Virus record (IMG/VR): IMGVR_UViG_3300025030_000109
Location: 1-61,372 of that record
From: a virus
Reading direction: 5' to 3' (one strand)
Length of the DNA: 61,372 bases
The first letter of the stretch is position 1. Every line of letters starts with the position of its first letter. Under the pieces are notes generated by a model. It was not told the DNA's origin, did not search any database, and saw only the letters and a program-made list of their open reading frames with translations. Shown here piece after piece: positions 1 to 61,372 of this stretch. A program made the position numbers and the translations under genes.

Positions 1-6
1 AGAGCG

Positions 7-132
7 TCCAAATCCCAATTCGGCAAGCCAGTCTATGAACGCTCTTTCCAATACGACAAACGGGTGCAGTCGAACTTACCCATCTATCAAAACCTACCAG
101 TGGTGGTCGGGATCGATGGGGCTCGGAATCCG
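7..132. repeat. Terminal overlap, left copy (circular contig)
   Basis: These 126 bases are identical to 61247-61372 at the other end, in direct orientation and inside one gene (large terminase) whose reading frame continues across the junction. This is what a circular or circularly permuted genome gives when assembled as a line. Bases 1-6 do not match the corresponding bases at the other end (61241-61246) and are therefore suspect; they are the reverse complement of bases 40-45, as a fold-back read artefact would give. It could instead be a true short terminal repeat, but the open frame through it does not need that. Confidence 0.93.
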
Positions 133-741
133 GCGGCGGCCTTTATGCAACTGGGGCTCGACGGACGACTCCGCAAATTGCGGGAGGTCTGCGGTTTCGA
201 GATGGGGTTCAAGACGTTTATTTCCACACTCATGCAGCCGATGATCAATACCTACTTCAAGAACAATCCGTTGATCTTCGTGGGCGACCCATCCTGGACT
301 CGCCAAAACGAGACCGACGATGGAAGCATCTATAAATTGTTAAAAAAGCTGTATGTTACAGATATGCCGGGGGCGGGGAACGTGGTGAAACCGTCGGAGA
401 CCAACGACCCTGTAAAGCGGATAAACGCGCTGGATGAGCCCTTCAGAAATATGTGGCCCGACGGAGAGCCTGGGGTGATCTATGACCGCGACCACTGCAA
501 GTTGCTTGTGGAGGGCTTGCGGAGTAAGTACCGCTACGTCAGGGTGAAGGGCGCTGAAGGCCGCTACAAGGATGCGCCCGACAAGGGGCATCGCTGCTCT
601 CACATCGTGGACGCAGATCAGTACGGCACCATGTTCATCCTCGGCAAACGGTACAACGCAGCGGAGTATGTCCGAAGCACGTACAATGTGCGGTCGCGAC
701 AGACGACACACAGAGTCGCGGACGGCTACGCAGGATATTGA
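7..741 (+). CDS. terL: Terminase large subunit, C-terminal part (nuclease domain)
   Basis: This is the second half of the gene that begins at 60518; joined over the terminal overlap it makes a 487-residue protein. The part here carries the packaging nuclease: a hydrophobic strand ending in Asp (VVVGIDGARNP) opens the RNase H-like fold that cuts concatemeric DNA at the end of each packaging round, and a later HIVDADQYG segment supplies a candidate second metal-binding Asp. The ATPase motor is on the other end of the window. A strong ribosome site for the next small gene follows the stop codon by about ten bases. Family assignment is firm; the exact catalytic residues are inferred. Confidence 0.9.
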   Translation, partial: SKSQFGKPVYERSFQYDKRVQSNLPIYQNLPVVVGIDGARNPAAAFMQLGLDGRLRKLREVCGFEMGFKTFISTLMQPMINTYFKNNPLIFVGDPSWTRQNETDDGSIYKLLKKLYVTDMPGAGNVVKPSETNDPVKRINALDEPFRNMWPDGEPGVIYDRDHCKLLVEGLRSKYRYVRVKGAEGRYKDAPDKGHRCSHIVDADQYGTMFILGKRYNAAEYVRSTYNVRSRQTTHRVADGYAGY

Positions 742-756
742 ATCTAAGGAGGCATC

Positions 757-873
757 ATGCTGATCAGGATCAGCACGAAAACGAGTTCGGTCGAGATGAC
801 CTTTGGGGTCTTTTGTATCATTACAGGCGTGACCGGAATGATCGGTGTTGCGCTTTGGAGGTGGTTCGCATGA
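757..873 (+). CDS. Small single-span membrane protein
   Basis: A 38-residue protein lies between the terminase and the portal gene. An AAGGAGG ribosome site sits five bases before its ATG and its stop overlaps the portal ATG (ATGA), so it is very probably translated and coupled to the portal. Residues 13-37 form one hydrophobic span that ends in a Trp/Arg-rich tail (RWFA). I do not recognise a family. Its place in the late head block and its small membrane-inserting form would fit an assembly or lysis accessory protein, but that is a guess. Confidence 0.6.
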   Translation: MLIRISTKTSSVEMTFGVFCIITGVTGMIGVALWRWFA

Positions 874-2981
874 TCGTCCTCAACAAGGAAAAATTGCAGG
901 CCCTAGGCATCACGCTGCGCGGCCGGTTCGGAACCTTCGAGTCGGAGCGCCGCGAGCTGGAGATCCAGTGGCTGAAGAACCTGCGCCAGTACAAGGCGGT
1001 CTACGATGCCGATGTGAAGAAGCTCCTGGAGGGCCGTTCCCAGGTCTACCCCAAGGACACCCACACGAAGATCGTGGGCTGGACCGCCAAGATGATGGAG
1101 ATGATGTTCCCGGCGCAGGAGAAGAACTGGGATCTGGAGCCGACCCCGTTCCCCAACATCGCCATCCAGGACCTGCGGAATATCATCACGACCCTGGAGC
1201 AACAGCAGGTCGCGGTCGCGCAGCAGGCAGATCCGCCGGCGCAGCCTGAGCCGGTCACCTCCGAGATGATCGAGGAGGGGGTCAAGGCCTTCGCCAAGCA
1301 GTGCGCCGAGCGCATGGTGCTGGAGATGGAGGACCAGCTGGCCGACTCCAAGCTGGACTATCCGGAACTATGCAAGAAGGTGGTCAGGCGGGGCGGCATC
1401 TACGGTTTCGGCGTGGCCGAGGGGCCGCTGGTCTACTCGACCAGCTCCCGGGAGTGGCGGCCGGACCCGAGCGGCATGTTCGCCGCAGTCTCCACAACCA
1501 TCCAGCGCCCCTACTACGAGCCGCTCCAGGCGTGGGACGTCTACCCCGACCTGACGGCGAAACGGTGGGAGGACCAGAGCGGCCTCTTCGTCCGGAAGGT
1601 GATGCCGAAGCACACCCTCTCCAAGCTGATCGACGACGAGAACTTCATCGGCGCCGAGATCGCTGAGTACCTGAGCAACTCACAGGGCGGGAACTACAAG
1701 ATCCGCAGCTACGAGAGCGAGTTGAACGAGATCAAGCACCTCAGCCAGAACCAGCCCAACCTGAGTCGGCAGTACGAGATCATCCGCTATTACGGCTTCC
1801 TCTCCGCCCGGGAACTGCGGGACATCGGCGTATCGATCCCCGACTCGGCGATCGGCAAGGACATCCTGGCAGACGTGTGGCTGCTGGATGATACAGTCAT
1901 AAAGGCGGACACAGCGCCCTTCGGAGAGAAGGTCTCCGACATGTTCCACGTCTTCATCCCTGAGGAGGACGAGGACGGCCCGCTCACCGGCACGGCCAAG
2001 GTGGAGACCCTGCGCGACTCGCAGATGAAGCTCTGCGCCATCGACCGCTGCACCATGGACAACATGGCGTCCTCCTGCCGGCCGATCGTGGAGGTGAACG
2101 ATGACCTGCTGCTCCCCGAGAGTCAGGGCCAGGCGATAACAGGGGGCATGACGGTCCACCGGAGCGGCGAGGGGTCGGAGGCGAACTACCCGGCCGTTCG
2201 CTCCATCGACATCCCCTCGCACATCCCCGAGCTTCTGGAGCTGCGCCGCACGGTCCTTGAGGTCTTCGACGTGGAGTCGAACCTCCCGTCGTGGCGCATG
2301 GGGGATGCGAAGCCGCTGGGCGAGGCGTTCAGGACCTCGAACAACATGTCCATGATGGCATCCGGCGGCGATATGGTGACCAAGGACGACGTGCGCTCCT
2401 TCGACCGCTTCGTGAAGTCGCTGATCGGGTCCCTGGTTGCCTGGAACATGGAGTTCAACACCAAGACCGACATCAAGGGCGACTACGCCGTGATGCCTAA
2501 GGGGAACCTGTCCCTGGTGGCGAAGGAGGTCCGGGGCGCCGCATTGGCGCAGCTGAAGACCACGCTCACCCCGAGGCAGATGGTGCTCATCAACGAGGAC
2601 CAGTTCCTGATCGAGGAGTTCCTCTCCCGCGACCTGCCCAGACGGCTTGTGAAGACCGGCAAGGAGGCGCAGGCGGCACTGGACGCTTTCGACCAGCAGC
2701 AGGCGCAGGCGGCGCAGATCCAGCAGGGGCTGGACCAGAGCAAGACCATGAAGCAGACCGCCGACGCGCAGAAGGCCACGGCCTCTGCCGAGGAGACCGC
2801 AGCCATGGTCGAGGCCAAGGTGCAGGAGAAACTGTCGATCATAGCCAAGAACTTGGCGGGAGCCAAAGGAGTCAAGGATGGAGCAGCTTTACAGGCAATC
2901 AAGTTACTTTTTGATGCGTCAAAACCTGCGGGAAAGGGAGCAGCAACTGGCAAAGCAGCTGCGGGAGCGGCTGCCAAGTAG
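870..2981 (+). CDS. Portal protein (head-tail connector)
   Basis: A 703-residue protein placed directly after the large terminase and before the scaffold and capsid genes, as expected for a podovirus portal, the ring through which DNA enters and leaves the head. The start at 870 has GGAGG nine bases upstream and overlaps the stop of the small gene before it; upstream in-frame codons lack a ribosome site. The N-terminal third is rich in charged helices (tail-facing stem and wing), the C-terminal 100 residues are Ala/Gln/Lys-rich coiled coil typical of a portal barrel. No catalytic motif is expected. The name rests on length, order and composition, and I recognise the general family style rather than one exact homologue. 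Confidence 0.8.
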   Translation: MIVLNKEKLQALGITLRGRFGTFESERRELEIQWLKNLRQYKAVYDADVKKLLEGRSQVYPKDTHTKIVGWTAKMMEMMFPAQEKNWDLEPTPFPNIAIQDLRNIITTLEQQQVAVAQQADPPAQPEPVTSEMIEEGVKAFAKQCAERMVLEMEDQLADSKLDYPELCKKVVRRGGIYGFGVAEGPLVYSTSSREWRPDPSGMFAAVSTTIQRPYYEPLQAWDVYPDLTAKRWEDQSGLFVRKVMPKHTLSKLIDDENFIGAEIAEYLSNSQGGNYKIRSYESELNEIKHLSQNQPNLSRQYEIIRYYGFLSARELRDIGVSIPDSAIGKDILADVWLLDDTVIKADTAPFGEKVSDMFHVFIPEEDEDGPLTGTAKVETLRDSQMKLCAIDRCTMDNMASSCRPIVEVNDDLLLPESQGQAITGGMTVHRSGEGSEANYPAVRSIDIPSHIPELLELRRTVLEVFDVESNLPSWRMGDAKPLGEAFRTSNNMSMMASGGDMVTKDDVRSFDRFVKSLIGSLVAWNMEFNTKTDIKGDYAVMPKGNLSLVAKEVRGAALAQLKTTLTPRQMVLINEDQFLIEEFLSRDLPRRLVKTGKEAQAALDAFDQQQAQAAQIQQGLDQSKTMKQTADAQKATASAEETAAMVEAKVQEKLSIIAKNLAGAKGVKDGAALQAIKLLFDASKPAGKGAATGKAAAGAAAK

Positions 2982-3135
2982 CGACATCGGTGAGGCGCTC
3001 TTCGAGCTCCTGGCGATCCGCCGCGAGAACGCCAAGGAGTCCTTGACCAAAGAGGGCGGCGATATGGATCGGGGCAAGGCCCTCGCGCTGAAGGAACTCC
3101 TTGATTTATTTGCGCCTACCACCCCGAAAAAGTAA
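2878..3135 (+). CDS. Small helical protein overlapping the portal end
   Basis: An 85-residue, highly charged and mostly helical protein. Its first 104 bases lie inside the 3' end of the portal gene in another frame. AAGGAGT seven bases before the ATG, still inside the portal gene, supports translation. The C-terminal part (KALALKELLDLF) looks amphipathic. It might be a portal chaperone, connector or small head protein; no family is recognised. A promoter follows directly, so it is likely the last gene of the terminase-portal unit. Confidence 0.65.
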   Translation: MEQLYRQSSYFLMRQNLREREQQLAKQLRERLPSSDIGEALFELLAIRRENAKESLTKEGGDMDRGKALALKELLDLFAPTTPKK

Positions 3136-3143
3136 TTATTTAC

Positions 3144-3171
3144 TTGACTTACTCAGTGAGTGCATTATACA
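3144..3171 (+). promoter_or_regulatory. Promoter for scaffold-capsid unit with embedded palindrome
   Basis: TTGACT (3144-3149), a 16-base spacer and TATACA (3166-3171) form a good sigma70-type promoter in the 90-base gap before the scaffold gene. The spacer holds the perfect palindrome ACTCAGTGAGT (3151-3161), where a bound protein would block or tune polymerase. The half-site ACTCA recurs at 3171-3175 and again just before the scaffold ribosome site. Confidence 0.65.
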
Positions 3172-3225
3172 CTCACCCGCAATTACTTTATTAACACACT
3201 TTTACTCACTTGGGAGGGCGCAGCG

Positions 3226-4149
3226 ATGGAAGGGGACGGCCTGGAGACTTCGGTAACCGAGTTGCTGGACGACGATGTGTTCGGTGCAGCGTTCGACTCC
3301 TACGTGGAGCCGGGGGAGAAGACTGAACCCGAGGCGAAGGTCGACGAGGCCGGAGAAGCGAAGGCTGCCGAGGAAGCGAAGGTCGCTGAAGAAGCCAAGG
3401 CTGCAGAAGAGGCGAAGGCCGCAGAAGAGGCCAAAGCGGCATCCGAAGCCGAAGCGAAAGCCGCAGAAGAAGCAGAAGAAGCAGCGAAAGCCGCGCCCCC
3501 CACGCCTGCGACCGCCGCAGACATCGCTAAGGCAATCGCCGAGGCCCTGAAACCCGCAGCACCCACGAAGGACGAGCCCGCAGCTGCGGAAGACGACTCG
3601 GACGAGGTGAAGGCTGCGCTCGCGGATCTGGAGAAGAACTGGTCGACGCACGCCACAGCGATCGGCGCGCTCCTCAAGCGGGAGCGCCAGGCGGTGACGA
3701 AGGAGCTACGAGCCGAGTTCGCCAAGATTCTGGAGCCGCTCCAGGCGCAGATCACACCGGTGGTGGCCCACACAGCGGCGCAGGCGCAGGCACAGTTCGA
3801 GACCGCCCTGAAGACGGCCCACGCAGACGCCTACGAGATCATCCCCGCAGTCGAGGCGTGGATCGAGAAGCAGCCCAAGTATATGCAGGTCGGCTACAAC
3901 AATGCGCTGGACAACGGCACCGCAGCGGAAGTAGCCGAGGTGCTCACGGCGTTCAAGACGGCAACGGGCGTGACCAAGGTCGAGGACCCCGCCGCGAAAG
4001 CGGCCGCCGATAAGGCCGAGGCCGAGCGTCTCGCCAAACTGAAGAAAATGGAACAGCCCACGACCACGCGCACCTCCGTCACCGCCGAGGCTGACCCGCA
4101 GGATTACGACGCTGCGTGGGACCAGGCATCCAAGAAAGTGGCGGCGTAG
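3226..4149 (+). CDS. Capsid scaffolding protein
   Basis: A 307-residue protein between portal and major capsid. The start chosen has GGGAGG nine bases upstream. Residues 35-95 are an Ala/Glu/Lys heptad-like tract (KAAEEAKVAEEAKAAEEA), followed by a Pro/Ala hinge, a central helical region and a basic C-terminal end, the usual build of phage scaffolds that co-assemble with capsid subunits and then leave the prohead. No protease motif is visible, so it is probably released intact. The DNA of the Ala/Glu tract is internally repetitive and could vary in length by slippage. Assignment rests on position and composition. Confidence 0.8.
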   Translation: MEGDGLETSVTELLDDDVFGAAFDSYVEPGEKTEPEAKVDEAGEAKAAEEAKVAEEAKAAEEAKAAEEAKAASEAEAKAAEEAEEAAKAAPPTPATAADIAKAIAEALKPAAPTKDEPAAAEDDSDEVKAALADLEKNWSTHATAIGALLKRERQAVTKELRAEFAKILEPLQAQITPVVAHTAAQAQAQFETALKTAHADAYEIIPAVEAWIEKQPKYMQVGYNNALDNGTAAEVAEVLTAFKTATGVTKVEDPAAKAAADKAEAERLAKLKKMEQPTTTRTSVTAEADPQDYDAAWDQASKKVAA

Positions 4150-4189
4150 GTTCTAGCGGACCTCCGGCTACGCCTAAAGGACAAAGACA

Positions 4190-4399
4190 ATGACCCAAGC
4201 CGATCTCGACAACAGGTTCAGATACCACGCACCGAAAGCAGGGCAACCGGAGAAGTACACGGCGATCCGCGACAAAGCGAAAGAACTGGCAGAACTCATC
4301 AACAGGCTTTGCCCTGAGAGCCGTGAGAAATCTCTGGCGATCACCAGTCTGGAAGAGAGCTCCATGTGGGCGAACGCAAGTATCGCCCGTAACGAATAA
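4190..4399 (+). CDS. acb2: Acb2-like cyclic-nucleotide sponge (anti-CBASS)
   Basis: A 69-residue protein with the landmarks I know from the Acb2/Vs.4 helical-hairpin family: an N-terminal RFRYHAP, a central helix (IRDKAKELAELI), CPESREKSLA, and a C-terminal MWANASIARN. Family members bind cyclic di- and trinucleotides made by bacterial CBASS (and related) defence systems and keep them from activating effectors. AAGGACA precedes the ATG by nine bases. The gene stands between scaffold and major capsid genes, so it would be made late with structural proteins unless other promoters serve it. The start and length fit the shorter (T4-like) members. Family assignment is from recognised motifs; which nucleotide is bound cannot be told. 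Confidence 0.85.
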   Translation: MTQADLDNRFRYHAPKAGQPEKYTAIRDKAKELAELINRLCPESREKSLAITSLEESSMWANASIARNE

Positions 4400-4468
4400 A
4401 CAAACCCCGCTCCGCCGGGGAAATCTCAGCAGGACCTTTGAGGGAGAACACCCTCCAGGAGGTAGCAC

Positions 4469-5464
4469 ATGGGCCTTAACGTGTATGGCGATATATCGCC
4501 GGCGGTCGCGGGGTTTGTCAATCCCCAGTTTCTGATGAGAGCGCTCCCTTACCTGGTACTGGAAAAGTACCTGGATATGAAGCCGCTCCCTTCCAACAAC
4601 ACCAAAGTGGCGATCTTCCGTCGCTACGAAGCCCTCGCCAAGGCGATCACGCCGCTGGTCGAGGGGGTCACGCCTCAGGGCAAGTCCATGAGCAAGACGG
4701 ACATCCAGGTCACCCTGCAGCAGTACGGCGACTTCGTACAGCTCACCGACCAGATCGCCGACCTGCACACGGACAACGTGCTCCAGGAGTACGTCACCAT
4801 CACCGCCGAGCAGTGCGCTCAGACCCTTGAGACCCTGCGCTACAACGTCCTGAAGGCCGGCACCAACGTCTTCTACGCCAACGGCACGGCCCGCACCGAC
4901 GTCAACACCGCAGTCACCCTGACCCTGCAGCGCAAGGTCACCAGGGCGTTCAAGCGGCAGAACGTGGGCTACATCACCAGCCAGACCGCATCCACCCCGA
5001 ACTACGGCACCGTGGCTGTCCGCGCCGGCTACATCGGCCTGATCCACCCGGACTGCGAGAACGACGTGCGCGCCATGTCCGGTTTCAAGGATGCCGTGGA
5101 CTACGGCGCCAAGGTCCCGGTCGATTCCTTCGAGATCGGCTCCGTGGAGGATGTGCGTTACATCCGCTCCACCATCTTCGAGTCCTTCGCCGACGGCGGG
5201 GGCAACAAGGGGAACATGGTCTCCACGACCGGCGTGAAGGCCGACGTCTACCCGATCATCTACCTGGGCGCGCACTTCGCCGCCTCGGTTCCGCTGAAAG
5301 GCAAGGGCGCGGTCACCGCCCCCATCGTCCGCAACCCCGGCACCATCTCCGACTCCGACAAGCTGGGGCAGCGCGGCCACGTGGGCTGGAAAGCGTACTT
5401 CGGGGCTATCATCCTGAATCAACTTTTCGGAGCACGTCTTGAGTGTGCTGCGTCTGACCTTTAG
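4469..5464 (+). CDS. Major capsid protein, N4-gp56 family
   Basis: A 331-residue protein with an HK97-type capsid character: an extended N-terminal arm, a long helix-rich axial segment with repeated Thr/Gln contacts (TLETLRYNVLKAGT), the family-typical HPDCENDVRA turn and a C-terminal GRVGWKAY-like stretch (HVGWKAYFG). It resembles the N4-gp56 capsid family. AGGAGG lies seven bases before the ATG. It follows the scaffold and Acb2-like genes and is followed by an HNH endonuclease with its own promoter, a frequent target site for homing genes next to highly conserved genes. Confidence 0.88.
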   Translation: MGLNVYGDISPAVAGFVNPQFLMRALPYLVLEKYLDMKPLPSNNTKVAIFRRYEALAKAITPLVEGVTPQGKSMSKTDIQVTLQQYGDFVQLTDQIADLHTDNVLQEYVTITAEQCAQTLETLRYNVLKAGTNVFYANGTARTDVNTAVTLTLQRKVTRAFKRQNVGYITSQTASTPNYGTVAVRAGYIGLIHPDCENDVRAMSGFKDAVDYGAKVPVDSFEIGSVEDVRYIRSTIFESFADGGGNKGNMVSTTGVKADVYPIIYLGAHFAASVPLKGKGAVTAPIVRNPGTISDSDKLGQRGHVGWKAYFGAIILNQLFGARLECAASDL

Positions 5465-5492
5465 GTAAGTAGCTGATCTTTGACAATTAGGC

Positions 5493-5522
5493 TTGACAAG
5501 TTCTGCACCAGCCCTGTATGAT
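5493..5522 (+). promoter_or_regulatory. Promoter of the HNH endonuclease gene
   Basis: TTGACA (5493-5498), an 18-base spacer and TATGAT (5517-5522) lie between the capsid stop and the endonuclease ATG at 5550. Only this guest gene follows closely, so the homing gene appears to carry its own promoter. Confidence 0.6.
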
Positions 5523-5549
5523 GCCCTTACCTCAAAGGAGGGTATCCAA

Positions 5550-6146
5550 ATGGCTACGTTTAAAGGTGCAGAACTTGTCTGCCAAGTCTGTGGTGCGAAG
5601 TTCAAAGTCCCAACATGTCGAGCGAAGACTGCTACAACCTGCTCGCACGAGTGCTCAGTCACATATAGGGCGTCAGGACTCATGCGCGATCTAGTGCCGT
5701 ACACCTGCCAAGGGTGCGGCATTACAAAGTTCACACACAAGAGTCACGCTTCTGTGAGAGTGTACTGCTCCAACAGGTGCAAGCATGCGCACGCAGGAGC
5801 GCTCGCACGAGGCAAGGGGTTAAGTAAGGGTGAGAATAACGGCATGTGGCGAGGAGGTTTGACACTGCACCCCGATGGTTATATCTATGAAAATAGCTAT
5901 AATCACCCGTTCAGCAGCGACAACAGGGTCCTGCAGCACCGCTTGGTGGTAGAGCGCCATCTCCGAGAAACCAACCCGGATTCCGCGTGTCTGGTGACAA
6001 TCGGAGACAACCGGTACCTCAACCCTGAACTCGTGGTCCACCACAAAGACTTAGACCGAAAGAACAACAAGCTCGACAACCTGCAAGTCATGACGAATGC
6101 AGACCATCAAGCGCTCCATAACCGCCTTCGGGCGAAAACGAAATAA
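5550..6146 (+). CDS. HNH homing endonuclease with two zinc knuckles
   Basis: A 198-residue protein. Two Cys4-type segments come first (CQVCG...CSHEC near residues 12-36, CQGCG...CSNRC near 52-75), then a WRGG-containing linker, HRLVVERHL, and the catalytic HNH core VVHHKDLDRKNNKLDNL near the C-terminus. Such enzymes cut unoccupied sites and copy themselves into related phages. The start at 5550 has AAAGGAGG seven bases upstream; the longer upstream frame lies inside the promoter. Base use is visibly less GC-rich than the capsid gene before it, in keeping with a mobile gene. It splits the capsid gene from the minor head genes without breaking either. Confidence 0.88.
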   Translation: MATFKGAELVCQVCGAKFKVPTCRAKTATTCSHECSVTYRASGLMRDLVPYTCQGCGITKFTHKSHASVRVYCSNRCKHAHAGALARGKGLSKGENNGMWRGGLTLHPDGYIYENSYNHPFSSDNRVLQHRLVVERHLRETNPDSACLVTIGDNRYLNPELVVHHKDLDRKNNKLDNLQVMTNADHQALHNRLRAKTK

Positions 6147-6158
6147 CAGGAGGTTCAC

Positions 6159-6602
6159 ATGCTCATATCTCTCAAAAGCATCACCAGCGCCGTCCAGCGT
6201 ATGCTCTTCGGCACCCGCGCCTTCACTTCCGGCGTACTCGCTCTGGGTACCACCAAGTCCAAGATCCAGACCACCGCCGCTATCAGCTACTGCATCGACG
6301 GCATCATGTATACCAAGGCCGCCACCGACGACCTCTTCGTCTTCACCGACGTCACGGTCCAGCCGATCTCGACCACGCGCTACTACCTGCTGGGTCTGAC
6401 CACTACGGGGGCTTCCTCGGTCACCACCGGCACCGCGACCGAGCTCCCCGACTGCCCTGCGGGGGTCTGCCCAGTGGGTTACGTCAAGGTCGTGACCTCG
6501 GCCGCCGGCACCTTCATCCCCGGCACCACGCTGCTTGATGCCGCCCAGATCACCGAGACCTACGTGAACCTCTCCTGCGCACCCGCAGCAGCGCTCGCAT
6601 AA
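6159..6602 (+). CDS. Small virion protein (head-associated)
   Basis: A 147-residue protein rich in Thr, Ser, Ala and Gly with beta-type patterning and four Cys, two of them close together (CPAGVCPVGY). AGGAGG precedes the ATG. It sits after the capsid gene, where decoration, head-fibre or cement proteins usually lie. No family name is recognised; the structural role is inferred from context and composition. Confidence 0.6.
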   Translation: MLISLKSITSAVQRMLFGTRAFTSGVLALGTTKSKIQTTAAISYCIDGIMYTKAATDDLFVFTDVTVQPISTTRYYLLGLTTTGASSVTTGTATELPDCPAGVCPVGYVKVVTSAAGTFIPGTTLLDAAQITETYVNLSCAPAAALA

Positions 6603-6628
6603 GCACACAGACAAAAGGAGCATCATCT

Positions 6629-7039
6629 ATGAAAACTATCTCCTATCTGCTTGTTCTGCTCCTGCTCGGGGCCGTCGCCGTGTTTGCCGGCGGGGCTTCC
6701 AGCGGGACCACCATGACCGACGCGAACCTGAAGCCCACCTCGACCATCGGCCTGGACACCGCCAAGACCGTGACCACCACCGTGACCGGCACCAAGGTAG
6801 CTTTCAGCGACGTGACCCTCGTCTCGGGGACCCACCAGCTCCAGGTCAACTGCGTCAACGCTGTAACCGGGGCCGCCTCGGCTGCACGCCTCAAGATCAA
6901 CAACGCTGGAACCGAGATCCCGCTCAACGGGCTCACGCCGCCCTTCGTGGTGCCGAGCGGGGTTACCTCCCTGGCGTTCACCAAGTATTCGACAGGCACG
7001 GCGACCGACTCGGTGAAGTGTACCGCCTATGGGAACTGA
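6629..7039 (+). CDS. Secreted-type beta-rich protein in the head block
   Basis: A 136-residue protein that opens with a textbook Sec signal peptide: Lys at residue 2, a Leu/Val core (YLLVLLLLGAVAVF) and a cleavage-like AGGAS. The mature part is Thr/Ser/Val-rich and looks like one Ig-like or decoration-type beta domain. A signal peptide is odd for a head protein; the product may be exported to the periplasm or surface, for example to bind receptors or exclude other phages, or the hydrophobic start may serve virion insertion. AAAGGAG lies nine bases before the ATG and a strong terminator follows the stop. Confidence 0.65.
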   Translation: MKTISYLLVLLLLGAVAVFAGGASSGTTMTDANLKPTSTIGLDTAKTVTTTVTGTKVAFSDVTLVSGTHQLQVNCVNAVTGAASAARLKINNAGTEIPLNGLTPPFVVPSGVTSLAFTKYSTGTATDSVKCTAYGN

Positions 7040-7058
7040 CTAGGATTCATCGGACGTT

Positions 7059-7088
7059 GCCCCGCACTCAAAAGGTGCGGGGCTTTTT
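7059..7088 (+). terminator. Rho-independent terminator after the capsid block
   Basis: A nine-pair stem GCCCCGCAC / GTGCGGGGC (7059-7067 with 7075-7083), a seven-base loop, then five T. It would end transcripts running through the capsid genes, so that head proteins are set apart from the downstream connector and tail genes. Confidence 0.9.
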
Positions 7089-7113
7089 CAGTATCTAAGA
7101 TCGGGGAGGCGCT

Positions 7114-7395
7114 ATGTACATGAGCCGAATGTTGGAAGTGGGCAAGGCCGAAAACGGTTTCGTAGTCGAGTGCCGCTGCAAGATAAAGCCCGCGCAGAAG
7201 GCGGCGAACAAGGATCTGTGCTGCGGCTACCCCGGCTCCAGCGAGAAGCAGTACATCGCCAAGGATGCGAAAGAGGTAGGCGAACTCATAGCGAAGCTCA
7301 TGCCGATGCTGGAGGAGGAGTACGACTCCGAGAAGGCTTTCGACAAGGCGTTCGACGATGCCGCGATGGGTATGAGCGAAAAGGGGAAAAGCTAA
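7114..7395 (+). CDS. Small protein before the EAP-repeat gene
   Basis: A 93-residue protein with GGGGAGG before its ATG and a stop that overlaps the next ATG (TAATG). It has four Cys (CRC near residue 22, then CC near 37), which could bind metal, followed by an acidic helical C-terminal half (DAKEVGELIAKLMPMLEEEY). No family recognised. Tight coupling to the next gene suggests a shared role in the virion or its assembly. Confidence 0.65.
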   Translation: MYMSRMLEVGKAENGFVVECRCKIKPAQKAANKDLCCGYPGSSEKQYIAKDAKEVGELIAKLMPMLEEEYDSEKAFDKAFDDAAMGMSEKGKS

Positions 7396-7733
7396 TGGCG
7401 AGAAAGAAGAGAGAGGTCGTTGAACCCTCCGGAATCACCGTCGAGCAGCACCTGAAGAATCTGGGTCTGCTGTCCGAGGCTCCCGAGGCTCCCGAGGCTC
7501 CCGAGGCTCCCGAGGCTCCTGAGGCTCCCGAGGCTCCCGAGGCTCCCGAGGCTCCCGAGGCTCCCGAGGCTCCCGAGGCTCCCGAGGCTCCCGATGAGAC
7601 TTTCGAGGTCTCCCTCTTCGACACCACCCCGGTCTCGATCAACGGCGCGCTTGTCCATCTCCCTCGCGGGACGCAGAAGGTATCCAAGCAGATCTACAAC
7701 ATCCTCCGGGATGCAAATCTCATCAGCACCTAA
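7395..7733 (+). CDS. Virion-associated protein with a (Glu-Ala-Pro)13 linker
   Basis: A 112-residue protein: a basic N-terminus ([12 protein letters not shown]), a short helical part, 13 tandem Glu-Ala-Pro units (residues 28-66), and a C-terminal domain of about 45 residues ([20 protein letters not shown]). Pro-rich acidic repeats of this kind are stiff, extended spacers that hold two domains apart, as in TonB-like or fibre-linking proteins. Start overlaps the stop of the gene before. The function is unknown; the place between head and connector genes suggests a head-fibre or connector part. Confidence 0.7.
7476..7592 (+). repeat. Tandem 9-bp repeat, 13 copies
   Basis: Thirteen head-to-tail copies of GAGGCTCCC (one copy ends in CCT), each coding Glu-Ala-Pro. 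Near-perfect identity at DNA level, including third codon positions, means recent expansion by slippage or unequal exchange rather than protein-level selection alone. Confidence 0.97.
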
Positions 7734-7745
7734 AAGGAGACACCG

Positions 7746-8108
7746 ATGGAAGGCTTGAACCTGGACCTTGACGCGCTTACCCCGACTGCGGCACCTGCCG
7801 CGCAGAAGCTCCACAAAGGCAAGATCGAGTACGCCCCGCCCTTCTACACCATCAACGTCCAGCATGTCGAGCACATGCCGGAGTACGAGGTGATCGGGGT
7901 GAACGGCGAGGTGATCCAGGTCACCCGAGGCATCGACGTCCCGAACATCCCGCAGGCATTCATCAACGTGCTGCGCCAGGCGGTCACCTCCAAGCTCTTC
8001 ACCGTCAAGAAGCCGGACGGCTCCGAGGAGCACGAGTGGCGCCCGGTCAACGCGATCCCCTTCAGCGTGATCGAGGGGCCGTATCAGGTGAGGAAGACCG
8101 ATGACTAG
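7746..8108 (+). CDS. Conserved head/connector protein
   Basis: A 120-residue protein with AAGGAGA before its ATG; its end overlaps the start of the adaptor gene by eight bases. It contains PEYEVIGVNGEVIQV and RGIDVPNIP segments of a type I associate with small virion proteins of podoviruses that precede the adaptor gene. No enzymatic motif. A role at the head-tail interface is inferred from neighbours. Confidence 0.6.
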   Translation: MEGLNLDLDALTPTAAPAAQKLHKGKIEYAPPFYTINVQHVEHMPEYEVIGVNGEVIQVTRGIDVPNIPQAFINVLRQAVTSKLFTVKKPDGSEEHEWRPVNAIPFSVIEGPYQVRKTDD

Positions 8109-8739
8109 AGCCGAGATCCTTGCAGAACTGAGAGAGATGGTCAGCGACACCCGAGCCCCCTACGGCTGGTCCGACGTTCGCCTGATGAACTTCCTGTCCC
8201 TCGGGCAGACCCAGTTCTGCAAGGACACCGGTTTCTTCCGCGACTCCACCAACTACACGCTCACCACCGAGGTGGGGGTCTCGACCTACCTCCTCGACTC
8301 CGAGGTCATCAAGGTTCTCGCCCTGTCCTATGCTGGATCGACGCTCACCGAGGACGTGCGCTCCTCGCTCTTCGACTCCGCCTGCACCCCGTTCGCCTAC
8401 CGCACCGATCTGGACACCCAGAGCCTCACGCTCCTGGCGCCGGCAGATGCAGTCTACACCCTCGACATGGTGGTGTGGCGCTCGGCCCGGGTCCCGTTCA
8501 ACCACAAGAACGGCAACAGCTACGACGGCGCGCTGGAGATCCCCGAGGACTTCCACCTCGCCCCTGTCGAGTATGCGGCCTACAAGTGCTTCGGCGATCA
8601 CGACCGCGAGCGGCAGGACCCTGTGAAGGCTGCGGACCACCTGGCGAACTTCAAGCGCTACACCGTCGAAGGTAAGCGCGCCTTCCGCCGCTTCACCAGC
8701 TCCAGAGGCTTTGAGCCGAACCCCACCTACCTCGTCTAG
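8101..8739 (+). CDS. Head-tail adaptor (gp6-like, DUF6682-type)
   Basis: A 212-residue protein whose N-terminus (RAEILAELREMVSDT, then WSDVRLMNFLSLGQ) has the helical form of phage adaptor proteins that dock as a ring under the portal. The middle is beta-rich and the C-terminus again helical with PEDFHLAPVEYAAYKCF, typical of the family. It overlaps the gene before by eight bases and is followed by a nozzle-like gene, the usual portal-adaptor-nozzle order of short tails. Confidence 0.75.
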   Translation: MTRAEILAELREMVSDTRAPYGWSDVRLMNFLSLGQTQFCKDTGFFRDSTNYTLTTEVGVSTYLLDSEVIKVLALSYAGSTLTEDVRSSLFDSACTPFAYRTDLDTQSLTLLAPADAVYTLDMVVWRSARVPFNHKNGNSYDGALEIPEDFHLAPVEYAAYKCFGDHDRERQDPVKAADHLANFKRYTVEGKRAFRRFTSSRGFEPNPTYLV

Positions 8740-8748
8740 GAGTACCGC

Positions 8749-10230
8749 ATGGCGAAGACTCCCGTTTCCACATTCACGTTCGGCGGCATGAACAACGCCA
8801 GCGACCCAGCGACCGTCGGCGCACCTACTTACCAGAACCGGACCTACTCCGCCTGCGCCGACATTGTGAACTGTGATGTGGACAGCAGCGGGAACGTGAG
8901 CCGCAGGGAGGGGAGCGCCGTGGACGTCGAGGCAGCCGTCACCTCCGCGGGTCTAGGGTTCTGCGTCGTGGATGGCGCGATCAACGCCTACTCCGCAGGG
9001 GTGCTCACCCCGCTGGTGGGCTCACCCGCCGTGGCGGACGTGACCGAGTTTCTCCAGGTGAATGACATCGTGGTCTTCAGCGACGACACCACCATCGGCT
9101 ACATCAAGGACGACCTCCCGACCATCCTGAGCTCCAGCACCGAAGCCGACGACATCCTCGATCTGGAGGCGTGGGTGGCATCCACCTACCCCGCCGGCGC
9201 GGAGGTGACCGAGAGCAACATGGAGATTGACGCTTTCGCCATGTCCACGCGCCCCGGCTACTGTCTGGAGTTCTACAACGGCGCGGTCTATATGGCTCGA
9301 CAGGTGACGAACGACACAGGGGTCGCCTGGTTCGTCTTCTGCACCAAGACCTTCAACGCCGCGAAAGAGGACGACCGCTTCAACGTCGTCGCTGGTTTCA
9401 AGGACCAGATCACCATGATCAAGGCGGTCAATGACGGGATCTTTGTGGGGACCTTGGGCGGCACGTTCTTCCTCTCCGGCGACGGGGTGAAGGGGAGCGC
9501 CGAGGGCATCCGGGGCTTTACCCAGAGAAAACTGAACTCCTTCGGGGCGATCTACGGTTCCGCAGCCAAGGTCCCCGGGAAGAAAGAGAAGGGCAGCGAG
9601 ATTGTCATGTGGCTCACGGCGAACGGCGTGTATGCCGGCGGGGACGGCGGGGTCTGCGAGGATGTGTCCGAGGACCGGGCGCTGGTCCCTGCAGGGTTGA
9701 CGGCCGCGGCTTTCGTGAGGCAGACCGGGGACGACTGGCACTACGTCGTGAGCATCGCAGGAGCGGCGCTCGTGGTGACCCTGAAGACGCTGCACCACAG
9801 CCGCTACACCGGCTTCAGCTTCAACGGGTTCTTCTCCTCCGGGGGCCACTACTACGGCACGAACGCCGACGGCGTGATCCTTCTGGAGGGCGAGACCGAC
9901 TACGCTGCCAGCGCCATCGATGCCTACTTCTCGACGCCGCTCACCGACTTCGAGGCCCAGGAGCTGAAGCGCTGCGCCGATGCCTACCTGCAGGTCAGGA
10001 CCTCGGGCGACATGGCGCTGGACCTTTACGTCGACGAGGCGGAGGTGGCCGTGGACATACCGTTCGATGGCCCGTTCCAGATCGAGACCGGGCTGCGGCA
10101 TTTGCGGGCGAAGCTCCCCCGGGGCGCCAAAGGCTCCAGCTGGCAATTCAAAATCAAGAATGTGGACGGATGCCGGTTCACGGCGTTTTCCCTCAAAGTT
10201 CCGCCTGTTGTCTCAGGGCGTACCATCTAG
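8749..10230 (+). CDS. Tail nozzle/stopper-like structural protein
   Basis: A 493-residue protein with TFTFGGMNNASDP near the N-terminus, then the pattern 'A-x-x-NCDVDSSGNVSRREG', which is common in podovirus and lambda-like proteins that lie at the tail end (nozzle or tail-needle base). The rest alternates beta strands and Gly/Asp turns and reads as a large beta-propeller-like fold. AGGAG precedes the ATG. Position after the adaptor supports a tail nozzle; the precise counterpart in T7 (gp12-like) or P22 cannot be fixed by eye. Confidence 0.6.
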   Translation: MAKTPVSTFTFGGMNNASDPATVGAPTYQNRTYSACADIVNCDVDSSGNVSRREGSAVDVEAAVTSAGLGFCVVDGAINAYSAGVLTPLVGSPAVADVTEFLQVNDIVVFSDDTTIGYIKDDLPTILSSSTEADDILDLEAWVASTYPAGAEVTESNMEIDAFAMSTRPGYCLEFYNGAVYMARQVTNDTGVAWFVFCTKTFNAAKEDDRFNVVAGFKDQITMIKAVNDGIFVGTLGGTFFLSGDGVKGSAEGIRGFTQRKLNSFGAIYGSAAKVPGKKEKGSEIVMWLTANGVYAGGDGGVCEDVSEDRALVPAGLTAAAFVRQTGDDWHYVVSIAGAALVVTLKTLHHSRYTGFSFNGFFSSGGHYYGTNADGVILLEGETDYAASAIDAYFSTPLTDFEAQELKRCADAYLQVRTSGDMALDLYVDEAEVAVDIPFDGPFQIETGLRHLRAKLPRGAKGSSWQFKIKNVDGCRFTAFSLKVPPVVSGRTI

Positions 10231-10239
10231 GAGGTAAAC

Positions 10240-11487
10240 ATGCGGACAGTCACGAATTACGGTGATCCCGTCAAAGGCGCGGACGGGATCGCAAAGAGCG
10301 GGGTGGCGGTCACATTCCAACTGGTTGACGAAGCGAAGCGCCAACCAGTTGTCCTTTTCGATGCGGACGACGGGGACCTCATCGTCGGGGATGTGATTAC
10401 CGCAACCACCAACGGGACGGGTGTCTTCACTGTCAGCCTCTGGGAGAACAACAAGGGCGAGGTGGCAACCTGTTACAAGGTGCGCTATGCAGCAGGCGTG
10501 GCAGGCGTCTCAGCCAAACCGTTCTACATCAAGGTGAACGAGGGGGAGACAGACTTGACCCTGCTGGAAGCCCGGACCACCATGGCTGCCATCCAGCCGC
10601 AGACCCTATCCCTGTTCTCTGCGCTGCTCACAGCGATCAGCGAGGCAGTAGCGCTCGTCACCACAACCACGAACGGGATCATGTCCTATGTGGATAAGGT
10701 AAAGCTGGACACCATCAGCACCACAGGCGGTAACACGACGCTGACGGGCCCCCTTGTGTACGGCGGCATCGGGCTGCAAGCGGGGGCGCTCGCCAACCAC
10801 GCCACGTTCAGAAACATCTCCGCAGACACCGCATCCAGAGTGTACATCATGCCGAAAGGGGCACCGGCAGGGACCGCCTCGGCGTTCAAGATCTTCGGCA
10901 CGGACTACGAGGCCGACTCGGTGAACTACCGGGATTTCGGGTTTTACTACGACGCCACGGCGCAGAAGTTCTACCTGAACGGCAAGGCCAACGGCACTTT
11001 CAGCAACGTCCCTCTGGCTTTCGCGTTCCAGGATGGAGCCTACGTCGCGGGTGAGATTTTCAAATACACGGCATCAGATGCATCGGTCGTCGCAGCTTTT
11101 GCACTCGGAGGCGCAGCGGTGACGCACGGCGCCATGTACTCCGGCGTGGGTACGTACTTCGAGAAGGACGCAGCTTTCGCCAACGGAAAGATGTTGCGCT
11201 GGTATAGGGCGGACGACACATCAGCGGCTACAGGCATCAGGTTCACCGCAAGCAACGATCTGGAATTCCTGATCGACGGCACCGTGCGCGGGAAGTTCAC
11301 CGCTGCCGGCAACCTCACAGTGGGAGGTACGGTCACCGTAGGGCAGCTCGCACTGGCGGCGCTGAACGAAGCGCCAGCATCGGCCTCGGCCGCAGGTACC
11401 GCGAGGGAGATCCGTGTTACTGCGAACTATGTGTATGTTTGCATCGCCACAGATACCTGGGTGAGAGCCGCGCTGACAACCTGGTAA
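10240..11487 (+). CDS. Tail fibre / receptor-contact protein
   Basis: A 415-residue protein with AGGAGG before its ATG. The first 110 residues form a beta sandwich-like attachment domain; from about residue 115 follows a fibre-type region with Thr/Gly/Ala strands and the fibre-typical LTGPLVYGGIGLQAG. The last 60 residues (GTVTVGQLALAALNEAPASASAAG, then TANYVYVCIATDTWVRAAL) match the end module often seen in phage fibres and prophage fibre genes. It precedes the giant Ig-rich adhesin, so both likely make up the adsorption apparatus. Confidence 0.65.
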   Translation: MRTVTNYGDPVKGADGIAKSGVAVTFQLVDEAKRQPVVLFDADDGDLIVGDVITATTNGTGVFTVSLWENNKGEVATCYKVRYAAGVAGVSAKPFYIKVNEGETDLTLLEARTTMAAIQPQTLSLFSALLTAISEAVALVTTTTNGIMSYVDKVKLDTISTTGGNTTLTGPLVYGGIGLQAGALANHATFRNISADTASRVYIMPKGAPAGTASAFKIFGTDYEADSVNYRDFGFYYDATAQKFYLNGKANGTFSNVPLAFAFQDGAYVAGEIFKYTASDASVVAAFALGGAAVTHGAMYSGVGTYFEKDAAFANGKMLRWYRADDTSAATGIRFTASNDLEFLIDGTVRGKFTAAGNLTVGGTVTVGQLALAALNEAPASASAAGTAREIRVTANYVYVCIATDTWVRAALTTW

Positions 11488-11500
11488 GGGGAGGCGCACT

Positions 11501-14500
11501 TTGAAAATAATCAACGCCAGCGATGCACCCCTGACCGGAGCAGTCGTCGCTCAAGCGCAGAGGCTCCACGCTGCGGCGAAGCTCCTTGTCACGCGCCCCC
11601 TGAAGAAGATAACAGCACTCGCCTCCGACATCGGCGATGTCTTCATCTTCGTGGCGCGCCTCGGCGCCACCGAGTCCTCCGACCAGGTTCTGGTCCTCAA
11701 GTCCGGATACCCCTTCAAAATTGTCTCCGCCGGCAACGACGAGGTGAACGGCCCCTGGCTCACCTGGGAAGGTGGCATTGCACCGTTCCAGGTGCAACTC
11801 TGCTACCGCGACCCGGAGTTCGGCGATTACACCTACCCCATGTCGGATTACGTGGTGAACGTGGAAGCCAACCTCATGGACGCTGCGGGGAACCTGGAGC
11901 TCGGGCAGACCTACTACATGACCAAGCTCGTCGAAGAGGACCCCTGGTGGGCGGACGACCTTGAGGGTGAGCAGCCACAAGACCGCATAGGACTGCTGAT
12001 AACTGATGACACTGGGCGGCAGCTGTTCGCCCCCTTCACACCGGCGGACACAGACCCGCTTTCCGCGGTCTATACGCAGTACGGTCCGCCCCCGACCTGC
12101 ACGCCGATTGTCCAGTGGGCAGACCCCGCAGACATCCTGGGCGGCGCGCCGCTCACGGAGTTGGAACTGAATGCAGCGGTGAAGATCCCCGGCACAAGCA
12201 CCGACCTTCCTGGTGTCTTCACCTACGACCCGCCCCTGACCACGGTGCTGGCAGCCGGTCCGCACACGCTGTCTGTCACCTTCCAGGCGACAGATGCGAC
12301 TCACTACCTCCCCGCAGTAGCCACGGCCACACTTGTCGTAGGCAAGTCCGCGCAGACGATCACCGTCACAGAAGACCACTGGATCGGGGTAACAGGGGTG
12401 CCCTACACCGGGGAGACCCCGGACACGCCGCTGGTCGGCAACACCTCGCACGGCAGCCACGGGGATGACCTCTTCGTGGGCGGCACGGGGAGGATCCAGG
12501 CGCACTGTACATCCGGTCAGGCGGTCAACTATTTCTCCTCGAACCCTGAAGTGGCAACCATCGACATCCTCTCCGGTGACGTGACGCTTATCTCCCGCGG
12601 CGAGGCGGACTCCGGGGTCTCGTTCCACATCGTAGCACCTGAGAACGACGCATTCTTCGAGGCGACCTACGACGGGCAGACCCACAACTTTGCCTTGCTG
12701 CAACTCGACCCCTCGGACATCACCTTCACAGTCGACTCCCCCATAGAGTACGGCGAGCCGCTTGCCGTGACGACCAGCGCCCCGATTGCGGGGGCGTGGG
12801 ACATCGACCCTGTGGAGGGGACGATCCTGGATGTGACCACGACCATCCCGCACTCCATCACCGGCATATTCACGCCGGAGGACATCGAGAACTACGCTAC
12901 GAACCAGGAGTTCGACGTGGACCTCGACGTGACAGCGGCCACGCCGGTCATCACCTGGGCGCCGCTCGACATGGTATACGGTGACCTGTTCGGTGACACG
13001 ATCATGAACGCCGTCGCCACCAACCCGCACACCGGCCTCGTGGTCGCAGGGGACTACGTCTACGCCATCTACGCCAGAGAGAACGTGCTCGCAGCAGATG
13101 GCACCACGTCTGCGGACAACACCGGCGCCGACCTGATCGTGGATTTCACGCCGACAGGGCTGAACGCAGCGAACCATACAACAGCTACAGCCACCCGCTC
13201 ACTCGTCATGGGGACCCGCGGCGTGACTGTCCAGGCGATTGCGACCAGCAAGACCTACGGCGAATTAGACCCTGTATTCACCTACACCGCCACAGGGTTC
13301 ATCGACGGGGAAATAGCAGCAGACAACCTGACGGGGTACTTGGCGCGGACTTCCTCGACCTCGGAAGGTGTCGGGACTTACCAGATAACCATCGGCACGT
13401 TGGCAGGGAATCAAAACTACCACATAGCGACCTTCGTGGGTGCGGACTTCAACATCGTGCCCGGGAACCGCAACCCCGTGCTGACGTCCCTGGTGAAGAC
13501 CAGCGGCAACTACAGGGGGGACTCTATCGTCCTTACGGCGACAGCCTCTGATCCCGAGAGTGACCCGATCACCTACACCTGGTCCTACTCTTTCGGAGGC
13601 TCGGCCTACACGGGAGTCAACGACGGGACCAACGTCGGAGGCTTCACGCCGTCGCTGCCCGGGACCTACATCTGCACGGTGTCAGTGAGCGACGGCAACT
13701 CCGTCTATACCCACGTCAAGTCCTTGAGCGTCGTGGTGCTGAACCGCACGTCCGCAGCCAACTTCACCTCCTCGCATGTGGGGGAGTGGCTTGTCGGAGA
13801 CACCACGACCCTGACCAACACGACGCCGGCCGATCCCGACGGGGACAGCCAGACCTTCGCTTTCACTGTGGAGTCCTGCCCCCCGGAGGGTGACCCCTAC
13901 GGGACCATAGTGGAGGTGAGCGCAGGGGTCGCTACATTCTCCCCTGATGCCGCCGGGGAGTGGATCATCAAGCTGACCGTGACGGATGCCGTCGGCGGAG
14001 TCTCGTCGGCAACAACCACTGTCACTGCGGCGGTCGGCGCGGCTTCGCTTACCTGGGCTACCATCGGGGGCATGACCTACGGCGACCGGCTCGATGCCTC
14101 CAGGCTGACCGCGACGACGGGCGTGGCGGGGACTTTCGTTTACAAGGTCGGCGGGGTCACAGTGGCCTCCGGCGCGGCCGGGGCGCTCACCTTCTACCCC
14201 TCGGGCGGGTTCCTCCCGTCGGTCGGGAGCGTGACGGTGGACGTGGAGTTCACTCCCACCAATCCTTGGGAATCCGACTACGCCTCGGACTCGCAGACTG
14301 TCACGGTGTCGAAGAAGGCGTTGACGGTGACTGCGACAGGGACGAGCCGGTACTACACCGGCACCGTTTTCTCCGGCGGTTTCGGCGTAAGCTACTCGGG
14401 GCTCATTGCTGGAGAGCAGTTCTACTCCCTGAGCGGATCGCTGGTCTACGGCGGCACATCCCAAGGCGCCAGCGACCCCGGCACCTACACCATCGTGCCG

Positions 14501-16636
14501 TCCGGGCTCACCAGCGTGAATTACCAGATCACCTTCGTCGCGGGGGCGCTCACCATCCTGCGCGGCACCGCTTCAGCAGGTGCGGCCTTCTCCCTGCCGC
14601 CGTTCGTGGTGGCCGGCGTCGCCTTGGGCAGTGTCCTTGCCGACGCCTCAAGCGCCAGCGTCGCAGGGAGTTGGGCCTACATGGGCGAGACGGGCGCACT
14701 TACATCGGCATCGGTCCTCGCCAAGGACACGGGGTACGCTGTAGATGCGACGTTCACACCCACGTCGAACCTCTACGCCGTCGTCACCCTCACAAGCGGT
14801 TTCGTCGTCAAAGGAGTTCCAGTCATCACCTGGGCAACCCCTGAGCCGATCACCTATGGCACCAGGCTCTCTGCAGTGCAGTTGAACGCTTCCTGCAACG
14901 CCGCAGGGACTTTCACTTACGACCCGCCGACCGACACCATGCTCGGGGCGGGAGAACACGCGCTTGCCGCCTACTTCACGCCCTCCGACCCGACGAACTG
15001 GACGGATGCGACCGACGGGGTGTGGCTCACCGTAGGCAAGGCGGTGCCAGCTTTCACCTTCACCATCACCGTGCCGAGCATCCTGGTCGGCGCCTCGCTG
15101 GTGTGGAAGTACGCGCTCGACAACCCGATGGGCGGCCCTGTCACCTACCGGCTTGACTCTGAGGTAGGCGAGGTCATAAGCATCGATGATTACATTTTTA
15201 CGGTGCCTGACAGCGGCCGGTGGGTGTTCGCACTGCGGGCTGAGACCAACGACTTTCTCGCGGCAACCTCGTCGGACGGCGTGGAGATCCTCGCCCCTGC
15301 GGAGCTTTCTTGGGCAACCCCTGCACCGATCACCTACGGCACCGCTCTCTCCGCGACGCAGCTCAATGCGACGGCGAACGTCCCCGGTGTCTTCACCTAC
15401 GACCCGCCGGATGGGACCATCCTTGATGCTGGGGAGCACGCGCTTGCAGTGACCTTCACGCCGTCGAACCCTGTCCAGCCTGCGATCTTCGGCGGCGTGT
15501 GGTTGACGGTGGATAAAGCCGTGGCCCTTGGATTCATTATCGACGTGGATAGCATCCCACTGAACAGCACCCTGGCGGGGAAGTACACCCTGGTGAACCT
15601 CTCGGGGGCGACCCCGCTGGCCTACTACCAGAAGTCGAACGGGACTTGGGTGCTGTTCGACCTTGACACTTTCGTCTTCACGGAGAGCAGAGCATCCATG
15701 ACCGTGACCGTGGCGGTCTCCGCGGGGCCGAACTACACGGATACGGTGAAGAGCGACACGGTGCGCGTCGGGGGGCTGCCACAGACAATCTCCGCGATCA
15801 CGATAACCGGTGACATCGTAGATAGAAAAGGGGGAGGAGTGGGGGTCGTATCTGCGACCGCATCGTCCGGACTTGCCGTCACCTTCTCTTCGAACAGTAC
15901 CAACGTCTACTTCGGGAACTTCACAGGGGGGAATATTCTCTGCGTTGCACCTGGGACGTATACCGTATATGCGGATCAACCTGGGAACTCGACCTACGCC
16001 GCAGCCGCCAGGGTAAGCATACTGCTGACCGTCAAGAAGGCGGCGCAGCCCCTGGATTTCTCCCTGAGTCCCAGCACCGTAAGTATCGGCGGCACCTCGC
16101 AGATCACGGTAATAGAGGATGGGTACGGCACCGGGGCTCTGTCCTTCTACTCAAACGGCTCGCAGATAGCGACTGTCTCAGGCATGAGGGCGACGGGGCA
16201 GAGCGCGGGCAGCGTCTGGATCACCATGCTGAAGCAGGCGGACGTGACCTATGAGGCGGTTGCCATGGCTCACCTTTTGACTGTCACATCTGCGGCAGAC
16301 CCCACTGGGGGAGGCGGCTGGACAAGAGTGTGGACCAGTGCGAATCAAGACTACAGCAATGACTACTTCTACTCCATCGACCCTGTGACGGCTGCACCGC
16401 TCGCAGACGGCGCACCCCCCATAGCTATTGTATCCCCGGACGGTCTCTGGAGAGTAGGTATGCTCGGGATTCAGGGCGGCACGGAGTGGTACAGCGCCAA
16501 CTGCGGCAGCACCTTCGCACAGATGAATGCGGCCGTCGGGATGAACTTCTCCAGCGCGTCATTCCCGAACATATTAGGCGGTGACTATGCACCCCCGAAC
16601 ACCCCGAAACTGTACTGGCTGGACCACAAAGAATAA
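11501..16636 (+). CDS. Giant Ig/MBG-repeat adhesin (tail-associated)
   Basis: A 1711-residue protein starting at TTG, with GGGGAGG six bases upstream. It is almost wholly a string of surface-adhesin modules: at least five repeats of the type 'TWA-x-PI-x-YG-x-x-L-x-x-x-Q-L-N-A ... TYDPP ... FTP', MBG/YDG-type modules (KTYGELDPVFTYTATGF; YYTGTVFSGGFGVSYSGL), and cadherin/PKD-like segments (SVSDGNSVYT). No membrane span, signal peptide or enzyme is visible. The C-terminal 110 residues are different (GGGWTRVWTSANQDY) and end in LYWLDHKE; this may be a receptor-binding tip or trimerisation end. Such modules bind sugars or surface proteins in bacteria. Neighbours are a fibre gene and a coiled-coil virion gene. 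Confidence 0.75.
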   Translation: MKIINASDAPLTGAVVAQAQRLHAAAKLLVTRPLKKITALASDIGDVFIFVARLGATESSDQVLVLKSGYPFKIVSAGNDEVNGPWLTWEGGIAPFQVQLCYRDPEFGDYTYPMSDYVVNVEANLMDAAGNLELGQTYYMTKLVEEDPWWADDLEGEQPQDRIGLLITDDTGRQLFAPFTPADTDPLSAVYTQYGPPPTCTPIVQWADPADILGGAPLTELELNAAVKIPGTSTDLPGVFTYDPPLTTVLAAGPHTLSVTFQATDATHYLPAVATATLVVGKSAQTITVTEDHWIGVTGVPYTGETPDTPLVGNTSHGSHGDDLFVGGTGRIQAHCTSGQAVNYFSSNPEVATIDILSGDVTLISRGEADSGVSFHIVAPENDAFFEATYDGQTHNFALLQLDPSDITFTVDSPIEYGEPLAVTTSAPIAGAWDIDPVEGTILDVTTTIPHSITGIFTPEDIENYATNQEFDVDLDVTAATPVITWAPLDMVYGDLFGDTIMNAVATNPHTGLVVAGDYVYAIYARENVLAADGTTSADNTGADLIVDFTPTGLNAANHTTATATRSLVMGTRGVTVQAIATSKTYGELDPVFTYTATGFIDGEIAADNLTGYLARTSSTSEGVGTYQITIGTLAGNQNYHIATFVGADFNIVPGNRNPVLTSLVKTSGNYRGDSIVLTATASDPESDPITYTWSYSFGGSAYTGVNDGTNVGGFTPSLPGTYICTVSVSDGNSVYTHVKSLSVVVLNRTSAANFTSSHVGEWLVGDTTTLTNTTPADPDGDSQTFAFTVESCPPEGDPYGTIVEVSAGVATFSPDAAGEWIIKLTVTDAVGGVSSATTTVTAAVGAASLTWATIGGMTYGDRLDASRLTATTGVAGTFVYKVGGVTVASGAAGALTFYPSGGFLPSVGSVTVDVEFTPTNPWESDYASDSQTVTVSKKALTVTATGTSRYYTGTVFSGGFGVSYSGLIAGEQFYSLSGSLVYGGTSQGASDPGTYTIVPSGLTSVNYQITFVAGALTILRGTASAGAAFSLPPFVVAGVALGSVLADASSASVAGSWAYMGETGALTSASVLAKDTGYAVDATFTPTSNLYAVVTLTSGFVVKGVPVITWATPEPITYGTRLSAVQLNASCNAAGTFTYDPPTDTMLGAGEHALAAYFTPSDPTNWTDATDGVWLTVGKAVPAFTFTITVPSILVGASLVWKYALDNPMGGPVTYRLDSEVGEVISIDDYIFTVPDSGRWVFALRAETNDFLAATSSDGVEILAPAELSWATPAPITYGTALSATQLNATANVPGVFTYDPPDGTILDAGEHALAVTFTPSNPVQPAIFGGVWLTVDKAVALGFIIDVDSIPLNSTLAGKYTLVNLSGATPLAYYQKSNGTWVLFDLDTFVFTESRASMTVTVAVSAGPNYTDTVKSDTVRVGGLPQTISAITITGDIVDRKGGGVGVVSATASSGLAVTFSSNSTNVYFGNFTGGNILCVAPGTYTVYADQPGNSTYAAAARVSILLTVKKAAQPLDFSLSPSTVSIGGTSQITVIEDGYGTGALSFYSNGSQIATVSGMRATGQSAGSVWITMLKQADVTYEAVAMAHLLTVTSAADPTGGGGWTRVWTSANQDYSNDYFYSIDPVTAAPLADGAPPIAIVSPDGLWRVGMLGIQGGTEWYSANCGSTFAQMNAAVGMNFSSASFPNILGGDYAPPNTPKLYWLDHKE
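14831..14990 (+). repeat. Adhesin module repeat, copy 1
   Basis: This stretch is a diverged DNA repeat of 15311-15470 at an exact 480-base offset with no visible gaps. It begins TGGGCAACCCCTG in both copies and codes the Ig-like module ending in FTPS. A whole-module duplication in the adhesin gene is the simplest explanation. Confidence 0.8.
15311..15470 (+). repeat. Adhesin module repeat, copy 2
   Basis: Second copy of the module at 14831-14990. Shared segments include TGGGCAACCCCTG at the start, GATCACCTA, TACGACCCGCC and ACGCGCTTGC. Confidence 0.8.
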
Positions 16637-16648
16637 AGGAGAACCACC

Positions 16649-17686
16649 ATGCCTATAACAACCGCAGCACAGATAGCTGACAGTACCGCAGCGTTCATCA
16701 CGGATGCACAGGCCACGGCGAATTCCGCCATTGCTGATCTGCAGCTCGCAGCAGCCGCCTGGAGCTCGGTCACCTGGAACGCTCTGTCCCCCACAGCGCT
16801 CAACAGCTACGCCGCATTCGCCGATGCCGACGCCACCATCAAGTCCGCCCTCGCGGCCTTCGATGCGGCGCTGGATCTGATCGTCGTTCCGACCATCGGG
16901 GATGCCCCGGACCTCTCCAGTTACACGGCGGCGAAGTGGAACGACTCCACCTGGACCACGCACAAGGCGGTGATCGCGGCTTTCATAAGCGACATCACCA
17001 GCGCAGACGATCTGGACACGGCGGTGACCAAGCTGACCAGCGACACGACCAAGCTGCAGAACGCCATGTACGCCAAGGACTACGAGCGCCGCACCCAGGT
17101 GCTGCGCGACCTCCACTCGGCGGCGGACGCCTCGACGGGCGCGGCGGGCTTCACCTACCCCAACTCCATGACCACCGCCCTGAAGCTGGACGCGCAGCAG
17201 AAATTCCAGTTCGACATGAGCCAGACGGCGCGGGACCTAGTGACGTTGATGTTCAACTGGGCCAAGGACGTGGGGCAGTTTGCCATCAAGGAGGGAACCG
17301 CCGCGCACAACGCCGACGTGGATTTCAACATCCGGTACGCCGAGGCGCTGGTCCAGGTCTACGACTCCACGGTGAAGAACGTCCTGGCCGAGTTCCGTGC
17401 CACCTTCGAGCGGAAGACCACCCAGTTCGACCAAGCGGTGAAGTCTTATATGACCCGCGCCGAGGTGCTCAAGCTGAACAACTCGGCCAGCGAGGTGAAG
17501 GACAAGGTGAACGCGCAGAACTTCGGCGCACTGGTTCAGCAGCACGCAACGGATGTGTCGCAGTCCGTAGAGACGGCGGCCAGGAACGCCAAGAACAAGA
17601 TCGACGCAGCGGTCGCGGTGGTGACCGGGGCGACCAACATGGTGGCCTCCGCCAGCCAGATCTCGGTGGGCATACTGACTGCATAA
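16649..17686 (+). CDS. Coiled-coil virion protein
   Basis: A 345-residue, Ala/Asp/Thr-rich and almost wholly helical protein, with AAGGAGA before its ATG. It has long heptad tracts (LVQVYDSTVKNVLAEFRATF, then NNSASEVKDKVNAQNFG) and an Ala-rich hydrophobic C-terminus. It lies between the adhesin and the internal virion proteins, where podoviruses keep tail needle, fibre-base or ejection proteins. No family recognised; a fibrous or ejected structural part is inferred. A promoter follows directly. Confidence 0.6.
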   Translation: MPITTAAQIADSTAAFITDAQATANSAIADLQLAAAAWSSVTWNALSPTALNSYAAFADADATIKSALAAFDAALDLIVVPTIGDAPDLSSYTAAKWNDSTWTTHKAVIAAFISDITSADDLDTAVTKLTSDTTKLQNAMYAKDYERRTQVLRDLHSAADASTGAAGFTYPNSMTTALKLDAQQKFQFDMSQTARDLVTLMFNWAKDVGQFAIKEGTAAHNADVDFNIRYAEALVQVYDSTVKNVLAEFRATFERKTTQFDQAVKSYMTRAEVLKLNNSASEVKDKVNAQNFGALVQQHATDVSQSVETAARNAKNKIDAAVAVVTGATNMVASASQISVGILTA

Positions 17687-17691
17687 ATATC

Positions 17692-17720
17692 TTTACCCTT
17701 AGAGGTATTTTATGTATAGT
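17692..17720 (+). promoter_or_regulatory. Promoter for the internal virion protein genes
   Basis: TTTACC (17692-17697), a 17-base spacer and TATAGT (17715-17720) lie in the 60-base gap before the 495-residue gene. The transcript would start about 20 bases before that gene's ribosome site. Confidence 0.5.
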
Positions 17721-17746
17721 GTCAAGCATTTATGTGGAGGTGAGTG

Positions 17747-19234
17747 ATGGCTGAAACTGCGAGGTTCAACGCCCGATCCTATTTCGGACTGCCGGCGAAG
17801 CTGGACGACTATGAGACCAACCCCGAGAAGCTCGGCAATACCTCGACACTCTCCGGCGCTCTGGGCGGACTTGCCAAGGCCGGGGTGAACGGTCTGGTCA
17901 ATGCTGGGGTCCGCACTTACAACGCCGTTGCTGCCACAGGGACGCCGACTACCTCTTTCGAGGAGCGGAACGCCGCTTTCCCGGCAGCGAACGTGCGGAG
18001 GTATCAACCCCAAGGGGTCGCTCCTGCGGCCGCGGTGCTGCCTGCCGCGCCCCGACCGTCTCTCAGGATGCTGGCGTCGCACACGCCGGGGCAGACCTAC
18101 GCTCCTGCTCCCACTCCGCAGGCAGTCGCCCCTGTCGCTGCCCGACCCTCGCTCCGCAGGAGCGCCGCAGCCGCTCCGCTTGCGGGCAACCCTCCGGACC
18201 CCCCACAGGATCTCACGGCGCAAACCCCGACCTTCCGCCCTACGATCACCGAGCAGACCGATGCGTCCGGGGTGGTCCCTGCTGACTGGCAGGCGCGGCA
18301 GGCTCCGACCGGAGGCCCTGCGGGGTACTCCGCCGATGGGACCAACGGAGGCTTCGGCTTCACGAGGAATGCGGACGGCACGGTGGATCGCATGTTCACC
18401 CTGCGGCAGAGGACGGCAGCAGAGGATCTCGCCTCGCCCCGCGAGGTCCAAGCGGAGGCGGCACCCGCAGTGGTCGATATGTCCCCTGGGTCTCAGGGAG
18501 CGTGGGAGCGGGAGCAGAGGAACGCCGCGCTCACCGAAGGGGTCTGGTCCCCGAGAGCAAGAGCCAAGATCATCCAGGACCAGCAGGCTCTGGACGAGAC
18601 CGGGGCGAACAATCTGAGGACCAACAGGGTGAGCCAGCAGAACGCCGACTCGCTGACGAGTCACTATCGGACGACTGACAAGAGGACCGAGGCGCTGCTC
18701 CCCGGGGAGCAGGAGATCCAGGGTTCCGCCCTTGCAACGGCGAGGCAGAGCAGGCTTAGTCAGGCGCAGAAGGACGCCCTCGAACTCGCAGGTTTCCCGG
18801 TGGAGCAGGCCGAGAAGATCGCTCGGACGGGGTACTACCGGAAGCAGGGGGACGCCGTGGCGGCGAAGGCCGACAATGATGTGGTGCTGGAGAAGCAGCG
18901 CATGATCGAGGAGGGGAAGCTGAAGGCGCTGGAAGCGAAGAACAACTCCCCGACCCTGAAGGCTGACGCCGCCTTCGCGGAAAGCCTCGCACCCGCCACA
19001 GGACTCCTCCCCTCCGAAGCGGCCGCAGCCGTCAAGGGTGGTTACCGGAAGGTGCAGAAGGCGAAGTCTCGGTGGTTCGGTCCAGATCAGAAGGCGGGGC
19101 TTGTCAACGATGTGGGGCAGCTTTACGATCCCGCAGCGCCTGCTTTACCTGCGGGGTACCGCGCCTCCGGCAAGCTCACCCCCGACGGGCGCCCGATCCT
19201 GCTCGACGCCAAGGGCAACAAGTTCGTCCAATAA
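17747..19234 (+). CDS. Internal (ejected) virion protein, first
   Basis: A 495-residue protein with GGAGG six bases before the ATG. The first third is Pro/Ala-rich and poorly ordered (APTPQAVAPVAARP), the C-terminal half is strongly charged helix and coiled coil (EKQRMIEEGKLKALEAKNN). It directly precedes a 2398-residue protein with a similar loose N-terminus. In T7-like and related phages, genes in this place encode internal core proteins that are ejected into the host and extend the short tail. No enzymatic motif is visible. Assignment is by position and composition. Confidence 0.6.
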   Translation: MAETARFNARSYFGLPAKLDDYETNPEKLGNTSTLSGALGGLAKAGVNGLVNAGVRTYNAVAATGTPTTSFEERNAAFPAANVRRYQPQGVAPAAAVLPAAPRPSLRMLASHTPGQTYAPAPTPQAVAPVAARPSLRRSAAAAPLAGNPPDPPQDLTAQTPTFRPTITEQTDASGVVPADWQARQAPTGGPAGYSADGTNGGFGFTRNADGTVDRMFTLRQRTAAEDLASPREVQAEAAPAVVDMSPGSQGAWEREQRNAALTEGVWSPRARAKIIQDQQALDETGANNLRTNRVSQQNADSLTSHYRTTDKRTEALLPGEQEIQGSALATARQSRLSQAQKDALELAGFPVEQAEKIARTGYYRKQGDAVAAKADNDVVLEKQRMIEEGKLKALEAKNNSPTLKADAAFAESLAPATGLLPSEAAAAVKGGYRKVQKAKSRWFGPDQKAGLVNDVGQLYDPAAPALPAGYRASGKLTPDGRPILLDAKGNKFVQ

Positions 19235-19243
19235 GGAGCTACC

Positions 19244-22200
19244 GTGGCCCTGACCCCCTACATCGGAGAAGAAGTCGATGCCCCGCAGTTGACGCCCTAT
19301 GCAGGGCCTGAAGCAGCCCCGGCAGCCACCCCCTCCCGCCTGCGCCGTTTCGTCGCCGACCCTCTGATCTCCGCGACCAAGGGGGCCATCGGGTTGCCGG
19401 AGGCGGCAGTCGGCGTGGCTGACATCGCCACGGGCGGGCTCGCCGGCAAGGCAGCGGAGGCTGTGGGCTTCCGGCCCAAGCAGGCGAAAGAGATCCTGAA
19501 CTCCCTCTACTCGCCGGAGCAGCAGGCGGCGAACAACGAGGTGGCACAGGCCGAGGGCGTGCTGCCCACGCTGAAGGCGTCATTCCGGAACCCGTCTACC
19601 ATCGCCCACACGGTCATCGAGTCGGCGCCGTCCATGCTTGGAGGCGCGGGTGTTGCCCGTGGGCTGCTACGAGCCGGGGTTACCGCCTCTCCGCTTATCG
19701 CAGCCGCCGCAGGCGAGGGGGCCATGAGCGCCGGGTCCACGGCGGAGCAGGTCAGGCAGGAGGACCCCGCGGGTCGCCTCTCGCTCCGGCAGTCGGCTAT
19801 CGCCGCAGGCAGCGGAGCGCTGACCAGCGCCCTCGGCGTAGCCGGAGGCAAGCTGGCGAACAAGCTCGGCATCGTGGATGTGGATGTGGCTCTGGCCGGC
19901 GGGGCGAGAGCGACCAGGAAAGGGACTGCCAAGGCTCTCGCAGAGGGCGTGGTCTCCGAGGGACTCCTTGAAGAGGCGCCGCAGTCCGCGCAGGAGCAGG
20001 CGGCGCAGAACGCCGCGACCGGCAAGCCTTTAGGCGAGGGTGTAGCCAAGGCTGCGACGGTCGGAGCTATCGCAGGCGGTGTCATGGGTGGCGGCACCTC
20101 GGCTGCTTTCAACCTGGCGGCGAAGGCGGTCGGCATCGGGGACAAGACCGAGCAGATCAAAGCCGAGATCGAGACCCTTCAGGACCTCGTCGATCCCGAG
20201 GAGCAGAAGGCTGCGGTCGCCGATCTGGGCGCCCGGGTGAGTCCGGAGAACCCCGCAGCTTTCGAGGCTCAGGTCCTGGACCGGCTGGACGCTGGCGATC
20301 ACCCGCTGGATGAGAAGGGGCAGGAGGCTCTGGAGGTTCCCGAGGCGAAGCCGGAGGAGACAAGGGCTTCTCTTCTTGAAGCCGTTGCGGAGTCGCTCGC
20401 CGTGGATGAGAACCCGCTGGAGATCCTCCAGGCGAAAGACGAGGCGAAGGTTCTGGACGCTTTGAAGCCTGCGGAGCCGGCGGTCCAGCAGGATCTCTTC
20501 GCTCCAGCTACGCCGGTCGCCGACCCTTCAGTTCTCCGCGCGCAGACCTGGGCCAAGGACGGCAGGGTCATTCTGAAGGAAGGCCTCGCGCCTGATGCGG
20601 AGGTCGCGGCGCTGCTGGACGACATGGGTCTGACGCTGGTCAAGGGCGAGCGGGTGGACCGGAAGGACGGCGGGAGTGTCAAACGGAGGGAGTGGCGGGT
20701 GGAGCCAAAGGCGCAGGGCGAAGCCCCCATCGCCCACATGGAGCAGCGTCTCGCCTACCCTGACAACCCGAACCTCGTGGTGGCCCGTAAGGGCGACCAG
20801 ATCGCGCTGATCGACCTGAAGAGCAAGTCGGTACTGGGCAAGGCAGACATAGTCGAGGGGAAACTCGGGGGCTGGTCGGAGGGCTCCGAGCCTGCGACCC
20901 CTGCCGAGCGTGTGCAGATCGAGGGGCTCTTCCGGAGGCACTTGGGGGAGGGGAGGAGCGAAAGCGAAGCGGTAACCCGATTCTCCAGAACCGCAGCACC
21001 CAAGAAGACGGTGAAAGCGTACAAGTTATTCCGCACCTTGAAAAACCGTCCTGGTGAGTTATTCCCCCTGTTCATCGGGAAGACAGATGCGGTAAAGGTG
21101 GGGGAGTGGGTTGAGGCAGAACACATACCCACCAAAGGATTTGCCCCGAGGCCGGGGTGGCACGCAGGGGCGAACCCCTCCGCACCTCATCTGCGATCCG
21201 CGGGTAAGATTGCGCCTGACCGAGTGTGGGCTGAGATAGAGATGCCTGACGACGTGGATTGGCAGACAGTCGCGGACGGAAATAAAAGCGCCAAGAAGTC
21301 CCGTGGAGATATTCAGGATCAGGTCCCCAAGGGTGGACACTATGCTTTCAATACGTCGAAGAAAGGTTCCGACGGCACGCAGAATCCTGCGTGGGCATGG
21401 CTGATCGGCGGGGCAATCAAGATAAACCGCATCCTCAGTAATGACGAAGTCGCGGACATCTTAACCAAAGCAGGTATGACTTCTGAGGTTGAGGCGGAAA
21501 CTCAAGGCAATGAGGCTCTCTTTGGGCAGTTCAAAGAGAAGCTGAACCGCTCCGGAGGAGCAGGCCTCCCCGCTCCCGAGATCCGCACCCATCTCGCCTC
21601 CGCCGTTGCCTCCCTGAAGATCCCCGTCGTGGTGGTCGGCACGGCTGCCGAGATCCCCGGGCTGCGCCCCGACGCCCCCGCCTTCAACGGAGTCTTCCAC
21701 CGAGGTACCATCTATCTGAACGCAGAGCACATCACCTCGCTGAAGGAGGCGGAGGACGTCCTGCTGCGGCACGAGATCCAGCACGCAGGTCTGCGAGCGC
21801 TCTTGGGTATCGACGGGCTCGACAAGGTCCTCGCCAAGGCGTGGAACGACCTGGGCTCAGGGGTGCGCGAGTTCGCGCAGGAGAAAGGCATCGAGACCAG
21901 GAGCAAAGAGGGGAAGCGCGAGGCGACCGAGGAGTACATCGTCGAGCTGGCGAGGGCGGACGCCAAGCACCCGCTCTGGGACCGCTTCGTGGAGGTCTTC
22001 AAGGCGGTGCTTCGCAAGATGGGGATCGATCTGAAATACAGCGACGCCGAGCTCCGCTCGCTGGTGGCCCGCGCCGGGGAGGCGATGAGGACCAAGGGGG
22101 TCGAGAGCGACGCGACCCGCTTCAGCGCCGACGGCGTGCCGCTCACGTGGTTCTCCAGTCTGGAGAAGCTGATCGACCAGAAGACCAAGACCCTGAAGGG

Positions 22201-25200
22201 CGACAACAAGGTCCCCGCCTCGCATTTCACTGGCATCCTGAAGGAGGCTAAGAAGGACGAGTTGGAGCAGACAGGCTTGACCTCCTTCCTGAAGGAGAAC
22301 CCGCGGGTCACCAAGAACGAGGTGATCGACTTCCTGAAAGAGAAGCAGCTTGATTTGAGGGATGTGGTCCTTGGTGACGGCCCCAAGGTCCCCAAGATCA
22401 CCGCCGTGAAAGTCAGCGAAGCTTCTGATGTCCCGCAGTGGGCAATAGACAACACCCCCGATGCTTGGGCCGTCTACCGCGACGGCGAGTTCATGTACAC
22501 ATCCGAGGAGGCGAGCAAGTACGACGCGATAGCGGAGTACGACGTCAACGCTGACGACGATTACGACCAAGAGAACGAACCGCAATTCGCGCAGTACGTG
22601 GAGCCCGGCGCTGCCGAAAGCAGTTACAGAGAGATGTTCGTGACGGCTCCGAGCACCCAAGACCCCTATACTGGTGACATCCAGGCGATCAATGACTACC
22701 ACATGGGGATCATTACCAAGTCCGAGGCAGAAGCTCGCGGGGCGGTGATCAACGAACCTTGGGAGGATGGACACAGCCAGTATCAAGGTGTGGAGAACCC
22801 CATCGTCCGCATCCGCTTCAACGAGCGCAGCGTGGATGGCAAGCGCGTTCTCTTCGTGGAAGAGATGCAGGGGCCGTCCGACGCGAACCAGAAGAAGATG
22901 CCGGAGTACCTCAGAAAGCGGATCTACGATCTAGGCGTGAAGCGCGTGCTTGCCTACGCCAAGGAGAACGGTTTCGCGGGGGTCGCCTGGACCACCGGGG
23001 AGATGCAGGCGAAGCGGTACGATTTGAGTAAGCAGATAAGCAAGGTCACCTACACGGATAACGCCTCATCCGGGATCGGACGTGCGAACCTCGACGGTGA
23101 CCCGACATACGGGCGGGTAGTGGCCTTTGACCACAATGGCGGGAAGGTTATAGATAAGCAGGTCGAGCCGGAGGAATTGCCTGAGATAGTAGGCAAAGAC
23201 GTAGCCAAGAAACTGCTCGCCCAAGCCCCCGAGCACAGTAACTCCTACGGTCTCGGCGTGCGCCTGAAAACGCTTTCCGGCCTCGACCTCAAAGTTGGCG
23301 GCGAAGGGCTCGCTGCGCTCTATGATAGAACTCTTCCTTCTCTATTCAAGAAGTACGGGGGGGAGGGGGTAGGCACCGTCAAGATCGACGGCATCCCCGG
23401 CGGGGCGCGCCAGATGGAAGACGTTATGGAGCGGGCAGAAGATCCTGACTTTCGCATGATCCCCGTCCCCTTCACCCTCATCACCGACCGAACCCCCGGC
23501 TCGTTCCCGCTGTATCAGCGGCTGAACACGAAAGAGGGGGTTAACGACCTCTACCAGAAGACCACCACACAGATCGCCAAGCGCGCTCTCTCGGACATCT
23601 CGGGGAACGTGTGGCGCTCCATCATGCCTGTGGACCGTGCGATCAAGATGGCGCAGTCCATGCCGATCTACGCGCCGATCAAGGATCTCCTGGCGGACTA
23701 CCTGGTGCAGAAACGTGCCAAGGCTGCGGCTGGTGACGTGCCGACGACCCGGGCCCAGACGATCCGGCTGGAGCATGAGAAGGCCTTCAAGACCGATACG
23801 GACCTCGCTGCCTTCAACGACCTGACCATCAAGGCGACGCTCTACGAGCTCCACGCCGACGGCCGGGATGCAGGGTGGACGCCCAAATCGTGGGAGGAGT
23901 CGGGGAAGGCAGAGCAGACCGGGAAGACTCTGGGCGAGGCGCGCACCGAGATCGCGGCGCTCTGGAAGAAGCTCTCCCCCGAGCAGCGCAAGGTGCAGCA
24001 GAAGATCATCGACCACATGAAGGTCCTCGCCGACCAGTTCCGCGACGCGCAGCTGGAGCCCCTGCGGGCTTCCTTCGGCAACGAGGCGTTCAACCAGGCG
24101 GAGGAGATCGCGGGGACGCTCTGGAAACAGGACCCCGCCGGGATGGTGAAACTGCGGGCTACGCACGGCAACGAGGCGGTGGATCTCGCCCTCCAGATCG
24201 CTCAGATCAGCGACCGCGGGCAGCTGCGCGGGGACTACGCGCCCCTCATGCGCTTCGGGGACCACGTTGTCCGCACTCTGGAGGAGGGCTCGGAGAAGCG
24301 GCTGAAGACGGAGATGTTCGAGTCCAAGCAGGCGGCGATGGACGCCGTGGAGCGCATCAAGAAGATGAAGGGGGTCACCGCGCAGTACGAGCTCCAGACC
24401 GAGGGGAGCCGCAACGTGACCAACATCCCGCTCGCCTTCCTGGAGCGCATGAAAGCTGCGGCCGAGGCCCGGGGACTCACTGGGGAGGCGCTGGACTCGC
24501 TCATGGACGACTTCAAGGCGGCCCGCCTCCAGACCATGCCGCGCTACGCCGTCTCAGGCCACACCCTGAAGCGCGAGGGGGTCGAGGGTTACTCCACGGA
24601 CGCGCTCCGGGCTTACGCCACCTACACGGCGAAGGCGGCCCGCGCCATAGCGAGCCTGAAATACGGCACGGCCATAGAGCAGACCTTCCGCGACATGACC
24701 AACCGGATCAAGGCGCAGGACACCGACGTCCACGCCATCGAGCGCATGTCGACGCTGCGGGACAACCTGTACCGGCTGGAGATGGCGCACAACGCCGAGA
24801 AGATCAACGAGTTCACCAAGGCGGTGGGCAAGGCGACCTTCCTCTGGTACCTCTCCAGCCCGTCGGTGTGGGCGGTGCAGTGGGCGCAGCCCTTCATGAC
24901 CACCATCCCCAAGATGGCGGCGCGCTACGGGTTCACCAAGGCCTTCACGTCCTACGTGAAGGAGGCGAAGAACTACACCGCCGGCAGGTTTTCCGACGAG
25001 AAGATCGAGGCCTTCAACCTGGCGCACGAAAACGCAGGCGAGCGGCTCTACGAGATGATCCAGGCGGAGCGCAAGGCCTCCGCCGCCGAGAAGGGTCGAC
25101 TGCGCCTCGCCATGAAGGCTCTCTACGGCAGCTTCTCCGAGAGCGACCGGAAGCTTCTGATTCTGAAAGTTCTGGGCCTCCAGGGTATGCTGGACCTCTC

Positions 25201-26440
25201 GTCCTCCCACGAGTTGCAGGACCTCATCACCGGGGCCTCCCGCGGCGAGAAGCTGGTCGACGCCGTGGTATCCAAGGGCGCCTTCTTTATGCAGAAGTCG
25301 GAAACCGGCTCCCGCCGCGCCGCAGCGATCTCGTCCTTCCAGATAGCACTGGCACACGGCAAGGACTTCATGGAGGCGAATGACTACGCCGCGAACATCA
25401 TCGACGACACGCTGGCCGACTTCTCCAGCCAGAACCGGCCGGAACTGCTCCGCGGCAACACGGGTCGGGTCCTGGGTCAGTTCCAGTTCTTCCGCCTGCA
25501 CATGCTGGGCAAGACCGTGCAGCTCGCCAAGGACGCCTACCTGGAGGATGGGTGGGGTGAAAGGCGCAAGGAGCTGGCCTACATGGTGGGCATGTCCATG
25601 GGTCTGGCCGGGGCCTCGGGAACCCCCATCGCCATGCTGGCCTCGAATGCAGTGACTGGCGCCATCTGGGCGGGGCTTGCGGCGGCCTTCGGCGACCCGG
25701 ACGATCCGTGGGACCCCAAGCAGGACTTCGAGAACGCGGTGCGCGAGGCGCTCGGCGATACGGCAGGCAACGTCTTTTTGAAGGGTCTCCCGTCGCTCAT
25801 CGGCGCGGACATCTCCAAGCGCGTGGGTCTGGGCGGCATGGCGAACGTGATAAACGGCGAGCCTCCCCCGGGCCTTACCGGGACGCAGAAAGCTCAGTGG
25901 TACGCAGGCCGCGCTCTGGGTCCAGCTTTCGGCATCGTCTCCGACTCCCTGCGCGCCTCAGACGCCCTTGCAGACGGCGATCTGGGCGAGGCCGTGGCTG
26001 TGTCCTCTCCCAAGGTGCTGAAGGACTTCATCAAGGCCTACGGCCTGAGCGAGCGCGGCGCCGTCGGTGGCGGCGGGAACACCATGATCCAGCCGGAGGA
26101 CCTGTCCCCCACGAGCGTCGCCCTGCAGCTTCTGGGCGTGAACCCTCTGGAGGTATCCTTGGCGCAGGAGGAACGCCGCGAGATCTCTGCCCTGTCCGTC
26201 GAACTGCGGCAGCGCCGGTCGCTCCTGATGAAGCGGGTGACCGAGGCGACCATGGAAGGCGACATGGAGGCGCGGGATGAGGCGATCGAGGCGGTCAATA
26301 CCTGGGGGATGAAACAGCCGGGGATGAAGATCTCGCAGGGGGAGCTCCTCGCCGCGCTGAAGCGCGGTCAGGCGGCGAGGGCCGGAGTGCTTACAAAGAG
26401 AGATCAGATGCTGCAGGAGAGGGTGAGGGGCGGGGAGTAG
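19244..26440 (+). CDS. Giant polyvalent internal virion protein with metallopeptidase motif
   Basis: A 2398-residue protein from a GTG start with AAGGAG before it. Visible parts in order: Ala/Gly-rich, partly hydrophobic N-terminus (about 1-300); a domain of about residues 590-745 of the type found in polyvalent phage proteins (VKAYKLFRTL, GWHAG, GHYAF); a zinc-peptidase-like segment with HEIQH at residues 843-847; a second polyvalent-type domain (VRIRFNERSVDGKRVLFVEEMQG, split here by text limits into RIRFNE and LFVEEMQG) near 1190-1370; long helical stretches; and a hydrophobic pair of spans around 2110-2150. Such proteins are carried in the head and injected with DNA, bringing enzymes that prepare the host and help DNA cross the envelope. 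The HExxH site could cut peptidoglycan-linked peptides or host proteins. The last gene of the late block, ending at a hairpin. Confidence 0.75.
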   Translation: MALTPYIGEEVDAPQLTPYAGPEAAPAATPSRLRRFVADPLISATKGAIGLPEAAVGVADIATGGLAGKAAEAVGFRPKQAKEILNSLYSPEQQAANNEVAQAEGVLPTLKASFRNPSTIAHTVIESAPSMLGGAGVARGLLRAGVTASPLIAAAAGEGAMSAGSTAEQVRQEDPAGRLSLRQSAIAAGSGALTSALGVAGGKLANKLGIVDVDVALAGGARATRKGTAKALAEGVVSEGLLEEAPQSAQEQAAQNAATGKPLGEGVAKAATVGAIAGGVMGGGTSAAFNLAAKAVGIGDKTEQIKAEIETLQDLVDPEEQKAAVADLGARVSPENPAAFEAQVLDRLDAGDHPLDEKGQEALEVPEAKPEETRASLLEAVAESLAVDENPLEILQAKDEAKVLDALKPAEPAVQQDLFAPATPVADPSVLRAQTWAKDGRVILKEGLAPDAEVAALLDDMGLTLVKGERVDRKDGGSVKRREWRVEPKAQGEAPIAHMEQRLAYPDNPNLVVARKGDQIALIDLKSKSVLGKADIVEGKLGGWSEGSEPATPAERVQIEGLFRRHLGEGRSESEAVTRFSRTAAPKKTVKAYKLFRTLKNRPGELFPLFIGKTDAVKVGEWVEAEHIPTKGFAPRPGWHAGANPSAPHLRSAGKIAPDRVWAEIEMPDDVDWQTVADGNKSAKKSRGDIQDQVPKGGHYAFNTSKKGSDGTQNPAWAWLIGGAIKINRILSNDEVADILTKAGMTSEVEAETQGNEALFGQFKEKLNRSGGAGLPAPEIRTHLASAVASLKIPVVVVGTAAEIPGLRPDAPAFNGVFHRGTIYLNAEHITSLKEAEDVLLRHEIQHAGLRALLGIDGLDKVLAKAWNDLGSGVREFAQEKGIETRSKEGKREATEEYIVELARADAKHPLWDRFVEVFKAVLRKMGIDLKYSDAELRSLVARAGEAMRTKGVESDATRFSADGVPLTWFSSLEKLIDQKTKTLKGDNKVPASHFTGILKEAKKDELEQTGLTSFLKENPRVTKNEVIDFLKEKQLDLRDVVLGDGPKVPKITAVKVSEASDVPQWAIDNTPDAWAVYRDGEFMYTSEEASKYDAIAEYDVNADDDYDQENEPQFAQYVEPGAAESSYREMFVTAPSTQDPYTGDIQAINDYHMGIITKSEAEARGAVINEPWEDGHSQYQGVENPIVRIRFNERSVDGKRVLFVEEMQGPSDANQKKMPEYLRKRIYDLGVKRVLAYAKENGFAGVAWTTGEMQAKRYDLSKQISKVTYTDNASSGIGRANLDGDPTYGRVVAFDHNGGKVIDKQVEPEELPEIVGKDVAKKLLAQAPEHSNSYGLGVRLKTLSGLDLKVGGEGLAALYDRTLPSLFKKYGGEGVGTVKIDGIPGGARQMEDVMERAEDPDFRMIPVPFTLITDRTPGSFPLYQRLNTKEGVNDLYQKTTTQIAKRALSDISGNVWRSIMPVDRAIKMAQSMPIYAPIKDLLADYLVQKRAKAAAGDVPTTRAQTIRLEHEKAFKTDTDLAAFNDLTIKATLYELHADGRDAGWTPKSWEESGKAEQTGKTLGEARTEIAALWKKLSPEQRKVQQKIIDHMKVLADQFRDAQLEPLRASFGNEAFNQAEEIAGTLWKQDPAGMVKLRATHGNEAVDLALQIAQISDRGQLRGDYAPLMRFGDHVVRTLEEGSEKRLKTEMFESKQAAMDAVERIKKMKGVTAQYELQTEGSRNVTNIPLAFLERMKAAAEARGLTGEALDSLMDDFKAARLQTMPRYAVSGHTLKREGVEGYSTDALRAYATYTAKAARAIASLKYGTAIEQTFRDMTNRIKAQDTDVHAIERMSTLRDNLYRLEMAHNAEKINEFTKAVGKATFLWYLSSPSVWAVQWAQPFMTTIPKMAARYGFTKAFTSYVKEAKNYTAGRFSDEKIEAFNLAHENAGERLYEMIQAERKASAAEKGRLRLAMKALYGSFSESDRKLLILKVLGLQGMLDLSSSHELQDLITGASRGEKLVDAVVSKGAFFMQKSETGSRRAAAISSFQIALAHGKDFMEANDYAANIIDDTLADFSSQNRPELLRGNTGRVLGQFQFFRLHMLGKTVQLAKDAYLEDGWGERRKELAYMVGMSMGLAGASGTPIAMLASNAVTGAIWAGLAAAFGDPDDPWDPKQDFENAVREALGDTAGNVFLKGLPSLIGADISKRVGLGGMANVINGEPPPGLTGTQKAQWYAGRALGPAFGIVSDSLRASDALADGDLGEAVAVSSPKVLKDFIKAYGLSERGAVGGGGNTMIQPEDLSPTSVALQLLGVNPLEVSLAQEERREISALSVELRQRRSLLMKRVTEATMEGDMEARDEAIEAVNTWGMKQPGMKISQGELLAALKRGQAARAGVLTKRDQMLQERVRGGE

Positions 26441-26454
26441 GCCCCGCCTACTCC
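26434..26454. terminator. Hairpin shared by two converging genes
   Basis: GGAGTAGGC (26434-26442) pairs with GCCTACTCC (26446-26454) over a three-base loop. The stem contains the stop codons of both the rightward giant virion gene and the leftward Nudix gene. There is no T-run, so it is a weak or factor-assisted terminator, but its place between converging late and early transcripts supports a role in ending both. Confidence 0.5.
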
Positions 26455-26876
26455 TCCTCAAAACTGAATCGCTTAACCATCGGGTTAAGGCAGAGCCCCA
26501 CCAGCAGCGGGACGTGGTGGCAGAGATCGTTGAATGACTCCAGCAGCGGGAGCGCCCGGACACGGAGGATGTGGACTACCTCGTCCTCCATGGTTTTTGC
26601 CTTCAGGATCTCGTCGGTGCAGGCAGCGAAGACCTTGACGCTCCAGCCGGCGCCGGAGAAGGCGCCCTGGTGGAACCAGCAAAAGTCAGGGATGGAGACT
26701 CCCGTCTCCTCAAAGAACTCGCGGCTCATCGCCTCAAAGGACGACTCGTGGTCCTCGATCTTCCCGCCCACACCGTTCAGCTTCCCGATGAGCTCCTTCG
26801 GTCCCCGGTTCTTCTTGATGAGGACGACCCGCTCCTTCTTCGCGTCGAAGGCGAAGCCTACCACATAGTTGATCAC
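26448..26876 (-). CDS. Nudix hydrolase
   Basis: A 142-residue protein with a complete Nudix box: G38-x5-E44-x7-REFFEETGV (residues 52-60). It would hydrolyse a nucleoside diphosphate linked to another group, such as an oxidised or modified dNTP, NAD-type cofactor, or capped RNA. GTG start overlaps the previous stop (GTGTGA) and has GGAGG five bases upstream; the upstream ATG at 26915 lacks this and lies inside the previous gene. Last gene of the leftward block. Substrate cannot be read from sequence; nucleotide-pool cleaning would suit its ThyX and kinase neighbours. Confidence 0.88.
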   Translation of the reverse strand: MINYVVGFAFDAKKERVVLIKKNRGPKELIGKLNGVGGKIEDHESSFEAMSREFFEETGVSIPDFCWFHQGAFSGAGWSVKVFAACTDEILKAKTMEDEVVHILRVRALPLLESFNDLCHHVPLLVGLCLNPMVKRFSFEEE

Positions 26877-27037
26877 ACTTCCTCCAGCCGGCAGCAGATG
26901 CCGCGGCTCTGGCACTCCGCCATGATGTCCCTCGCCTTGTCCACATCCACGGGGTGCGGATTGACGACCGAGGGGTAAAAGTCCGTGCCGCCTGGACGGT
27001 CAACGGCCCGCGAGGCGACTACGTTGTAGAGGAGCAT
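26873..27037 (-). CDS. Small protein upstream of Nudix gene
   Basis: A 54-residue protein (start MLLYNVVASRAV) with GGAGG five bases upstream of its ATG and its end coupled to the Nudix start. It has a pair of Cys at the C-terminus (RGICCRLEEV) and a likely short alpha/beta fold (PVDVDKARDIMAEC). Its start lies inside the 3' end of the small zinc protein before it. No family recognised. Confidence 0.6.
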   Translation of the reverse strand: MLLYNVVASRAVDRPGGTDFYPSVVNPHPVDVDKARDIMAECQSRGICCRLEEV

Positions 27038-27153
27038 GACGCCTCCTGCAGGGCCGCCTCCGCCTCGCACCTGCCGCAGAGAAAACACTTAATCTCTGCC
27101 TCCTCCGCATTACAGATCCGGGTTCCGTCGTACTTGCAAATGAAACAGGACAT
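27019..27153 (-). CDS. Tiny zinc-binding protein
   Basis: A 44-residue protein with Cys at 3, 6, 14, 23, 26 and 29 (CFIC, CFLCGRC), enough for one zinc site plus spare Cys. A purine-rich GGGGGTG precedes the ATG. It overlaps the next gene by 19 bases. It resembles the many very small zinc-ribbon proteins that phages use as host-takeover factors, but no family is recognised. Confidence 0.55.
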   Translation of the reverse strand: MSCFICKYDGTRICNAEEAEIKCFLCGRCEAEAALQEASCSSTT

Positions 27154-27177
27154 TTTCGCACCCCCGAAAATAATCTG

Positions 27178-27205
27178 TTGACAAGATTTCAGACCCCGAT
27201 AACAT
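27178..27205 (+). promoter_or_regulatory. Rightward promoter inside the leftward block
   Basis: TTGACA (27178-27183), 16 bases, TAACAT (27200-27205). It faces against the surrounding genes and would read into 27235-27585 or give antisense RNA to the small leftward genes. Confidence 0.45.
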
Positions 27206-27234
27206 TAGCCTATCCTAACGATCGGAGGTCGCCC

Positions 27235-27585
27235 GTGACTCACTACCCCATAGAAGAACTGGAAGCCCGCAGGGATCGGCTCCTGTGTCAGATCCTGCCC
27301 CTGCGGGAGAGGCTACTGCGTCATAAGCGCGCTCACTCTGCTCCGGAAACCGTCGATCTCCGCGAAGGTGGGCTGCGTGATCTCCGTGTGGACCCCGCAG
27401 GCGGGGCAGAAGCCGAGGTTCGTCGCTCCGTCAACCTCCCCGCTCATCTCCGTTTCACATCTGGGGCAGTTCATCTCGCTACCTCCTTGGAAGCCCAGGC
27501 GACGAAGCGTCCGAGCGAGCAGTGTCCACCCCCGAGCTGCGGGGCGAAGCGGCCGTGGTTCTCGCGGACCACGAGGCTGATGTAG
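27235..27585 (+). CDS. Possible rightward gene overlapping leftward genes
   Basis: A GTG codon with GGAGG six bases upstream and a promoter before that opens a 116-residue frame. Its first 35 residues read like a real helical protein (THYPIEELEARRDRLL, then LPLRERLLRHK). The rest runs antisense to two credible leftward genes and has the odd composition of a shadow frame. It could be a genuine short protein followed by read-through of antisense sequence, a gene cut by an insertion, or a false frame over an antisense RNA promoter. Confidence 0.3.
   Translation: MTHYPIEELEARRDRLLCQILPLRERLLRHKRAHSAPETVDLREGGLRDLRVDPAGGAEAEVRRSVNLPAHLRFTSGAVHLATSLEAQATKRPSEQCPPPSCGAKRPWFSRTTRLM
27313..27474 (-). 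CDS. Small zinc-ribbon protein
   Basis: A 53-residue protein with one clear zinc ribbon: CPRC at residues 3-6 and CPAC at 28-31. The ATG overlaps the previous stop (ATGA). The C-terminal part is a short acidic helix (PTFAEIDGFRSRVSALM). Zinc ribbons of this size bind nucleic acid or a host protein; the partner is unknown. Confidence 0.7.
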   Translation of the reverse strand: MNCPRCETEMSGEVDGATNLGFCPACGVHTEITQPTFAEIDGFRSRVSALMTQ

Positions 27586-27680
27586 AAAACCGTGTCCTGC
27601 GTCTTCCGTGTGACGATCTTGCGCCCGAGGTTGCAGTGGTCCGTGTAGATCTTTCCCGGTCGGATGTCGCGTCGGCGCAT
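27471..27680 (-). CDS. Small conserved-looking protein
   Basis: A 69-residue protein with GGAGG five bases before the ATG and a promoter of the repeated phage type just upstream. It starts MRRRDIRPGKIYTDH, reads as a small beta-barrel (RKIVTRKTQDTVFYISLVV) and ends in a basic helix (CSLGRFVAWASKEVA). PGK-x-Y-x-x start motifs are common in small phage proteins of unknown role. First gene of the last leftward unit. Confidence 0.65.
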   Translation of the reverse strand: MRRRDIRPGKIYTDHCNLGRKIVTRKTQDTVFYISLVVRENHGRFAPQLGGGHCSLGRFVAWASKEVAR

Positions 27681-27705
27681 AGTCCCTCCTAATTAGTATA
27701 GGTGA

Positions 27706-27745
27706 ACTATGCCTCAATGATAGATGTTTGTCAAGAACTTTATTT
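27706..27745 (-). promoter_or_regulatory. Early promoter, conserved phage type
   Basis: Read leftward: AATAAAGTTC, then -35 TTGACA (27734-27729), 17 bases, -10 CATAGT (27711-27706). The upstream ten-base element is shared by all promoters of this set. Confidence 0.75.
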
Positions 27746-27750
27746 AAAAA

Positions 27751-28350
27751 TTATCCCCACTGCGCGGCCATCGCCTCTGCGATGCCGGTGTACGTCTTGG
27801 AGCGCTCTTTCCAGCGGTCCTCGCTCGGGCCTAACTTATTCTGCCCGCTATCTGTCTGATTAGCCCATCGTCTCTTCCCATCTGCTGTGATGCGGGGCGC
27901 TACTAGCTCTGTCGGTTGCAGCAGGGGCAGCCCCTTGAGCCACAGGCAGGTACGCTTGCTTGCATCATGCCCGAACTGATAAGGCTGAATACTTTGCGAC
28001 GCCTTTCTAATTCGGGTACCGATACATCCGACAGGGTTCTCAAGCGCAATCTTCGGAATCGGCAAGTCGAGCAACCAGCGCACGAACTTCAAGGATTCCT
28101 CGGTTTTCTCATGCCCTCGCCCTCGATCATTCCAGTGTAGCCCACTGCCGCACATGTAAGTGCATTCCGGGTGTACAATAAACAGGTCCCACGGTACACC
28201 CCTCGCCAGCACGTCCCGAATATCTCCTTGGATGTGGAACGGTGAGCCATCATCCGCGGGGAGGAGGTCGCAGCTCCAAGCTCGATGTCCTCGGGCTCGA
28301 AAGGCACGCCGCACCTCCCCGCTGGTTTCACATCCAACAAGCACTAGCAT
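27751..28350 (-). CDS. DNA cytosine methylase-like protein
   Basis: A 199-residue protein with the fold plan of a Rossmann methyltransferase: LVLVGCETSGEVRRAF at the start (AdoMet loop), a following acidic DLLPADD, then HPECTYMCGSG where C5-methylases carry their PPC site, and ENPVG near residue 105. Phage members of this family are annotated as cytosine methylases, but here Pro-Pro-Cys is replaced by Pro-Glu-Cys and the target-recognition part is very short. GGAGG precedes the ATG. It could be a true methylase, a base-modifying variant, or an AdoMet-binding protein with another role. Its neighbour upstream is the primase-helicase. Confidence 0.65.
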   Translation of the reverse strand: MLVLVGCETSGEVRRAFRARGHRAWSCDLLPADDGSPFHIQGDIRDVLARGVPWDLFIVHPECTYMCGSGLHWNDRGRGHEKTEESLKFVRWLLDLPIPKIALENPVGCIGTRIRKASQSIQPYQFGHDASKRTCLWLKGLPLLQPTELVAPRITADGKRRWANQTDSGQNKLGPSEDRWKERSKTYTGIAEAMAAQWG

Positions 28351-28359
28351 TTAACCTCC

Positions 28360-31224
28360 TCACTCCTGCGAACTTGCCCGTCGCTTCCCATCCTTGATGT
28401 CCGTCACCAGGCTCAACACTCGGCGCCCCAGCGCGGGGCAGTTCAAGTCCACCACCCACACAGGCTGCTGCGTCCCGCCAATGTAGGTCCCCGATCCGAG
28501 GACCCGTCTGGTATCATGACTTAACAGCGCCTTCAGGTCCATAAGTTCGTTCTTCAGGTCCGTGTAGCTGCCGTAGTGCTTGTCCAGATACTTCTTGAGA
28601 CTCTGCCTCGATACGTAGAGCTTGTTCTGGTCCACCATGATGCGGGCGATCAGCGGGCCGCGGGGCTCCTTCAGCACCGAGCAAAGCTTGGTATCATCCC
28701 CACTGGTCACCATGACGCCGGCGGCCATCTCGTCCAGGAACTGACCCAGGACGTCCACTTGGGTCGCCACCAGCTCCTCCTTCTCGCCCCGCAGCGCCTT
28801 GATGCGCCCCACGATCCAGTTCAGCAGGGGCGCCACCTCGAACTCGATGAGGTCCAGCTTCTTGGCGATCAGCCCTCCGTAGATGGCGACGGCGCTCATG
28901 GCGGACCAGAACCTCTCGTCGCTGGAGGCGGCACTTAGCTGGTCGATCTTCTTGGAGATGGCGTCGATCTTCTCCTGGTGCTCGTGCTGATGCTCGGTGA
29001 TGTAGGCGGCGTAGACGGGGCCGGCGGTGCCGAAGTTCTGGTGGAAGGCGCGGTAGGCGGCGGTCGCCTCGTTGCGTCCGAACCCCGCGACCGGCTTGCA
29101 GGTCACCTCCATGATCCGGTTGATCTCGGCGGAGGAGTCGGACTTCAGATTGGAGAGCTTGTCGATGAGGGAATGGTTGCTGGAGGCGACGGCGATGGTG
29201 TTCCACGAGTTGAGCACTGCCCGCTCCCGGGCGTCCCGGCCCAGGCGAGCCTTGTCCCGCCCCTGTGTGATACGGTAGAGAAGATCGGAGAGCTCCTGCC
29301 CCTCGATATTACTCACCTCGTCCAGGTACAAGGGGAGTGAGCCGTAGAGGCCCAGACGCGAGACCAGCGCGTTCACCGTGTCGTTCTTCAGAAGGGACAG
29401 TTGACGAGGGTCTCCGTACGTCGATAAGATCCATTCCCCCACCAGTGTCTTTCCAATTCCCGTATGGCCGACAAGTGCAACGCACGCGCCTGCGTATCCC
29501 GTGAAGCGCATGAGCGGAGCGCCGAAAGCTCCCGCCAGGAACGCGAAGGCGAACGGCTCCATGCCGGGGAGACCCAAGGCCTTTGTCGTACTCGACCACT
29601 CTTCGAGGTCCCCCTCGGGGTGGAATGCCTTGGCAACTTCGGGGATGTTTTTCGCAAAGCCGGTGTCCTCCTCGTCTCCGTTGATTTTGTAGGTCTTGTC
29701 ACCCAGCACGAAGGCCTGATCCAGGCCATCCGGCCGCCACCCCATCTGGGAATGCAGCGTCGCCATGTCCTTCATGCTCCTCAGTTTCGACAGGTACTGC
29801 TCCACGTAAGCCATAAAGAAACCTCTCTCCTCCTTGCCTGAGATCTGCACGTGATTATCGGCCATGTGCATCATCATGGTCTTCTGGTCATGCAGCAGCG
29901 CCGAGCGAAGGGTGAACTCCTGGTACTCCCCGGTGCGCGGCATCTGGTGCCGGATGGTGACTGTCTCATACCCCAGGCTCTTGTCCATGGCGATCTTGGT
30001 CGGGTAGAGGTCATAGGGGTAGAGCCTGAGCGGGGCCGAGGAGCCGTCGGCGATGTAGTAGACGCCGTCGTTGGAGCGGCGGTAGCCGTAAGGCTGCAAC
30101 CCCACCTCTTCCTCGGTGACCACTTGGGCCACCTCCAGCTCCGGCCGGCCCAGAACGATGGGGCTCTTGATCTTGTTGGCGCTGGGGCAACCCACGCAGA
30201 GGTGCGCGTCCTCCGCGGCGAACTTGGCACAGGTGGTGGGCCCGGCGCCCGACTTGATGTGGTGCTGGATCTTGCCGGCGGTGATCGACTCGGTGTAGGC
30301 GGGATGTCCTGCGGACCACTGGTGGATCAGGTCGTCCCCCTCCGAGCAGTAGCGCAGCAGGCCTATGGCAGCGTACCAGGCAGGCTCGGTCAGGTTGCCC
30401 CTGGTGTCGCGCATCTGGCGGATCTGGGCGCATTTCTGAGCCACCCGCTCCGCCGACGACGGCGGGCCGTCGAGCCCTGCGGTGAACTCGTCGTTGATGC
30501 CTCGGAACTGCGTCGGGGGGAGCAGCGCAGGAGCTGCGAGCTTCGCCTTGGTCGAGGCGTGCTCCAGCAGATCTATGAACCGCGCCAGCGGGATACTGTC
30601 GGCGTCCTGCAGCACCCTCACGGCCTTGATGTCTCCGGTCTTCCGGTTGTGGGTTCCCACCGGGCGAAGCACCGAGGCCGAGTCTGAGGTGCGGCTGGGG
30701 TCCTGCTTGAACTTGTGGTGCGCCATGACGTTCTTGAAAAGGTGGGCCAGGGTCTTCCACTGCTGCGCCGGGACGTCTTCCTCGATGATCCAGTGCGCGT
30801 AGAGGCCGTGGCCGGAGGAGATCAGGACTGGGAACGGGAAGCCTGCATCCCTTACGAAGCGGCGCAGGTCCTTGATGGCGTCCAGCTGTGTGGGGTAGCT
30901 CTTGTGGGGGTCTTTGGCGAACTTCTCGGGGCCGCAGTCGATGTCGACGAAGTAGGAGCGCAGATGCGTGGTGTTTTGCTGCGTCCGCACAGGCAGCTTG
31001 CTCCCCTTGGGCAGCGATCTGTTCTTGTCGTTGTTCTGGTAAGCCTCTATACTGTAAGACGCCTGAGCCAGGTACATGGTGTGGCCGGCGGCGTCCGAGG
31101 CCCTGAGATGTTCCGCAGTTTCTGCGATTGTCGCGTGGAAGTAGTGTTGGAATCCCCCGGTGGGGATCAGGCGGGCGGTGCAGTAAAGCCCCGTACTTGG
31201 GAGGAGCCTTGAGAGAAAGTCCAT
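28360..31224 (-). CDS. Primase-helicase (AEP-like primase + DUF927-type helicase)
   Basis: A 954-residue replication protein. The N-terminal part is an archaeo-eukaryotic-type primase: VDIDCG gives Asp94/Asp96 and SSGHGLYAHW gives a His near 139. A middle segment carries paired Cys and His (CAKFAAEDAHLCVGCP), a likely zinc site. The C-terminal half is a DUF927-like AAA+ helicase: Walker A GHTGIGKT near 585-592, then YLDEVSN as Walker B and ASSNHSL as sensor. Together they would prime and unwind DNA at the fork. The start at 31224 has GGAGG nine bases before it; the longer ATG at 31263 would lie only about 12 bases from the predicted transcript start and has no ribosome site. Confidence 0.85.
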   Translation of the reverse strand: MDFLSRLLPSTGLYCTARLIPTGGFQHYFHATIAETAEHLRASDAAGHTMYLAQASYSIEAYQNNDKNRSLPKGSKLPVRTQQNTTHLRSYFVDIDCGPEKFAKDPHKSYPTQLDAIKDLRRFVRDAGFPFPVLISSGHGLYAHWIIEEDVPAQQWKTLAHLFKNVMAHHKFKQDPSRTSDSASVLRPVGTHNRKTGDIKAVRVLQDADSIPLARFIDLLEHASTKAKLAAPALLPPTQFRGINDEFTAGLDGPPSSAERVAQKCAQIRQMRDTRGNLTEPAWYAAIGLLRYCSEGDDLIHQWSAGHPAYTESITAGKIQHHIKSGAGPTTCAKFAAEDAHLCVGCPSANKIKSPIVLGRPELEVAQVVTEEEVGLQPYGYRRSNDGVYYIADGSSAPLRLYPYDLYPTKIAMDKSLGYETVTIRHQMPRTGEYQEFTLRSALLHDQKTMMMHMADNHVQISGKEERGFFMAYVEQYLSKLRSMKDMATLHSQMGWRPDGLDQAFVLGDKTYKINGDEEDTGFAKNIPEVAKAFHPEGDLEEWSSTTKALGLPGMEPFAFAFLAGAFGAPLMRFTGYAGACVALVGHTGIGKTLVGEWILSTYGDPRQLSLLKNDTVNALVSRLGLYGSLPLYLDEVSNIEGQELSDLLYRITQGRDKARLGRDARERAVLNSWNTIAVASSNHSLIDKLSNLKSDSSAEINRIMEVTCKPVAGFGRNEATAAYRAFHQNFGTAGPVYAAYITEHQHEHQEKIDAISKKIDQLSAASSDERFWSAMSAVAIYGGLIAKKLDLIEFEVAPLLNWIVGRIKALRGEKEELVATQVDVLGQFLDEMAAGVMVTSGDDTKLCSVLKEPRGPLIARIMVDQNKLYVSRQSLKKYLDKHYGSYTDLKNELMDLKALLSHDTRRVLGSGTYIGGTQQPVWVVDLNCPALGRRVLSLVTDIKDGKRRASSQE

Positions 31225-31281
31225 CGGGTGAGCCTCCAGAAGCGGGTCTACCAAATAATACATTAAAAGGCAGGGGGTATT

Positions 31282-31311
31282 ATGCTACCCCCTGAGTTGG
31301 ATCTCTGTCAA
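31282..31311 (-). promoter_or_regulatory. Promoter for the primase-helicase gene
   Basis: Read leftward: TTGACA (31311-31306), 18 bases, TAGCAT (31287-31282). The bases before the -35 (TAAAAGAAC) resemble but do not equal the AATAAAGTTC element of the other early promoters. Confidence 0.55.
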
Positions 31312-31317
31312 GTTCTT

Positions 31318-31497
31318 TTAATGGTGCGGTTCTTCATCCGCACCAGATGCGTGGCCCCGACTGTTCAGCCACTCAAATATCTGCTTGGCTGCGCCCACTA
31401 TCTCTTCGGCGGTCACGATGTCCTCGCGGTGCGCCATTCCTGCGGTCTTTATCGCTGCATCCAGCGCAATCGTTTTCAGGTTCTGTTCGTCGCTCAT
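31318..31497 (-). CDS. Small acidic helical protein
   Basis: A 59-residue protein (MSDEQNLKTIALDAAIKT) with GAGGAG before the ATG. It is helical and acidic, ends in a His-rich tail (EEPHH) and has no Cys. Its 3' end carries TCTTTTAATGGTGCGG, which recurs at 31528-31543 just upstream of its own start, a short duplication. Function unknown; it lies between an HTH protein and the primase. Confidence 0.6.
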   Translation of the reverse strand: MSDEQNLKTIALDAAIKTAGMAHREDIVTAEEIVGAAKQIFEWLNSRGHASGADEEPHH

Positions 31498-31562
31498 CGC
31501 ATCTCCTCTTGGTGGCCCTCGGCCACTTCTTTTAATGGTGCGGCTCCTCTTGGGAACCGCGC

Positions 31563-31931
31563 CTAGTCTTCCGCTCTCGCCTGCCGCTTCACCGGAGGCG
31601 TCAGGTGTTTCTTGAAGACGGCCTCAAGCACTGCGGGGCGGTCTTTCTTCTCGACCTCCACCAGGGGGAGGTCTCCCGACTTCTCGACCTTCTCCAGCAG
31701 CGCGATGACGCGCAGAGCGCGGCTGCGGATCAGGGGTTGCTGCGGACCGACGCTGGCCGTGCCGTCGAGCTCCGGCCGGACAGGCTTCTCCATTATCCAC
31801 GTGTAAATGGATACACGGGAGACCCCAAAGAGGGGTGTTACCTCGTCCACAGAAAGTCCTGTTCTGCGGAGCAGATCCTTGAGGTGCTTCCCGAACTTCT
31901 CTTCGCCCGGCGGGCCTGGTGTCGTTTTCAT
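31563..31931 (-). CDS. HTH DNA-binding protein
   Basis: A 122-residue protein with a Cro/XRE-like helix-turn-helix at about residues 14-48 (LKDLLRRTGLSVDEVTPLFG, then VSRVSIYTWI). The rest is basic and helical. AAAGGAG precedes the ATG. It is the only small regulator-like protein in the replication block and is a candidate for controlling the palindromic or repeated promoter sites described elsewhere in this window. It may also be a recombination or replication helper. Confidence 0.65.
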   Translation of the reverse strand: MKTTPGPPGEEKFGKHLKDLLRRTGLSVDEVTPLFGVSRVSIYTWIMEKPVRPELDGTASVGPQQPLIRSRALRVIALLEKVEKSGDLPLVEVEKKDRPAVLEAVFKKHLTPPVKRQARAED

Positions 31932-31943
31932 TTTGGGCTCCTT

Positions 31944-32288
31944 TTAATACTTCTCGAATAATCTGGTCAGGATCGAGTCCTGCTTGTCGGATAGGTAGGG
32001 CAGCGCGGAGTGAGTCTTGCGGTAAACCGAGTCAATGAACTCGCACTCCCAGTCGTTGTCGATTTCGCCCTCATCGACATTTCTTTTCAGGTACTCCGCC
32101 ATCCGTTTCTGCGAAGCTTCCTTAGCGGTCAGACGCTGTTCCACCTCCTTGCGCCACTTCTCCGAAGCCGCCCGAGCTTCTGGTGTGTTCAGCTTCTTGA
32201 AGTCGATGCCTTTAGATTCCCCGCTTCCGAAATCAATTGTGTCAGCTTTGACTCCGGCGCAGAAAGGGTCGTCGGTGACGTCGCCCAT
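31944..32288 (-). CDS. Conserved phage protein, unknown function
   Basis: A 114-residue acidic and helical protein with AGGAGG before its ATG. The C-terminal part, IDNDWECEFIDSVYRK then LSDKQDSILTRLFEKY, is a pattern that recurs in small phage proteins next to replication genes. No enzymatic motif. Its place between the DHH enzyme and the HTH protein suggests a replication or repair helper. Confidence 0.6.
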   Translation of the reverse strand: MGDVTDDPFCAGVKADTIDFGSGESKGIDFKKLNTPEARAASEKWRKEVEQRLTAKEASQKRMAEYLKRNVDEGEIDNDWECEFIDSVYRKTHSALPYLSDKQDSILTRLFEKY

Positions 32289-32297
32289 GACGGCCTC

Positions 32298-33284
32298 CTA
32301 AATGACCCTTGGAGCATCCAAGGTGAACCTTGCGGCGCCGGCGTGGCCCCCGCCTCCGAACGCTACGGCGACCTCGCTCACGTCGAAACCGAAGCGGGAC
32401 CGGAGCGAGTAATTGCGCTTACCTCCCGGGCGGTCGCAGTAGGTCATGGAGAACGGCGCGTCCGGATAGGCGAGGCAGAGTGCTTCGCCTACTTCGGAGA
32501 TGTTCTCGGAGCAGCAGACGACGGGGATGAGATACTTCTTGCAGTCCGACGGCGAGATACTCGCATTCGGCGAGATGCTCCAGTAGTACGGGTGGTTACG
32601 AAGGCAGCCGTTTATGGCTATGGATTCAGGCGTTGCATGTTTGAACGCCACCCCGTCGTCGATGTGGCAGTGTATCATCTCTGCCGCCTTCACCCTCCCC
32701 TCAATCTGCCGTCTCTGGAAGTCCAGTATCGCCTTCCCCGCATCGTAGGCCAGCGGCATGTAGAAGTCGGCCCACGCCTCGAACTCGAAGGGCATCGTGG
32801 CGATGAAGGCGTTGATCTCCTTGGAGTGCTCCAGCTCAAACTTCCAGAGGTCGCGGTCCTGGACGTAGTGCAGCAGTTTGGGGATTGGCTCCTCGGGGTT
32901 GAAGAAAAGCCAGGAGAGAACGCAGCCGGAGTTTTCGAGGTAGACTCGGACGCCGGAGAAGAGGGGTAACCCATCGACTACTTCGGCTCCGAGGTGGAAG
33001 ATCTCGGGGAACTCTGCGAGTTCGGCCATCGCAGAGCGATGATGATCGATCACCACGGTCGCGGGGAACTTCTCCATGAACTCCCGCAGGACGGGGGCCT
33101 TGTAGCTGAAGTCCAGGATGTAGACCTGGTCGGGGGAGAACTCGTTGAGTTCGGCGTAAGGCGGGTCCTCGCCGTACTGGACCGATTTGAAGAGCATCTC
33201 GTGAGATGCAGAGAGGGCGTGGTGTGCGGCGAAGGCGCTCGCCCAGCCGTCCTGATCTCGATGCCAAAGTACAGCTACTTTCAT
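32298..33284 (-). CDS. DHH-family phosphoesterase
   Basis: A 328-residue enzyme with DHH-family motifs: HRDQDG (8-13), ILDFS (Asp58), VIDHHRS (Asp80-His82) and the DHHA1 signature GGGGHAGAA near residues 313-321. Relatives are RecJ-type exonucleases, NrnA oligoribonucleases and phosphodiesterases for cyclic dinucleotides. The chosen ATG has AAGGAGC six bases upstream; the longer frame lies inside the following endonuclease gene. It may recycle small RNA/DNA pieces during replication, or destroy signalling nucleotides; the second would pair with the Acb2-like sponge. Its end precedes the small gene at 32288 by ten bases. Confidence 0.85.
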   Translation of the reverse strand: MKVAVLWHRDQDGWASAFAAHHALSASHEMLFKSVQYGEDPPYAELNEFSPDQVYILDFSYKAPVLREFMEKFPATVVIDHHRSAMAELAEFPEIFHLGAEVVDGLPLFSGVRVYLENSGCVLSWLFFNPEEPIPKLLHYVQDRDLWKFELEHSKEINAFIATMPFEFEAWADFYMPLAYDAGKAILDFQRRQIEGRVKAAEMIHCHIDDGVAFKHATPESIAINGCLRNHPYYWSISPNASISPSDCKKYLIPVVCCSENISEVGEALCLAYPDAPFSMTYCDRPGGKRNYSLRSRFGFDVSEVAVAFGGGGHAGAARFTLDAPRVI

Positions 33285-33922
33285 TTTCGCTCCTTCTTTG
33301 GGGTTGTCAGCGCTCGCTCCAGCGGCCAGTTCTTTAGCCTCTGGATGAGCGACGGTAGGCCTATATTTAGTCGGGCGGCCCACTGCGTGAGTGTCAAAGT
33401 TTCGCCGTTGAGTGTGATCCGTCTGCAGTTTCTGGAGTTGTTATTTTGAGTTATGGAGTCTGCCCATCGGCAGTTGCCTGGTTCGTAATTTCCGTCTGAG
33501 TCTATACGATCCAACGTGAAACCCGCAGGGCTAGGACCCATATCAGTATAGAAATTCTTAAACGCTCCCCACCTCGGACTTACCCTGATGCCTCGCCCGC
33601 CGTAGTGATGGTAATCCTGATTCCTCGGGTTGTTGCATCTGTTGCGCATTGAGACCCAAGAATTGTACTCGGGCGCGTTTCTGCGCGGACCTAAGCCTTC
33701 GATGTTTCGCGTGTGCAAGCAGCCGCAGTGGGTAGTGGTGCCTCTAGTCAGCCGAGCTTTAGGCACCATGCGAGTTCCCCCGCAATCACACAAGCAAAGC
33801 CACTCAGCGTGTTGTCGACCTGAAGGCAGCGTCACTTGGTGCATGGTTGTAGCGAGCAACATGCCGAACTTCTGCCCGCTTATCTCTGCACCTTTCTGAT
33901 TCATCCCGAAGTAACCTGCCAC
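33281..33922 (-). CDS. HNH-type homing endonuclease with HTH tail
   Basis: A 213-residue protein from a GTG start with AAGGAGG seven bases upstream. It has CLCDCGG followed by HCGC (zinc knuckle), YNSWVSMRNRCNNP, HHYGGRGI, then LDRIDSDGNYEPGNCRW, the core of a widely spread phage homing-nuclease family, and a C-terminal DNA-binding module (GETLTLTQWAARLNI, then LIQRLKNWPLERALTTP). That C-terminal module is also present twice in the GIY-YIG enzyme at 59718. Its stop overlaps the DHH start, so it sits as a free-standing guest before that gene. Confidence 0.87.
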   Translation of the reverse strand: MAGYFGMNQKGAEISGQKFGMLLATTMHQVTLPSGRQHAEWLCLCDCGGTRMVPKARLTRGTTTHCGCLHTRNIEGLGPRRNAPEYNSWVSMRNRCNNPRNQDYHHYGGRGIRVSPRWGAFKNFYTDMGPSPAGFTLDRIDSDGNYEPGNCRWADSITQNNNSRNCRRITLNGETLTLTQWAARLNIGLPSLIQRLKNWPLERALTTPKKERK

Positions 33923-33935
33923 TGCTCTGCCTCCT

Positions 33936-33963
33936 TAAAAGCCCCTCCCCGAAAGGAGGGGCT
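33936..33963 (-). terminator. Leftward terminator after the SSB-like gene
   Basis: Read leftward: AGCCCCTCC (33963-33955), loop TTTCGG, GGAGGGGCT (33948-33940), then TTTT. It lies directly after the SSB-like gene and before the endonuclease ribosome site, so transcripts of the highly expressed SSB-like gene would mostly stop here. Confidence 0.8.
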
Positions 33964-33970
33964 AAGATTC

Positions 33971-35005
33971 TTACAGGCTGAAGAGCGCGGAGAGCGCCTC
34001 GTCGGTGAGGTTGTCACCCGCGCCCTCTGCACCCATACCGAGCCCGAGATCGCCCAAGCCCAGGCCGTCGTCTGCGGGTTTCGCAGCTGCGGCAGCAGCC
34101 TCGTCTTTTGCCTTCTTCTCTGCGGCTTTTTTGTCGGCGTCCGCTTTCTTCTTGGCTGCGGCTGCGGTTTTCTCTTTCTCCGCTTCGACCGCTTTCTGAG
34201 CTGCGATCTCTGCGGCGGAGGGGCCCGACTGGGTCTGCTGCGCAGCGGGTGCCGGCAGCGCCGTCTGGGTAAAGTCCTGCATGATCGCCCCCACCTCGTC
34301 GGAGGTCAGGAGCGGCTGGATCTTGCCTTTGAAAGCAGCCTCCGGCAGAACGCCCTGGAAAGCGAAGACCAGCTTGGTCGGGGTTGCGGGGTCGAAGGAG
34401 ATCGTGGTGATCACCGTGGCGAGGCCCAGGCCGTGACCAGCGAGCTGGCGGGCGTAAGCGGCGAAGTCGCCCAGGGATGCCGGCGGGACGTTGAAACGGA
34501 AGACGCCGTTGTTGGCATAGATCGCCAGGCGCTTCTTCTCGGCGCAGGCCTTGCCCTTGCCGGGGGAGCCGTCCTGGAGCTTGGCGGTGCCCCACATGTT
34601 CTGCGGGCAGCCGGCACAGGAGTCGCACTGCTTGTTCGGGGAGTCAGCCTTGGGCCTGATGCCGTCCTCGCTGGAGCAGTCGGGGGACTGCGCCTCGGAA
34701 CCTGCGGTGTAGGCGGTGGCGAACCAGGCGCGGTCGAGGGCGGCCTTCCCTTTCAGGATGACGGCGGCGATCTTCGGGGCGTTGATCATACCCATGCCTT
34801 CGACTTTCATCTGGATGACTTCTTCCACGCCGTCGATCTTGGTCTTGAACATGCCTTGGTTGGCGGTAAGAGTGGGGACCGCTCCAGCTCCGATGCCGTT
34901 GGCGGCGTCCAGGTTGGCCTGGATCAGGCTGGGGTCGGCGGCGATGGCCTCCCGCAGGTAGGCGGGGAGGGACGACATTTCGGGGATCATTACTTCGTTG
35001 GTCAT
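33971..35005 (-). CDS. Single-stranded DNA-binding-like protein
   Basis: A 344-residue protein. The middle has four Cys in a zinc-like block (CDSCAGCP, GKGKAC), a beta-rich core (ATVITTISFDP, TKLVFAFQG), then a long Lys/Ala helix and a Gly/Asp tail ending DEALSALFSL. A flexible acidic tail with a terminal aromatic patch is the hallmark of phage and bacterial SSB proteins, through which polymerase and nucleases are recruited. I know this Cys-block family from many phages near replication genes. A GNRA hairpin lies before its ribosome site and a strong terminator after it, which suggest a separately controlled, abundant mRNA. The SSB role is inferred. Confidence 0.6.
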   Translation of the reverse strand: MTNEVMIPEMSSLPAYLREAIAADPSLIQANLDAANGIGAGAVPTLTANQGMFKTKIDGVEEVIQMKVEGMGMINAPKIAAVILKGKAALDRAWFATAYTAGSEAQSPDCSSEDGIRPKADSPNKQCDSCAGCPQNMWGTAKLQDGSPGKGKACAEKKRLAIYANNGVFRFNVPPASLGDFAAYARQLAGHGLGLATVITTISFDPATPTKLVFAFQGVLPEAAFKGKIQPLLTSDEVGAIMQDFTQTALPAPAAQQTQSGPSAAEIAAQKAVEAEKEKTAAAAKKKADADKKAAEKKAKDEAAAAAAKPADDGLGLGDLGLGMGAEGAGDNLTDEALSALFSL

Positions 35006-35023
35006 TTGGGGCTCCTTTGTAGT

Positions 35024-35037
35024 GGCGCTTTCGCGCC
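35024..35037 (-). promoter_or_regulatory. GNRA hairpin in the SSB-like gene leader
   Basis: Read leftward the RNA would be GGCGC-GAAA-GCGCC, a five-pair stem with a stable GNRA loop, placed ten bases before the ribosome site of the SSB-like gene. Such a hairpin could bind the gene's own protein or shield the mRNA 5' end. Confidence 0.4.
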
Positions 35038-35083
35038 TGGTTTAAGTGAATTGGGGCGGGCGAGCGCAGCGCCCCCAACTGAT

Positions 35084-35716
35084 CTAGTTCTTCCTCACCC
35101 CGACCGTCCGGATCGCGGTGTACTTGACGCCCGGGGGCGGAGGGTTCGGCCTGCTGTCGGTCTTCTCATCTTTGTCGCCCATGATTTCGAGGACGCTCGT
35201 CTTCGCCACCCCTTTCGTGATCAGTTCCAGGTGCATGTAGGACTTAATCGCTGCGGCGACCTCCTCAACGGTTGCGCCTGCGCCAGCCAGAGCCATAAGA
35301 TCTTCAAGGTGTTCAGCGACGGGTAACAGGAGCTGGGAGTCTACGACCGCATCCCAGTCCTCCACGGATACGCCTTCTTTCCTCGTCGGGAACACTGTGC
35401 CGAACTCAGTCTTGAAGCCTTTGGACTTCAGCTTGTCCAGCATCTTCAGGAGCCAGGCCTCGATCTCGTTCTGCTTCAGGCCGATGTCCTTCTTCTTGGC
35501 CTCGGCCGCCGCCTTGCCGTCCCGGCCGTTAATGTAGAGGTCGGTAAGGAAGTCGAAAAGCGCGGGGTCGTCCTGCTTCAGCAGGTACGCTTCGCGGTTG
35601 GATTGGAAGGTCTCCAGGGATGCGACGGCACCCGCCGCTGCCTCCTTGATCCGCTTGATACGCCCGCGGTCGATGAGGTACTGGTCGATGATTTCCTGGT
35701 TGGTGGGGGTGGTCAT
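35084..35716 (-). CDS. Gp157-like protein
   Basis: A 210-residue protein: an N-terminal helical region (NQEIIDQYLIDRGRIKRIKE), a long coiled coil (AAAEAKKKDIGLKQNEIEAWLLK), then a short beta hairpin with FKTEFGTVFPTRK and VSVEDWDAVV, the form of phage Gp157-type proteins found next to SSB and recombination genes. The C-terminal 60 residues are extra. Chosen start has GGGGGTG before it and overlaps the Nmad5 stop; the longer frame lies within that gene. It may help recombination or resistance; function is not established. Confidence 0.6.
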   Translation of the reverse strand: MTTPTNQEIIDQYLIDRGRIKRIKEAAAGAVASLETFQSNREAYLLKQDDPALFDFLTDLYINGRDGKAAAEAKKKDIGLKQNEIEAWLLKMLDKLKSKGFKTEFGTVFPTRKEGVSVEDWDAVVDSQLLLPVAEHLEDLMALAGAGATVEEVAAAIKSYMHLELITKGVAKTSVLEIMGDKDEKTDSRPNPPPPGVKYTAIRTVGVRKN

Positions 35717-36249
35717 TTCGCACCCCCGGAGAACTCCTGAATCATCTTGTTGAGGTCCTCGGTGAGCGGCACGGGGAGATTCTTGATCTCGCCCTTCGGC
35801 ACGAACTCCTCGACCTCCGGCCACACAGCGAGAAGCTGCTTGTCGGTAGTGATGGTGGAGAGCAGCGAGTTGATTTGCGAGCGGAGCAGTTTGCGATCCT
35901 TGTCAACAGCATCTTGGAGCAGGTTGATCTCCTCGAATCGCTTGGTCAGGGGGTCGTCAGTGCCGAAGCGCAAGCGCTGCTCCCAAGCGCGGTAGCCGTG
36001 CGGGCGCTCGGTGGCGAGCGGGAGATTGGCGGTCTGCCCTCCGAAGTAGCAACGCATGTCTGCGCTCAACCTCGCCACGCCTTTCGGCAAGCCTTTGAGC
36101 AGGTCCACCATGTGGGCTCCCTGCGAAGCGTATGCCTGCTCCGCGAGCATCTGGCGCATCGTTGCGAGGGACTCCTCCCTGCCGCTGAAGGTCTTATCCA
36201 GCACCGTGTCGCGGAGCGTCTGTTTCTGGGTTTCGGTGAAGCGGGCCAT
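35713..36249 (-). CDS. Nmad5 family protein (nucleotide-modification associated)
   Basis: A 178-residue protein that matches what I know of the Nmad5 family: an N-terminal TETQKQTLRDTVLDKTF, KGLPKGVARLSADMRCYFGG in the middle, and LLSTITTDKQLLAVWPEVEEF then LPVPLTEDLNKMI at the end. The family was named from its association with modified-nucleotide systems of phages; no reaction is proven. AAAGGAGG precedes the ATG and a repeated-type promoter lies directly upstream, so it begins a transcription unit with Gp157-like and SSB-like genes. Confidence 0.75.
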   Translation of the reverse strand: MARFTETQKQTLRDTVLDKTFSGREESLATMRQMLAEQAYASQGAHMVDLLKGLPKGVARLSADMRCYFGGQTANLPLATERPHGYRAWEQRLRFGTDDPLTKRFEEINLLQDAVDKDRKLLRSQINSLLSTITTDKQLLAVWPEVEEFVPKGEIKNLPVPLTEDLNKMIQEFSGGAK

Positions 36250-36279
36250 CTCGCTACCTCCTTTTGAAGTGTTAAATTC

Positions 36280-36319
36280 TTTATATCAGTCTTTATTTGC
36301 CGCGTCAAGAACTTTATTT
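36280..36319 (-). promoter_or_regulatory. Early promoter, conserved phage type
   Basis: Read leftward: AATAAAGTTC, -35 TTGACG (36308-36303), 17 bases, -10 TATAAA (36285-36280), 30 bases before the Nmad5 gene. Confidence 0.75.
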
Positions 36320-37904
36320 AAGATTCTTTTCCGAGCTTCAGCAGCCCCAAGACCACGTCTTGCAGACGACCCTTCTCCCGCACCACTGAGTAGATCCTGC
36401 GCTCTGTGGGTGTTGCAGAGATATGCATGATGTCGATCTTGGACTTCTGCCCTCCGCCGTCGATGCGGCAGCAGGCCTGGGTGTAGATCTCGTTCGAAGT
36501 GATGGGCGCCCCCCAGACTATGAGCGACGCGGCGGTGAGCTCCAAACCGTGCGACATGCACTGCGGGTGTGCGACGAGGACGTGCGGCGCCTTCTTGGTC
36601 TGGAAATCGGCGAAGATCTGGTTCCGCTTGCCAGCGGAGACCGACCCATCCACGATCTCGACGGTCCACTTTTTCTTCAGCTCCAAGGCGATGGCGTTCA
36701 GCGCCCCAGTGAAGGGGAGGAACACGATGACCTTCTCGCCGTTGTTTTCCTCGATGGCTTCTTCCAGGACTTTCATTCGTGGGCCGAAGTCCAGGCGGAG
36801 AAACTCGCCGTTCGCACCGTAGACGCAGCCGCAGGCTGCCTGCACCACCTTGCTGATCAGCACCGCAGCATTCACCGCCGTCACGGTCGACCCATCGATC
36901 TCGGTGGTTGCCTCGCGCAAGAGCTTCGTGATGTGGTGCTTCTGCTCCGGAGAGAGCTCGGCATGTCTCTCAATCAGGCAGGGCTCCATGTCAGTGACCG
37001 TGGAGCGGTCGAACCTGATGGATGGCGAGAGCACCCGTGCGACGGTCTGCTCCGATCCCTGCCGCGGGACCCAGCGGAAAGGACCGAACTGCTGCATGGT
37101 GAGATCCTTAAAAGCGGTGAAGCTCTGTCCTCTGACGCTCTCAGGGCGTACCAGCCTGGCCTGACCATAGGCATCGGTCGGCTCGTTGCTTGTGGGCGTC
37201 CCTGTGAGCCCCCAGCACCAGGTGTAGACCCCGCGGTTGTTCACCACGGCGTTCATCGCTTTCCACCGCTTGGTCTTCGCGTTCCGGAAGACTGCCACTT
37301 CATCAATCACGATCAGGTCTATGTCACCTCGCGCCATGATCTCCTTCTGGACGATCTCGACCCCGTCGTGATTTATTACGTACAGGTCCATGCTCTTATC
37401 CGCAAGCAGTTTCCTCCGCTTCTCTGCTGACCCATGCAGCACGGCGAAACGCTTCCCGGGGAAGTTCATGAAGATCTCGTCGCCCCAGGCTCGCTCCAGT
37501 GTGGAGAGCGGTGCCACGACCAGGACCTTGTTCAGGACCCCGATCTGCTGGAGGTAGTCAACGGCCCAGAGCGTCGAGAGGGTCTTGCCGGTCCTTGGAC
37601 TATTGTGACAATGTCCTCTCGGGTTCAGCGTGAAATAGGCGCTGGTCGTGATCTGGTGTGGCCGAGGCTTGCGGCCCGGTATGATCGGCCAGTTATAAAC
37701 GGCCTCTATCGGACTCGGCGCCTCGATCCCCAGGTTCCTGAGAATCCTTGCGGCCTCCAGTGTCAGGGGCGCGGCGCCTAAGACCCCGATGGGTGACTCT
37801 GCGAACCGGACGGTCGGGATGCAGGCTCGTACCTGTTTGGCCTGCGCCAGGTCGGCGGGCTTGAAAACTATCTGAGAACCGACGATGCGAGGAGCAAAGG
37901 TCAT
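36318..37904 (-). CDS. SNF2-type DNA helicase/translocase
   Basis: A 528-residue superfamily 2 protein. It has a Walker A-like SPRTGKT near residue 100, motif II as VIDEVA near 205 (Asp-Glu with Val-Ala in place of Ala-His), GLTGTPTSN as motif III, and a second RecA-like domain with VIFLPFTGALN (here KVIVFLPF) and QACCRIDGGGQ as motif VI. Phage SNF2 proteins move along duplex DNA in replication, recombination or removal of bound proteins. ATG at 37904 has GAGGAAC upstream and overlaps the previous stop; the frame further upstream is inside that gene. Confidence 0.85.
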   Translation of the reverse strand: MTFAPRIVGSQIVFKPADLAQAKQVRACIPTVRFAESPIGVLGAAPLTLEAARILRNLGIEAPSPIEAVYNWPIIPGRKPRPHQITTSAYFTLNPRGHCHNSPRTGKTLSTLWAVDYLQQIGVLNKVLVVAPLSTLERAWGDEIFMNFPGKRFAVLHGSAEKRRKLLADKSMDLYVINHDGVEIVQKEIMARGDIDLIVIDEVAVFRNAKTKRWKAMNAVVNNRGVYTWCWGLTGTPTSNEPTDAYGQARLVRPESVRGQSFTAFKDLTMQQFGPFRWVPRQGSEQTVARVLSPSIRFDRSTVTDMEPCLIERHAELSPEQKHHITKLLREATTEIDGSTVTAVNAAVLISKVVQAACGCVYGANGEFLRLDFGPRMKVLEEAIEENNGEKVIVFLPFTGALNAIALELKKKWTVEIVDGSVSAGKRNQIFADFQTKKAPHVLVAHPQCMSHGLELTAASLIVWGAPITSNEIYTQACCRIDGGGQKSKIDIMHISATPTERRIYSVVREKGRLQDVVLGLLKLGKES

Positions 37905-38209
37905 GGGCGTTCCTCGATCAAGCAGAGGATGAGCCGTAAGCACTCTTTGAGATCTTCCATACTTTTCAACGTCTCTATTGATGTTCTCACCGCATCTATT
38001 TCAGCTTCGTGCTCGGCTAGTGCTGTTTGTTCGGCGGTCTGCTCCATACCTTCCTGCTCGCGCCTGAATGCCTCTTTCCACTGGAACTCATCGCTTGTGC
38101 CCCGGTACTCCCGAGGCATGTTGTGGATTGACTGCCCGTTTCTCGCTGCCATCGCAGCGTTATTCCGGACCAGTTCTACCTCCCTACGACGTTCATCTCG
38201 TCTGGACAT
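37901..38209 (-). CDS. Charged helical protein before the helicase
   Basis: A 102-residue, highly charged protein starting MSRRDERRREVELVRNN. The second half is a long helix with heptads (HEAEIDAVRTSIETLKSM) and a Cys pair near the C-terminus (LRLILCLIEE). Start overlaps the end of the Cys-rich gene before it, stop overlaps the helicase ATG, so it is translationally coupled on both sides. No family recognised; a helicase partner is possible. Confidence 0.6.
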   Translation of the reverse strand: MSRRDERRREVELVRNNAAMAARNGQSIHNMPREYRGTSDEFQWKEAFRREQEGMEQTAEQTALAEHEAEIDAVRTSIETLKSMEDLKECLRLILCLIEERP

Positions 38210-38348
38210 CTTCTGCCCCCACACACTTAGTATCCCGCTCCTTCTTGTGGCAGAAAGCGTCGTTGCAACTTTTGTCGCACTCGTGAGGGAAGGCTTGGAT
38301 GCAGCCCGTCACCTCGCACGCCTCGTCAGTCTCGGCGCAGATTCTCAT
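38193..38348 (-). CDS. Cys-rich small protein
   Basis: A 51-residue protein with Cys at 4, 11, 16, 24, 28, 33 and 42 and His at 22 and 34, enough for one or two zinc sites (HECDKSCNDAFCHKK). The ATG overlaps the stop of the zinc-finger gene before it (ATGA). Coding support comes from coupling on both sides rather than from a known family. Confidence 0.55.
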   Translation of the reverse strand: MRICAETDEACEVTGCIQAFPHECDKSCNDAFCHKKERDTKCVGAEDVQTR

Positions 38349-38617
38349 AGCAGATACCCCTCTTTCCGCATCTGCTTCCGCAAGCGCAGTCGCGCAAAAT
38401 ACTTGGCCTGTTCGTCCTTCAAGTTCGCCGTATTGCAGGCGGTAGAGCAGAAGCTGCCGACGCTGGCGAGGTGTACCTGGTCAGAAGCCTTGAAAATGAA
38501 CTCCGAACCACACTTCTTGCAGACCCGCTGCTCGTCGGCGTAGATGTGCGCTGGACTCCGGTCGCTTTTGATCTTGATCGGTTTAGGTTCCTCGGCCCGG
38601 CGGTGCGGGCCACTCAT
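38345..38617 (-). CDS. Zinc-finger protein
   Basis: A 90-residue protein with CKKCG near residue 33 and CSTAC near 56, a Cys4 finger with a 20-residue loop, followed by a basic helix (AKYFARLRLRKQMRKEG). The first 25 residues are basic and Pro-rich. GGAGG precedes the chosen ATG; the upstream frame lies in the membrane-protein gene. It likely binds nucleic acid. Confidence 0.65.
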   Translation of the reverse strand: MSGPHRRAEEPKPIKIKSDRSPAHIYADEQRVCKKCGSEFIFKASDQVHLASVGSFCSTACNTANLKDEQAKYFARLRLRKQMRKEGYLL

Positions 38618-38823
38618 CTCGCCCTCCGGGCCGCCTCGCGCCGCATCTCCGCGGCGTCGAAGTTCTCCGGCGAGGGGATCGGGGAGCGGCACACATCGAT
38701 GGCGACGATAAGGGTGAGCAGCAGGAGAACGAAGACTGCAGCGAAGATCCTGGTGTTCCGTCTGCGCGCTGCTCGCAACAGCTCGGCACGCTGGGCGCGG
38801 TATTCTGTAAGTGCGTCGTGCAT
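38614..38823 (-). CDS. Small single-span membrane protein
   Basis: A 69-residue protein with a basic N-terminal helix, one span (FAAVFVLLLLTLIVAIDV, residues 28-45) and a charged C-terminal helix. AGGAGG precedes the ATG and a repeated-type promoter lies 30 bases upstream, so it opens the unit that leads to the helicase. Early timing speaks against a lysis role; it may alter the host membrane or anchor replication. Confidence 0.65.
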   Translation of the reverse strand: MHDALTEYRAQRAELLRAARRRNTRIFAAVFVLLLLTLIVAIDVCRSPIPSPENFDAAEMRREAARRAR

Positions 38824-38855
38824 GGTGGGCCTCCTAAATGCATATCAGTGATCTG

Positions 38856-38895
38856 AATTTACTTCAGACGCTCCCTTTTGTCAAGAACTTTATTT
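38856..38895 (-). promoter_or_regulatory. Early promoter, conserved phage type
   Basis: Read leftward: AATAAAGTTC, -35 TTGACA (38884-38879), 17 bases, -10 TAAATT (38861-38856). It overlaps the 3' end of the VRR-NUC gene. Confidence 0.75.
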
Positions 38896-39238
38896 CAGCA
38901 TCTACTTTTTTCCTCCAGGTCTCCACAAAGACCAGGTCCTCCACGCAGCGCACCACGAAAGCAACGGCGCCGGTGGTGTTGATTGCCTTGAGCTGATGCG
39001 CTTGGAGCGGGGTCGGATCTTTCCCCAGAACCTTGGTCTCGATGGTGAAGAAACGGCCGCGGTAGTGACCGTGGATATCGGGCTGGCCCATCACACCTTG
39101 GAAGGCGGGGACTGGGAAGTGAAACCAACCTGTGTGCTGCTCGGTAACCTTGACGGCGTCCTTGGAAGCACACAGGCCGATCCCTGTGAGGTAGGTGCGG
39201 CAGGCGTCTTTGACTCTTCCTTCAGGGGTCTTGCTCAT
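38864..39238 (-). CDS. VRR-NUC nuclease
   Basis: A 124-residue PD-(D/E)xK nuclease of the VRR-NUC type: GQPDIHG gives Asp54, IETK gives Glu67 and Lys69, and TPLQ gives Gln79. Stand-alone phage members cut branched DNA such as Holliday junctions and help resolve replication forks before packaging. Its start overlaps the ThyX stop by four bases and has no strong ribosome site of its own, so translation is probably coupled. Confidence 0.85.
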   Translation of the reverse strand: MSKTPEGRVKDACRTYLTGIGLCASKDAVKVTEQHTGWFHFPVPAFQGVMGQPDIHGHYRGRFFTIETKVLGKDPTPLQAHQLKAINTTGAVAFVVRCVEDLVFVETWRKKVDAEIKFLTKGSV

Positions 39239-39867
39239 ACCAGATCATCAAAGACGACCAGCACTCGCCGCATCATCTCCGCCAGGAGAGGTATTGCAAC
39301 CTCCCTCATCTGAGGGTGGGCTGCCGGCGCCGTGCGCAGCTTGAAGAAGTGCCGCCACTCCCTGAAGTTGGCAGTCATGACGATCTCGGTCTTGAGGCTG
39401 TTCGGGAGGACGGAGCGTGCCTGCTCAGGGCGCCAACCCTGATCGCGCAGGGTCTTGTACGCTATCTCAGCGTTGAGCATGTGATTGAACCACATTGCCC
39501 CGGGGATGTCGCGTATCTCGACCCTCTCGTAGTCGCCCGGTGCCGCATCACACCAGGGCGGAATCACAAAGGCTACATGCCCGCCCTCATAGTCACAGTA
39601 CCGGGTACTCTCCTGGCTGTAACTGGCGATCCTATGCCGCACGATCTCATGACTTACACCGCGGTCCACGATGAACCTGACGGTCGCGCTGGCGTGCTCC
39701 AGGACCGTCTCGTGACCCTGCTTGATGATCTTGGCGGCGAATGCGGGAGCGGAGGACTCGCTCATCTTCTCCTCGCTCTTGTAGCAGGTCCTGCCGGCCA
39801 CCTCGATGAGTTGTAGGGCATTCGGGGTGATGGTGAGGATCTCGGACGAAGGCTTAACGAGGAGCAT
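39235..39867 (-). CDS. thyX: Flavin-dependent thymidylate synthase
   Basis: A 210-residue ThyX with the signature RHRIASYSQESTRY (residues 77-90), matching RHR-x7-S-x-RY. It makes dTMP from dUMP using methylene-tetrahydrofolate, FAD and NADPH, giving the phage its own thymidylate supply. GGAGG precedes the ATG, which overlaps the kinase gene by 14 bases. Together with the kinase and Nudix genes it forms a nucleotide-supply set. Some phage ThyX relatives make modified pyrimidines; nothing here proves that. Confidence 0.93.
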   Translation of the reverse strand: MLLVKPSSEILTITPNALQLIEVAGRTCYKSEEKMSESSAPAFAAKIIKQGHETVLEHASATVRFIVDRGVSHEIVRHRIASYSQESTRYCDYEGGHVAFVIPPWCDAAPGDYERVEIRDIPGAMWFNHMLNAEIAYKTLRDQGWRPEQARSVLPNSLKTEIVMTANFREWRHFFKLRTAPAAHPQMREVAIPLLAEMMRRVLVVFDDLV

Positions 39868-40387
39868 GGTTGAGCCTCCTGTGGTCCTCTGCGAGGACGC
39901 GAGCGAACTGCGCGGCGTACTGGTCCAGATCCTCCAGCGACCCGTTGTTGTCGACGTAGGTGGTGTAGGGGTGGTTCTCCACGTTCTTGTCGGCGTGGTT
40001 GCCGAAGACGTTCACGCCGTCCCGAGAGACCAGCACTGAGATCGAGCCTTCATGCGCCTCAAGGAACTTGGCGATCTCCTGCGGCTCCCGGATGTGGAAG
40101 AACATGACGTCGAGGTTTCGCTCGGCGATCAACCCTGACATGAACTTCATCGGGCCGTCGAACACCTGCGTCGAGAGGTCTTTCAGGTCGGAAAGGAACT
40201 GACGGCCTCTCTCGTCCTTCACCTCGTCCCAGCCGAGGATGCGCGCAGCGCGCTTCACCTGGTCGACGCTTGAGTGGTTGCTGGAGGTCAGGTTCTCCCC
40301 CTGTAGATGCTCCCTCACCATCTCCACGAATGTGTCCTTCCCCGTCCCTCCTGCGCCGTTGATCACAACGGCAAGTGTCTTCCCCAT
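39854..40387 (-). CDS. P-loop deoxynucleotide kinase-like protein
   Basis: A 177-residue protein that begins MGKTLAVVINGAGGTGKDTF, a Walker A loop right at the start, and has later FHIREPQEIAKF typical of nucleoside-monophosphate kinase-like proteins. It would phosphorylate a dNMP, possibly a modified one, for the polymerase. AGGAGG abuts the ATG with no spacer, an unusual arrangement that suggests low or controlled expression. It shares 14 bases with thyX. Confidence 0.75.
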   Translation of the reverse strand: MGKTLAVVINGAGGTGKDTFVEMVREHLQGENLTSSNHSSVDQVKRAARILGWDEVKDERGRQFLSDLKDLSTQVFDGPMKFMSGLIAERNLDVMFFHIREPQEIAKFLEAHEGSISVLVSRDGVNVFGNHADKNVENHPYTTYVDNNGSLEDLDQYAAQFARVLAEDHRRLNHAPR

Positions 40388-40415
40388 CCCATCCTCCTGT
40401 TGGTAAGTTGATAAC

Positions 40416-40586
40416 TTATGTGGATAACTTCTTGCGGTCGCTTTTCTTCACCCGGCGACTCTGCTTCCTGATCGTCGGTCGGAGTGCGCCCAGCATGTCC
40501 AGCTCCCTCCTCTGCTCCGGCGAGACGCTCCCCAGGATCGGACCCAGGGAACGCAGTTCGCGGGTTACTTCGTCGTCTTCAGTCAT
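40416..40586 (-). CDS. Small basic protein
   Basis: A 56-residue protein with an acidic N-terminus (MTEDDEVTREL) and a very basic end (RKQSRRVKKSDRKKL). AAGGAGA lies seven bases before the ATG. It overlaps the HNH-AP2 endonuclease by eight bases. It may bind nucleic acid; no family recognised. Confidence 0.6.
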   Translation of the reverse strand: MTEDDEVTRELRSLGPILGSVSPEQRRELDMLGALRPTIRKQSRRVKKSDRKKLST

Positions 40587-41091
40587 TCATGCTTCTCCTT
40601 TCGTAGTAAGCACCCTCGTAGTCGGGGTGAAAGTTGGGGCAGGCGAACTCTCCAAAGAGTTCCCGAGCCTTGCGGTCGTAAGCAAAAGCTGCTTCTATGG
40701 TGGATAGGTATTCCCCAATGTGGGCCTGTTTTCCAGCGTGTGTAATTCTCGCTTCCCACTTTAGGCCGCCTTTCCGTGCGTGGACACCTTTTAGCTTGTG
40801 GGCACTACGTCGACCATTCATCTTATTCTGGCTATTGCTGGCTACACGCAAATTGTGCCGTTGGTTGTTGGTGCCGTCCCCATCTTTGTGGTCGACCAAG
40901 ACTCCATCAGGAGCATCCAAAATCAACCGGTGCATCCTGACCTTGCGACCCACACCTTGCACAAAAATCGTTGTTCGGGCGTACCAGTTGTTGCCGATAC
41001 CTACATAGTGCCACCGGTGCTTGGACACCAAAGCATAATCAGCATCATCTACGAGTGCAATTTTGCCGTGGGTGAGTGGAATTTCTTTCAT
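40579..41091 (-). CDS. HNH-AP2 homing endonuclease
   Basis: A 170-residue protein of the common phage HNH-AP2 type: KIALVDDADYALVSKHRW at the start, HNH core VLVDHKDGDGTNNQRHNLR in the middle, and an AP2 DNA-binding domain (KGVHARKGGLKWEARI, then HIGEYLSTIEAAFAYDRKA). It is a free-standing homing gene placed between the nucleotide kinase and the Cas4/RecB-like nuclease. The ATG overlaps the preceding stop; its GC content is clearly lower than that of its neighbours, a sign of mobility. Confidence 0.9.
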   Translation of the reverse strand: MKEIPLTHGKIALVDDADYALVSKHRWHYVGIGNNWYARTTIFVQGVGRKVRMHRLILDAPDGVLVDHKDGDGTNNQRHNLRVASNSQNKMNGRRSAHKLKGVHARKGGLKWEARITHAGKQAHIGEYLSTIEAAFAYDRKARELFGEFACPNFHPDYEGAYYERRSMND

Positions 41092-42260
41092 GCTTTGCGG
41101 CCGTTGTGGTGGCATGTGAAGTCGTCGCAGTAACCCTTGCAGAGGAAGTTGGGCGTGCAGGGGAAAACTTCGTCCCGGCACGCTATCTCCATACGATCTG
41201 TGATGCAGTCGATCTTGTCCCAGATACCTGGGATGTCGGCCTTAGTGATAGGCTTCTTCAACCCCACCAGAGCCTTTGCAGGGTCGGCCTCTTTTACAAA
41301 GATAAGCTTGCCATCAGCCTCATCAAACTGCTCACCTAAGTGGAGGTCCGCAAGAGCAACCATAACCTCCACTTGGAAGGGGTCGTCCTTAATCTTCCCA
41401 AACTTCCAGTCGATGTAATTGAGTTTACGATCTTTTATGGCCAGTACGTCGCCCCTGCCTCGAATGTGGACAATTTTATTGTCCCACCAGCCGCAGGGTT
41501 TTTTGTCCTTGGTGCAGCATAGTTCTTTCTCGACGTGGATAGTTGCCCCGGAGCGTATGAAGAAGTCACAGTACCGTTTGACCTTGGGGAGGTATGTGGG
41601 GTCGACAGGCAGGCTCTTGCCTTGCGCGTTCAGCAGGTAGTTCTCCGCAGTCTTATGCCCACGGTTCCCGTCTGCCATCGCCTCCGACTCGACGTACTTC
41701 ACGGTCTTGAAATACTTGGATGCAGCCCATTTACGTGCGCAAAGCATAAACTCCGTCATGCCTGTGTAGCTGGTGGCGAAGTGAGGCTGCGGGTCGATGA
41801 GGCGCTTCTTGGCGAGCACCTGCGGCGCGGACGCGACGAGCGCGTCGAGGTTCAGTCCTAAGTCGAGGTCGAGATTCAAAATTTCCTCCTGGGGTTCAAG
41901 ATCATTAAAAACAAGGGGCTCGGTCTGTCCCGAAGGCACCGACCCGTAGACCTCGACCTGAAGGTCTCCTTTCGGGGGTGACTGCAGGTGCTTAGTCCTC
42001 TGGAAATACTCCTGCACTTTAGCCGGTACGGGCCAGGCACCGGGGCGCAGGGTCGCGGTCTGCACGTCCCTCTGCCAGGTGCGCCACAGGTTCACAGGAG
42101 GCAAGGCGTTCGCCCCGCGGCGGTCGGGGCCTGCGACCAGGTAGCCGCAGCGGTCGGAGACGGGCTTCTTGGACTCCAGCACGTCCGGGAAGGTCAGGGT
42201 GTGGAGCAGGACGGAGGCGGCCGGCGCGGTGCGCTCGGGGGGTAGGACTTCGATGGTCAC
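41088..42260 (-). CDS. Cas4/RecB-like exonuclease with Cys cluster
   Basis: A 390-residue protein from a GTG start that overlaps the previous stop (GTGA). The nuclease part lies in the second half: FMLCARKW, GHKTAENYLL, GRGDVLAIKDRKLNYIDWKFG (Asp plus D-x-K type site: GDV and IDWK), then CRDEVFPCTPNFLCKGYC followed by another Cys, fitting an iron-sulfur or zinc staple as in Cas4 and AddB. The first 130 residues are Pro-rich and poorly ordered. It would resect DNA ends for recombination. Confidence 0.8.
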   Translation of the reverse strand: MTIEVLPPERTAPAASVLLHTLTFPDVLESKKPVSDRCGYLVAGPDRRGANALPPVNLWRTWQRDVQTATLRPGAWPVPAKVQEYFQRTKHLQSPPKGDLQVEVYGSVPSGQTEPLVFNDLEPQEEILNLDLDLGLNLDALVASAPQVLAKKRLIDPQPHFATSYTGMTEFMLCARKWAASKYFKTVKYVESEAMADGNRGHKTAENYLLNAQGKSLPVDPTYLPKVKRYCDFFIRSGATIHVEKELCCTKDKKPCGWWDNKIVHIRGRGDVLAIKDRKLNYIDWKFGKIKDDPFQVEVMVALADLHLGEQFDEADGKLIFVKEADPAKALVGLKKPITKADIPGIWDKIDCITDRMEIACRDEVFPCTPNFLCKGYCDDFTCHHNGRKA

Positions 42261-42625
42261 GGCTTCGCCTCCTTCCAGGTGAACGTCACTTTTGCTATGC
42301 CCCAGCAGTTTGCATATGTCTCCTCCTTGCTCACACTCCGCATCACCGGCTGCGGCTTGGGGTGGGTGAAGGTGCCGGTGAGTTTGACTTTTTGATATAA
42401 ATATTTCGCGTGATCAGCAGGCTCTTGCTGATAGATCTCCCCGCGCTGTACCTGCATCCATCTCGTGCCAAGATCAACCTCCACCGTCTCCATCTCGGGC
42501 GGCGGGTTAAGGATGGCGTTAACATCGGCATCAAACTGGAATAGCGCCTCACGATCTCCTAGCGCAAATATTTTGGTTTTGGCTAACTCCACCACTTCCT
42601 TGTACCTCTCTAATTCCGTCTTCAT
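42257..42625 (-). CDS. Conserved small protein between ligase and nuclease
   Basis: A 122-residue protein starting MKTELERYKEVVELAKTKI with GGAGG before the ATG, coupled to the ligase before and the nuclease after by overlapping start and stop codons. An N-terminal helix is followed by beta strands (METVEVDLGTRWMQV, KVTFTWKEAKP). No family recognised; position suggests a repair partner. Confidence 0.6.
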   Translation of the reverse strand: MKTELERYKEVVELAKTKIFALGDREALFQFDADVNAILNPPPEMETVEVDLGTRWMQVQRGEIYQQEPADHAKYLYQKVKLTGTFTHPKPQPVMRSVSKEETYANCWGIAKVTFTWKEAKP

Positions 42626-43686
42626 ATCTCCTCCCTCCACTCCCTCGCCACCGGCTGGAACGGCACGCCGGCGTCGGTCAGCAGGCTGTACTCGATGGTG
42701 AGGCGCCGGCCGATGTAGTTCGCAGCGTTTCTCAACACCTCGGCTTTCTCCTCGTGGCTCCCAGGTGCCACCGGCCGCACCTCCTTGCCGTCATCGGTGA
42801 GGCAGACGCAGATCACCGTCCCGCTCTTCTCCGCCTGGATGATGTCCTTGACCGTGACCTCCATGTCCAGGAACTCCTTGATCTTGATCAGCGAGTTGCT
42901 CCGGATGCCGTCTTCGTAGGGCGCGTCGTTGGTTCGGAGGATGAGGCCCTCGAAGCGGCGCGCACGCGCCTGGGCGAAAAGGTACGCCTGGTTCTCCTCA
43001 CTCTTGTAGGGCGCGTTCGCCAGAACTGTTGCAGGGGCGTCGGTGCCCCACGCAGGGATCAGATCCGAAAGCTCCAGGTACCGATCCAGAAAGGTATCCA
43101 GAGAGATGAGATCGTAACAGAAGTACTTAAGCTTCAGCGACTCGGGCTGCTGTTTCTTGATCCACGAGCCGATGGTCTGCAATTTCGTCCCGTGGTGGTA
43201 GAGCTCGCCGTCGATGAAGGTCCCCTCGGGGAGCCGGGGCTCCAGGAACTCGGAGACATGGGGGAGCGTGATCGGCTTCCCCTGCCGGCTGTAGAGCAGG
43301 ATCTCGCCGTCCTGCTTGGTGGCGAGGCAGCGATGCCCGTCCAGCTTCAGCTGGAGTACGGCGCCCTCGTGGTTGATCTTCTTGACTTTCTTCAGCGGCT
43401 GCGCCAGCATAGGGAGGGGCAGGCCCATCTGGTTCGTCTTCCCCTGGAGCGCCTCCTCGCGGGTGTCGACGTAGCCTCGGTCCCGCTGGCGGGAGATCCT
43501 GGAGCGGACACGGAGGGCGACCTGCTCGACGATCGATCGGCCGGAGGCATTGGTGGTGACCGTCTCGCTGTGCTCCACCTCCTGACCTCCCTCGACCGTC
43601 GCGTGGGCGATGGTGATGTATGGTCCTGTGGCGCGGATGCGCCAGGTGCCGATGCCGTTTACATGCTTGCGGTACAGGGTGAGCAT
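42622..43686 (-). CDS. ATP-dependent DNA ligase with WGR-like N-terminus
   Basis: A 354-residue protein. Residues 1-72 look like a WGR domain (LYRKHVNGIGTWRIRATG, ISRQRDRGY), a nucleic-acid-binding fold known from PARPs and some ligases. The ligase part has the nucleotide-transfer lysine in KLDG (Lys114), IDGELYHH, EGLILR near 245, and SLIKIKEF with the motif V lysines. It seals nicks after replication and recombination. AAAGGAGG precedes the ATG. It lies 14 bases after the polymerase gene. Confidence 0.88.
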   Translation of the reverse strand: MLTLYRKHVNGIGTWRIRATGPYITIAHATVEGGQEVEHSETVTTNASGRSIVEQVALRVRSRISRQRDRGYVDTREEALQGKTNQMGLPLPMLAQPLKKVKKINHEGAVLQLKLDGHRCLATKQDGEILLYSRQGKPITLPHVSEFLEPRLPEGTFIDGELYHHGTKLQTIGSWIKKQQPESLKLKYFCYDLISLDTFLDRYLELSDLIPAWGTDAPATVLANAPYKSEENQAYLFAQARARRFEGLILRTNDAPYEDGIRSNSLIKIKEFLDMEVTVKDIIQAEKSGTVICVCLTDDGKEVRPVAPGSHEEKAEVLRNAANYIGRRLTIEYSLLTDAGVPFQPVAREWREEI

Positions 43687-43699
43687 TTCAATCCTCCTT

Positions 43700-46675
43700 T
43701 TAGAGACTCTTCAAATCGCCCCAAGACTCAGGGCTCAGTTTGGCATCGACGGGGAAGGTGATCGGGAGATCTACACCCCAGGCTTTTTTATAAGGCAGGT
43801 TCGACAGCACATGCTTGAAGGTCTCGGCGGCCTGACGAGCCACGGCGTGCGGGAAGATGAAGAACAGGCCGTCGTGGAGCTCGAAGTAGAAATAGCCGTT
43901 GAACTTGGGGAGCAGGTTGCGCGCTACGGCAAGCGCTAGATATTTCTGGTCTCCACCTGTTCCCTGAATAGGGTAGTTGATGGCGGAACTCTCCATCTCC
44001 CAGGCGTCACGACCCGCCCACGAGCCCAGAAGCTGCACCCTGCGGCCGGCGAAGGTCTCAGCATACCCTAGCTGACGACACTTTGCTATCTGAGTCTGCC
44101 AATAGCCAGAGTTGCAGGCACCGCGGCCTCCGTTCGGGCCACCCGAGACTTTGACGAAGGTCGCCTTGTAGGTGGCGAGGAACTGCTTGACCGCCTCTTC
44201 CTGGATGTCCAGCTCGTAATCGACCCGGGCTTTCTTCGTTGCACTTTTAGAGCCAATTCTGTACTGGAAGCTCAGGTTGCTGTTGGAAATCAGGTAGTTA
44301 GATACAGTGAAGCGATTGCGGGGTCCGGCGTTGGTGATATCGTACACCCTTTTGGTTTGCAGCTTGGAGCACACCATCGCTCCACTATTTGATCCAGAGT
44401 CAGCCCCTTTGAGACGAGATTCTGAACTACGATCTCCGCATACCTGACTTCCGGGTGCATTGTCCGGAGTACGTGATACACATGCTTTCTGGGTATCTGC
44501 TTGCCTCTGTACTCCAGGTACTTGTTTCCACGCTTGTTCTGTAAATTCTCCGCTCTCATCAAAAGCCTCAAGTTCCCCGGCTCGTAGTGGCCATCGTTCT
44601 CTTTCCGGTCGATGTCCAGCTTCAGGTACGTTGGATGTGGTAACTCCTTCAGAACGTAGGCTATCGCCTCCGCTACCGTCTTGAATCTGAACTGAATCCC
44701 ACGCCCTCCGTAGTTCTTGTACGACAGGTCTTTGATGTTCTCGCACCGCTGCTTCATCGCGTTGCACCGCTTCTGCACTCGGGCTACTGCCGCGCTGCTG
44801 ATCATCGCGTGACCCTCGTTGGTATGCCGCATCCGGGTTGCGCACGCCTTGCACTGCGTAGCCTTCCCAGATTTCAGGTTGTCCTTGTTCACCCATAAGC
44901 CGCTGCCGCATTTCGTGCAGAGACAGTCGACCTTCAGGACTTTCCCTTCGCGCATCAAATTCTGCGAGACGATCTTCAGGAACCCGAATTGCGAATTTAC
45001 CATCTCCGGTCTGAGCAAGGCGGCTTCCCGCTGCGGCGGCCTGTCCGAACTGGCACCAACTACCGTCCTCCAGATAAACCATGTGGTCGAGCGTTGCTGT
45101 GAGTCCTGCATACGTGATAGTCTCCTTTTCGCCTTGATACACCGATCCTGTGTGCGCGACGAACTCTACCCCATCCCATACTCTCATGTCAAGAGAAACT
45201 TTCTCTATAGCGACTAGGCCACAGTCAGTCAGAACAAGCTCACCCTCCGCCACGCAGAACTTCCCCAGCTTTCTCTGAAGGTTCGCCTCGGCGTCGTCGG
45301 CCGCCACCCGCTGAATCAGGGTGCGGTAGTCGATCCCCGCGATCTGCGCTCCCATGTAGGAGTGCGCGTCCTCGCCAGGTTCCCGCAGGGAGAGCATGGT
45401 CTCGTCGCCGGACGCGACAGCCATCCAGCCGAACTCTTGGCCGGCGAAGTCGAGCTCCACAAGCGTGTACCCTTCGGGCGGCCTGATCAGGCGCCGAAAG
45501 TCCTTGCCTCGTTTCCACTGGTGCAAGGCGATCCCTGTCGGGAACTCCTCGTTGTTGGTCCCCAAATCCTTGTCGCCCTTGCGCTTCTGGCTGGAACTGT
45601 AGGTCATCCTGGAGCTGTACGTGGAGAAGATCCTGGCACCCGGGCGGACGCAGCCGTCACCGTTGTAGGCCAGGCTCTTCAGCGTCCCCTCGGCGTACTT
45701 GGTGCAGTTCCCCTTAGCCTCGCGCACATCCTTCAAGAGCTTCGCCCTGGGGTCGATGAAAGCGAGCTCGTAGAGCGCGTACTTGTCGGTGCTGGGCGCC
45801 TGAGTCTTCTTGGACACACCCTGGATCGGCAGGCCCCATGTATCGTAGAGGAGCGTAGCCAACTGCTTGGGACTTCCCAGATTCACGAAATTGGTCTCCG
45901 GATTCTCCGCCTGAAGCGTCCGCAGCTGCTTTGCCGTGAGCCCGCTCTCGACGAAACCCATCCCCGGGTTAGCCTCCAACAGCGCGGCACGAGCCTTGTC
46001 TCCATCCTTGAGCAGCTGATCTTTCAGCGCCAGGGCTTTCTCCTTCGACGACTTGATACCCAAGACGTGAGTCTTCGCCACCTGCGGGATGCTCTGCGCC
46101 TCGATGAGCGCCGCGCGCCTCTGCTGAGGCGTCAGGTGACTCCAGAACATCTCTCCCAGGCGCACGGCGAAGCGTGTGTCCTCCTTACACCGGAAGAGGA
46201 GCAGCTTCAACTCCTCGGGATCTCTGGTCTGGAAATTGGTGAAGTCCTTGAACCCTGCCTCGTCCGGGAAGAACTCATGCATGGCGGCTTCCAGCTTGTA
46301 GGACTTCCGCTTGGCCGCCGGCACCTCGTCGCCCTCGGGAGCCACAACCCAATGCTTCCACAGCAACATGGAGTCCAACCACTTCAGCCGGAAGACCAGG
46401 TCCTCAAGACCGAGAGCGACCAGGAAGGCGGCGTCGAAGGCTACGTTCCAGCCGCAGATGTAAAGGTCCTGCGCGAGTATCTGCTCCAGGGAGCGGCGTA
46501 TCAGGTCGGTTTTAGGGTAGAGCTGCCCGACGGATTTCTCACCGAAGGTCCACGCAACTGCGGAGACCCAGGCAGCGCCGGAGCAAGCTCGGAAGGGTTG
46601 CAGAGCGTACTCGGGGAGCGATCCCTGGGTCTCCAGGTCGAAGCCTGCAACCTGCGTGTTGAAGTCTATGTTCAA
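43700..46675 (-). CDS. Family A DNA polymerase, interrupted by an intein
   Basis: A 991-codon frame from TTG (GGAGG six bases upstream); after removal of the 325-residue intein (474-798) the polymerase has 666 residues. N-terminal 3'-5' exonuclease: FDLE (Asp13, Glu15), GWNVAFD (Asn77, Asp81), CKED (Asp166). Polymerase domain: motif A LVELDFAGQE (Asp409), motif B RKLGKF joined to SNLSFQYRIG after splicing, and motif C ELHDG (His934, Asp935 in the unspliced count). The intein thus breaks the finger helix that binds incoming dNTP, so the enzyme can work only after splicing. It is the main replicative enzyme, next to ligase and behind an early promoter. Confidence 0.93.
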   Translation of the reverse strand: MNIDFNTQVAGFDLETQGSLPEYALQPFRACSGAAWVSAVAWTFGEKSVGQLYPKTDLIRRSLEQILAQDLYICGWNVAFDAAFLVALGLEDLVFRLKWLDSMLLWKHWVVAPEGDEVPAAKRKSYKLEAAMHEFFPDEAGFKDFTNFQTRDPEELKLLLFRCKEDTRFAVRLGEMFWSHLTPQQRRAALIEAQSIPQVAKTHVLGIKSSKEKALALKDQLLKDGDKARAALLEANPGMGFVESGLTAKQLRTLQAENPETNFVNLGSPKQLATLLYDTWGLPIQGVSKKTQAPSTDKYALYELAFIDPRAKLLKDVREAKGNCTKYAEGTLKSLAYNGDGCVRPGARIFSTYSSRMTYSSSQKRKGDKDLGTNNEEFPTGIALHQWKRGKDFRRLIRPPEGYTLVELDFAGQEFGWMAVASGDETMLSLREPGEDAHSYMGAQIAGIDYRTLIQRVAADDAEANLQRKLGKFCVAEGELVLTDCGLVAIEKVSLDMRVWDGVEFVAHTGSVYQGEKETITYAGLTATLDHMVYLEDGSWCQFGQAAAAGSRLAQTGDGKFAIRVPEDRLAEFDARRESPEGRLSLHEMRQRLMGEQGQPEIWEGYAVQGVRNPDAAYQRGSRDDQQRGSSPSAEAVQRDEAAVREHQRPVVQELRRAWDSVQIQDGSGGDSLRSEGVTTSNVPEAGHRPERERWPLRAGELEAFDESGEFTEQAWKQVPGVQRQADTQKACVSRTPDNAPGSQVCGDRSSESRLKGADSGSNSGAMVCSKLQTKRVYDITNAGPRNRFTVSNYLISNSNLSFQYRIGSKSATKKARVDYELDIQEEAVKQFLATYKATFVKVSGGPNGGRGACNSGYWQTQIAKCRQLGYAETFAGRRVQLLGSWAGRDAWEMESSAINYPIQGTGGDQKYLALAVARNLLPKFNGYFYFELHDGLFFIFPHAVARQAAETFKHVLSNLPYKKAWGVDLPITFPVDAKLSPESWGDLKSL
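44282..45256 (-). mobile_element. Intein in DNA polymerase motif B
   Basis: Residues 474-798 of the polymerase frame. Block A starts with Cys1 (CVAEGELVLTDCGLV), block B is GLTATLDHMVY with the T-x-x-H site, and the end has block F (RVYDITNAGPRNRF) and block G (NYLISN) followed by Ser as the first downstream residue. The penultimate residue is Ser rather than His, an accepted variant. Between block B and block F, in this frame, about 190 residues are Arg/Gln/Ser/Gly-rich without fold character, because that stretch holds an endonuclease gene in another frame. Confidence 0.92.
44290..45111 (-). CDS. HNH homing endonuclease nested out of frame in the intein
   Basis: A frame shifted by one against the polymerase, wholly within the intein. 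From its inner ATG at 45003 (237 residues) it reads as a complete homing enzyme: MVNSQFGFLKIVS, CLCTKCGSGLW and CKAC (zinc knuckle), RCNAMKQRCENIKD, YKNYGGRGIQF, LDIDRKENDGHYEPGNLR and a C-terminal DNA-binding part. It is of the same family as the enzyme at 33281. Two starts are possible: 45111 with AAGGAG ten bases upstream inside block B, or 45003, where GGAG touches the ATG. The endonuclease part begins exactly where the intein's N-terminal splicing domain ends; the stop lies eight bases before the intein end. Confidence 0.88.
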   Translation of the reverse strand: MQDSQQRSTTWFIWRTVVGASSDRPPQREAALLRPEMVNSQFGFLKIVSQNLMREGKVLKVDCLCTKCGSGLWVNKDNLKSGKATQCKACATRMRHTNEGHAMISSAAVARVQKRCNAMKQRCENIKDLSYKNYGGRGIQFRFKTVAEAIAYVLKELPHPTYLKLDIDRKENDGHYEPGNLRLLMRAENLQNKRGNKYLEYRGKQIPRKHVYHVLRTMHPEVRYAEIVVQNLVSKGLTLDQIVERWCAPSCKPKGCTISPTPDPAIASLYLTT

Positions 46676-46707
46676 GTCCCGCCTCCAGTTTCATCGTAGT
46701 TCAGATC

Positions 46708-46747
46708 TTTATACGCTTGACTTCAGGCGGAGTCAAGAACTTTATTC
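46708..46747 (-). promoter_or_regulatory. Early promoter for DNA polymerase, conserved phage type
   Basis: Read leftward: GAATAAAGTTC, -35 TTGACT (46736-46731), 17 bases, -10 TATAAA (46713-46708), 32 bases before the polymerase TTG start. Confidence 0.78.
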
Positions 46748-46773
46748 GGGGTTCGTTCATCGCTTCGCTCCCC

Positions 46774-46942
46774 TTAGTACTGCCCCTTGATCTCGGCCAG
46801 GAAGAACCGGCCCACGGACGGTGCCTGCTTCATCGCCTCGAAGACGTGCTCGGGGACCCCCTGGGTAGCTGTAGGTGCCGCCCTTGCAGAAGGTGACTTC
46901 GAGGATCTGATCCTCGGCGTCGTAGGAGTAGCTGTCGATCAT
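46774..46942 (-). pseudogene. KTSC-domain protein, frameshifted
   Basis: The first 27 codons (MIDSYSYDAEDQILEVTF, then KGGTYSYPG) and, one frame over, the remainder (VPEHVFEAMKQAPSVGRFF, ending IKGQY and a stop at 46774) together make a whole KTSC domain, a small RNA- or DNA-contact domain frequent in phages. A run of five G (about 46855-46860 on this strand) holds one base too many. Either the gene is broken or the assembly has a homopolymer error. As it stands, translation leaves the domain after residue 28 and stops at 46757. Confidence 0.8.
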
Positions 46943-46990
46943 ACTGCTGTCCGGCCTGATTGTCTCGTTCTTTTTGTGGCTCCTTTTGGG

Positions 46991-47155
46991 TTAGTCGTTA
47001 AAATCCTCATCCGCGCAGAACATGCAGTAGTCTGCTCCCTCGCTGATCTCCTCACCACAAGTGAGGCAGAAGCGTTCCTGGATGTGGCTGAACATCTCGG
47101 CGCGTTGCGAGGGCGTCATAGCTTGAAGTTCTTGGATTATCAGGGTCATGTTCAT
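46991..47155 (-). CDS. Small zinc-ribbon protein
   Basis: A 54-residue protein with GGAGATC before the ATG, an N-terminal helix (LIIQELQAMTPSQRAEMF) and a zinc ribbon CLTC-x11-CMFC at residues 30-48. Acidic end (ADEDFND). Possibly a small host-takeover or RNA-polymerase-binding factor; no family recognised. Confidence 0.65.
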   Translation of the reverse strand: MNMTLIIQELQAMTPSQRAEMFSHIQERFCLTCGEEISEGADYCMFCADEDFND

Positions 47156-47166
47156 TTCAGGATCTC

Positions 47167-47787
47167 CTATGAATCAAACCCGAAGACGAACCGCACCTCG
47201 CCGTGCAACTCTTTCAGTCGGCGCACCTCATCCACGAAATACTTCAGGCTCTCACCCAGATCCTCGCTCCAGCTTATCTGGACGTGGGTCGTTGTCTCAC
47301 TGATATGGTCAGGTGCTGAGACCGCCACATCGCGGCCATCGATCCCGCCGCACCACTCCGAGGGCGCCATCTTGCCGTCCCAAGCCTTGAACGTCTCCAG
47401 GTCCACGATGCCTGTGCAGGTGGTCGACGGCAGAGGCGCAGCAAGTATCTCGTCGGCGGACAGCCAGGAGAAAGAGTGGTCACCCATCCAGATCTCCAGC
47501 GGGTCACCCGCCTCCTGATACTTCCGCCTGCTCGGGTCCATCACCTCCAGCGAGCTGATCGGGTGGCGGTCATCGTCGGTCATCTCAAAGTCCTCGGGGA
47601 GTCCGCGGCCGGCACTTAACGGCACCACCGGCGTGTGCGTCGGGACTCCGGCAAAGCCGAACCCGTTGCGGACGTCACCCAGCCAGGCGAACAGCAGGTA
47701 GTGCCGGTCCTGCTCGTAGGTACTCGCTACATCTTCCCACCCTGTCTCTATCTTTTTCTGCCATACTCCGTGAATGTCCGTCCCCAT
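47167..47787 (-). CDS. Conserved phage protein (GTDIHG family)
   Basis: A 206-residue protein starting MGTDIHGVWQKK with RHYLLFAWLGDVRNGFGF soon after. This GTDIHG / RNY-x-LF-x-x-LA-x-VRNG pattern is shared by many phage proteins of unknown role. The middle has GRGLPEDFEMTDDD and DHSFSWLSADE; His and Asp residues in conserved-looking places could bind metal. AAAGGAGA precedes the ATG. No reaction can be assigned. Confidence 0.7.
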   Translation of the reverse strand: MGTDIHGVWQKKIETGWEDVASTYEQDRHYLLFAWLGDVRNGFGFAGVPTHTPVVPLSAGRGLPEDFEMTDDDRHPISSLEVMDPSRRKYQEAGDPLEIWMGDHSFSWLSADEILAAPLPSTTCTGIVDLETFKAWDGKMAPSEWCGGIDGRDVAVSAPDHISETTTHVQISWSEDLGESLKYFVDEVRRLKELHGEVRFVFGFDS

Positions 47788-47848
47788 GGTCTTTCTCCTT
47801 TTAGTGAGTTGCGCTGAATCGTTTCGTCGATCTCGGCGGAGCCGAAGG

Positions 47849-48040
47849 CTACCTCTTTTTCACGCTCCAGTACTGCAATATCTCCTCGCTGACCATGCGG
47901 GCTGACCACTCCCCGCCCACGCAGATGTTGCCCTCGCACCACCTCTGGAACTGGTAGGTTTCCTCATGCTGCTCTGCCGCTACTTGCGTCCGGTGGAGCG
48001 AGCCGTCGCTTGCCTCGTATGCTGCTATCTCTCTTGCCAT
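47849..48040 (-). CDS. Small protein, unknown
   Basis: A 63-residue protein (MAREIAAYEASDGSLHRT) with AAAGGAGA ten bases before the ATG. It reads as a helix, a beta hairpin with two Cys-free strands around WCEGNICVGGEW, and a basic C-terminal helix. The two Cys might pair. No family recognised. Confidence 0.6.
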   Translation of the reverse strand: MAREIAAYEASDGSLHRTQVAAEQHEETYQFQRWCEGNICVGGEWSARMVSEEILQYWSVKKR

Positions 48041-48054
48041 CTGATTATCTCCTT

Positions 48055-48228
48055 TTAGTCTCTGTCCCTGCAGTCGTAGATCCGCCCAGTCACGGGATCT
48101 TTCTCCAGGCCGTAGAACTGGTCGCGGTTCGAGTCGTAAGGGGTGGTGAAGCGGGAGGGCATGATGTTGAGCGCCCTCTTGATCTGCTTGCCCTGGTGGG
48201 GCACCGGTCGGTTCTGGGTGAGGGTCAT
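48055..48228 (-). CDS. Small basic protein, unknown
   Basis: A 57-residue protein (MTLTQNRPVPHQGKQ) with AAAGGAGG five bases before the chosen ATG. It contains IMPSRFTTPYDSNRD and ends in an acidic-basic tail (DCRDRD). It starts the unit behind the early promoter at 48257-48285. Confidence 0.6.
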   Translation of the reverse strand: MTLTQNRPVPHQGKQIKRALNIMPSRFTTPYDSNRDQFYGLEKDPVTGRIYDCRDRD

Positions 48229-48256
48229 GGCTTCCTCCTTTAGATCGTTTTCAAGA

Positions 48257-48296
48257 ACTTTACCAGCACCGCTATCCTTTGTCAAGAACTTTATTT
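48257..48296 (-). promoter_or_regulatory. Early promoter, conserved phage type
   Basis: Read leftward: AAATAAAGTTC, -35 TTGACA (48285-48280), 17 bases, -10 TAAAGT (48262-48257). A partial second copy of the upstream element (TCAAGAACTTTA) lies at 48251-48262. Confidence 0.78.
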
Positions 48297-48323
48297 AAAT
48301 TATTTTACGGGTTGGGCTTAGGC

Positions 48324-49229
48324 TTAGATCCTAGGCTTATTGACCGGCGAGATGGTGTGGACGTTCCCACGGCTCAAGACTGTGGCGATGGCGTCCGGGG
48401 AGAACTGCGGGACTCGCTCCCCCTTAGAGAAATGCATGGCAGGCGCGTCCCAGGCCCCACCTCGCTGCGCGATCAGGATCGTCTCGTCGCCGAGCTCCCG
48501 TTTCGCCACCAGAGCTGATTCGAAGTCCGGGTGGGCGCTGATGCATACACCCAGCATCTCCGCGGGGTGCTCAGTGGTGTCCACCAGGAGGAAATGGCTC
48601 TTGTGCGGGTCCTGGCTGCCGTCCTTCCAGTGGGCGGAGATGTGCGCTGCCCGCTCGCGGATAAACCTGCGGGGGTTGGTGAGCAGGAACTTCTGGTCGG
48701 AGAGGGTGAGGATGTAGAATTTCTTGGTCGGCTTGTGGACCAGGTAGTTCGGCGGGCGGAGATCGAGGTCGTGGATGCCCTTGATGGCCTTGCGGGCCTC
48801 TTTGAAAGCGTCCAAGGGGAAAGAGAAGGCCCGAAGGTCTGCGAGCCTCCCAAAGTCGATGTAGTTGCGCTCCTCGCAGGTGTCTCTCTGCTGCTCCACC
48901 ACCAACACCTCGGTCAGCTTACTGTGCTTCAGGCGGTGGATCATCGAGTAGAGGGTGTTGAAGTTCCGGCCAGTGCGGGTGGCGTACACATAGAGCTCGG
49001 AACGGGTCATGCCTGCAATCTTGCGGCGCTCCTCCGGGGAGTAGCGCATCCGCCGATCCACAGGGCTCGCTGTGCGCAGGTAATAACGGACGGTGCTGAT
49101 GCTGACACCATGGGCGGCGGCCGTGAGACGGTCCATCTCCGCCGCGGGCATCATAGGGTGAGCGAGGGAAAGTTCGGCGCGGCTACGACAGATAGCGTCT
49201 CGCAGGTCTGTTTTGAGGGGTCTAGGCAT
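48324..49229 (-). CDS. HTH-domain protein, likely early regulator
   Basis: A 301-residue protein with AAGGAGG six bases before the ATG. Residues 25-55 form a helix-turn-helix (MDRLTAAAHGVSISTVRYYL) and residues 65-95 a second helical element (PEERRKIAGMTRSELYVYA). The remaining 200 residues are an alpha/beta domain (PPNYLVHKPTKKFYILTL, then HPAEMLGVCISAHP) that I do not recognise. It is the first gene leftward from the divergent region and flanked by TTAGGC repeats on both sides, which makes it a good candidate for a regulator of that region. It could also be an endonuclease-type protein with a DNA-binding front. Confidence 0.6.
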   Translation of the reverse strand: MPRPLKTDLRDAICRSRAELSLAHPMMPAAEMDRLTAAAHGVSISTVRYYLRTASPVDRRMRYSPEERRKIAGMTRSELYVYATRTGRNFNTLYSMIHRLKHSKLTEVLVVEQQRDTCEERNYIDFGRLADLRAFSFPLDAFKEARKAIKGIHDLDLRPPNYLVHKPTKKFYILTLSDQKFLLTNPRRFIRERAAHISAHWKDGSQDPHKSHFLLVDTTEHPAEMLGVCISAHPDFESALVAKRELGDETILIAQRGGAWDAPAMHFSKGERVPQFSPDAIATVLSRGNVHTISPVNKPRI

Positions 49230-49259
49230 TTAGGGCCTCCTTGTGGGTGGTTTTGGTAA

Positions 49260-49288
49260 GTAATGCACCAAAAAGCCGAGGATGTCAA
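49260..49288 (-). promoter_or_regulatory. Leftward promoter of the early block
   Basis: Read leftward: TTGACA (49288-49283), about 17 bases, then a weak -10 (CATTAC, with TG before it as an extended -10). It lacks the AATAAAGTTC element of the other early promoters. Confidence 0.5.
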
Positions 49289-49466
49289 CATTTAAATGGT
49301 GTGAGGATTACTGGTGGGGATTGCCGTGATTCCGCGGTGTTATATGCTGTAATGCGTTTTTGGAAAGCGTAGTAGTCAAAAAAGCAACTTTTTTCCCAGT
49401 AGCGGGGCCCAACTTTTTTCAGGAATTTTGGAGGGCTGGGGCGTCGCGGCGGCTTTCTAATTTTAG

Positions 49467-49485
49467 GCGTTCACGTTATGAACGC
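49467..49485. repeat. Perfect inverted repeat
   Basis: GCGTTCA, five-base loop CGTTA, TGAACGC. The flanks continue as TTAG and CTAA with one bulge. It could be an operator for a dimeric protein or, with the A-run that follows, a weak leftward terminator. Confidence 0.7.
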
Positions 49486-49823
49486 TAAAAAAGATGAGCG
49501 GTGCTAGTTTTTTTTTGAAACTTTTGCACATTATATATAGGTCATATAATTCAAACAAACGTAGACCCGCCTGCGGCGCAGCTTTGGTGGGTGGGGTCCA
49601 GCGATCCGTAGTACTATCACGATCCGAAAAAAATTCGCTTTTGTAGTGAGTAAATGATTCTAATAATCGACCGATTTTGGCCGTTTTCCGCTCAACCCCA
49701 AATATGTACGGAAATAAAATAGTTGCATATGCGAAATAACTTCTAATGTTGGCCTAAACCGGCAGTAGTAGATTAAAGACTAAATTGGTCCGTTTTAGGC
49801 TTAGGCTTAGAGGTCGATCAAGA

Positions 49824-50040
49824 CCTGGCACCGCAGCACTAAATGCGTATCTAAACTTATAAAAAGATTGCATATCTAGGAAACTATGGTATGATTTGTT
49901 CAGATTCTAAATAACTAAGGAGGCCTGAAAAATGCCAGTCTACATTTACTCCAGGATAAACAAGGTGATCAAGATCCGCTGCACGCTTTGGAGCCCGCAA
50001 CTCACCGACGAGCAGATACGGGTGGAGCTGGACAAGGAGG
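49824..50040 (+). repeat. Duplicated promoter-gene block, copy A
   Basis: 217 bases nearly identical to 50817-51034. It starts CCTGGCACCGCA, holds a promoter, a ribosome site and the first 37 codons of a small gene. Differences cluster in the promoter spacer and at the 3' end of the gene. Confidence 0.92.
49868..49895 (+). promoter_or_regulatory. Rightward promoter, copy A
   Basis: TTGCAT (49868-49873), 16 bases, TATGAT (49890-49895), followed by AAGGAGG at 49917-49923. It would transcribe the accessory block. Confidence 0.75.
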
Positions 50041-50105
50041 CGGCACAATACCTGCCATTGGTACCGCTACAAAAGAGACGCGATCAAACGAGCCGACGAA
50101 TTTAA
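49932..50105 (+). CDS. Small duplicated protein, copy A, probably frameshifted
   Basis: As read, 57 residues starting MPVYIYSRINKVIKIRCTLW with AAGGAGG eight bases upstream. The tail (YLPLVPLQKRRDQTSRRI) does not look like protein, but one frame over the DNA reads CHWYRYKRDAIKRADEFNK ending at 50130, where TGATG couples to the next gene. So the ancestral product was probably about 65 residues and one extra base sits near 50053 (TACCTGCC). The first 37 residues match the product of copy B. Function unknown. Confidence 0.65.
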   Translation: MPVYIYSRINKVIKIRCTLWSPQLTDEQIRVELDKEAAQYLPLVPLQKRRDQTSRRI

Positions 50106-50129
50106 TAAATGCGAACAGGAGCGGAGCTG

Positions 50130-50624
50130 ATGAAACCCATTTACTTAATTACATTACCCCACAACTTTGGTCGACCCGTCAACCCACAACATATTGTTGC
50201 AGTCTTCACCGACCTGAAAGAAGCACAGCAAGACCACACCGCCCGGACGAGAGCAGCAAACGACACCGCACCCCGCGACCTTGACGGGCACCCCTATCAT
50301 ATTCGTGGGCCGTACACGGACCAGACCGAAGAGGAAGCTTTCGAGATGATCAAAGCCGGAATGATTATGTTGACCGCCCAGGACCTGATAAACGAACTGC
50401 AGCGACTCGGTTATAAAATCGAGGGCACCAACGGAATGTCATTCAACTATTTCAACACCGGCAACAAACGCAAGTATAAAGCCAGATCAATTAGCATCAT
50501 AGAGGCAGATACAAAAATGTCATTCGCACATGTTGACGCCCGCCGCGATGATAATTTTAAAGCACTCCAGGCGCTCAGATATAACCATTTCGCTTACGAC
50601 AAAGAAAGAATCTGGGAGTTGTAG
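50130..50624 (+). CDS. Accessory protein, unknown
   Basis: A 164-residue protein starting MKPIYLITLPHNFGRPVN, with AGGAGCGGAG before the ATG and TGATG coupling to the frame before. The middle has AQDLINELQRLGYKIEG, a helix-turn seen in small phage proteins, and the C-terminal part contains SISIIEADTKMSFAHVD. Low GC relative to the structural genes. No family recognised; early timing suggests host interaction. Confidence 0.65.
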   Translation: MKPIYLITLPHNFGRPVNPQHIVAVFTDLKEAQQDHTARTRAANDTAPRDLDGHPYHIRGPYTDQTEEEAFEMIKAGMIMLTAQDLINELQRLGYKIEGTNGMSFNYFNTGNKRKYKARSISIIEADTKMSFAHVDARRDDNFKALQALRYNHFAYDKERIWEL

Positions 50625-50667
50625 CACCCCGCAGCCGCACCCATAGCCACACCCCCCGACACGTAAC

Positions 50668-50686
50668 CAACCGCGCCACGGCGCCA
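50668..50686 (+). repeat. 19-bp leader repeat, copy 1
   Basis: CAACCGCGCCACGGCGCCA, exactly repeated at 51412-51430. It can fold as GCGC-CACG-GCGC. Both copies lie a few bases before a strong ribosome site. Confidence 0.85.
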
Positions 50687-50703
50687 CCAGGAGGAGATAG
50701 ACA

Positions 50704-50835
50704 ATGAGCACATCGAACGACCAGGTAAAGCACCTATTCGCCAACCACCAATCCGGGGATTCTGCGAATTTGCACAGCGACGGCACCGTACTCAAATCCT
50801 ACTCGACGCCCATCGCCCTGGCACCGCACCACTAA
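50704..50835 (+). CDS. Truncated accessory protein ending in the duplication
   Basis: A 43-residue frame (MSTSNDQVKHLFANHQSG) with GGAGGAG before the ATG. It resembles the N-terminus of a widespread small phage protein that reads 'HLFANQSQ ... SYG-x-x-x-PIA'; here SYSTPIAL is followed at once by the start of duplicated copy B, which supplies the last six residues and the stop. The C-terminal part of the normal protein is lost, so this is probably a remnant cut by the duplication. Confidence 0.55.
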   Translation: MSTSNDQVKHLFANHQSGDSANLHSDGTVLKSYSTPIALAPHH

Positions 50836-51034
50836 ATGCGTATCTAAACTTATAAAAAAGATTGCATATATAGGAAACTGTGATATTATTTATTCGTATT
50901 CTAAATAACTAAGGAGGCCTGAAAAATGCCAGTCTACATTTACTCCAGGATAAACAAGGTGATCAAGATCCGCTGCACTCTCTGGGGCCCGCAGCTCACC
51001 GACGAGCAGGTACTGGCCGAGCTGGACAAGGAGG
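50817..51034 (+). repeat. Duplicated promoter-gene block, copy B
   Basis: Second copy of 49824-50040, with one extra A in the A-run and scattered changes. Confidence 0.92.
50862..50889 (+). promoter_or_regulatory. Rightward promoter, copy B
   Basis: TTGCAT (50862-50867), 16 bases, TATTAT (50884-50889). The two copies differ in the spacer and -10, so strength may differ. Confidence 0.72.
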
Positions 51035-51045
51035 TGGAGAAATGA
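50926..51045 (+). CDS. Small duplicated protein, copy B
   Basis: A 39-residue protein, MPVYIYSRINKVIKIRCTLW then GPQLTDEQVLAELDKEVEK. AAGGAGG lies eight bases before the ATG and the stop overlaps the next ATG. It equals the N-terminal part of copy A without its tail. The conserved sequence between the copies, except at the end, suggests that the first 37 residues matter. Function unknown. Confidence 0.65.
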   Translation: MPVYIYSRINKVIKIRCTLWGPQLTDEQVLAELDKEVEK

Positions 51046-51410
51046 AAAAGACCTTGCAACAGGTTGAATCTGAGGGGCGAAAGGCCGGCGAAATATGGGT
51101 AAATAACCCCGTCTGTATCGTCAACCTATACCGCACCAGTGATGAACGTGGGGCATGGTGGGTAGGTCACGCATCCGGCCGAACAAACGACATTACCCAC
51201 CGTTTACCTGCGCCGACCAGATATCAACTGGTAGAGATCATGAACCCAAATTGGGAGAAAAACGAAGCCGGCCAATGGAGCTTCACATACCAGATTCTGA
51301 GCCAACATGATACGCTGCAGGAGGCGCAGGACGCCCACGCGCGGATAACTAGATTGACCGGCCATCCGATGATAGAGAAATGTCACAGATACGTTTTGCT
51401 GGGACAATAA
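51042..51410 (+). CDS. Accessory protein, unknown
   Basis: A 122-residue protein (MKKTLQQVESEGRKAGEIW) coupled to the small gene before by ATGA. It has WWVGHASGRTNDITHRL and a C-terminal helix (TLQEAQDAHARITRLTGHP). The fold looks alpha/beta. No family recognised. Confidence 0.65.
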   Translation: MKKTLQQVESEGRKAGEIWVNNPVCIVNLYRTSDERGAWWVGHASGRTNDITHRLPAPTRYQLVEIMNPNWEKNEAGQWSFTYQILSQHDTLQEAQDAHARITRLTGHPMIEKCHRYVLLGQ

Positions 51411-51411
51411 A

Positions 51412-51430
51412 CAACCGCGCCACGGCGCCA
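51412..51430 (+). repeat. 19-bp leader repeat, copy 2
   Basis: Exact second copy of 50668-50686, again just before a GGAGG ribosome site. Confidence 0.85.
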
Positions 51431-51443
51431 GGAGGGAGTAAGA

Positions 51444-52358
51444 ATGAACTACCCAATTCAGGAGCACGAACACTCAATCAACAACGTACCCGGCCGCATG
51501 TTCACCGTTCACGAGCCGCAGGAGGTGAGAGGTAACAAGGTGCACCGCAACCAGACATGGATCAGCGAAGGCCGCCCGGTGAAAGGATACGGGACCAACG
51601 GCGTCATGCATGTCAAAATCCGCTTTGACGACGAGTGTAAGAACGGCCACCAGTCGTTCAGCATCACGGCAGACGTTTACACCGTCGAGAGCCGCCGCCA
51701 GAAAGACATCGCAGCCAGTGGGTGTATGAATGATGAGATAGCCAATATTTTCCCCGAACTGGTACCGCTGATCAAGTGGCACCTGATGAGCACAGACGGG
51801 CCTATGCACTACATCGCCAACACCGTTTACCGCGCCAGCGACAGAGACGCCAACGGGCGCAGGAAGGGCGAGGCGAGCGCATGGCGTACCGTCGTTTACT
51901 TCGGCAATAGCCCGGTGTCTCACGCTGTCAGCGAGAAGCTGGCGCAGTGGATAGAGCAGCACCCGCGCCCCCAGGTCAAAGAGATTCAGCACCCGGACAA
52001 AGGGAAGCCGGGCGCATACCAGTTCGCCCCGAAATACACCTTTAACGGCTTCTGCGAGCGCAGGCATGAGTGCCCCTTTAACGATGAGGAAACAGCGCGT
52101 CAATGGGCGGCAGCCTTCAATACGATAGACTACCGCTTCGACAGGATCACCACCGGATACAGCGAAGGCAAAACCCGCGACCTTGACGCCGCCAGGAGCA
52201 GCGCAGTATGGCCCGACGCAACGGACGAGGAATTGAGCACCGAGCGCGACACCCTGAAAGCCGCACTTGAGGCACGCTTACCCGGTCTGATAGCTGAATT
52301 CCGCGCCGACATGGAGCGGATAGGTTTCTTGTGGGAGCCTGACCATAGCGAGGTGTGA
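51444..52358 (+). CDS. Conserved accessory protein, unknown
   Basis: A 304-residue protein with GGAGGGAG before the ATG. Parts in order: an N-terminal VPGRMFTVHEPQEV, a beta-rich stretch (HVKIRFDDECKNGHQSFSI), a core with EIANIFPELVPLIKWHLMS and PMHYIANTVYRASDRD, and a long C-terminal helix (ERDTLKAALEARLPGLIAEF). The 'DGPMHYIANT-x-YHA-x-DRD' core is common to many phage accessory proteins whose function I do not know. Largest gene of the accessory block. Confidence 0.7.
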   Translation: MNYPIQEHEHSINNVPGRMFTVHEPQEVRGNKVHRNQTWISEGRPVKGYGTNGVMHVKIRFDDECKNGHQSFSITADVYTVESRRQKDIAASGCMNDEIANIFPELVPLIKWHLMSTDGPMHYIANTVYRASDRDANGRRKGEASAWRTVVYFGNSPVSHAVSEKLAQWIEQHPRPQVKEIQHPDKGKPGAYQFAPKYTFNGFCERRHECPFNDEETARQWAAAFNTIDYRFDRITTGYSEGKTRDLDAARSSAVWPDATDEELSTERDTLKAALEARLPGLIAEFRADMERIGFLWEPDHSEV

Positions 52359-52360
52359 CC

Positions 52361-52573
52361 ATGGACATCGAGAGAGCGAGAAAACTAAAAAGAGGCCAGA
52401 TGGTACACTGCCCTGCAGACCGAGGCGAACCCGCATACACCGGGCGAGTAGTGCAGGAAAACGCAATAACCGAGACCGCAGCCGAATACGATGCAAACGG
52501 CTCTAAATACATTTGGGTTTTAGTACAAGGCCCGCTTCACAAAACAACTTGGCCGTCTAACCGTCTAGGATAA
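52361..52573 (+). CDS. Small beta-barrel-like protein
   Basis: A 70-residue protein (MDIERARKLKRGQMVHCP) with a short SH3-like pattern (GEPAYTGRVVQEN, YIWVLVQG) and ending in PSNRLG. GAGGTG lies five bases before the ATG; an in-frame GTG six bases upstream overlaps the previous stop and is an alternative start. Such small barrels bind nucleic acid or protein partners. Confidence 0.6.
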   Translation: MDIERARKLKRGQMVHCPADRGEPAYTGRVVQENAITETAAEYDANGSKYIWVLVQGPLHKTTWPSNRLG

Positions 52574-52600
52574 CCACACCAACCCACGGGAGCCACGACC

Positions 52601-52804
52601 ATGAGAGACCGCAGATACACCATAACCCAGGAGTACACCGGAGCAGCCACACGGCAACATGTTCTAAGGTTCTGCAACGACTTCGTGTCCACACACCGCA
52701 CCCGCGACCAGGCAGCAGCCGCCCAGGAGCGACACGCAGAGGAACGCAGCGCCCAACTTGCCGGATGGATGCAGCCCACATTGCCAGGAGGCACGCCGCT
52801 ATGA
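52601..52804 (+). CDS. Small accessory protein
   Basis: A 67-residue helical protein (MRDRRYTITQEYTGA) with GGGAG before the ATG and a stop overlapping the next ATG. It is Arg/Gln/Ala-rich (RTRDQAAAAQERHAEER). No family recognised. Confidence 0.55.
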   Translation: MRDRRYTITQEYTGAATRQHVLRFCNDFVSTHRTRDQAAAAQERHAEERSAQLAGWMQPTLPGGTPL

Positions 52805-52959
52805 CATTTGACCAAGTAAAAACCAAAGCAGTCAAACAATGGGACGGTTATCTTGTGATCACACCAGCCGTCGCCCGTCGTATATCGACAACCGGAAAGC
52901 TTGTCGAAGTGGCCGTGATCCACGCCCGCACCCCGAGACCCAAGGAGGCGCAGCCGTGA
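52801..52959 (+). CDS. Small accessory protein
   Basis: A 52-residue protein (MTFDQVKTKAVKQWDGYL) coupled on both sides by overlapping start and stop codons. A short alpha/beta pattern (VITPAVARRISTTGKLVEV) precedes a basic tail. No family recognised. Confidence 0.55.
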   Translation: MTFDQVKTKAVKQWDGYLVITPAVARRISTTGKLVEVAVIHARTPRPKEAQP

Positions 52960-53012
52960 TCCTCATCGTCGCCCTGATCCTAGTCGCAGTCTACGCACAC
53001 CGTTATGTCTAA
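52956..53012 (+). CDS. 18-residue membrane micropeptide
   Basis: GTG start overlapping the previous stop, with a perfect AAGGAGG six bases upstream, opens a frame of only 18 residues: a hydrophobic core (ILIVALILVAVYA) and a basic end (HRYV). This is just one short membrane span. The strong ribosome site argues that it is really made. Confidence 0.55.
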   Translation: MILIVALILVAVYAHRYV

Positions 53013-53062
53013 AACCCACACACCCGCGCAGCCCCAGGCGCCAAAGAGAGGAGAGCAGACAA

Positions 53063-53299
53063 ATGGATAAAGACCAGTTCAATCAGAAGCTAGAAACGCT
53101 TTGCGAGGAGTTGTTTTTCCAGGTGAGCGCCGAGGCTAACAGGCTATTCCAGAGCGGAGCCGTTGACGTTGACAGCTTCCAGGACGATATGAGGCTCCCC
53201 AAGATCATCCTTTGCGCAGCGCTTCACAACGAGGCGGAGCAATACAGACCCCGAGATAAGAAGCTGCTCAAAGAGTTGCGGAACCTTACCAGGTTCTAA
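53063..53299 (+). CDS. Small accessory protein, last of block
   Basis: A 78-residue helical protein (MDKDQFNQKLETLCEELF) with GAGGAGAG before the ATG. A charged middle (GAVDVDSFQDDMRLPKI) joins two helices. A terminator follows 24 bases after its stop. No family recognised. Confidence 0.6.
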   Translation: MDKDQFNQKLETLCEELFFQVSAEANRLFQSGAVDVDSFQDDMRLPKIILCAALHNEAEQYRPRDKKLLKELRNLTRF

Positions 53300-53322
53300 G
53301 CCCTTCACCCCAAAGAAACGAA

Positions 53323-53351
53323 GCCCGCGAGCAGTCAGCGCGGGCCTTTTT
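53323..53351 (+). terminator. Terminator of the accessory block
   Basis: GCCCGCG (53323-53329) pairs with CGCGGGC (53339-53345); C and five T follow. It ends the rightward early transcript. Confidence 0.9.
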
Positions 53352-53713
53352 GCGTCCGCCCACGTCCCATTTTTCCCGCGGCCCTTCGGGTTGCGCCTAT
53401 TCGGCGCTTGACAGGCGCTGACGCGCCAAAGGCATAGGTGCTGCTGCGCAGCTTAAAGCCCCGCTTCCGCTTCGCTACAGCTCGATGTAGCGGCTTCGCC
53501 GCGAAAAGGCCACACACAAAGCAAGTTTGCGCTTCGCGTGATCCAGGCAGAGGCCTTGGGGGGCTACGCTGCGCTCGCCCCGTAGGCTATTCATGCCCCC
53601 CGTAATACAGCCCCTCTCAGTCGCCCAATTTTTATAAAGTACTGAATTTACTACGAAATCCCGACGCCGCGACATACACGCCAGAAAAATTCCCAAAAAT
53701 CCAACCTCAGGAC
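53352..53713. other. Hairpin-rich non-coding stretch
   Basis: About 360 bases without a credible gene. It is crowded with short GC-rich hairpins having TTC-type loops, such as GCGGC-TTC-GCCGC at about 53481-53493, GCTGCTGCGCAGC, and CGCTTCGCG, and ends in an AT-rich part before the next promoter. It differs in look from all phage genes around it and resembles plasmid-type non-coding DNA. A small structured RNA, a packaging signal or a captured foreign piece are all possible. Confidence 0.45.
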
Positions 53714-53752
53714 AATAAAGTTCTTGACACTCAGCCCCGTAGCCGCTAAACT
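53714..53752 (+). promoter_or_regulatory. Rightward promoter of the conserved phage type
   Basis: AATAAAGTTC, -35 TTGACA (53724-53729), 17 bases, -10 TAAACT (53747-53752). It is the only rightward member of this promoter family and stands at the head of the block that leads to terminase. Confidence 0.78.
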
Positions 53753-53780
53753 CCTGAGAAATACTGAACTTGGGGGGGAC

Positions 53781-54353
53781 ATGATGAGCGTCATTGAATT
53801 CAGCGGCGGGCAGATAAACCACCGCTACCTGATGGGTAAAAGCAAAAACGACCTCGCACACATGGTTCTGGACTACCTGACAGTATGGGAGAAATCACAG
53901 GCCGATGTAAAAAGGCTGACACAAGAACTGGCAGCCGCGAGGAGACCCCCCATGCAACCGATCGACCAGTCCATCGTAACCCCGACCGAAGGGGACTGTA
54001 TGCGCGCCACCGTCGCAACACTGCTCGATCTACCTCTCGACGCCGTGCCTCACTTCATGAGGTTCCCGGGAGATGAGTGGTGGAGAGTCTATGTGGGCTT
54101 CTTCTGGGCGCTCGGGTGGGAGATCGGAGAGTGGAAAACTGAGGGAGCCATAGACCCCGACAGCGGGGTCAACGGATTCTTCGACGCCGCAGTACCATCC
54201 AAGACGTTCCCCGACAAGAAGCACGCCGTGGTGATCGACAGCGCAGGAGTCGTGGTCCACGACCCGAACCCCAACAGGGCGTGGATGGGCGCGAACGTCT
54301 TGGAGAGCGGGGAGCTTATCGGGTACTACACGATGAAGAGAATCACTGAGTAA
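53781..54353 (+). CDS. Papain/C39-like domain protein
   Basis: A 190-residue protein with a GGGGGGG tract before the ATG. An N-terminal coiled coil (about 1-65) is followed by a domain with TPTEGDCMRATVATLL, KKHAVVIDSAG and VVHDPNPNRAW. Cys, His and Asp in that order match the catalytic set of cysteine peptidase-like folds (C39/papain type). Similar domains occur in many phage proteins with no known substrate. It is read from an early-type promoter, so it may act on host proteins. Function inferred only. Confidence 0.6.
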   Translation: MMSVIEFSGGQINHRYLMGKSKNDLAHMVLDYLTVWEKSQADVKRLTQELAAARRPPMQPIDQSIVTPTEGDCMRATVATLLDLPLDAVPHFMRFPGDEWWRVYVGFFWALGWEIGEWKTEGAIDPDSGVNGFFDAAVPSKTFPDKKHAVVIDSAGVVVHDPNPNRAWMGANVLESGELIGYYTMKRITE

Positions 54354-54360
54354 CAAATTT

Positions 54361-54371
54361 ACTCAATGAGT
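54361..54371. promoter_or_regulatory. Palindromic operator-like site
   Basis: ACTCAATGAGT, the same palindrome as ACTCAGTGAGT at 3151-3161 except for the centre base, 21 bases before the -35 of the next promoter. A further ACTCA half-site follows at 54381-54385. Confidence 0.6.
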
Positions 54372-54391
54372 ACAAATTCCACTCATTTAGC

Positions 54392-54420
54392 TTGACAACA
54401 CACTGAAAGTATGCCCTAAT
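54392..54420 (+). promoter_or_regulatory. Late promoter for the small terminase unit
   Basis: TTGACA (54392-54397), 17 bases, CCTAAT (54415-54420). Transcripts would begin about 54427, two bases before the next ATG. Confidence 0.55.
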
Positions 54421-54428
54421 CCCACCCC

Positions 54429-54965
54429 ATGAGCGCACATCAAGACACATGGGGCCTGGACGATCTGATGGAGGAGCCTTTCGAGCCCCTCTTGGAAGAC
54501 CTGCGTTCCGGCTCCGAGGTCTTTCTCCCGACCGGTTTCACCGGTCACCAATTCGTCGACTATCACGACGAAACACCCTCAAAAAAATACCTCTCCGAGT
54601 GGCCGGCGCAGTTCCCGGTCGCCCTCGCCATGGAGGTGGAGGATCTCCCCGCCATCCTGGCCCGCTTCGAGATAACCCCCGAAAGATTCGAGCTTCTGAA
54701 ACCTCTCCCGGCGTTCCGCAAGGCGGTGGCCGAGGCGCAGCGCGACGTGCGTGAGCAGGGGCATACCTTCAAGCTGAAATGCAAAGGGATCGCCGAGGAC
54801 TTCCTGGACAATCTCTACCACGAGCTGCAGAACCCACAGGTAGGCCTCTCGACCAAGGTCGATGTCTTCAAATATCTCACCAAGATGGGTGGGCTGGAGC
54901 CTGTGCCGGTCCCCGCCACCGCTGCATCTTCCGCTGTCGCCGTGCAGATAAACATCAACATCTGA
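54429..54965 (+). CDS. terS: Terminase small subunit-like protein
   Basis: A 178-residue protein. After a 60-residue acidic, loose N-terminus comes the helical pattern I associate with podovirus small terminases: LPAILARFEITPERFELLK, FRKAVAEAQRDVREQG, FKLKCKGIAEDFLDNLYHEL, VFKYLTKMGGLEPVP and an end in INI. It would recognise the packaging site and hand DNA to the large subunit. The ATG has no ribosome site and lies about two bases from the predicted transcript start, so it may be translated leaderless; a second ATG at 54468 is another option. It is parted from terL by lysis and tail-spike genes. Confidence 0.65.
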   Translation: MSAHQDTWGLDDLMEEPFEPLLEDLRSGSEVFLPTGFTGHQFVDYHDETPSKKYLSEWPAQFPVALAMEVEDLPAILARFEITPERFELLKPLPAFRKAVAEAQRDVREQGHTFKLKCKGIAEDFLDNLYHELQNPQVGLSTKVDVFKYLTKMGGLEPVPVPATAASSAVAVQININI

Positions 54966-54984
54966 ACCTCGGGAGGCTCTGCCT

Positions 54985-55431
54985 ATGCCCCAAGCAGCCC
55001 TGGCCCACAACATCGATGTCTGCGCGCAGACCCAGACTTTTGAGCAGATAAAAGAGACCTTGCGTCGCCTGGACGCGCATGGCGAGAGGACCGCCATCGC
55101 TCTGGAGCATATAGCGGAACAGGGGGCGATCGTGGCCCAGCACGAGAAACGGCTCGACAAGCATGACATCGACCTGCGCGAGGTCTTCCACCGGGTGAAT
55201 GACCAGGAGAGGCTGGAGCGCGTGGAGCAGAAAGTAGCGGAGCTGGAGAAGAAGGTAGCCAAGGAGGAGGGGGCCGAGGAGGTTGCCGTCGAGAAGAAAA
55301 AGTTCTGGACCGATCTGAAGCTCCAGCTGGCGACCCCGATCATGGTGGCCGCTTTCTTCTTCCTCTGGCTCACCGGCAAGCTGGAGATAGCGGCCAAGCT
55401 GCTGAAGCTCTGGAGAGAATTCGCAGGCTGA
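54985..55431 (+). CDS. Coiled-coil membrane protein, possible lysis factor
   Basis: A 148-residue protein with GGGAGG before the ATG: a long N-terminal coiled coil (about residues 15-100, HEKRLDKHDIDLREVF, VEQKVAELEKKVAKEE), one membrane span near 116-135 (TPIMVAAFFFLWLTG) and a short basic tail. This form fits XhlA-like or other lysis helpers and some virion membrane proteins. It lies a few genes before the endolysin. No second holin candidate is clear, so it may be part of the holin function. Confidence 0.55.
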   Translation: MPQAALAHNIDVCAQTQTFEQIKETLRRLDAHGERTAIALEHIAEQGAIVAQHEKRLDKHDIDLREVFHRVNDQERLERVEQKVAELEKKVAKEEGAEEVAVEKKKFWTDLKLQLATPIMVAAFFFLWLTGKLEIAAKLLKLWREFAG

Positions 55432-55480
55432 ACATCATTACCCCGACCCGGCTTCTGCCGGACAATAGGAGAGTGAACCC

Positions 55481-55789
55481 ATGTCTAAATTAGTCAGAGA
55501 CGACAATCAGAAGATCCTCCAGTTGCTTCAACCCTCGGCGGCCCACCAGGCGCTCGCCGTCTCCGCAGTCTCGGCCGCATCCGACGCTCTGGGCGACACC
55601 ACGACCCTCGTAGAGCTCTACTGCGACACGCTCTGTTTCGTGGCCCTGGGTGCTGCCCCCGTCGCAGAAGCGACCCACATCCCCGTCTACGGCGGCATCC
55701 CCCGGACTCTCGCCGTGACCCCCGGGACGAAGGTCGCAGGCATCCTCGCCGCCGGGACCGACACCCTGCGCATCGTGGAGATGGTGTAA
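55481..55789 (+). CDS. Small virion protein
   Basis: A 102-residue protein with AGGAGAG before the ATG. It has an Ala/Ser-rich start and a beta-type body (LVELYCDTLCFVALGAAP, then VYGGIPRTLAVTPGTKVAGI, and LRIVEMV at the end), a pattern shared by small phage proteins that coat heads or tails. A hairpin (CCGGC-TTCT-GCCGG) lies 20 bases before the start. Structural role inferred. Confidence 0.55.
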   Translation: MSKLVRDDNQKILQLLQPSAAHQALAVSAVSAASDALGDTTTLVELYCDTLCFVALGAAPVAEATHIPVYGGIPRTLAVTPGTKVAGILAAGTDTLRIVEMV

Positions 55790-55792
55790 GCC

Positions 55793-57424
55793 GTGGCGAC
55801 CTACTACGTAAGCCAATCAACCGCCAACGGATACGCTATCGGCGACGACAGTCGAAGCACTGCGCAGGCTGTGAGCAAATTGACACCCTGGCTCACCGTC
55901 GATAAGGCGTACACGGCATCGGCAGCGGGTGACACTATCGTCCTGAACGACGGGACGTACACCCACGCCACGCTGCTCACTGTTGCCAAGTCACTGACGA
56001 TCAACCCCGAGACTCCTTATGGTGCGATTCTCCGCTCAGTAAACGCCACGCGGGTTATCCATCTCAACTCTACGTCAGGTGCTATCTCTCTGACACTCGG
56101 GCAAGTCGTGGTGGATGCAAACAACACATCCGCAAGCGGGATCACTTTTAACGCAGCCGCCAACCTTTACACTCTGGCGCTCAATGGAACAAAGTTCCTG
56201 AATCCTACGCTGATCGGTGTCAACGTTTCCACTTCCGCGCCTGCTGTCGCGCTCACAGCACGTAATATCATCATATCCGGTACTGCAATCACTCAATCGG
56301 GGATTTATGCTTCAGGATTGGGTGTGGGCAGCAGTGTGGACATTGACGGCATCACGGTGGACATGAGCGGCCAGACGACAAACGAGCATGGAGCGGTGGT
56401 GCTAAAAGCTGTTGCCGAAGGAGTGACAGCAACAGTGAAAAACGTAACAGGCTCCATTGTCGTTAACGCCTCGGCCAATCAACATCTTGGTGTGAGGATA
56501 TTCAATATCCCTGCCGCCGTGATTGAATATTGCAATATCAACATTTCGGGAGGCACCGGGACGGCAAGCGGAATTCTCTACTGGATAGGTTCGGACATGA
56601 CCACGCCGCTTACATCGGCTAACGGCATAATCCGGTACAACCGAGGCCAGAATTCCATGCCGGGGGGTATTCTTGCTCTGATCGGACAGGACGCCTCGGC
56701 GGTTGTCGGCACAGCCAAGAACTACAGCAATGGCGGGAAAATCTACGGTAACAACTGTTCAGGAACTGCCGCCAACAGAGCTTCATTGCACGGGTTTATG
56801 CTCGGGAACTCAACAGGCGGCGAGGCATACGGGAATTTTGCTGACTCGGTCGCTTTCCTTGTCATAGCCAAGGGGCAAGATGGCGGCGTGCTGAGCTACA
56901 ACAGCGGGACCAACATTGCAGGGATCGGCGGTCTGAGAGCTAAAGCGTCCACAGGGTCCAAGTTTTACAATAACACAGTGCAGTGTATCTCAGGCTGGCC
57001 GTTTTACGCAGACCATGACGCCACAACATCCATTTACTCGGCTGACGTCGAGTTTAAGAATAACATCGCATATGTGACTGACACTGTTACAGGCATGGTA
57101 AGGGTGAGCGTCGGTAGCACAGGCACGTTTGCCAACAACGTTTATTACTCCACGGTCGCATTGCCTGTGAACCCTTGGGTTTACCAATTAACGAATTATG
57201 CCACGTTCGAGGATTGGCAAACGGCGCAGGAGTTGACCGCTGTGTACGCAGACCCACAGATTTTGAGCAACGGCAAACTGAGGGCAAATTCACCTTGCCG
57301 CAATGCGGGCGTAGATGTTGGACTCACCGCAGACTTCGCGGGGCGACCAGTCAGGGGTTTACCGGACCTAGGGGCTTATGAGTACAGGCGACCGGCGAGA
57401 CGAGGTTTTGGCTTCGGATTCTAA
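55793..57424 (+). CDS. Tail spike, right-handed beta-helix
   Basis: A 543-residue protein from a GTG start four bases after the previous stop. The N-terminus (TYYVSQSTANGYAIGDDS) and the run of short Ile/Val/Asn strands with turns (IDGITVDMSG, NGGKIYGNNCSG, SKFYNNTVQC, VEFKNNIAYV) are typical of a parallel beta-helix. The end DFAGRPVRGLPDLGAYEYR closes many beta-helix adhesins and lyases. As a tail spike it would bind and possibly cut host surface polysaccharide; no catalytic residues can be named. GC content is lower than in the neighbours, as usual for exchanged host-range genes. Confidence 0.82.
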   Translation: MATYYVSQSTANGYAIGDDSRSTAQAVSKLTPWLTVDKAYTASAAGDTIVLNDGTYTHATLLTVAKSLTINPETPYGAILRSVNATRVIHLNSTSGAISLTLGQVVVDANNTSASGITFNAAANLYTLALNGTKFLNPTLIGVNVSTSAPAVALTARNIIISGTAITQSGIYASGLGVGSSVDIDGITVDMSGQTTNEHGAVVLKAVAEGVTATVKNVTGSIVVNASANQHLGVRIFNIPAAVIEYCNINISGGTGTASGILYWIGSDMTTPLTSANGIIRYNRGQNSMPGGILALIGQDASAVVGTAKNYSNGGKIYGNNCSGTAANRASLHGFMLGNSTGGEAYGNFADSVAFLVIAKGQDGGVLSYNSGTNIAGIGGLRAKASTGSKFYNNTVQCISGWPFYADHDATTSIYSADVEFKNNIAYVTDTVTGMVRVSVGSTGTFANNVYYSTVALPVNPWVYQLTNYATFEDWQTAQELTAVYADPQILSNGKLRANSPCRNAGVDVGLTADFAGRPVRGLPDLGAYEYRRPARRGFGFGF

Positions 57425-57443
57425 CTTTACGAGGTACCCATAA

Positions 57444-57845
57444 ATGGCCACCCAGACTCTCACATTCGCGCATATCCTCGGGGATAGCACGCCGTCCGCC
57501 GGCAGGACTATCAAGGCGGCGCCCACGCCGGGGCAGTTCATCGACTCCACCACCGTGGACACCGCGGCCCTGGTCCTGACCGGCGTCACGGACGCAGACG
57601 GGCTCTTGTCGCTGACCCTTCTTCAGGGGATCATCTACACCATTGCGATTGAGAAATGGGGCACGAAGACGATCCTCGTCTCCGAGGACGCCGCCAAGGA
57701 GTTCGTGACCTACCTGGGCGAGGATGCCGCAGTGGCTGGCGCGGTGGCCGGCACCTACAAGTTCCGCGACGGGGAGTCGGTCAGGTTCTTCCTCGTCCAG
57801 GACGGCGATGGAGCATACCAGCTGGGCTTCGAGGTGATGGCATGA
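57444..57845 (+). CDS. Structural protein after the tail spike
   Basis: A 133-residue protein with GAGGTACC before the ATG. Beta-rich with a carboxypeptidase-like or prealbumin-like plan: TPSAGRTIKAAPTPGQF, GVTDADGLLSLTLLQGIIY, TIAIEKWGTKTILV. Such domains form fibre attachments or decoration modules. Its end overlaps the collagen-like gene (ATGA). Confidence 0.55.
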   Translation: MATQTLTFAHILGDSTPSAGRTIKAAPTPGQFIDSTTVDTAALVLTGVTDADGLLSLTLLQGIIYTIAIEKWGTKTILVSEDAAKEFVTYLGEDAAVAGAVAGTYKFRDGESVRFFLVQDGDGAYQLGFEVMA

Positions 57846-58198
57846 AACGGATCATAGCGGCAGCGGTTCTCCTCAGTTTCACAGTCTTCGCCTATGCGAA
57901 GGCACCTGTCGGCACGACTGGGACGGGCGGCAGTGGCAGCGGCACAGCCCTTCTCCCGGCGACTGCCTCAAGGCTCGGCGGCATCAAGGTCGGGGCAGGC
58001 CTGTCGGCGGCCGTCGACGGCACGCTCACGAATACAGGGGTCGAGGGACCCCAAGGACCCGCAGGACCGGCTGGCCCCGCAGGATCGCCGGGAGCGACCG
58101 GCCCAACGGGGGCGCAAGGCGTTCAAGCCCCCTCTGGCAGGTTTCAACTTCCGCGGCCCCTGGACCACCACCCCCAACTGTCTCGCTGGACGATATAA
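57842..58198 (+). CDS. Signal-peptide collagen-like protein, frameshifted end
   Basis: A 118-residue product with GAGGTG before the ATG. It opens with a Sec signal peptide (MKRIIAAAVLLSFTVFAYA), has a Gly/Thr linker, a beta segment (ASRLGGIKVGAGLSAAVDGTL), and about nine Gly-x-y collagen triplets (GPQGPAGPAGPAGSPGATG). After that the frame leaves meaningful sequence; one frame over lies GFNFRGPWTTTPN, the usual start of a fibre tip after a collagen stalk. A slip in the CCCCC run near 58127 and loss of the rest would explain it. The product is probably a truncated fibre or secreted protein. Confidence 0.6.
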   Translation: MKRIIAAAVLLSFTVFAYAKAPVGTTGTGGSGSGTALLPATASRLGGIKVGAGLSAAVDGTLTNTGVEGPQGPAGPAGPAGSPGATGPTGAQGVQAPSGRFQLPRPLDHHPQLSRWTI

Positions 58199-58225
58199 GC
58201 ATACCGATTCAGTAAGGAGCCCAAA

Positions 58226-58810
58226 TTGGCAGAGTTCCAGATCGCGGACAAGATCACCAGGCGGAACGAGGGGGGGTGGCAGAACGACCCCGCCGACACC
58301 GGGAACGACAAGCAGGGCAACGGGACCTACAAGGGCCTCGCCTCCACCAAGCAGCCCAGGTGGAAAGGGTGGCCGATAATCGCCGCCGCGATCGCCGAGC
58401 TCCCGCCGCAGCCCCGCTACTGGTCCAAGTCATATCACGCCTGGGTCGAGCGGCTGGAAGCGGCCCTCGGCGCCAACGAGGAGCTTCAGACCTTGGTTGA
58501 CGAATACTACAAGGCGAATTTCTGGGACGTGAACCGGCTGACCGATCTGCGCAGCCAGGAGGCGGCGAATCACGTCTACGACCACGGCGTGAACCGCGGG
58601 GTCGGCACGGCGGCGATCCTGCTTCAGAGAGTTCTAGGTGTCAAGCTGGACGGCAACATCGGCCCCGTGACGCTCGCCACGGCCAACAAGCTCCCGGACC
58701 TGAAGCTGGCTGAGATGTACCGCGAGGCGCGCAAGGCCGACTACAGGCATCTGGTGGAGAAGAACCCGAAACTGGCGAGATACGAGGGAACGTGGCTGAA
58801 GAGGTGCTAA
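58226..58810 (+). CDS. Endolysin, glycoside hydrolase family 108
   Basis: A 194-residue muramidase-type endolysin. The start is TTG with AAGGAG eight bases upstream. The catalytic part is at the N-terminus, RRNEGGWQNDPADTGN, with the acid Glu15; the C-terminal part is a peptidoglycan-binding-like helix bundle (LLQRVLGVKLDGNIGPVTLA), giving the full GH108 + PG-binding length. It cuts the glycan chain of the host wall at lysis. No signal peptide is seen, so it needs a holin. Confidence 0.9.
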   Translation: MAEFQIADKITRRNEGGWQNDPADTGNDKQGNGTYKGLASTKQPRWKGWPIIAAAIAELPPQPRYWSKSYHAWVERLEAALGANEELQTLVDEYYKANFWDVNRLTDLRSQEAANHVYDHGVNRGVGTAAILLQRVLGVKLDGNIGPVTLATANKLPDLKLAEMYREARKADYRHLVEKNPKLARYEGTWLKRC

Positions 58811-58825
58811 CAAGGAGGGCATGAG

Positions 58826-59452
58826 ATGAGAGTAGCGTTCCGCAAGAAAGGCAGCACCATCTACGCCAAGCTGATCCGGCTTTGGACCTTCGGCAAGTAC
58901 AGCCACTCGGAACTGGTCTTTTCTGACGGCCGCTCCTTCTCGTCCGACGAAGCGGATGGCGGCACACGCTGGAAGGACTGGGCGATGTCCGACGAAGAGT
59001 GGGATTTCCTGAACGTCCCCTGCACCTTCGAGCAGGAGCAGGAGATCCGCGCTTTCTGCGCCGGCGAGGAGCACTGCAAGTACGACATGGTGGGGATCGG
59101 CTTCTCCTTTCTCCCGATCCCGATCGGTGTGCAGTCGGCCGAGAAGTGGTTCTGCTCGGAAATCTGCGTCGCGGGGCTGCAGCAGATCGGCTATCTCGTG
59201 GGGTACACCCCCTCGCGCATCTCGCCGAACGCCCTGCACAAGATACTCAGCAAGGAGCTGGGGAGAATCCCCAAAGTGGTCCAGGCTGCGGCCTTATGCC
59301 TCTGCCTCGTCCTTGCCGGGTGCGCGTCGACCACGACCACCATCACCGCTCTGGGCGACGTCTACTGCACCTCCAGCGTGGACAAGCCGGTCGCAATCAC
59401 GCCGTCCCTGCAGGCAGACGGCAACGATGTGAAGTTGCCGGTGCTCCCATGA
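58826..59452 (+). CDS. NlpC/P60-like peptidase fused to a lipoprotein tail
   Basis: A 208-residue protein with GGAGGG before the ATG. Residues 1-150 look like a permuted papain-like (YiiX/NlpC type) domain: KYSHSELVFSDG holds the likely catalytic His, WFCSEICVAG the Cys. From about residue 152 comes a hydrophobic stretch ending in a lipobox (AALCLCLVLAGCASTTT), then 45 residues ending KLPVLP. That tail alone looks like a small o-spanin-type lipoprotein; a GTG at 59277, ten bases after a GGGGAG, could start it separately in the same frame. Either a fused protein or a two-product gene. It follows the endolysin, so envelope disruption is likely. Confidence 0.7.
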   Translation: MRVAFRKKGSTIYAKLIRLWTFGKYSHSELVFSDGRSFSSDEADGGTRWKDWAMSDEEWDFLNVPCTFEQEQEIRAFCAGEEHCKYDMVGIGFSFLPIPIGVQSAEKWFCSEICVAGLQQIGYLVGYTPSRISPNALHKILSKELGRIPKVVQAAALCLCLVLAGCASTTTTITALGDVYCTSSVDKPVAITPSLQADGNDVKLPVLP

Positions 59453-59622
59453 GCCCATTCTTCTGCAAGAGGCGGCACGAGACAATGGAGGAGGCCTGCG
59501 CCGACTGTGACGACTGCCCAGGGTCCGGGGTGGATCTGGTGACCAACAGCTTCCGGAGGCCCGCGATGAAGATCGAGGATGTGTTTGAAATTCTTGGTGA
59601 CATCACGCGTAACTCGGTGTAA
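59449..59622 (+). CDS. Small Cys-rich protein
   Basis: A 57-residue protein whose ATG overlaps the previous stop (ATGA). Cys at 6, 17, 20 and 23 (CADCDDCPG) could hold one metal; the C-terminal part is a short helix (KIEDVFEILGDITRN). Comparable 'FFCKRRHETMEEACADCDDC' openings are seen in other small phage proteins. Function unknown. Confidence 0.55.
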   Translation: MSPFFCKRRHETMEEACADCDDCPGSGVDLVTNSFRRPAMKIEDVFEILGDITRNSV

Positions 59623-59632
59623 AGTTCCGCAC

Positions 59633-59685
59633 AACGTGGATAGGGGGCACCCGACAAAGTCAGAACTCTACTGACCTTCCACGTT
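59633..59685 (+). other. Long-range hairpin before the GIY-YIG gene
   Basis: AACGTGGA (59633-59640) can pair with TCCACGTT (59678-59685) around a 37-base loop, in the 95-base gap before the endonuclease. It may be an RNA leader structure or part of the mobile element's border. Confidence 0.35.
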
Positions 59686-59717
59686 TCACTTAGAGACTCT
59701 TGAGAGGAGAGTGTGAC

Positions 59718-60518
59718 ATGTTGAATCAGAGCGGGATCTACCAGATCAGGAACACGGTAAACGGGAAGATTTATGTGGGGAGTTCTAAACTGCTTGGTTT
59801 GCGCTGGAAGCAGCATCGAACTGCGCTAAGAGCAGGCACGCATAGATCTAAAAATCTTCAGCGAGTCTGGAACATTTACAGCGAATCAGCTTTCGTTTTT
59901 GAACCCTTGATTACCTGCGCCAAGAGTACGCTGATCTGGTATGAGCAGCAATTCATCGACCAGCTTCAGCCGGAGTACAACAACAGGAAGCTGGCGAACA
60001 GCAACAAAGGGCACAAGCATACGCCAGGCGCCAGAGCGCGGATCAGCGCAGCATCAAAACGTTACTGGGAAGATCCTGCGACTCGTGAGCGCATGAGAGT
60101 GGCAAATACAGGGTCCAAGCGAACTGATGAGACGCGGAAACTCCTCAGCGAGAACAAGAAGAGGTTCTACATAGCTAACCCGGAGCAGCGGGAACTTTCA
60201 CGTACTCGATCCCTGGCGCGCACCGACATCACGAGGTACGAACTTGATGGAGTAACCCGAACCATCCAGGAGTGGGCCGACCACTACGGTATAGGGCAAG
60301 ACACCATTCGGCAGCGGATCAAGGCAGGCTGGGAACTTCGTGCCATTCTCACCAAGCCGACACAAAAAGCACTCATCACCTACAACGGGGAAAGTAAACT
60401 CCTCGTGGAGTGGGCCAGGGAGTATGGGCTGAAGGAAGCCACGCTCGCACAACGCATCAAGAAGTGGGACATGCGCAAGGCGCTGACAACACCAGTGCGC
60501 GATTGGAGCAACCGCTAA
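59718..60518 (+). CDS. GIY-YIG homing endonuclease
   Basis: A 266-residue protein with GAGGAGAG before the ATG. The N-terminal catalytic domain has SGIYQIRN, GKIYVGSS and the metal-binding Glu in WYEQQFIDQL; next come NUMOD3-type DNA-grip repeats (GHKHTPGARARIS, GSKRTDETRKL) and two copies of a helical DNA-binding module (TRTIQEWADHYGIGQDTI; ESKLLVEWAREYGLKEATL). The same module ends the HNH enzyme at 33281. The stop overlaps the terminase ATG by one base (TAATG), so the guest gene is translationally coupled to the gene next to which it homes. Confidence 0.92.
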   Translation: MLNQSGIYQIRNTVNGKIYVGSSKLLGLRWKQHRTALRAGTHRSKNLQRVWNIYSESAFVFEPLITCAKSTLIWYEQQFIDQLQPEYNNRKLANSNKGHKHTPGARARISAASKRYWEDPATRERMRVANTGSKRTDETRKLLSENKKRFYIANPEQRELSRTRSLARTDITRYELDGVTRTIQEWADHYGIGQDTIRQRIKAGWELRAILTKPTQKALITYNGESKLLVEWAREYGLKEATLAQRIKKWDMRKALTTPVRDWSNR

Positions 60519-61372
60519 TGGCTGAAGGAATTGACTACACACCCAGTCCTGTAATTCGGGAATTCATGCGGGACAACTCCTTCTTCCGCGTGGTGAAGGG
60601 GCCATACGGGTCCGGAAAAACGACCGGGTGTATCATGGAGGCGCTCCGACGATGCATCCAGATGCCGCCCTGCCCAGACGGAGTGCAGCGCAGCAGATGG
60701 GTCTTTGCGCGTAATACGAAAAGCCAACTTACCGACACCCTTCTCAGATCTGTTCTGGAGCTTATCCCGCCGGGACTCGGGTCGTGGAGCGTATCCAACT
60801 TCATCTACACACTGAAGTTCGGGACCGTACATGCGGAGTGGCTCTTCCGGAGCTTGGATTCTCCGGAGGACATCCAGCGACTACTGAGCCTGCAGCTAAC
60901 GGGAATTTTTATTGAGGAATGCCGTGAGATTCCGCTAACTTTGGTGCTGGAGGCGCAGACAAGGCTTCGGCGATTCCCGAGAATTCAAGATGTCCCCGAG
61001 TACTGGAGCGGCATGATCTGCGCTACGAACCCCCCAGAAATAGATTCCGACTGGTACAAGCTGATGGAGCATCTGCCGCAAAAAGAGGACGAACCAACTA
61101 CGATAGTGCCCGCAGCTGTTTTCAAGCAACCCTCGGCGATGTCCCCCGAAGCCGAGAACCTGCAATACCTACACAAGGACTACTACACCGACCTTATGAA
61201 GGGGAAATCTCAGGATTGGATAGACACGAACATCCACAACCTGTACTCCAAATCCCAATTCGGCAAGCCAGTCTATGAACGCTCTTTCCAATACGACAAA
61301 CGGGTGCAGTCGAACTTACCCATCTATCAAAACCTACCAGTGGTGGTCGGGATCGATGGGGCTCGGAATCCG
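60518..61372 (+). CDS. terL: Terminase large subunit, N-terminal part (ATPase)
   Basis: First 285 codons of the packaging motor; the rest is at 7-741. Walker A is GPYGSGKT at residues 28-35, the adenine-side arginine pattern lies in VFARNTKSQLTDTLL, and Walker B is GIFIEECREI with Glu133-Glu134 (the usual Asp is Glu here). ATNPPE serves as the coupling motif. It pumps DNA into the head by ATP hydrolysis and cuts with its C-terminal nuclease. The ATG overlaps the endonuclease stop. The frame runs off the window end only because the circular genome was opened here. Confidence 0.93.
   Translation, partial: MAEGIDYTPSPVIREFMRDNSFFRVVKGPYGSGKTTGCIMEALRRCIQMPPCPDGVQRSRWVFARNTKSQLTDTLLRSVLELIPPGLGSWSVSNFIYTLKFGTVHAEWLFRSLDSPEDIQRLLSLQLTGIFIEECREIPLTLVLEAQTRLRRFPRIQDVPEYWSGMICATNPPEIDSDWYKLMEHLPQKEDEPTTIVPAAVFKQPSAMSPEAENLQYLHKDYYTDLMKGKSQDWIDTNIHNLYSKSQFGKPVYERSFQYDKRVQSNLPIYQNLPVVVGIDGARNP
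61247..61372. repeat. Terminal overlap, right copy
   Basis: Exact copy of 7-132. Counting it once gives a circle of about 61,240 bp. Confidence 0.93.

What the first reader, a model, noticed from the sequence alone, without database searches (positions are those of the whole stretch)
44282..45256. One stretch of DNA encodes an intein and, out of frame, its homing endonuclease
The polymerase frame contains a full intein (Cys1, T-x-x-H, C-terminal Asn, Ser+1). Ordinary large inteins carry their endonuclease in frame. Here the part between the splicing blocks is featureless in the intein frame, while the frame shifted by one encodes a complete HNH enzyme with zinc knuckle and GGRGI / LDIDRKENDGHYEPGN core. 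The endonuclease begins exactly where the splicing domain ends and stops eight bases before the intein end, and the polymerase frame stays open for about 190 codons through it. This would be a mini-intein invaded by a separate endonuclease gene, kept open in both frames. Translation could start inside the intein (AAGGAG before 45111, or 45003).
Basis: partly seen in the sequence, partly recalled or inferred. Interest (0 to 1): 0.93.

Follow-up and report, generated by a model that had tools for sequence, protein, structure and literature searches.

The report
Intein with nuclease in shifted frame
A phage DNA polymerase gene carries a self-splicing protein insert whose DNA, read in a shifted frame, also encodes a separate homing nuclease with its own start signal; the same arrangement turned up in more than a hundred related phage elements, and no paper in the searched library describes it.

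Summary
At 44282-45256 (minus strand) a family-A polymerase gene contains an intein. Its first ~85 and last ~30 residues model as an intein splicing domain (pLDDT ~96); the ~205 residues between are predicted disordered. In the +1 frame the same DNA encodes an HNH endonuclease. It is not an assembly error: three other viral contigs carry the same arrangement at the same polymerase site. A survey found 127 non-redundant intein-nested HNH genes, in phage and prophage PolA and helicase genes: 103 in frame +1, 24 in +2. Seeded on the intein alone, every long intact intein found (123) had the nuclease out of frame; the one in-frame match sits in a frame-broken copy. Substitution wobble switches from the intein frame to the HNH frame in the overlap and back. 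The intein frame shows 0 stops against ~272 expected. The nuclease start maps to an internal ribosome-binding site and ATG at 45111: in 84 relatives HNH-frame stops are absent from this ATG to the HNH core (0 against 97 expected) but not upstream. Closest published precedent: the ShiLan domain, an out-of-frame HNH without splicing domain. Splicing, nuclease activity and homing are inferred.

The parts
43700..46675 (-). Family-A DNA polymerase ORF interrupted by the intein (N-extein 45257-46675, C-extein 43700-44281)
   Evidence: PF00476 1.6e-28 and phrog_17 4e-45
44282..45256 (-). Intein, 325 residues, Cys1 to Asn325, Ser+1
   Evidence: Conserved splicing blocks in alignment A4; model matches solved inteins
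45002..45256 (-). N-terminal splicing block, residues 1-85
   Evidence: pLDDT about 96 up to residue 80 and no long low-confidence stretch before residue 86; substitutions concentrate at intein codon position 3
44282..44380 (-). C-terminal splicing block, residues 293-325
   Evidence: pLDDT about 95-97 for residues 301-325; substitutions at intein codon position 3
44381..45001 (-). Middle of the intein frame: stop-free, predicted disordered linker, double-coding with the HNH
   Evidence: pLDDT about 40; 0 stops against 6.7 expected
44290..45111 (-). HNH endonuclease ORF in the +1 frame, 273 aa, stop 8 bases before the intein end
   Evidence: phrog_374 3e-24
44311..45003 (-). HNH core conserved across relatives (profile match)
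   Evidence: 5e-70; model pLDDT 83.7; wobble at HNH codon position 3
45122..45127 (-). Shine-Dalgarno-like AAGGAG, 10 nt before the ATG
   Evidence: SD plus ATG at this place in 56 of 84 relatives, 15.3 expected
45109..45111 (-). Most likely HNH start codon ATG (intein nt 145)
   Evidence: HNH-frame stops downstream to the core 0 against 96.8 expected in 84 relatives, upstream 305 against 275
45001..45003 (-). Alternative HNH start ATG where homology begins
   Evidence: no SD at a usual distance across relatives

Best explanation
This is a composite mobile element: an intein in a phage family-A DNA polymerase whose endonuclease is a separate HNH gene nested in the middle of the intein DNA, but in the +1 reading frame. 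Proposed mechanism: the polymerase mRNA is read in two ways. Ribosomes starting at the polymerase start read through the whole intein; the two splicing blocks fold together, the middle ~205 residues loop out as a disordered linker, and the intein splices out to leave active polymerase. Other ribosomes start inside the intein at SD AAGGAG / ATG 45111 and make a free HNH nuclease, which would cut intein-free polymerase alleles and so home the whole element. Selection keeps the intein frame free of stops because the polymerase needs it, and keeps the HNH sequence while homing persists; when homing fails the HNH decays or is deleted, leaving a mini-intein. Shown by comparison: both frames are real, the HNH frame is under protein-level selection, the intein frame avoids stops, the internal start is conserved, and intact, damaged, mini and empty states exist. 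Inferred: splicing, nuclease activity, cleavage of the empty site, homing.
For: Out-of-frame HNH in every one of 93 intein-nested matches, intein frame unbroken in all, and in 123 of 123 long intact inteins of an intein-seeded survey. Wobble phase switches between splicing blocks and overlap. 0 intein-frame stops against about 272 expected in 55 elements, third frame 614 against 610. Internal SD/ATG and stop-free stretch starting there. Intein fold for the two ends, disorder in the middle; ordered HNH model. Same site and frame in L158-L160; mini-intein at that site in L228/L229; uninterrupted polymerases Xp15 and Effie. Many host genes and sites.
Against: No experiment. The window's intein lacks two histidines that help splicing in many inteins. 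The HNH model has no significant Foldseek or PDB sequence match. Mini-inteins mostly keep the SD/ATG (11 of 19), so its retention is not specific to elements with a nuclease. Cleavage target and homing are untested.
Confidence: 0.86

Rival explanations
1. Two compensating sequencing or assembly indels make an ordinary in-frame HNH intein look out of frame.
For: Metagenomic assemblies do contain indels; one genome locus (L296) is frame-broken.
Against: The same frame relation at the same site in L158, L159 and L160, in isolated phage genomes and in 127 non-redundant elements.
Confidence: 0.01
2. The HNH is made by programmed ribosomal frameshifting from the polymerase frame, giving an N-extein/intein/HNH fusion instead of a free protein.
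For: Both frames are read from one mRNA on the same strand; frameshifting is common in phages (general knowledge).
Against: The HNH frame becomes stop-free exactly at a conserved ATG behind an SD and not upstream. That only limits where a slip could occur; no slippery site was searched for systematically.
Confidence: 0.06
3. The insert is removed at RNA level (an intron carrying an HNH gene), or is not removed at all as proposed for the ShiLan domain, and the intein reading is incidental.
For: The window's intein lacks two usual histidines; an out-of-frame HNH without splicing is described for ShiLan (PMC11855218).
Against: No Rfam match up to E=1. The end blocks evolve as protein in the intein frame, model as an intein and keep Cys1, block-B His and mostly the C-terminal Asn. 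Mini-inteins keep these blocks while losing the HNH.
Confidence: 0.04
4. The HNH frame is a relic: a formerly active gene now silent, with the intein frame kept open only because the polymerase needs it.
For: HNH frames are broken or truncated in L005, L011, L056 and L156; mini-inteins are common.
Against: In the window the HNH frame is intact, and against L158-L160 substitutions fall mostly at HNH codon position 3, so it has been selected until recently at least.
Confidence: 0.08

Closest known systems
ShiLan domain and Pacc40 insertion (out-of-frame HNH in phage methylases; Arsenault et al. 2025, PMC11855218)
   Same: HNH endonuclease in a shifted frame inside an insert that is also open in the host-gene frame, with patchy distribution
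   Different: Those authors found no intein motifs, no intein structure and no ribosome-binding site; here there is an intein splicing domain and a conserved internal SD/ATG
Large inteins with an in-frame homing endonuclease domain
   Same: Splicing domain at both ends, endonuclease between them in the DNA, presumed homing
   Different: Endonuclease is in another frame and would be a separate protein; the intein-frame middle is predicted disordered
Mini-inteins
   Same: Same splicing blocks at the same PolA sites; L228/L229 share the window's exact site
   Different: No endonuclease gene and no long linker
APSE-1 P45 polymerase with nested P46 HNH (NC_000935)
   Same: Same architecture, +1 frame; the record lists the HNH as a separate overlapping gene
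   Different: Different HNH clade and PolA site; I found no held paper that discusses the overlap
Group I introns with their own endonuclease ORF (e.g. I-PfoP3I in a phage polymerase, PMC3428280, title and abstract only)
   Same: Homing endonuclease made from its own ORF inside a self-removing element in a polymerase gene
   Different: Removal there is at RNA level; here no RNA family match and the insert is an intein

Membership tests
Intein | Intein (Hint) fold formed by the two ends of the insert | tested here: met
   pLDDT ~96 at both ends; Foldseek top hits are inteins and an intein-like domain, probability 1.00, best E 4.9e-3
Intein | Cys1, block-B T-x-x-H, C-terminal Asn, Cys/Ser/Thr at +1 | tested here: met
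   penultimate His and block-F His are absent in the window
Intein | Protein splicing activity | not testable with these tools
   Needs expression
Large intein with in-frame endonuclease | Endonuclease in the same reading frame as the splicing domain | tested here: not met
   HNH is at +1
HNH homing endonuclease | HNH family sequence with Cys knuckle | tested here: met
   phrog_374 3e-24, phrog_3377 1.2e-19; no Pfam match for the window protein
HNH homing endonuclease | Cleaves the intein-free allele and drives homing | not testable with these tools
   Intein-free polymerases exist at the site, which only permits it
ShiLan-type insertion | Out-of-frame HNH inside an insert open in the host frame | tested here: met
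ShiLan-type insertion | No self-splicing domain | tested here: not met
   A splicing domain is present
Self-splicing intron | Match to an intron RNA family | tested here: not met
   No Rfam match up to E=1 in 43600-46800

The most novel reading that the evidence does not exclude
Out-of-frame homing-endonuclease inteins are a large, previously unrecognised class in phages, formed at least twice and probably three times by invasion of inteins by free HNH genes, and the frame shift works as a regulatory device: splicing and nuclease production are uncoupled by an internal ribosome-binding site written into conserved intein codons.
Probability: 0.55. Interest if true: 0.82.

Novelty: new variant of a known kind. 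Interest (0 to 1): 0.74.

Why it matters
Composite inteins are thought to arise when a homing endonuclease gene invades a mini-intein; in textbook cases the result is one fused protein. Here the invader is still a separate gene in another frame, in three nuclease clades, two frames and several host genes, alongside mini-inteins and empty sites. That makes the invasion step directly testable, and gives a natural example of two proteins sharing one stretch of DNA with a mapped internal start. The general libraries Pfam and NCBIfam match neither the window's splicing domain nor its HNH; the phage library PHROGs does flag the HNH, and over the intein reports only a family of unknown function. So such elements are easily filed simply as a DNA polymerase, as several phage records show.

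Tried and rejected
Sequencing artefact: rejected by relatives. Intron: no Rfam match. Pfam and NCBIfam for the window's intein and HNH: no match; PHROGs did match the HNH (phrog_374 3e-24 and others) and, over intein residues 493-538 of the polymerase, only phrog_26005 of unknown function at 1.3e-05. Foldseek and PDB sequence search for the HNH gave nothing significant. Mini-inteins as a control for loss of SD/ATG: not discriminating, 11 of 19 keep both. Whether the absence of in-frame cases shows selection against in-frame fusion: cannot be concluded with only about three origins, since each has a 2/3 chance of landing out of frame. The diverse intein alignment A4 could not seed a scan; A6 could. 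Literature: no held paper describes an intein with an out-of-frame endonuclease; subscription papers, including the APSE-1 genome paper, could not be read.

Full report
What is there. On the minus strand, 46675-43700 is an uninterrupted family-A DNA polymerase ORF (PF00476 1.6e-28, phrog_17 4e-45). It contains an insert of 325 residues, 45256-44282, between ...LQRKLGKF and SNLSFQYRIG. The insert begins with Cys, has T-L-D-H in block B, YDITNAG..NRF in block F and ends in Asn before Ser+1. In the +1 frame, ORF 45111-44290 encodes a protein with two C-x2-C pairs and NYGGRGI / LDIDRKENDGHYEPGN, matching PHROG HNH families (3e-24). The general libraries Pfam and NCBIfam match neither the window's splicing domain nor its HNH. 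PHROGs recognises the HNH; over the intein it gives only a family of unknown function (phrog_26005, 1.3e-05, polymerase residues 493-538).

Not an artefact. tblastn of the HNH frame against phage genomes found relatives inside genes annotated as DNA polymerase: Streptococcus Javan113/255 and PhiSdyV1524, Gardnerella AB1 and EBPR siphovirus 2; in Vibrio phage 97.13, whose record is unannotated, the match lies inside a long polymerase-like ORF. In all of them the polymerase frame carries an intein and the HNH is out of frame, +1 or +2. Shewanella SFCi1, Caulobacter GB2A, Hamiltonella APSE phages and Pseudomonas MR14 follow. APSE-1 is annotated with an HNH gene (P46) nested in the P45 polymerase.

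Survey. HNH-seeded scans of viral contigs, with the loci in hand, gave 93 HNH matches between intein N- and C-blocks: 63 at +1, 30 at +2, none in frame, intein frame unbroken in every one. To avoid conditioning on the HNH, I then seeded on the intein (the patterns used came from the N-block): viral contigs gave 76 with a +1 HNH and 3 mini-inteins, bacterial genomes 47 and 15; the only in-frame match (L296) is in a copy whose intein frame is broken. The seed alignment itself consisted of +1 inteins, so distant in-frame relatives could be missed. After redundancy removal there are 127 elements, 103 at +1 and 24 at +2. Host genes are PolA at several sites, SF2 helicases (ResIII/Helicase_C), an SNF2-like helicase and a DnaB-like protein. 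Three contigs at the window's own site have the same arrangement: L159, L160, L158 (HNH 64, 61, 54% identity; extein 63, 60, 42%). The closest polymerase (L228/L229, 79% extein identity) has a mini-intein without HNH at that site. Xp15 and Effie polymerases are uninterrupted there (LGKLTNLSCNYRIG, RGKLTNLACNFRIS).

Both frames are used. In non-overlapping pairs, substitutions by intein codon position in the +1 class are 28/16/56% in the N-block, 53/27/20% in the overlap and 28/16/57% in the C-block; in the +2 class the overlap gives 21/52/28%. The wobble position is therefore the intein's in the splicing blocks and the HNH's in between. For the window alone, the HNH frame against L159 gives 67/50/147. 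The intein frame has 0 stops in the overlap of 55 elements against about 272 expected when HNH codons are shuffled synonymously, while the third frame has 614 against 610. Elements in that test were required to have both blocks in one ORF, but, without that requirement, found no exception. For the window, 0 against 6.7, with none of 2000 shuffles stop-free. So selection keeps the HNH protein, and in the intein frame at least the absence of stops. AlphaFold2 agrees: intein residues 1-80 and 301-325 at pLDDT ~96, the middle ~40; Foldseek top hits are inteins and an intein-like domain, probability 1.00 though E only about 5e-3 because most of the query is disordered. The HNH frame models at 84, without a significant PDB match.

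How the nuclease starts. In the window's class an ATG lies at intein nt 145 behind a Shine-Dalgarno sequence (window: AAGGAG, 10 nt, ATG at 45111). The exact window motif alone is not rare by chance (0.42 expected per 61 kb), so the weight is on conservation. SD plus ATG occurs in 56 of 84 elements against 15.3 expected from synonymous codon choice; Tyr there is TAT in 63 of 78 (44% elsewhere, p=3e-11) and Glu is GAG in 54 of 64 (50% elsewhere, p=2e-8) (elements are related, so these p-values are optimistic). Most telling, HNH-frame stops between this ATG and the HNH core are 0 against 96.8 expected, all 84 open, whereas upstream of the ATG they are 305 against 275. That places the start there and speaks against frameshifting from upstream. 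The APSE-like class has an NTG at nt 202 in 10 of 15 elements (1.6 expected), and the +2 class one near nt 77, with weaker SD support.

Origins. An HNH tree (quick method, SH-aLRT only) gives three supported clades of intein-nested HNH: +1 window-like (98), +1 APSE-like (99) and +2 (100). The APSE-like clade lies among free-standing HNH genes. With two frames, this implies at least two and probably three separate entries. Free-standing sampling was limited. With so few origins, the lack of in-frame cases does not itself show selection against in-frame fusion.

Standing against the known. The closest description is the ShiLan domain (PMC11855218): an out-of-frame HNH in a phage methylase, with no splicing domain and no detected ribosome-binding site. 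Canonical large inteins differ in having the endonuclease in frame. No held paper describes an intein with an out-of-frame endonuclease; papers outside the library could. I therefore call it a new variant of a known kind: an intein by fold and catalytic residues, but not of the in-frame composite type.

Limits. Splicing, nuclease activity and homing are inferred. The window's intein lacks two usual histidines, so its splicing rate is uncertain. SD/ATG retention does not separate full from mini-inteins.

Noticed in passing
window 40579-41181 (-): A second, free-standing endonuclease-like ORF (looks AP2/HNH-type by eye; not searched) overlapping the end of the ORF at 41088-42260.
   Followed up: no
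L005, L011, L056, L156: HNH frame truncated or broken while the intein frame stays open, consistent with decay of the nuclease ahead of the intein.
   Followed up: partly
L056, L136, L148, L151: Two out-of-frame HNH inteins in one gene; one +1 and one +2 in L056, L136 and L148, both +2 in L151.
   Followed up: no
L296: Eubacterium plexicaudatum copy is 1 nt short (932 nt), which breaks the intein frame and puts the HNH in frame with the N-block.
   Followed up: no
L213:445-4479: PolA with such an intein is fused to a uracil-DNA glycosylase domain.
   Followed up: no
L187, L182, L209, L244, L227, L175, L154, L218: Same out-of-frame arrangement in SF2, SNF2-like and DnaB-like helicase genes.
   Followed up: partly

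What the first reader, a model, noticed from the sequence alone, without database searches (positions are those of the whole stretch)
49824..51045. Recent duplication of a promoter-plus-gene block that cut one gene and left the other copy frameshifted
217 bases recur about 993 bases apart. Copy B begins inside a small gene (50704) and supplies its last codons and stop, so that gene lost its C-terminus. In copy A the small gene is cut short by one extra base near 50053; one frame over, the sequence CHWYRYKRDAIKRADEFNK runs on to a TGATG junction with the next gene. The two promoters differ in spacer and -10.
Basis: seen in the sequence. Interest (0 to 1): 0.6.

Follow-up and report, generated by a model that had tools for sequence, protein, structure and literature searches.

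The report
Duplicated phage early promoter truncating a gene
A 220-base promoter-plus-gene-start block occurs twice in the early region of an uncultivated phage, and the second copy begins exactly where a known phage gene is cut off after 38 codons; this is a clear but ordinary case of phage genome shuffling.

Summary
The repeat is real: 49824-50043 and 50817-51037, 203 of 221 columns identical, 993/994 bases apart. Each copy holds one sigma70-like promoter, a leader with AAGGAGG, and the start of the same small ORFan.

The strongest new evidence concerns the cut gene (50704-50835). A profile of 8 relatives (~310 aa, phrog_7247-like) matches its first 38 residues (positions 5-43 of 314, E 1.4e-7 over the whole window). 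The similarity stops at codon 38, whose last base, 50817, is the first base of copy B. No other part of that gene remains in the window. So 'that gene lost its C-terminus' is supported.

The frameshift in copy A is not established. The alleged extra base (50052/50053) lies beyond the end of the repeat, so copy B is no comparator, and no relative of the small gene was found in IMG/VR, GTDB genomes or GenBank phages. Codon usage argues against the current frame after 50053 but does not single out the proposed one.

'Recent' is only relative: 8% divergence, with differences clustered around an identical 81-base run. No relative carries either copy, including the closest found (capsid 95% identical), so the earlier copy number is unknown. 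New member of a known kind.

The parts
49824..50043 (+). Repeat copy A: promoter, leader, start of the small ORFan
50817..51037 (+). Repeat copy B (92% identical to A)
49868..49895 (+). Promoter A: TTGCAT - 16 - TATGAT with TG one base before the -10 (extended -10), A/T-rich upstream
   Evidence: sequence; pattern unique to the two copies. Promoter activity is inferred; the consensus scan does not list it because the -35 is weak
50862..50889 (+). Promoter B: TTGCAT - 16 - TATTAT, extended -10
   Evidence: activity inferred
49932..50105 (+). Small ORFan in copy A, 57 aa as it stands; an alternative frame from 50053 runs to 50133 (TGATG)
   Evidence: no homologue
50926..51045 (+). Small ORFan in copy B, 39 aa, stop overlapping the next ATG (ATGA)
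   Evidence: coding-like codon usage
50133..50624 (+). ORFan downstream of copy A (163 aa; AGGAG upstream)
50704..50835 (+). Truncated gene: first 38 codons of a ~310-aa phage family (phrog_7247-like) plus five codons and stop from copy B
51042..51410 (+). ORFan downstream of copy B (122 aa); the AAGGAGG of repeat B (51028-51034) lies 7 bases before its ATG
50664..50691 (+). Gene-junction motif TAACCAACCGCGCCACGGCGCCACCAGG just before the truncated gene
51408..51435 (+). Second copy of the gene-junction motif, before the 304-aa gene; begins with the stop codon of the preceding gene

Best explanation
A ~220-bp early-region block (host sigma70-type promoter with extended -10, leader, ribosome-binding site and the first ~37 codons of a small ORFan) became duplicated by illegitimate recombination in this phage's lineage. 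Copy B landed in, or was joined to, codon 38 of a phrog_7247-like gene. That gene's remaining ~270 codons were lost, and B's 3' end was joined, at an AAGGAGG that now lies at ribosome-binding distance, to the start of another small ORFan. The outcome is two successive promoters, each starting a short ORF that abuts or overlaps the next ORF, so that two ORFan genes (50133 and 51042) each get their own early promoter and translation start. Shown: the repeat, its borders, the truncation at the border, and the absence of the block in sampled relatives. Inferred: promoter function, direction (A as parent, B as derivative, because A sits at the head of the divergent control region and B is bounded on both sides by gene breakpoints) and the recombination route.
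For: Repeat and exact borders. The family profile's only significant hit in the whole window is the truncated ORF (E 1.4e-7), profile positions 5-43 of 314, ending on the codon whose third base is the first base of repeat B; no C-terminal remnant elsewhere. All 19 loci of the family run on well past that point. 29.0 bits against at most 12.6 for 20,000 shuffles. Repeat B ends just after AAGGAGG, which lies 7 bases before the ATG of the next gene. The syntenic early region of six relatives, found through the divergent 301-aa gene, lacks the block, and three of them hold a full-length family gene there. Copies are 92% identical, more alike than the capsid-region blocks compared with the nearest relative (71-90%).
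Against: No relative carries the block in one copy, so duplication inside this genome is not separated from import of copy B with its downstream gene from a different phage. The clustered differences (81 identical bases in a run, P 0.003 under random placement) do not fit simple uniform decay of a duplicate. The -35 hexamer is weak and the promoters were not picked by the consensus scan.
Confidence: 0.68

Rival explanations
1. Copy B came in from another phage together with the downstream 122-aa gene, by recombination between related phages that share this early promoter block; the two copies are homologues, not a duplication within one genome.
For: 8% divergence with strong clustering, including seven changes packed in 28 bases around the -10 next to 81 identical bases; the downstream genes differ completely; short gene-junction motifs, one also present in relative G001, flank the 744-bp unit that holds the truncated gene, B and the 122-aa gene.
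Against: No other phage with the block was found in 2.9 million IMG/VR contigs, GenBank phages or GTDB genomes.
Confidence: 0.22
2. The two blocks are a maintained regulatory pair (copies kept alike because the leader and first codons bind a regulator or set translation), and the small ORF is a portable start cassette rather than a gene with its own product.
For: The identical run spans the leader, AAGGAGG and codons 1-17; both small ORFs abut or overlap the next ORF.
Against: No structured RNA: both leaders fold worse than most shuffles. Only two copies; codon usage of the small ORF is coding-like in frame 0.
Confidence: 0.12
3. Assembly artefact: the repeat or the extra base comes from misassembly of strain variants in a metagenome.
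For: The record is an assembled metagenomic contig and no reads are at hand.
Against: The copies differ at 18 positions, sit in different unique sequence, and the truncated gene matches its family only up to the border.
Confidence: 0.06

Closest known systems
Promoter-early stem-loop (PeSL) cassettes of T4-type phages (Arbiol et al. 2010; Comeau et al. 2014; read only as described in PMC4503421 and PMC3950731)
   Same: Repeated early-promoter cassettes in front of novel ORFs, associated with gene shuffling in a variable region.
   Different: No stem-loop next to the promoter that stands out from shuffles, no terminator-like site on the + strand near the copies, only two copies, and the block here reaches 37 codons into a gene.
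Start-associated sequences (SAS/ESAS) of Cluster K mycobacteriophages (PMC3203893)
   Same: Short repeats placed at translation starts, as the 28-nt motif at 50664 and 51408 is.
   Different: Different sequence, two copies instead of 11-19 per genome, and the 220-bp repeat is far longer and holds a promoter-like site.
phrog_7247 family (~310-365 aa, unknown function)
   Same: The truncated ORF at 50704 matches the N-terminus of family members (residues 1-38).
   Different: About 270 residues are missing and replaced by five codons of the repeat.

Membership tests
PeSL cassette | Early promoter in the repeated unit | tested here: inconclusive
   Extended -10 promoter-like site in each copy; not called by the consensus scan; activity not testable here
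PeSL cassette | Stem-loop/terminator joined to the promoter | tested here: not met
   Fold of 49780-49868 z -1.33 (23 of 200 shuffles as good); no + strand terminator-like site in 47800-54500
PeSL cassette | Many copies per genome | tested here: not met
   Two copies in 61 kb
SAS/ESAS | 13-bp GGGATAGGAGCCC repeats at starts of 11-19 genes | tested here: not met
   The junction motif has another sequence and two copies
phrog_7247-like gene (50704-50835) | N-terminal motif ...QVxHxWA...SYSTxIA | tested here: met
   (W is F in the window ORF)
phrog_7247-like gene (50704-50835) | Full length (~310 aa or more) | tested here: not met
   43 aa; similarity ends at residue 38: a truncated remnant

The most novel reading that the evidence does not exclude
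The repeated 5' leader plus first 17 codons is a portable expression cassette that this phage copies in front of newly acquired ORFans, giving each its own early promoter and a coupled translation start, in a phage outside the T4 group.
Probability: 0.12. Interest if true: 0.5.

Novelty: new member of a known kind. Interest (0 to 1): 0.27.

Why it matters
It is a clean example of how phages can put ORFan genes under early promoters: the border of a duplicated promoter block coincides to the base with the breakpoint of a gene whose full-length relatives are known. It adds a case outside T4-like phages of promoter blocks taking part in early-region shuffling, but it does not change current ideas.

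Tried and rejected
Megablast and blastn of the region against GenBank phages: no match to the block. Small ORFan against IMG/VR (two readings), GTDB genomes and GenBank phages: nothing. The 163-aa and 122-aa ORFs: no relatives, only sub-threshold Pfam/PHROG hits. An exact search for the 18-nt leader core in IMG/VR gave four contigs in which only the ribosome-binding-site neighbourhood matches and the genes are unrelated: chance. A weak 31-base match to promoter A in two relatives has no fitting leader or gene after it: rejected. A programmed +1 frameshift at 50052 was considered and rejected: no known slippery or stop-assisted site in CAATACCTGCC (sequence, own knowledge). RNA structure in the leader: rejected. 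A C-terminal remnant of the cut gene in the window: none.

Full report
What was checked. The window is a virus record of 61,372 bases with a 126-base direct repeat at its ends (7-132 = 61247-61372), so it is probably a complete phage genome. Its capsid protein belongs to the N4-gp56 family; the best named match is Pseudomonas phage Rollin at 45%, and the nearest IMG/VR record, G001, has a 95% identical capsid.

The repeat. Copies A (49824-50043) and B (50817-51037) align over 221 columns with 18 differences. Nine differences lie in the upstream and promoter part, seven of these between 49876 and 49903; then 81 columns are identical (leader, AAGGAGG, codons 1-17); the last nine lie in the coding part, in three synonymous and five amino-acid-changing codons. 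An identical run that long has P 0.003 if differences fell at random. Each copy holds TTGCAT-16-TATGAT or TATTAT with TG one base before the -10; this 28-mer pattern occurs only here. Between the flanks the only notable similarity is an independent 28-nt gene-junction motif.

The cut gene. The ORF at 50704-50835 has 43 codons. Its first 38 residues resemble the N-terminus of ~310-aa proteins that lie in the same early region of relatives G007, G008 and G012. Those proteins match phrog_7247, function unknown. A profile of eight members gives one significant hit in the six-frame translation of the window, this ORF, E 1.4e-7, profile positions 5-43 of 314, ORF residues up to 38. Codon 38 is 50815-50817; repeat B starts at 50817. 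A profile of 19 N-termini gives 29.0 bits against at most 12.6 for 20,000 shuffled versions. One caution: the search that gathered the 19 loci used patterns from an alignment that included this ORF, but each locus was confirmed with a relative, not with the ORF. The residues LAPHH and the stop come from the repeat. No C-terminal part was found in the window.

The other border. Repeat B ends in AAGGAGGTGG, after which the 122-aa ORF starts at 51042; so the repeat's own AAGGAGG (51028-51034) now sits 7 bases before that gene's ATG. In copy A the same letters are inside the small ORF and no start codon follows at that distance.

The alleged frameshift. The repeat ends at 50043, nine bases before the alleged extra base, so copy B is no comparator. 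The read-through 65-residue version has no relative in IMG/VR or GTDB genomes. Codon usage trained on 17 long ORFs gives -1.34 bits per codon for frame 0 after 50053, -0.40 for the proposed frame and -0.17 for the third frame, against 0.42 (sd 0.25) for in-frame and -0.84 (sd 0.34) for out-of-frame windows of those ORFs. So the current frame does not look coding there, but the proposed one is not proven. Its TGATG overlap with the 163-aa gene is suggestive.

Relatives. The divergent 301-aa gene (48324-49229) anchors the syntenic region in G001, G005, G007, G008, G009 and G012. None holds the block or the small ORFan. The region varies strongly among them; G007 has a small duplicate of the end of the same family gene (84% over 49 bases), so this locus has been rearranged elsewhere too.

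Interpretation. The simplest account is duplication of the promoter block with loss of most of the gene it entered, with A as parent. Import of B plus its downstream gene from a related phage is not excluded. PeSL cassettes of T4-type phages are the nearest known kind in effect, as described in PMC4503421 and PMC3950731; the two original papers are not held. The stem-loop and the high copy number were tested and not met, so it is not filed as a PeSL. The finding is real, and its main inference, the lost C-terminus, is now supported by homologues; it remains an ordinary kind of phage genome rearrangement.

Noticed in passing
50664-50691, 51408-51435; L055 (G001) reverse strand from 2459: A 28-nt GC-hairpin plus ribosome-binding-site motif, TAA(C/A)CAACCGCGCCACGGCGCCA(CC)AGGAGG, stands directly before the ATG of two genes here and of a different gene in relative G001; in two of the three places it begins with the stop codon of the preceding gene. 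A possible gene-junction linker.
   Followed up: partly
L056 3633-3681 and 3940-3988: In relative G007 the end of the intact phrog_7247-like gene is duplicated in a small neighbouring ORF (84% over 49 bases).
   Followed up: partly
43700-46675 (-), 44290-45111 (-): The 991-aa ORF that looks like a DNA polymerase seems to carry an in-frame insert (possible intein), and another reading frame inside it holds a 273-aa ORF resembling a homing endonuclease. By eye only, not tested.
   Followed up: no
7474-7600: About a dozen copies of a 9-base unit coding for an (EAP) repeat in a short ORF.
   Followed up: no
7-132 and 61247-61372: 126-base direct terminal repeat, 100% identical: the record is probably a complete genome.
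   Followed up: no
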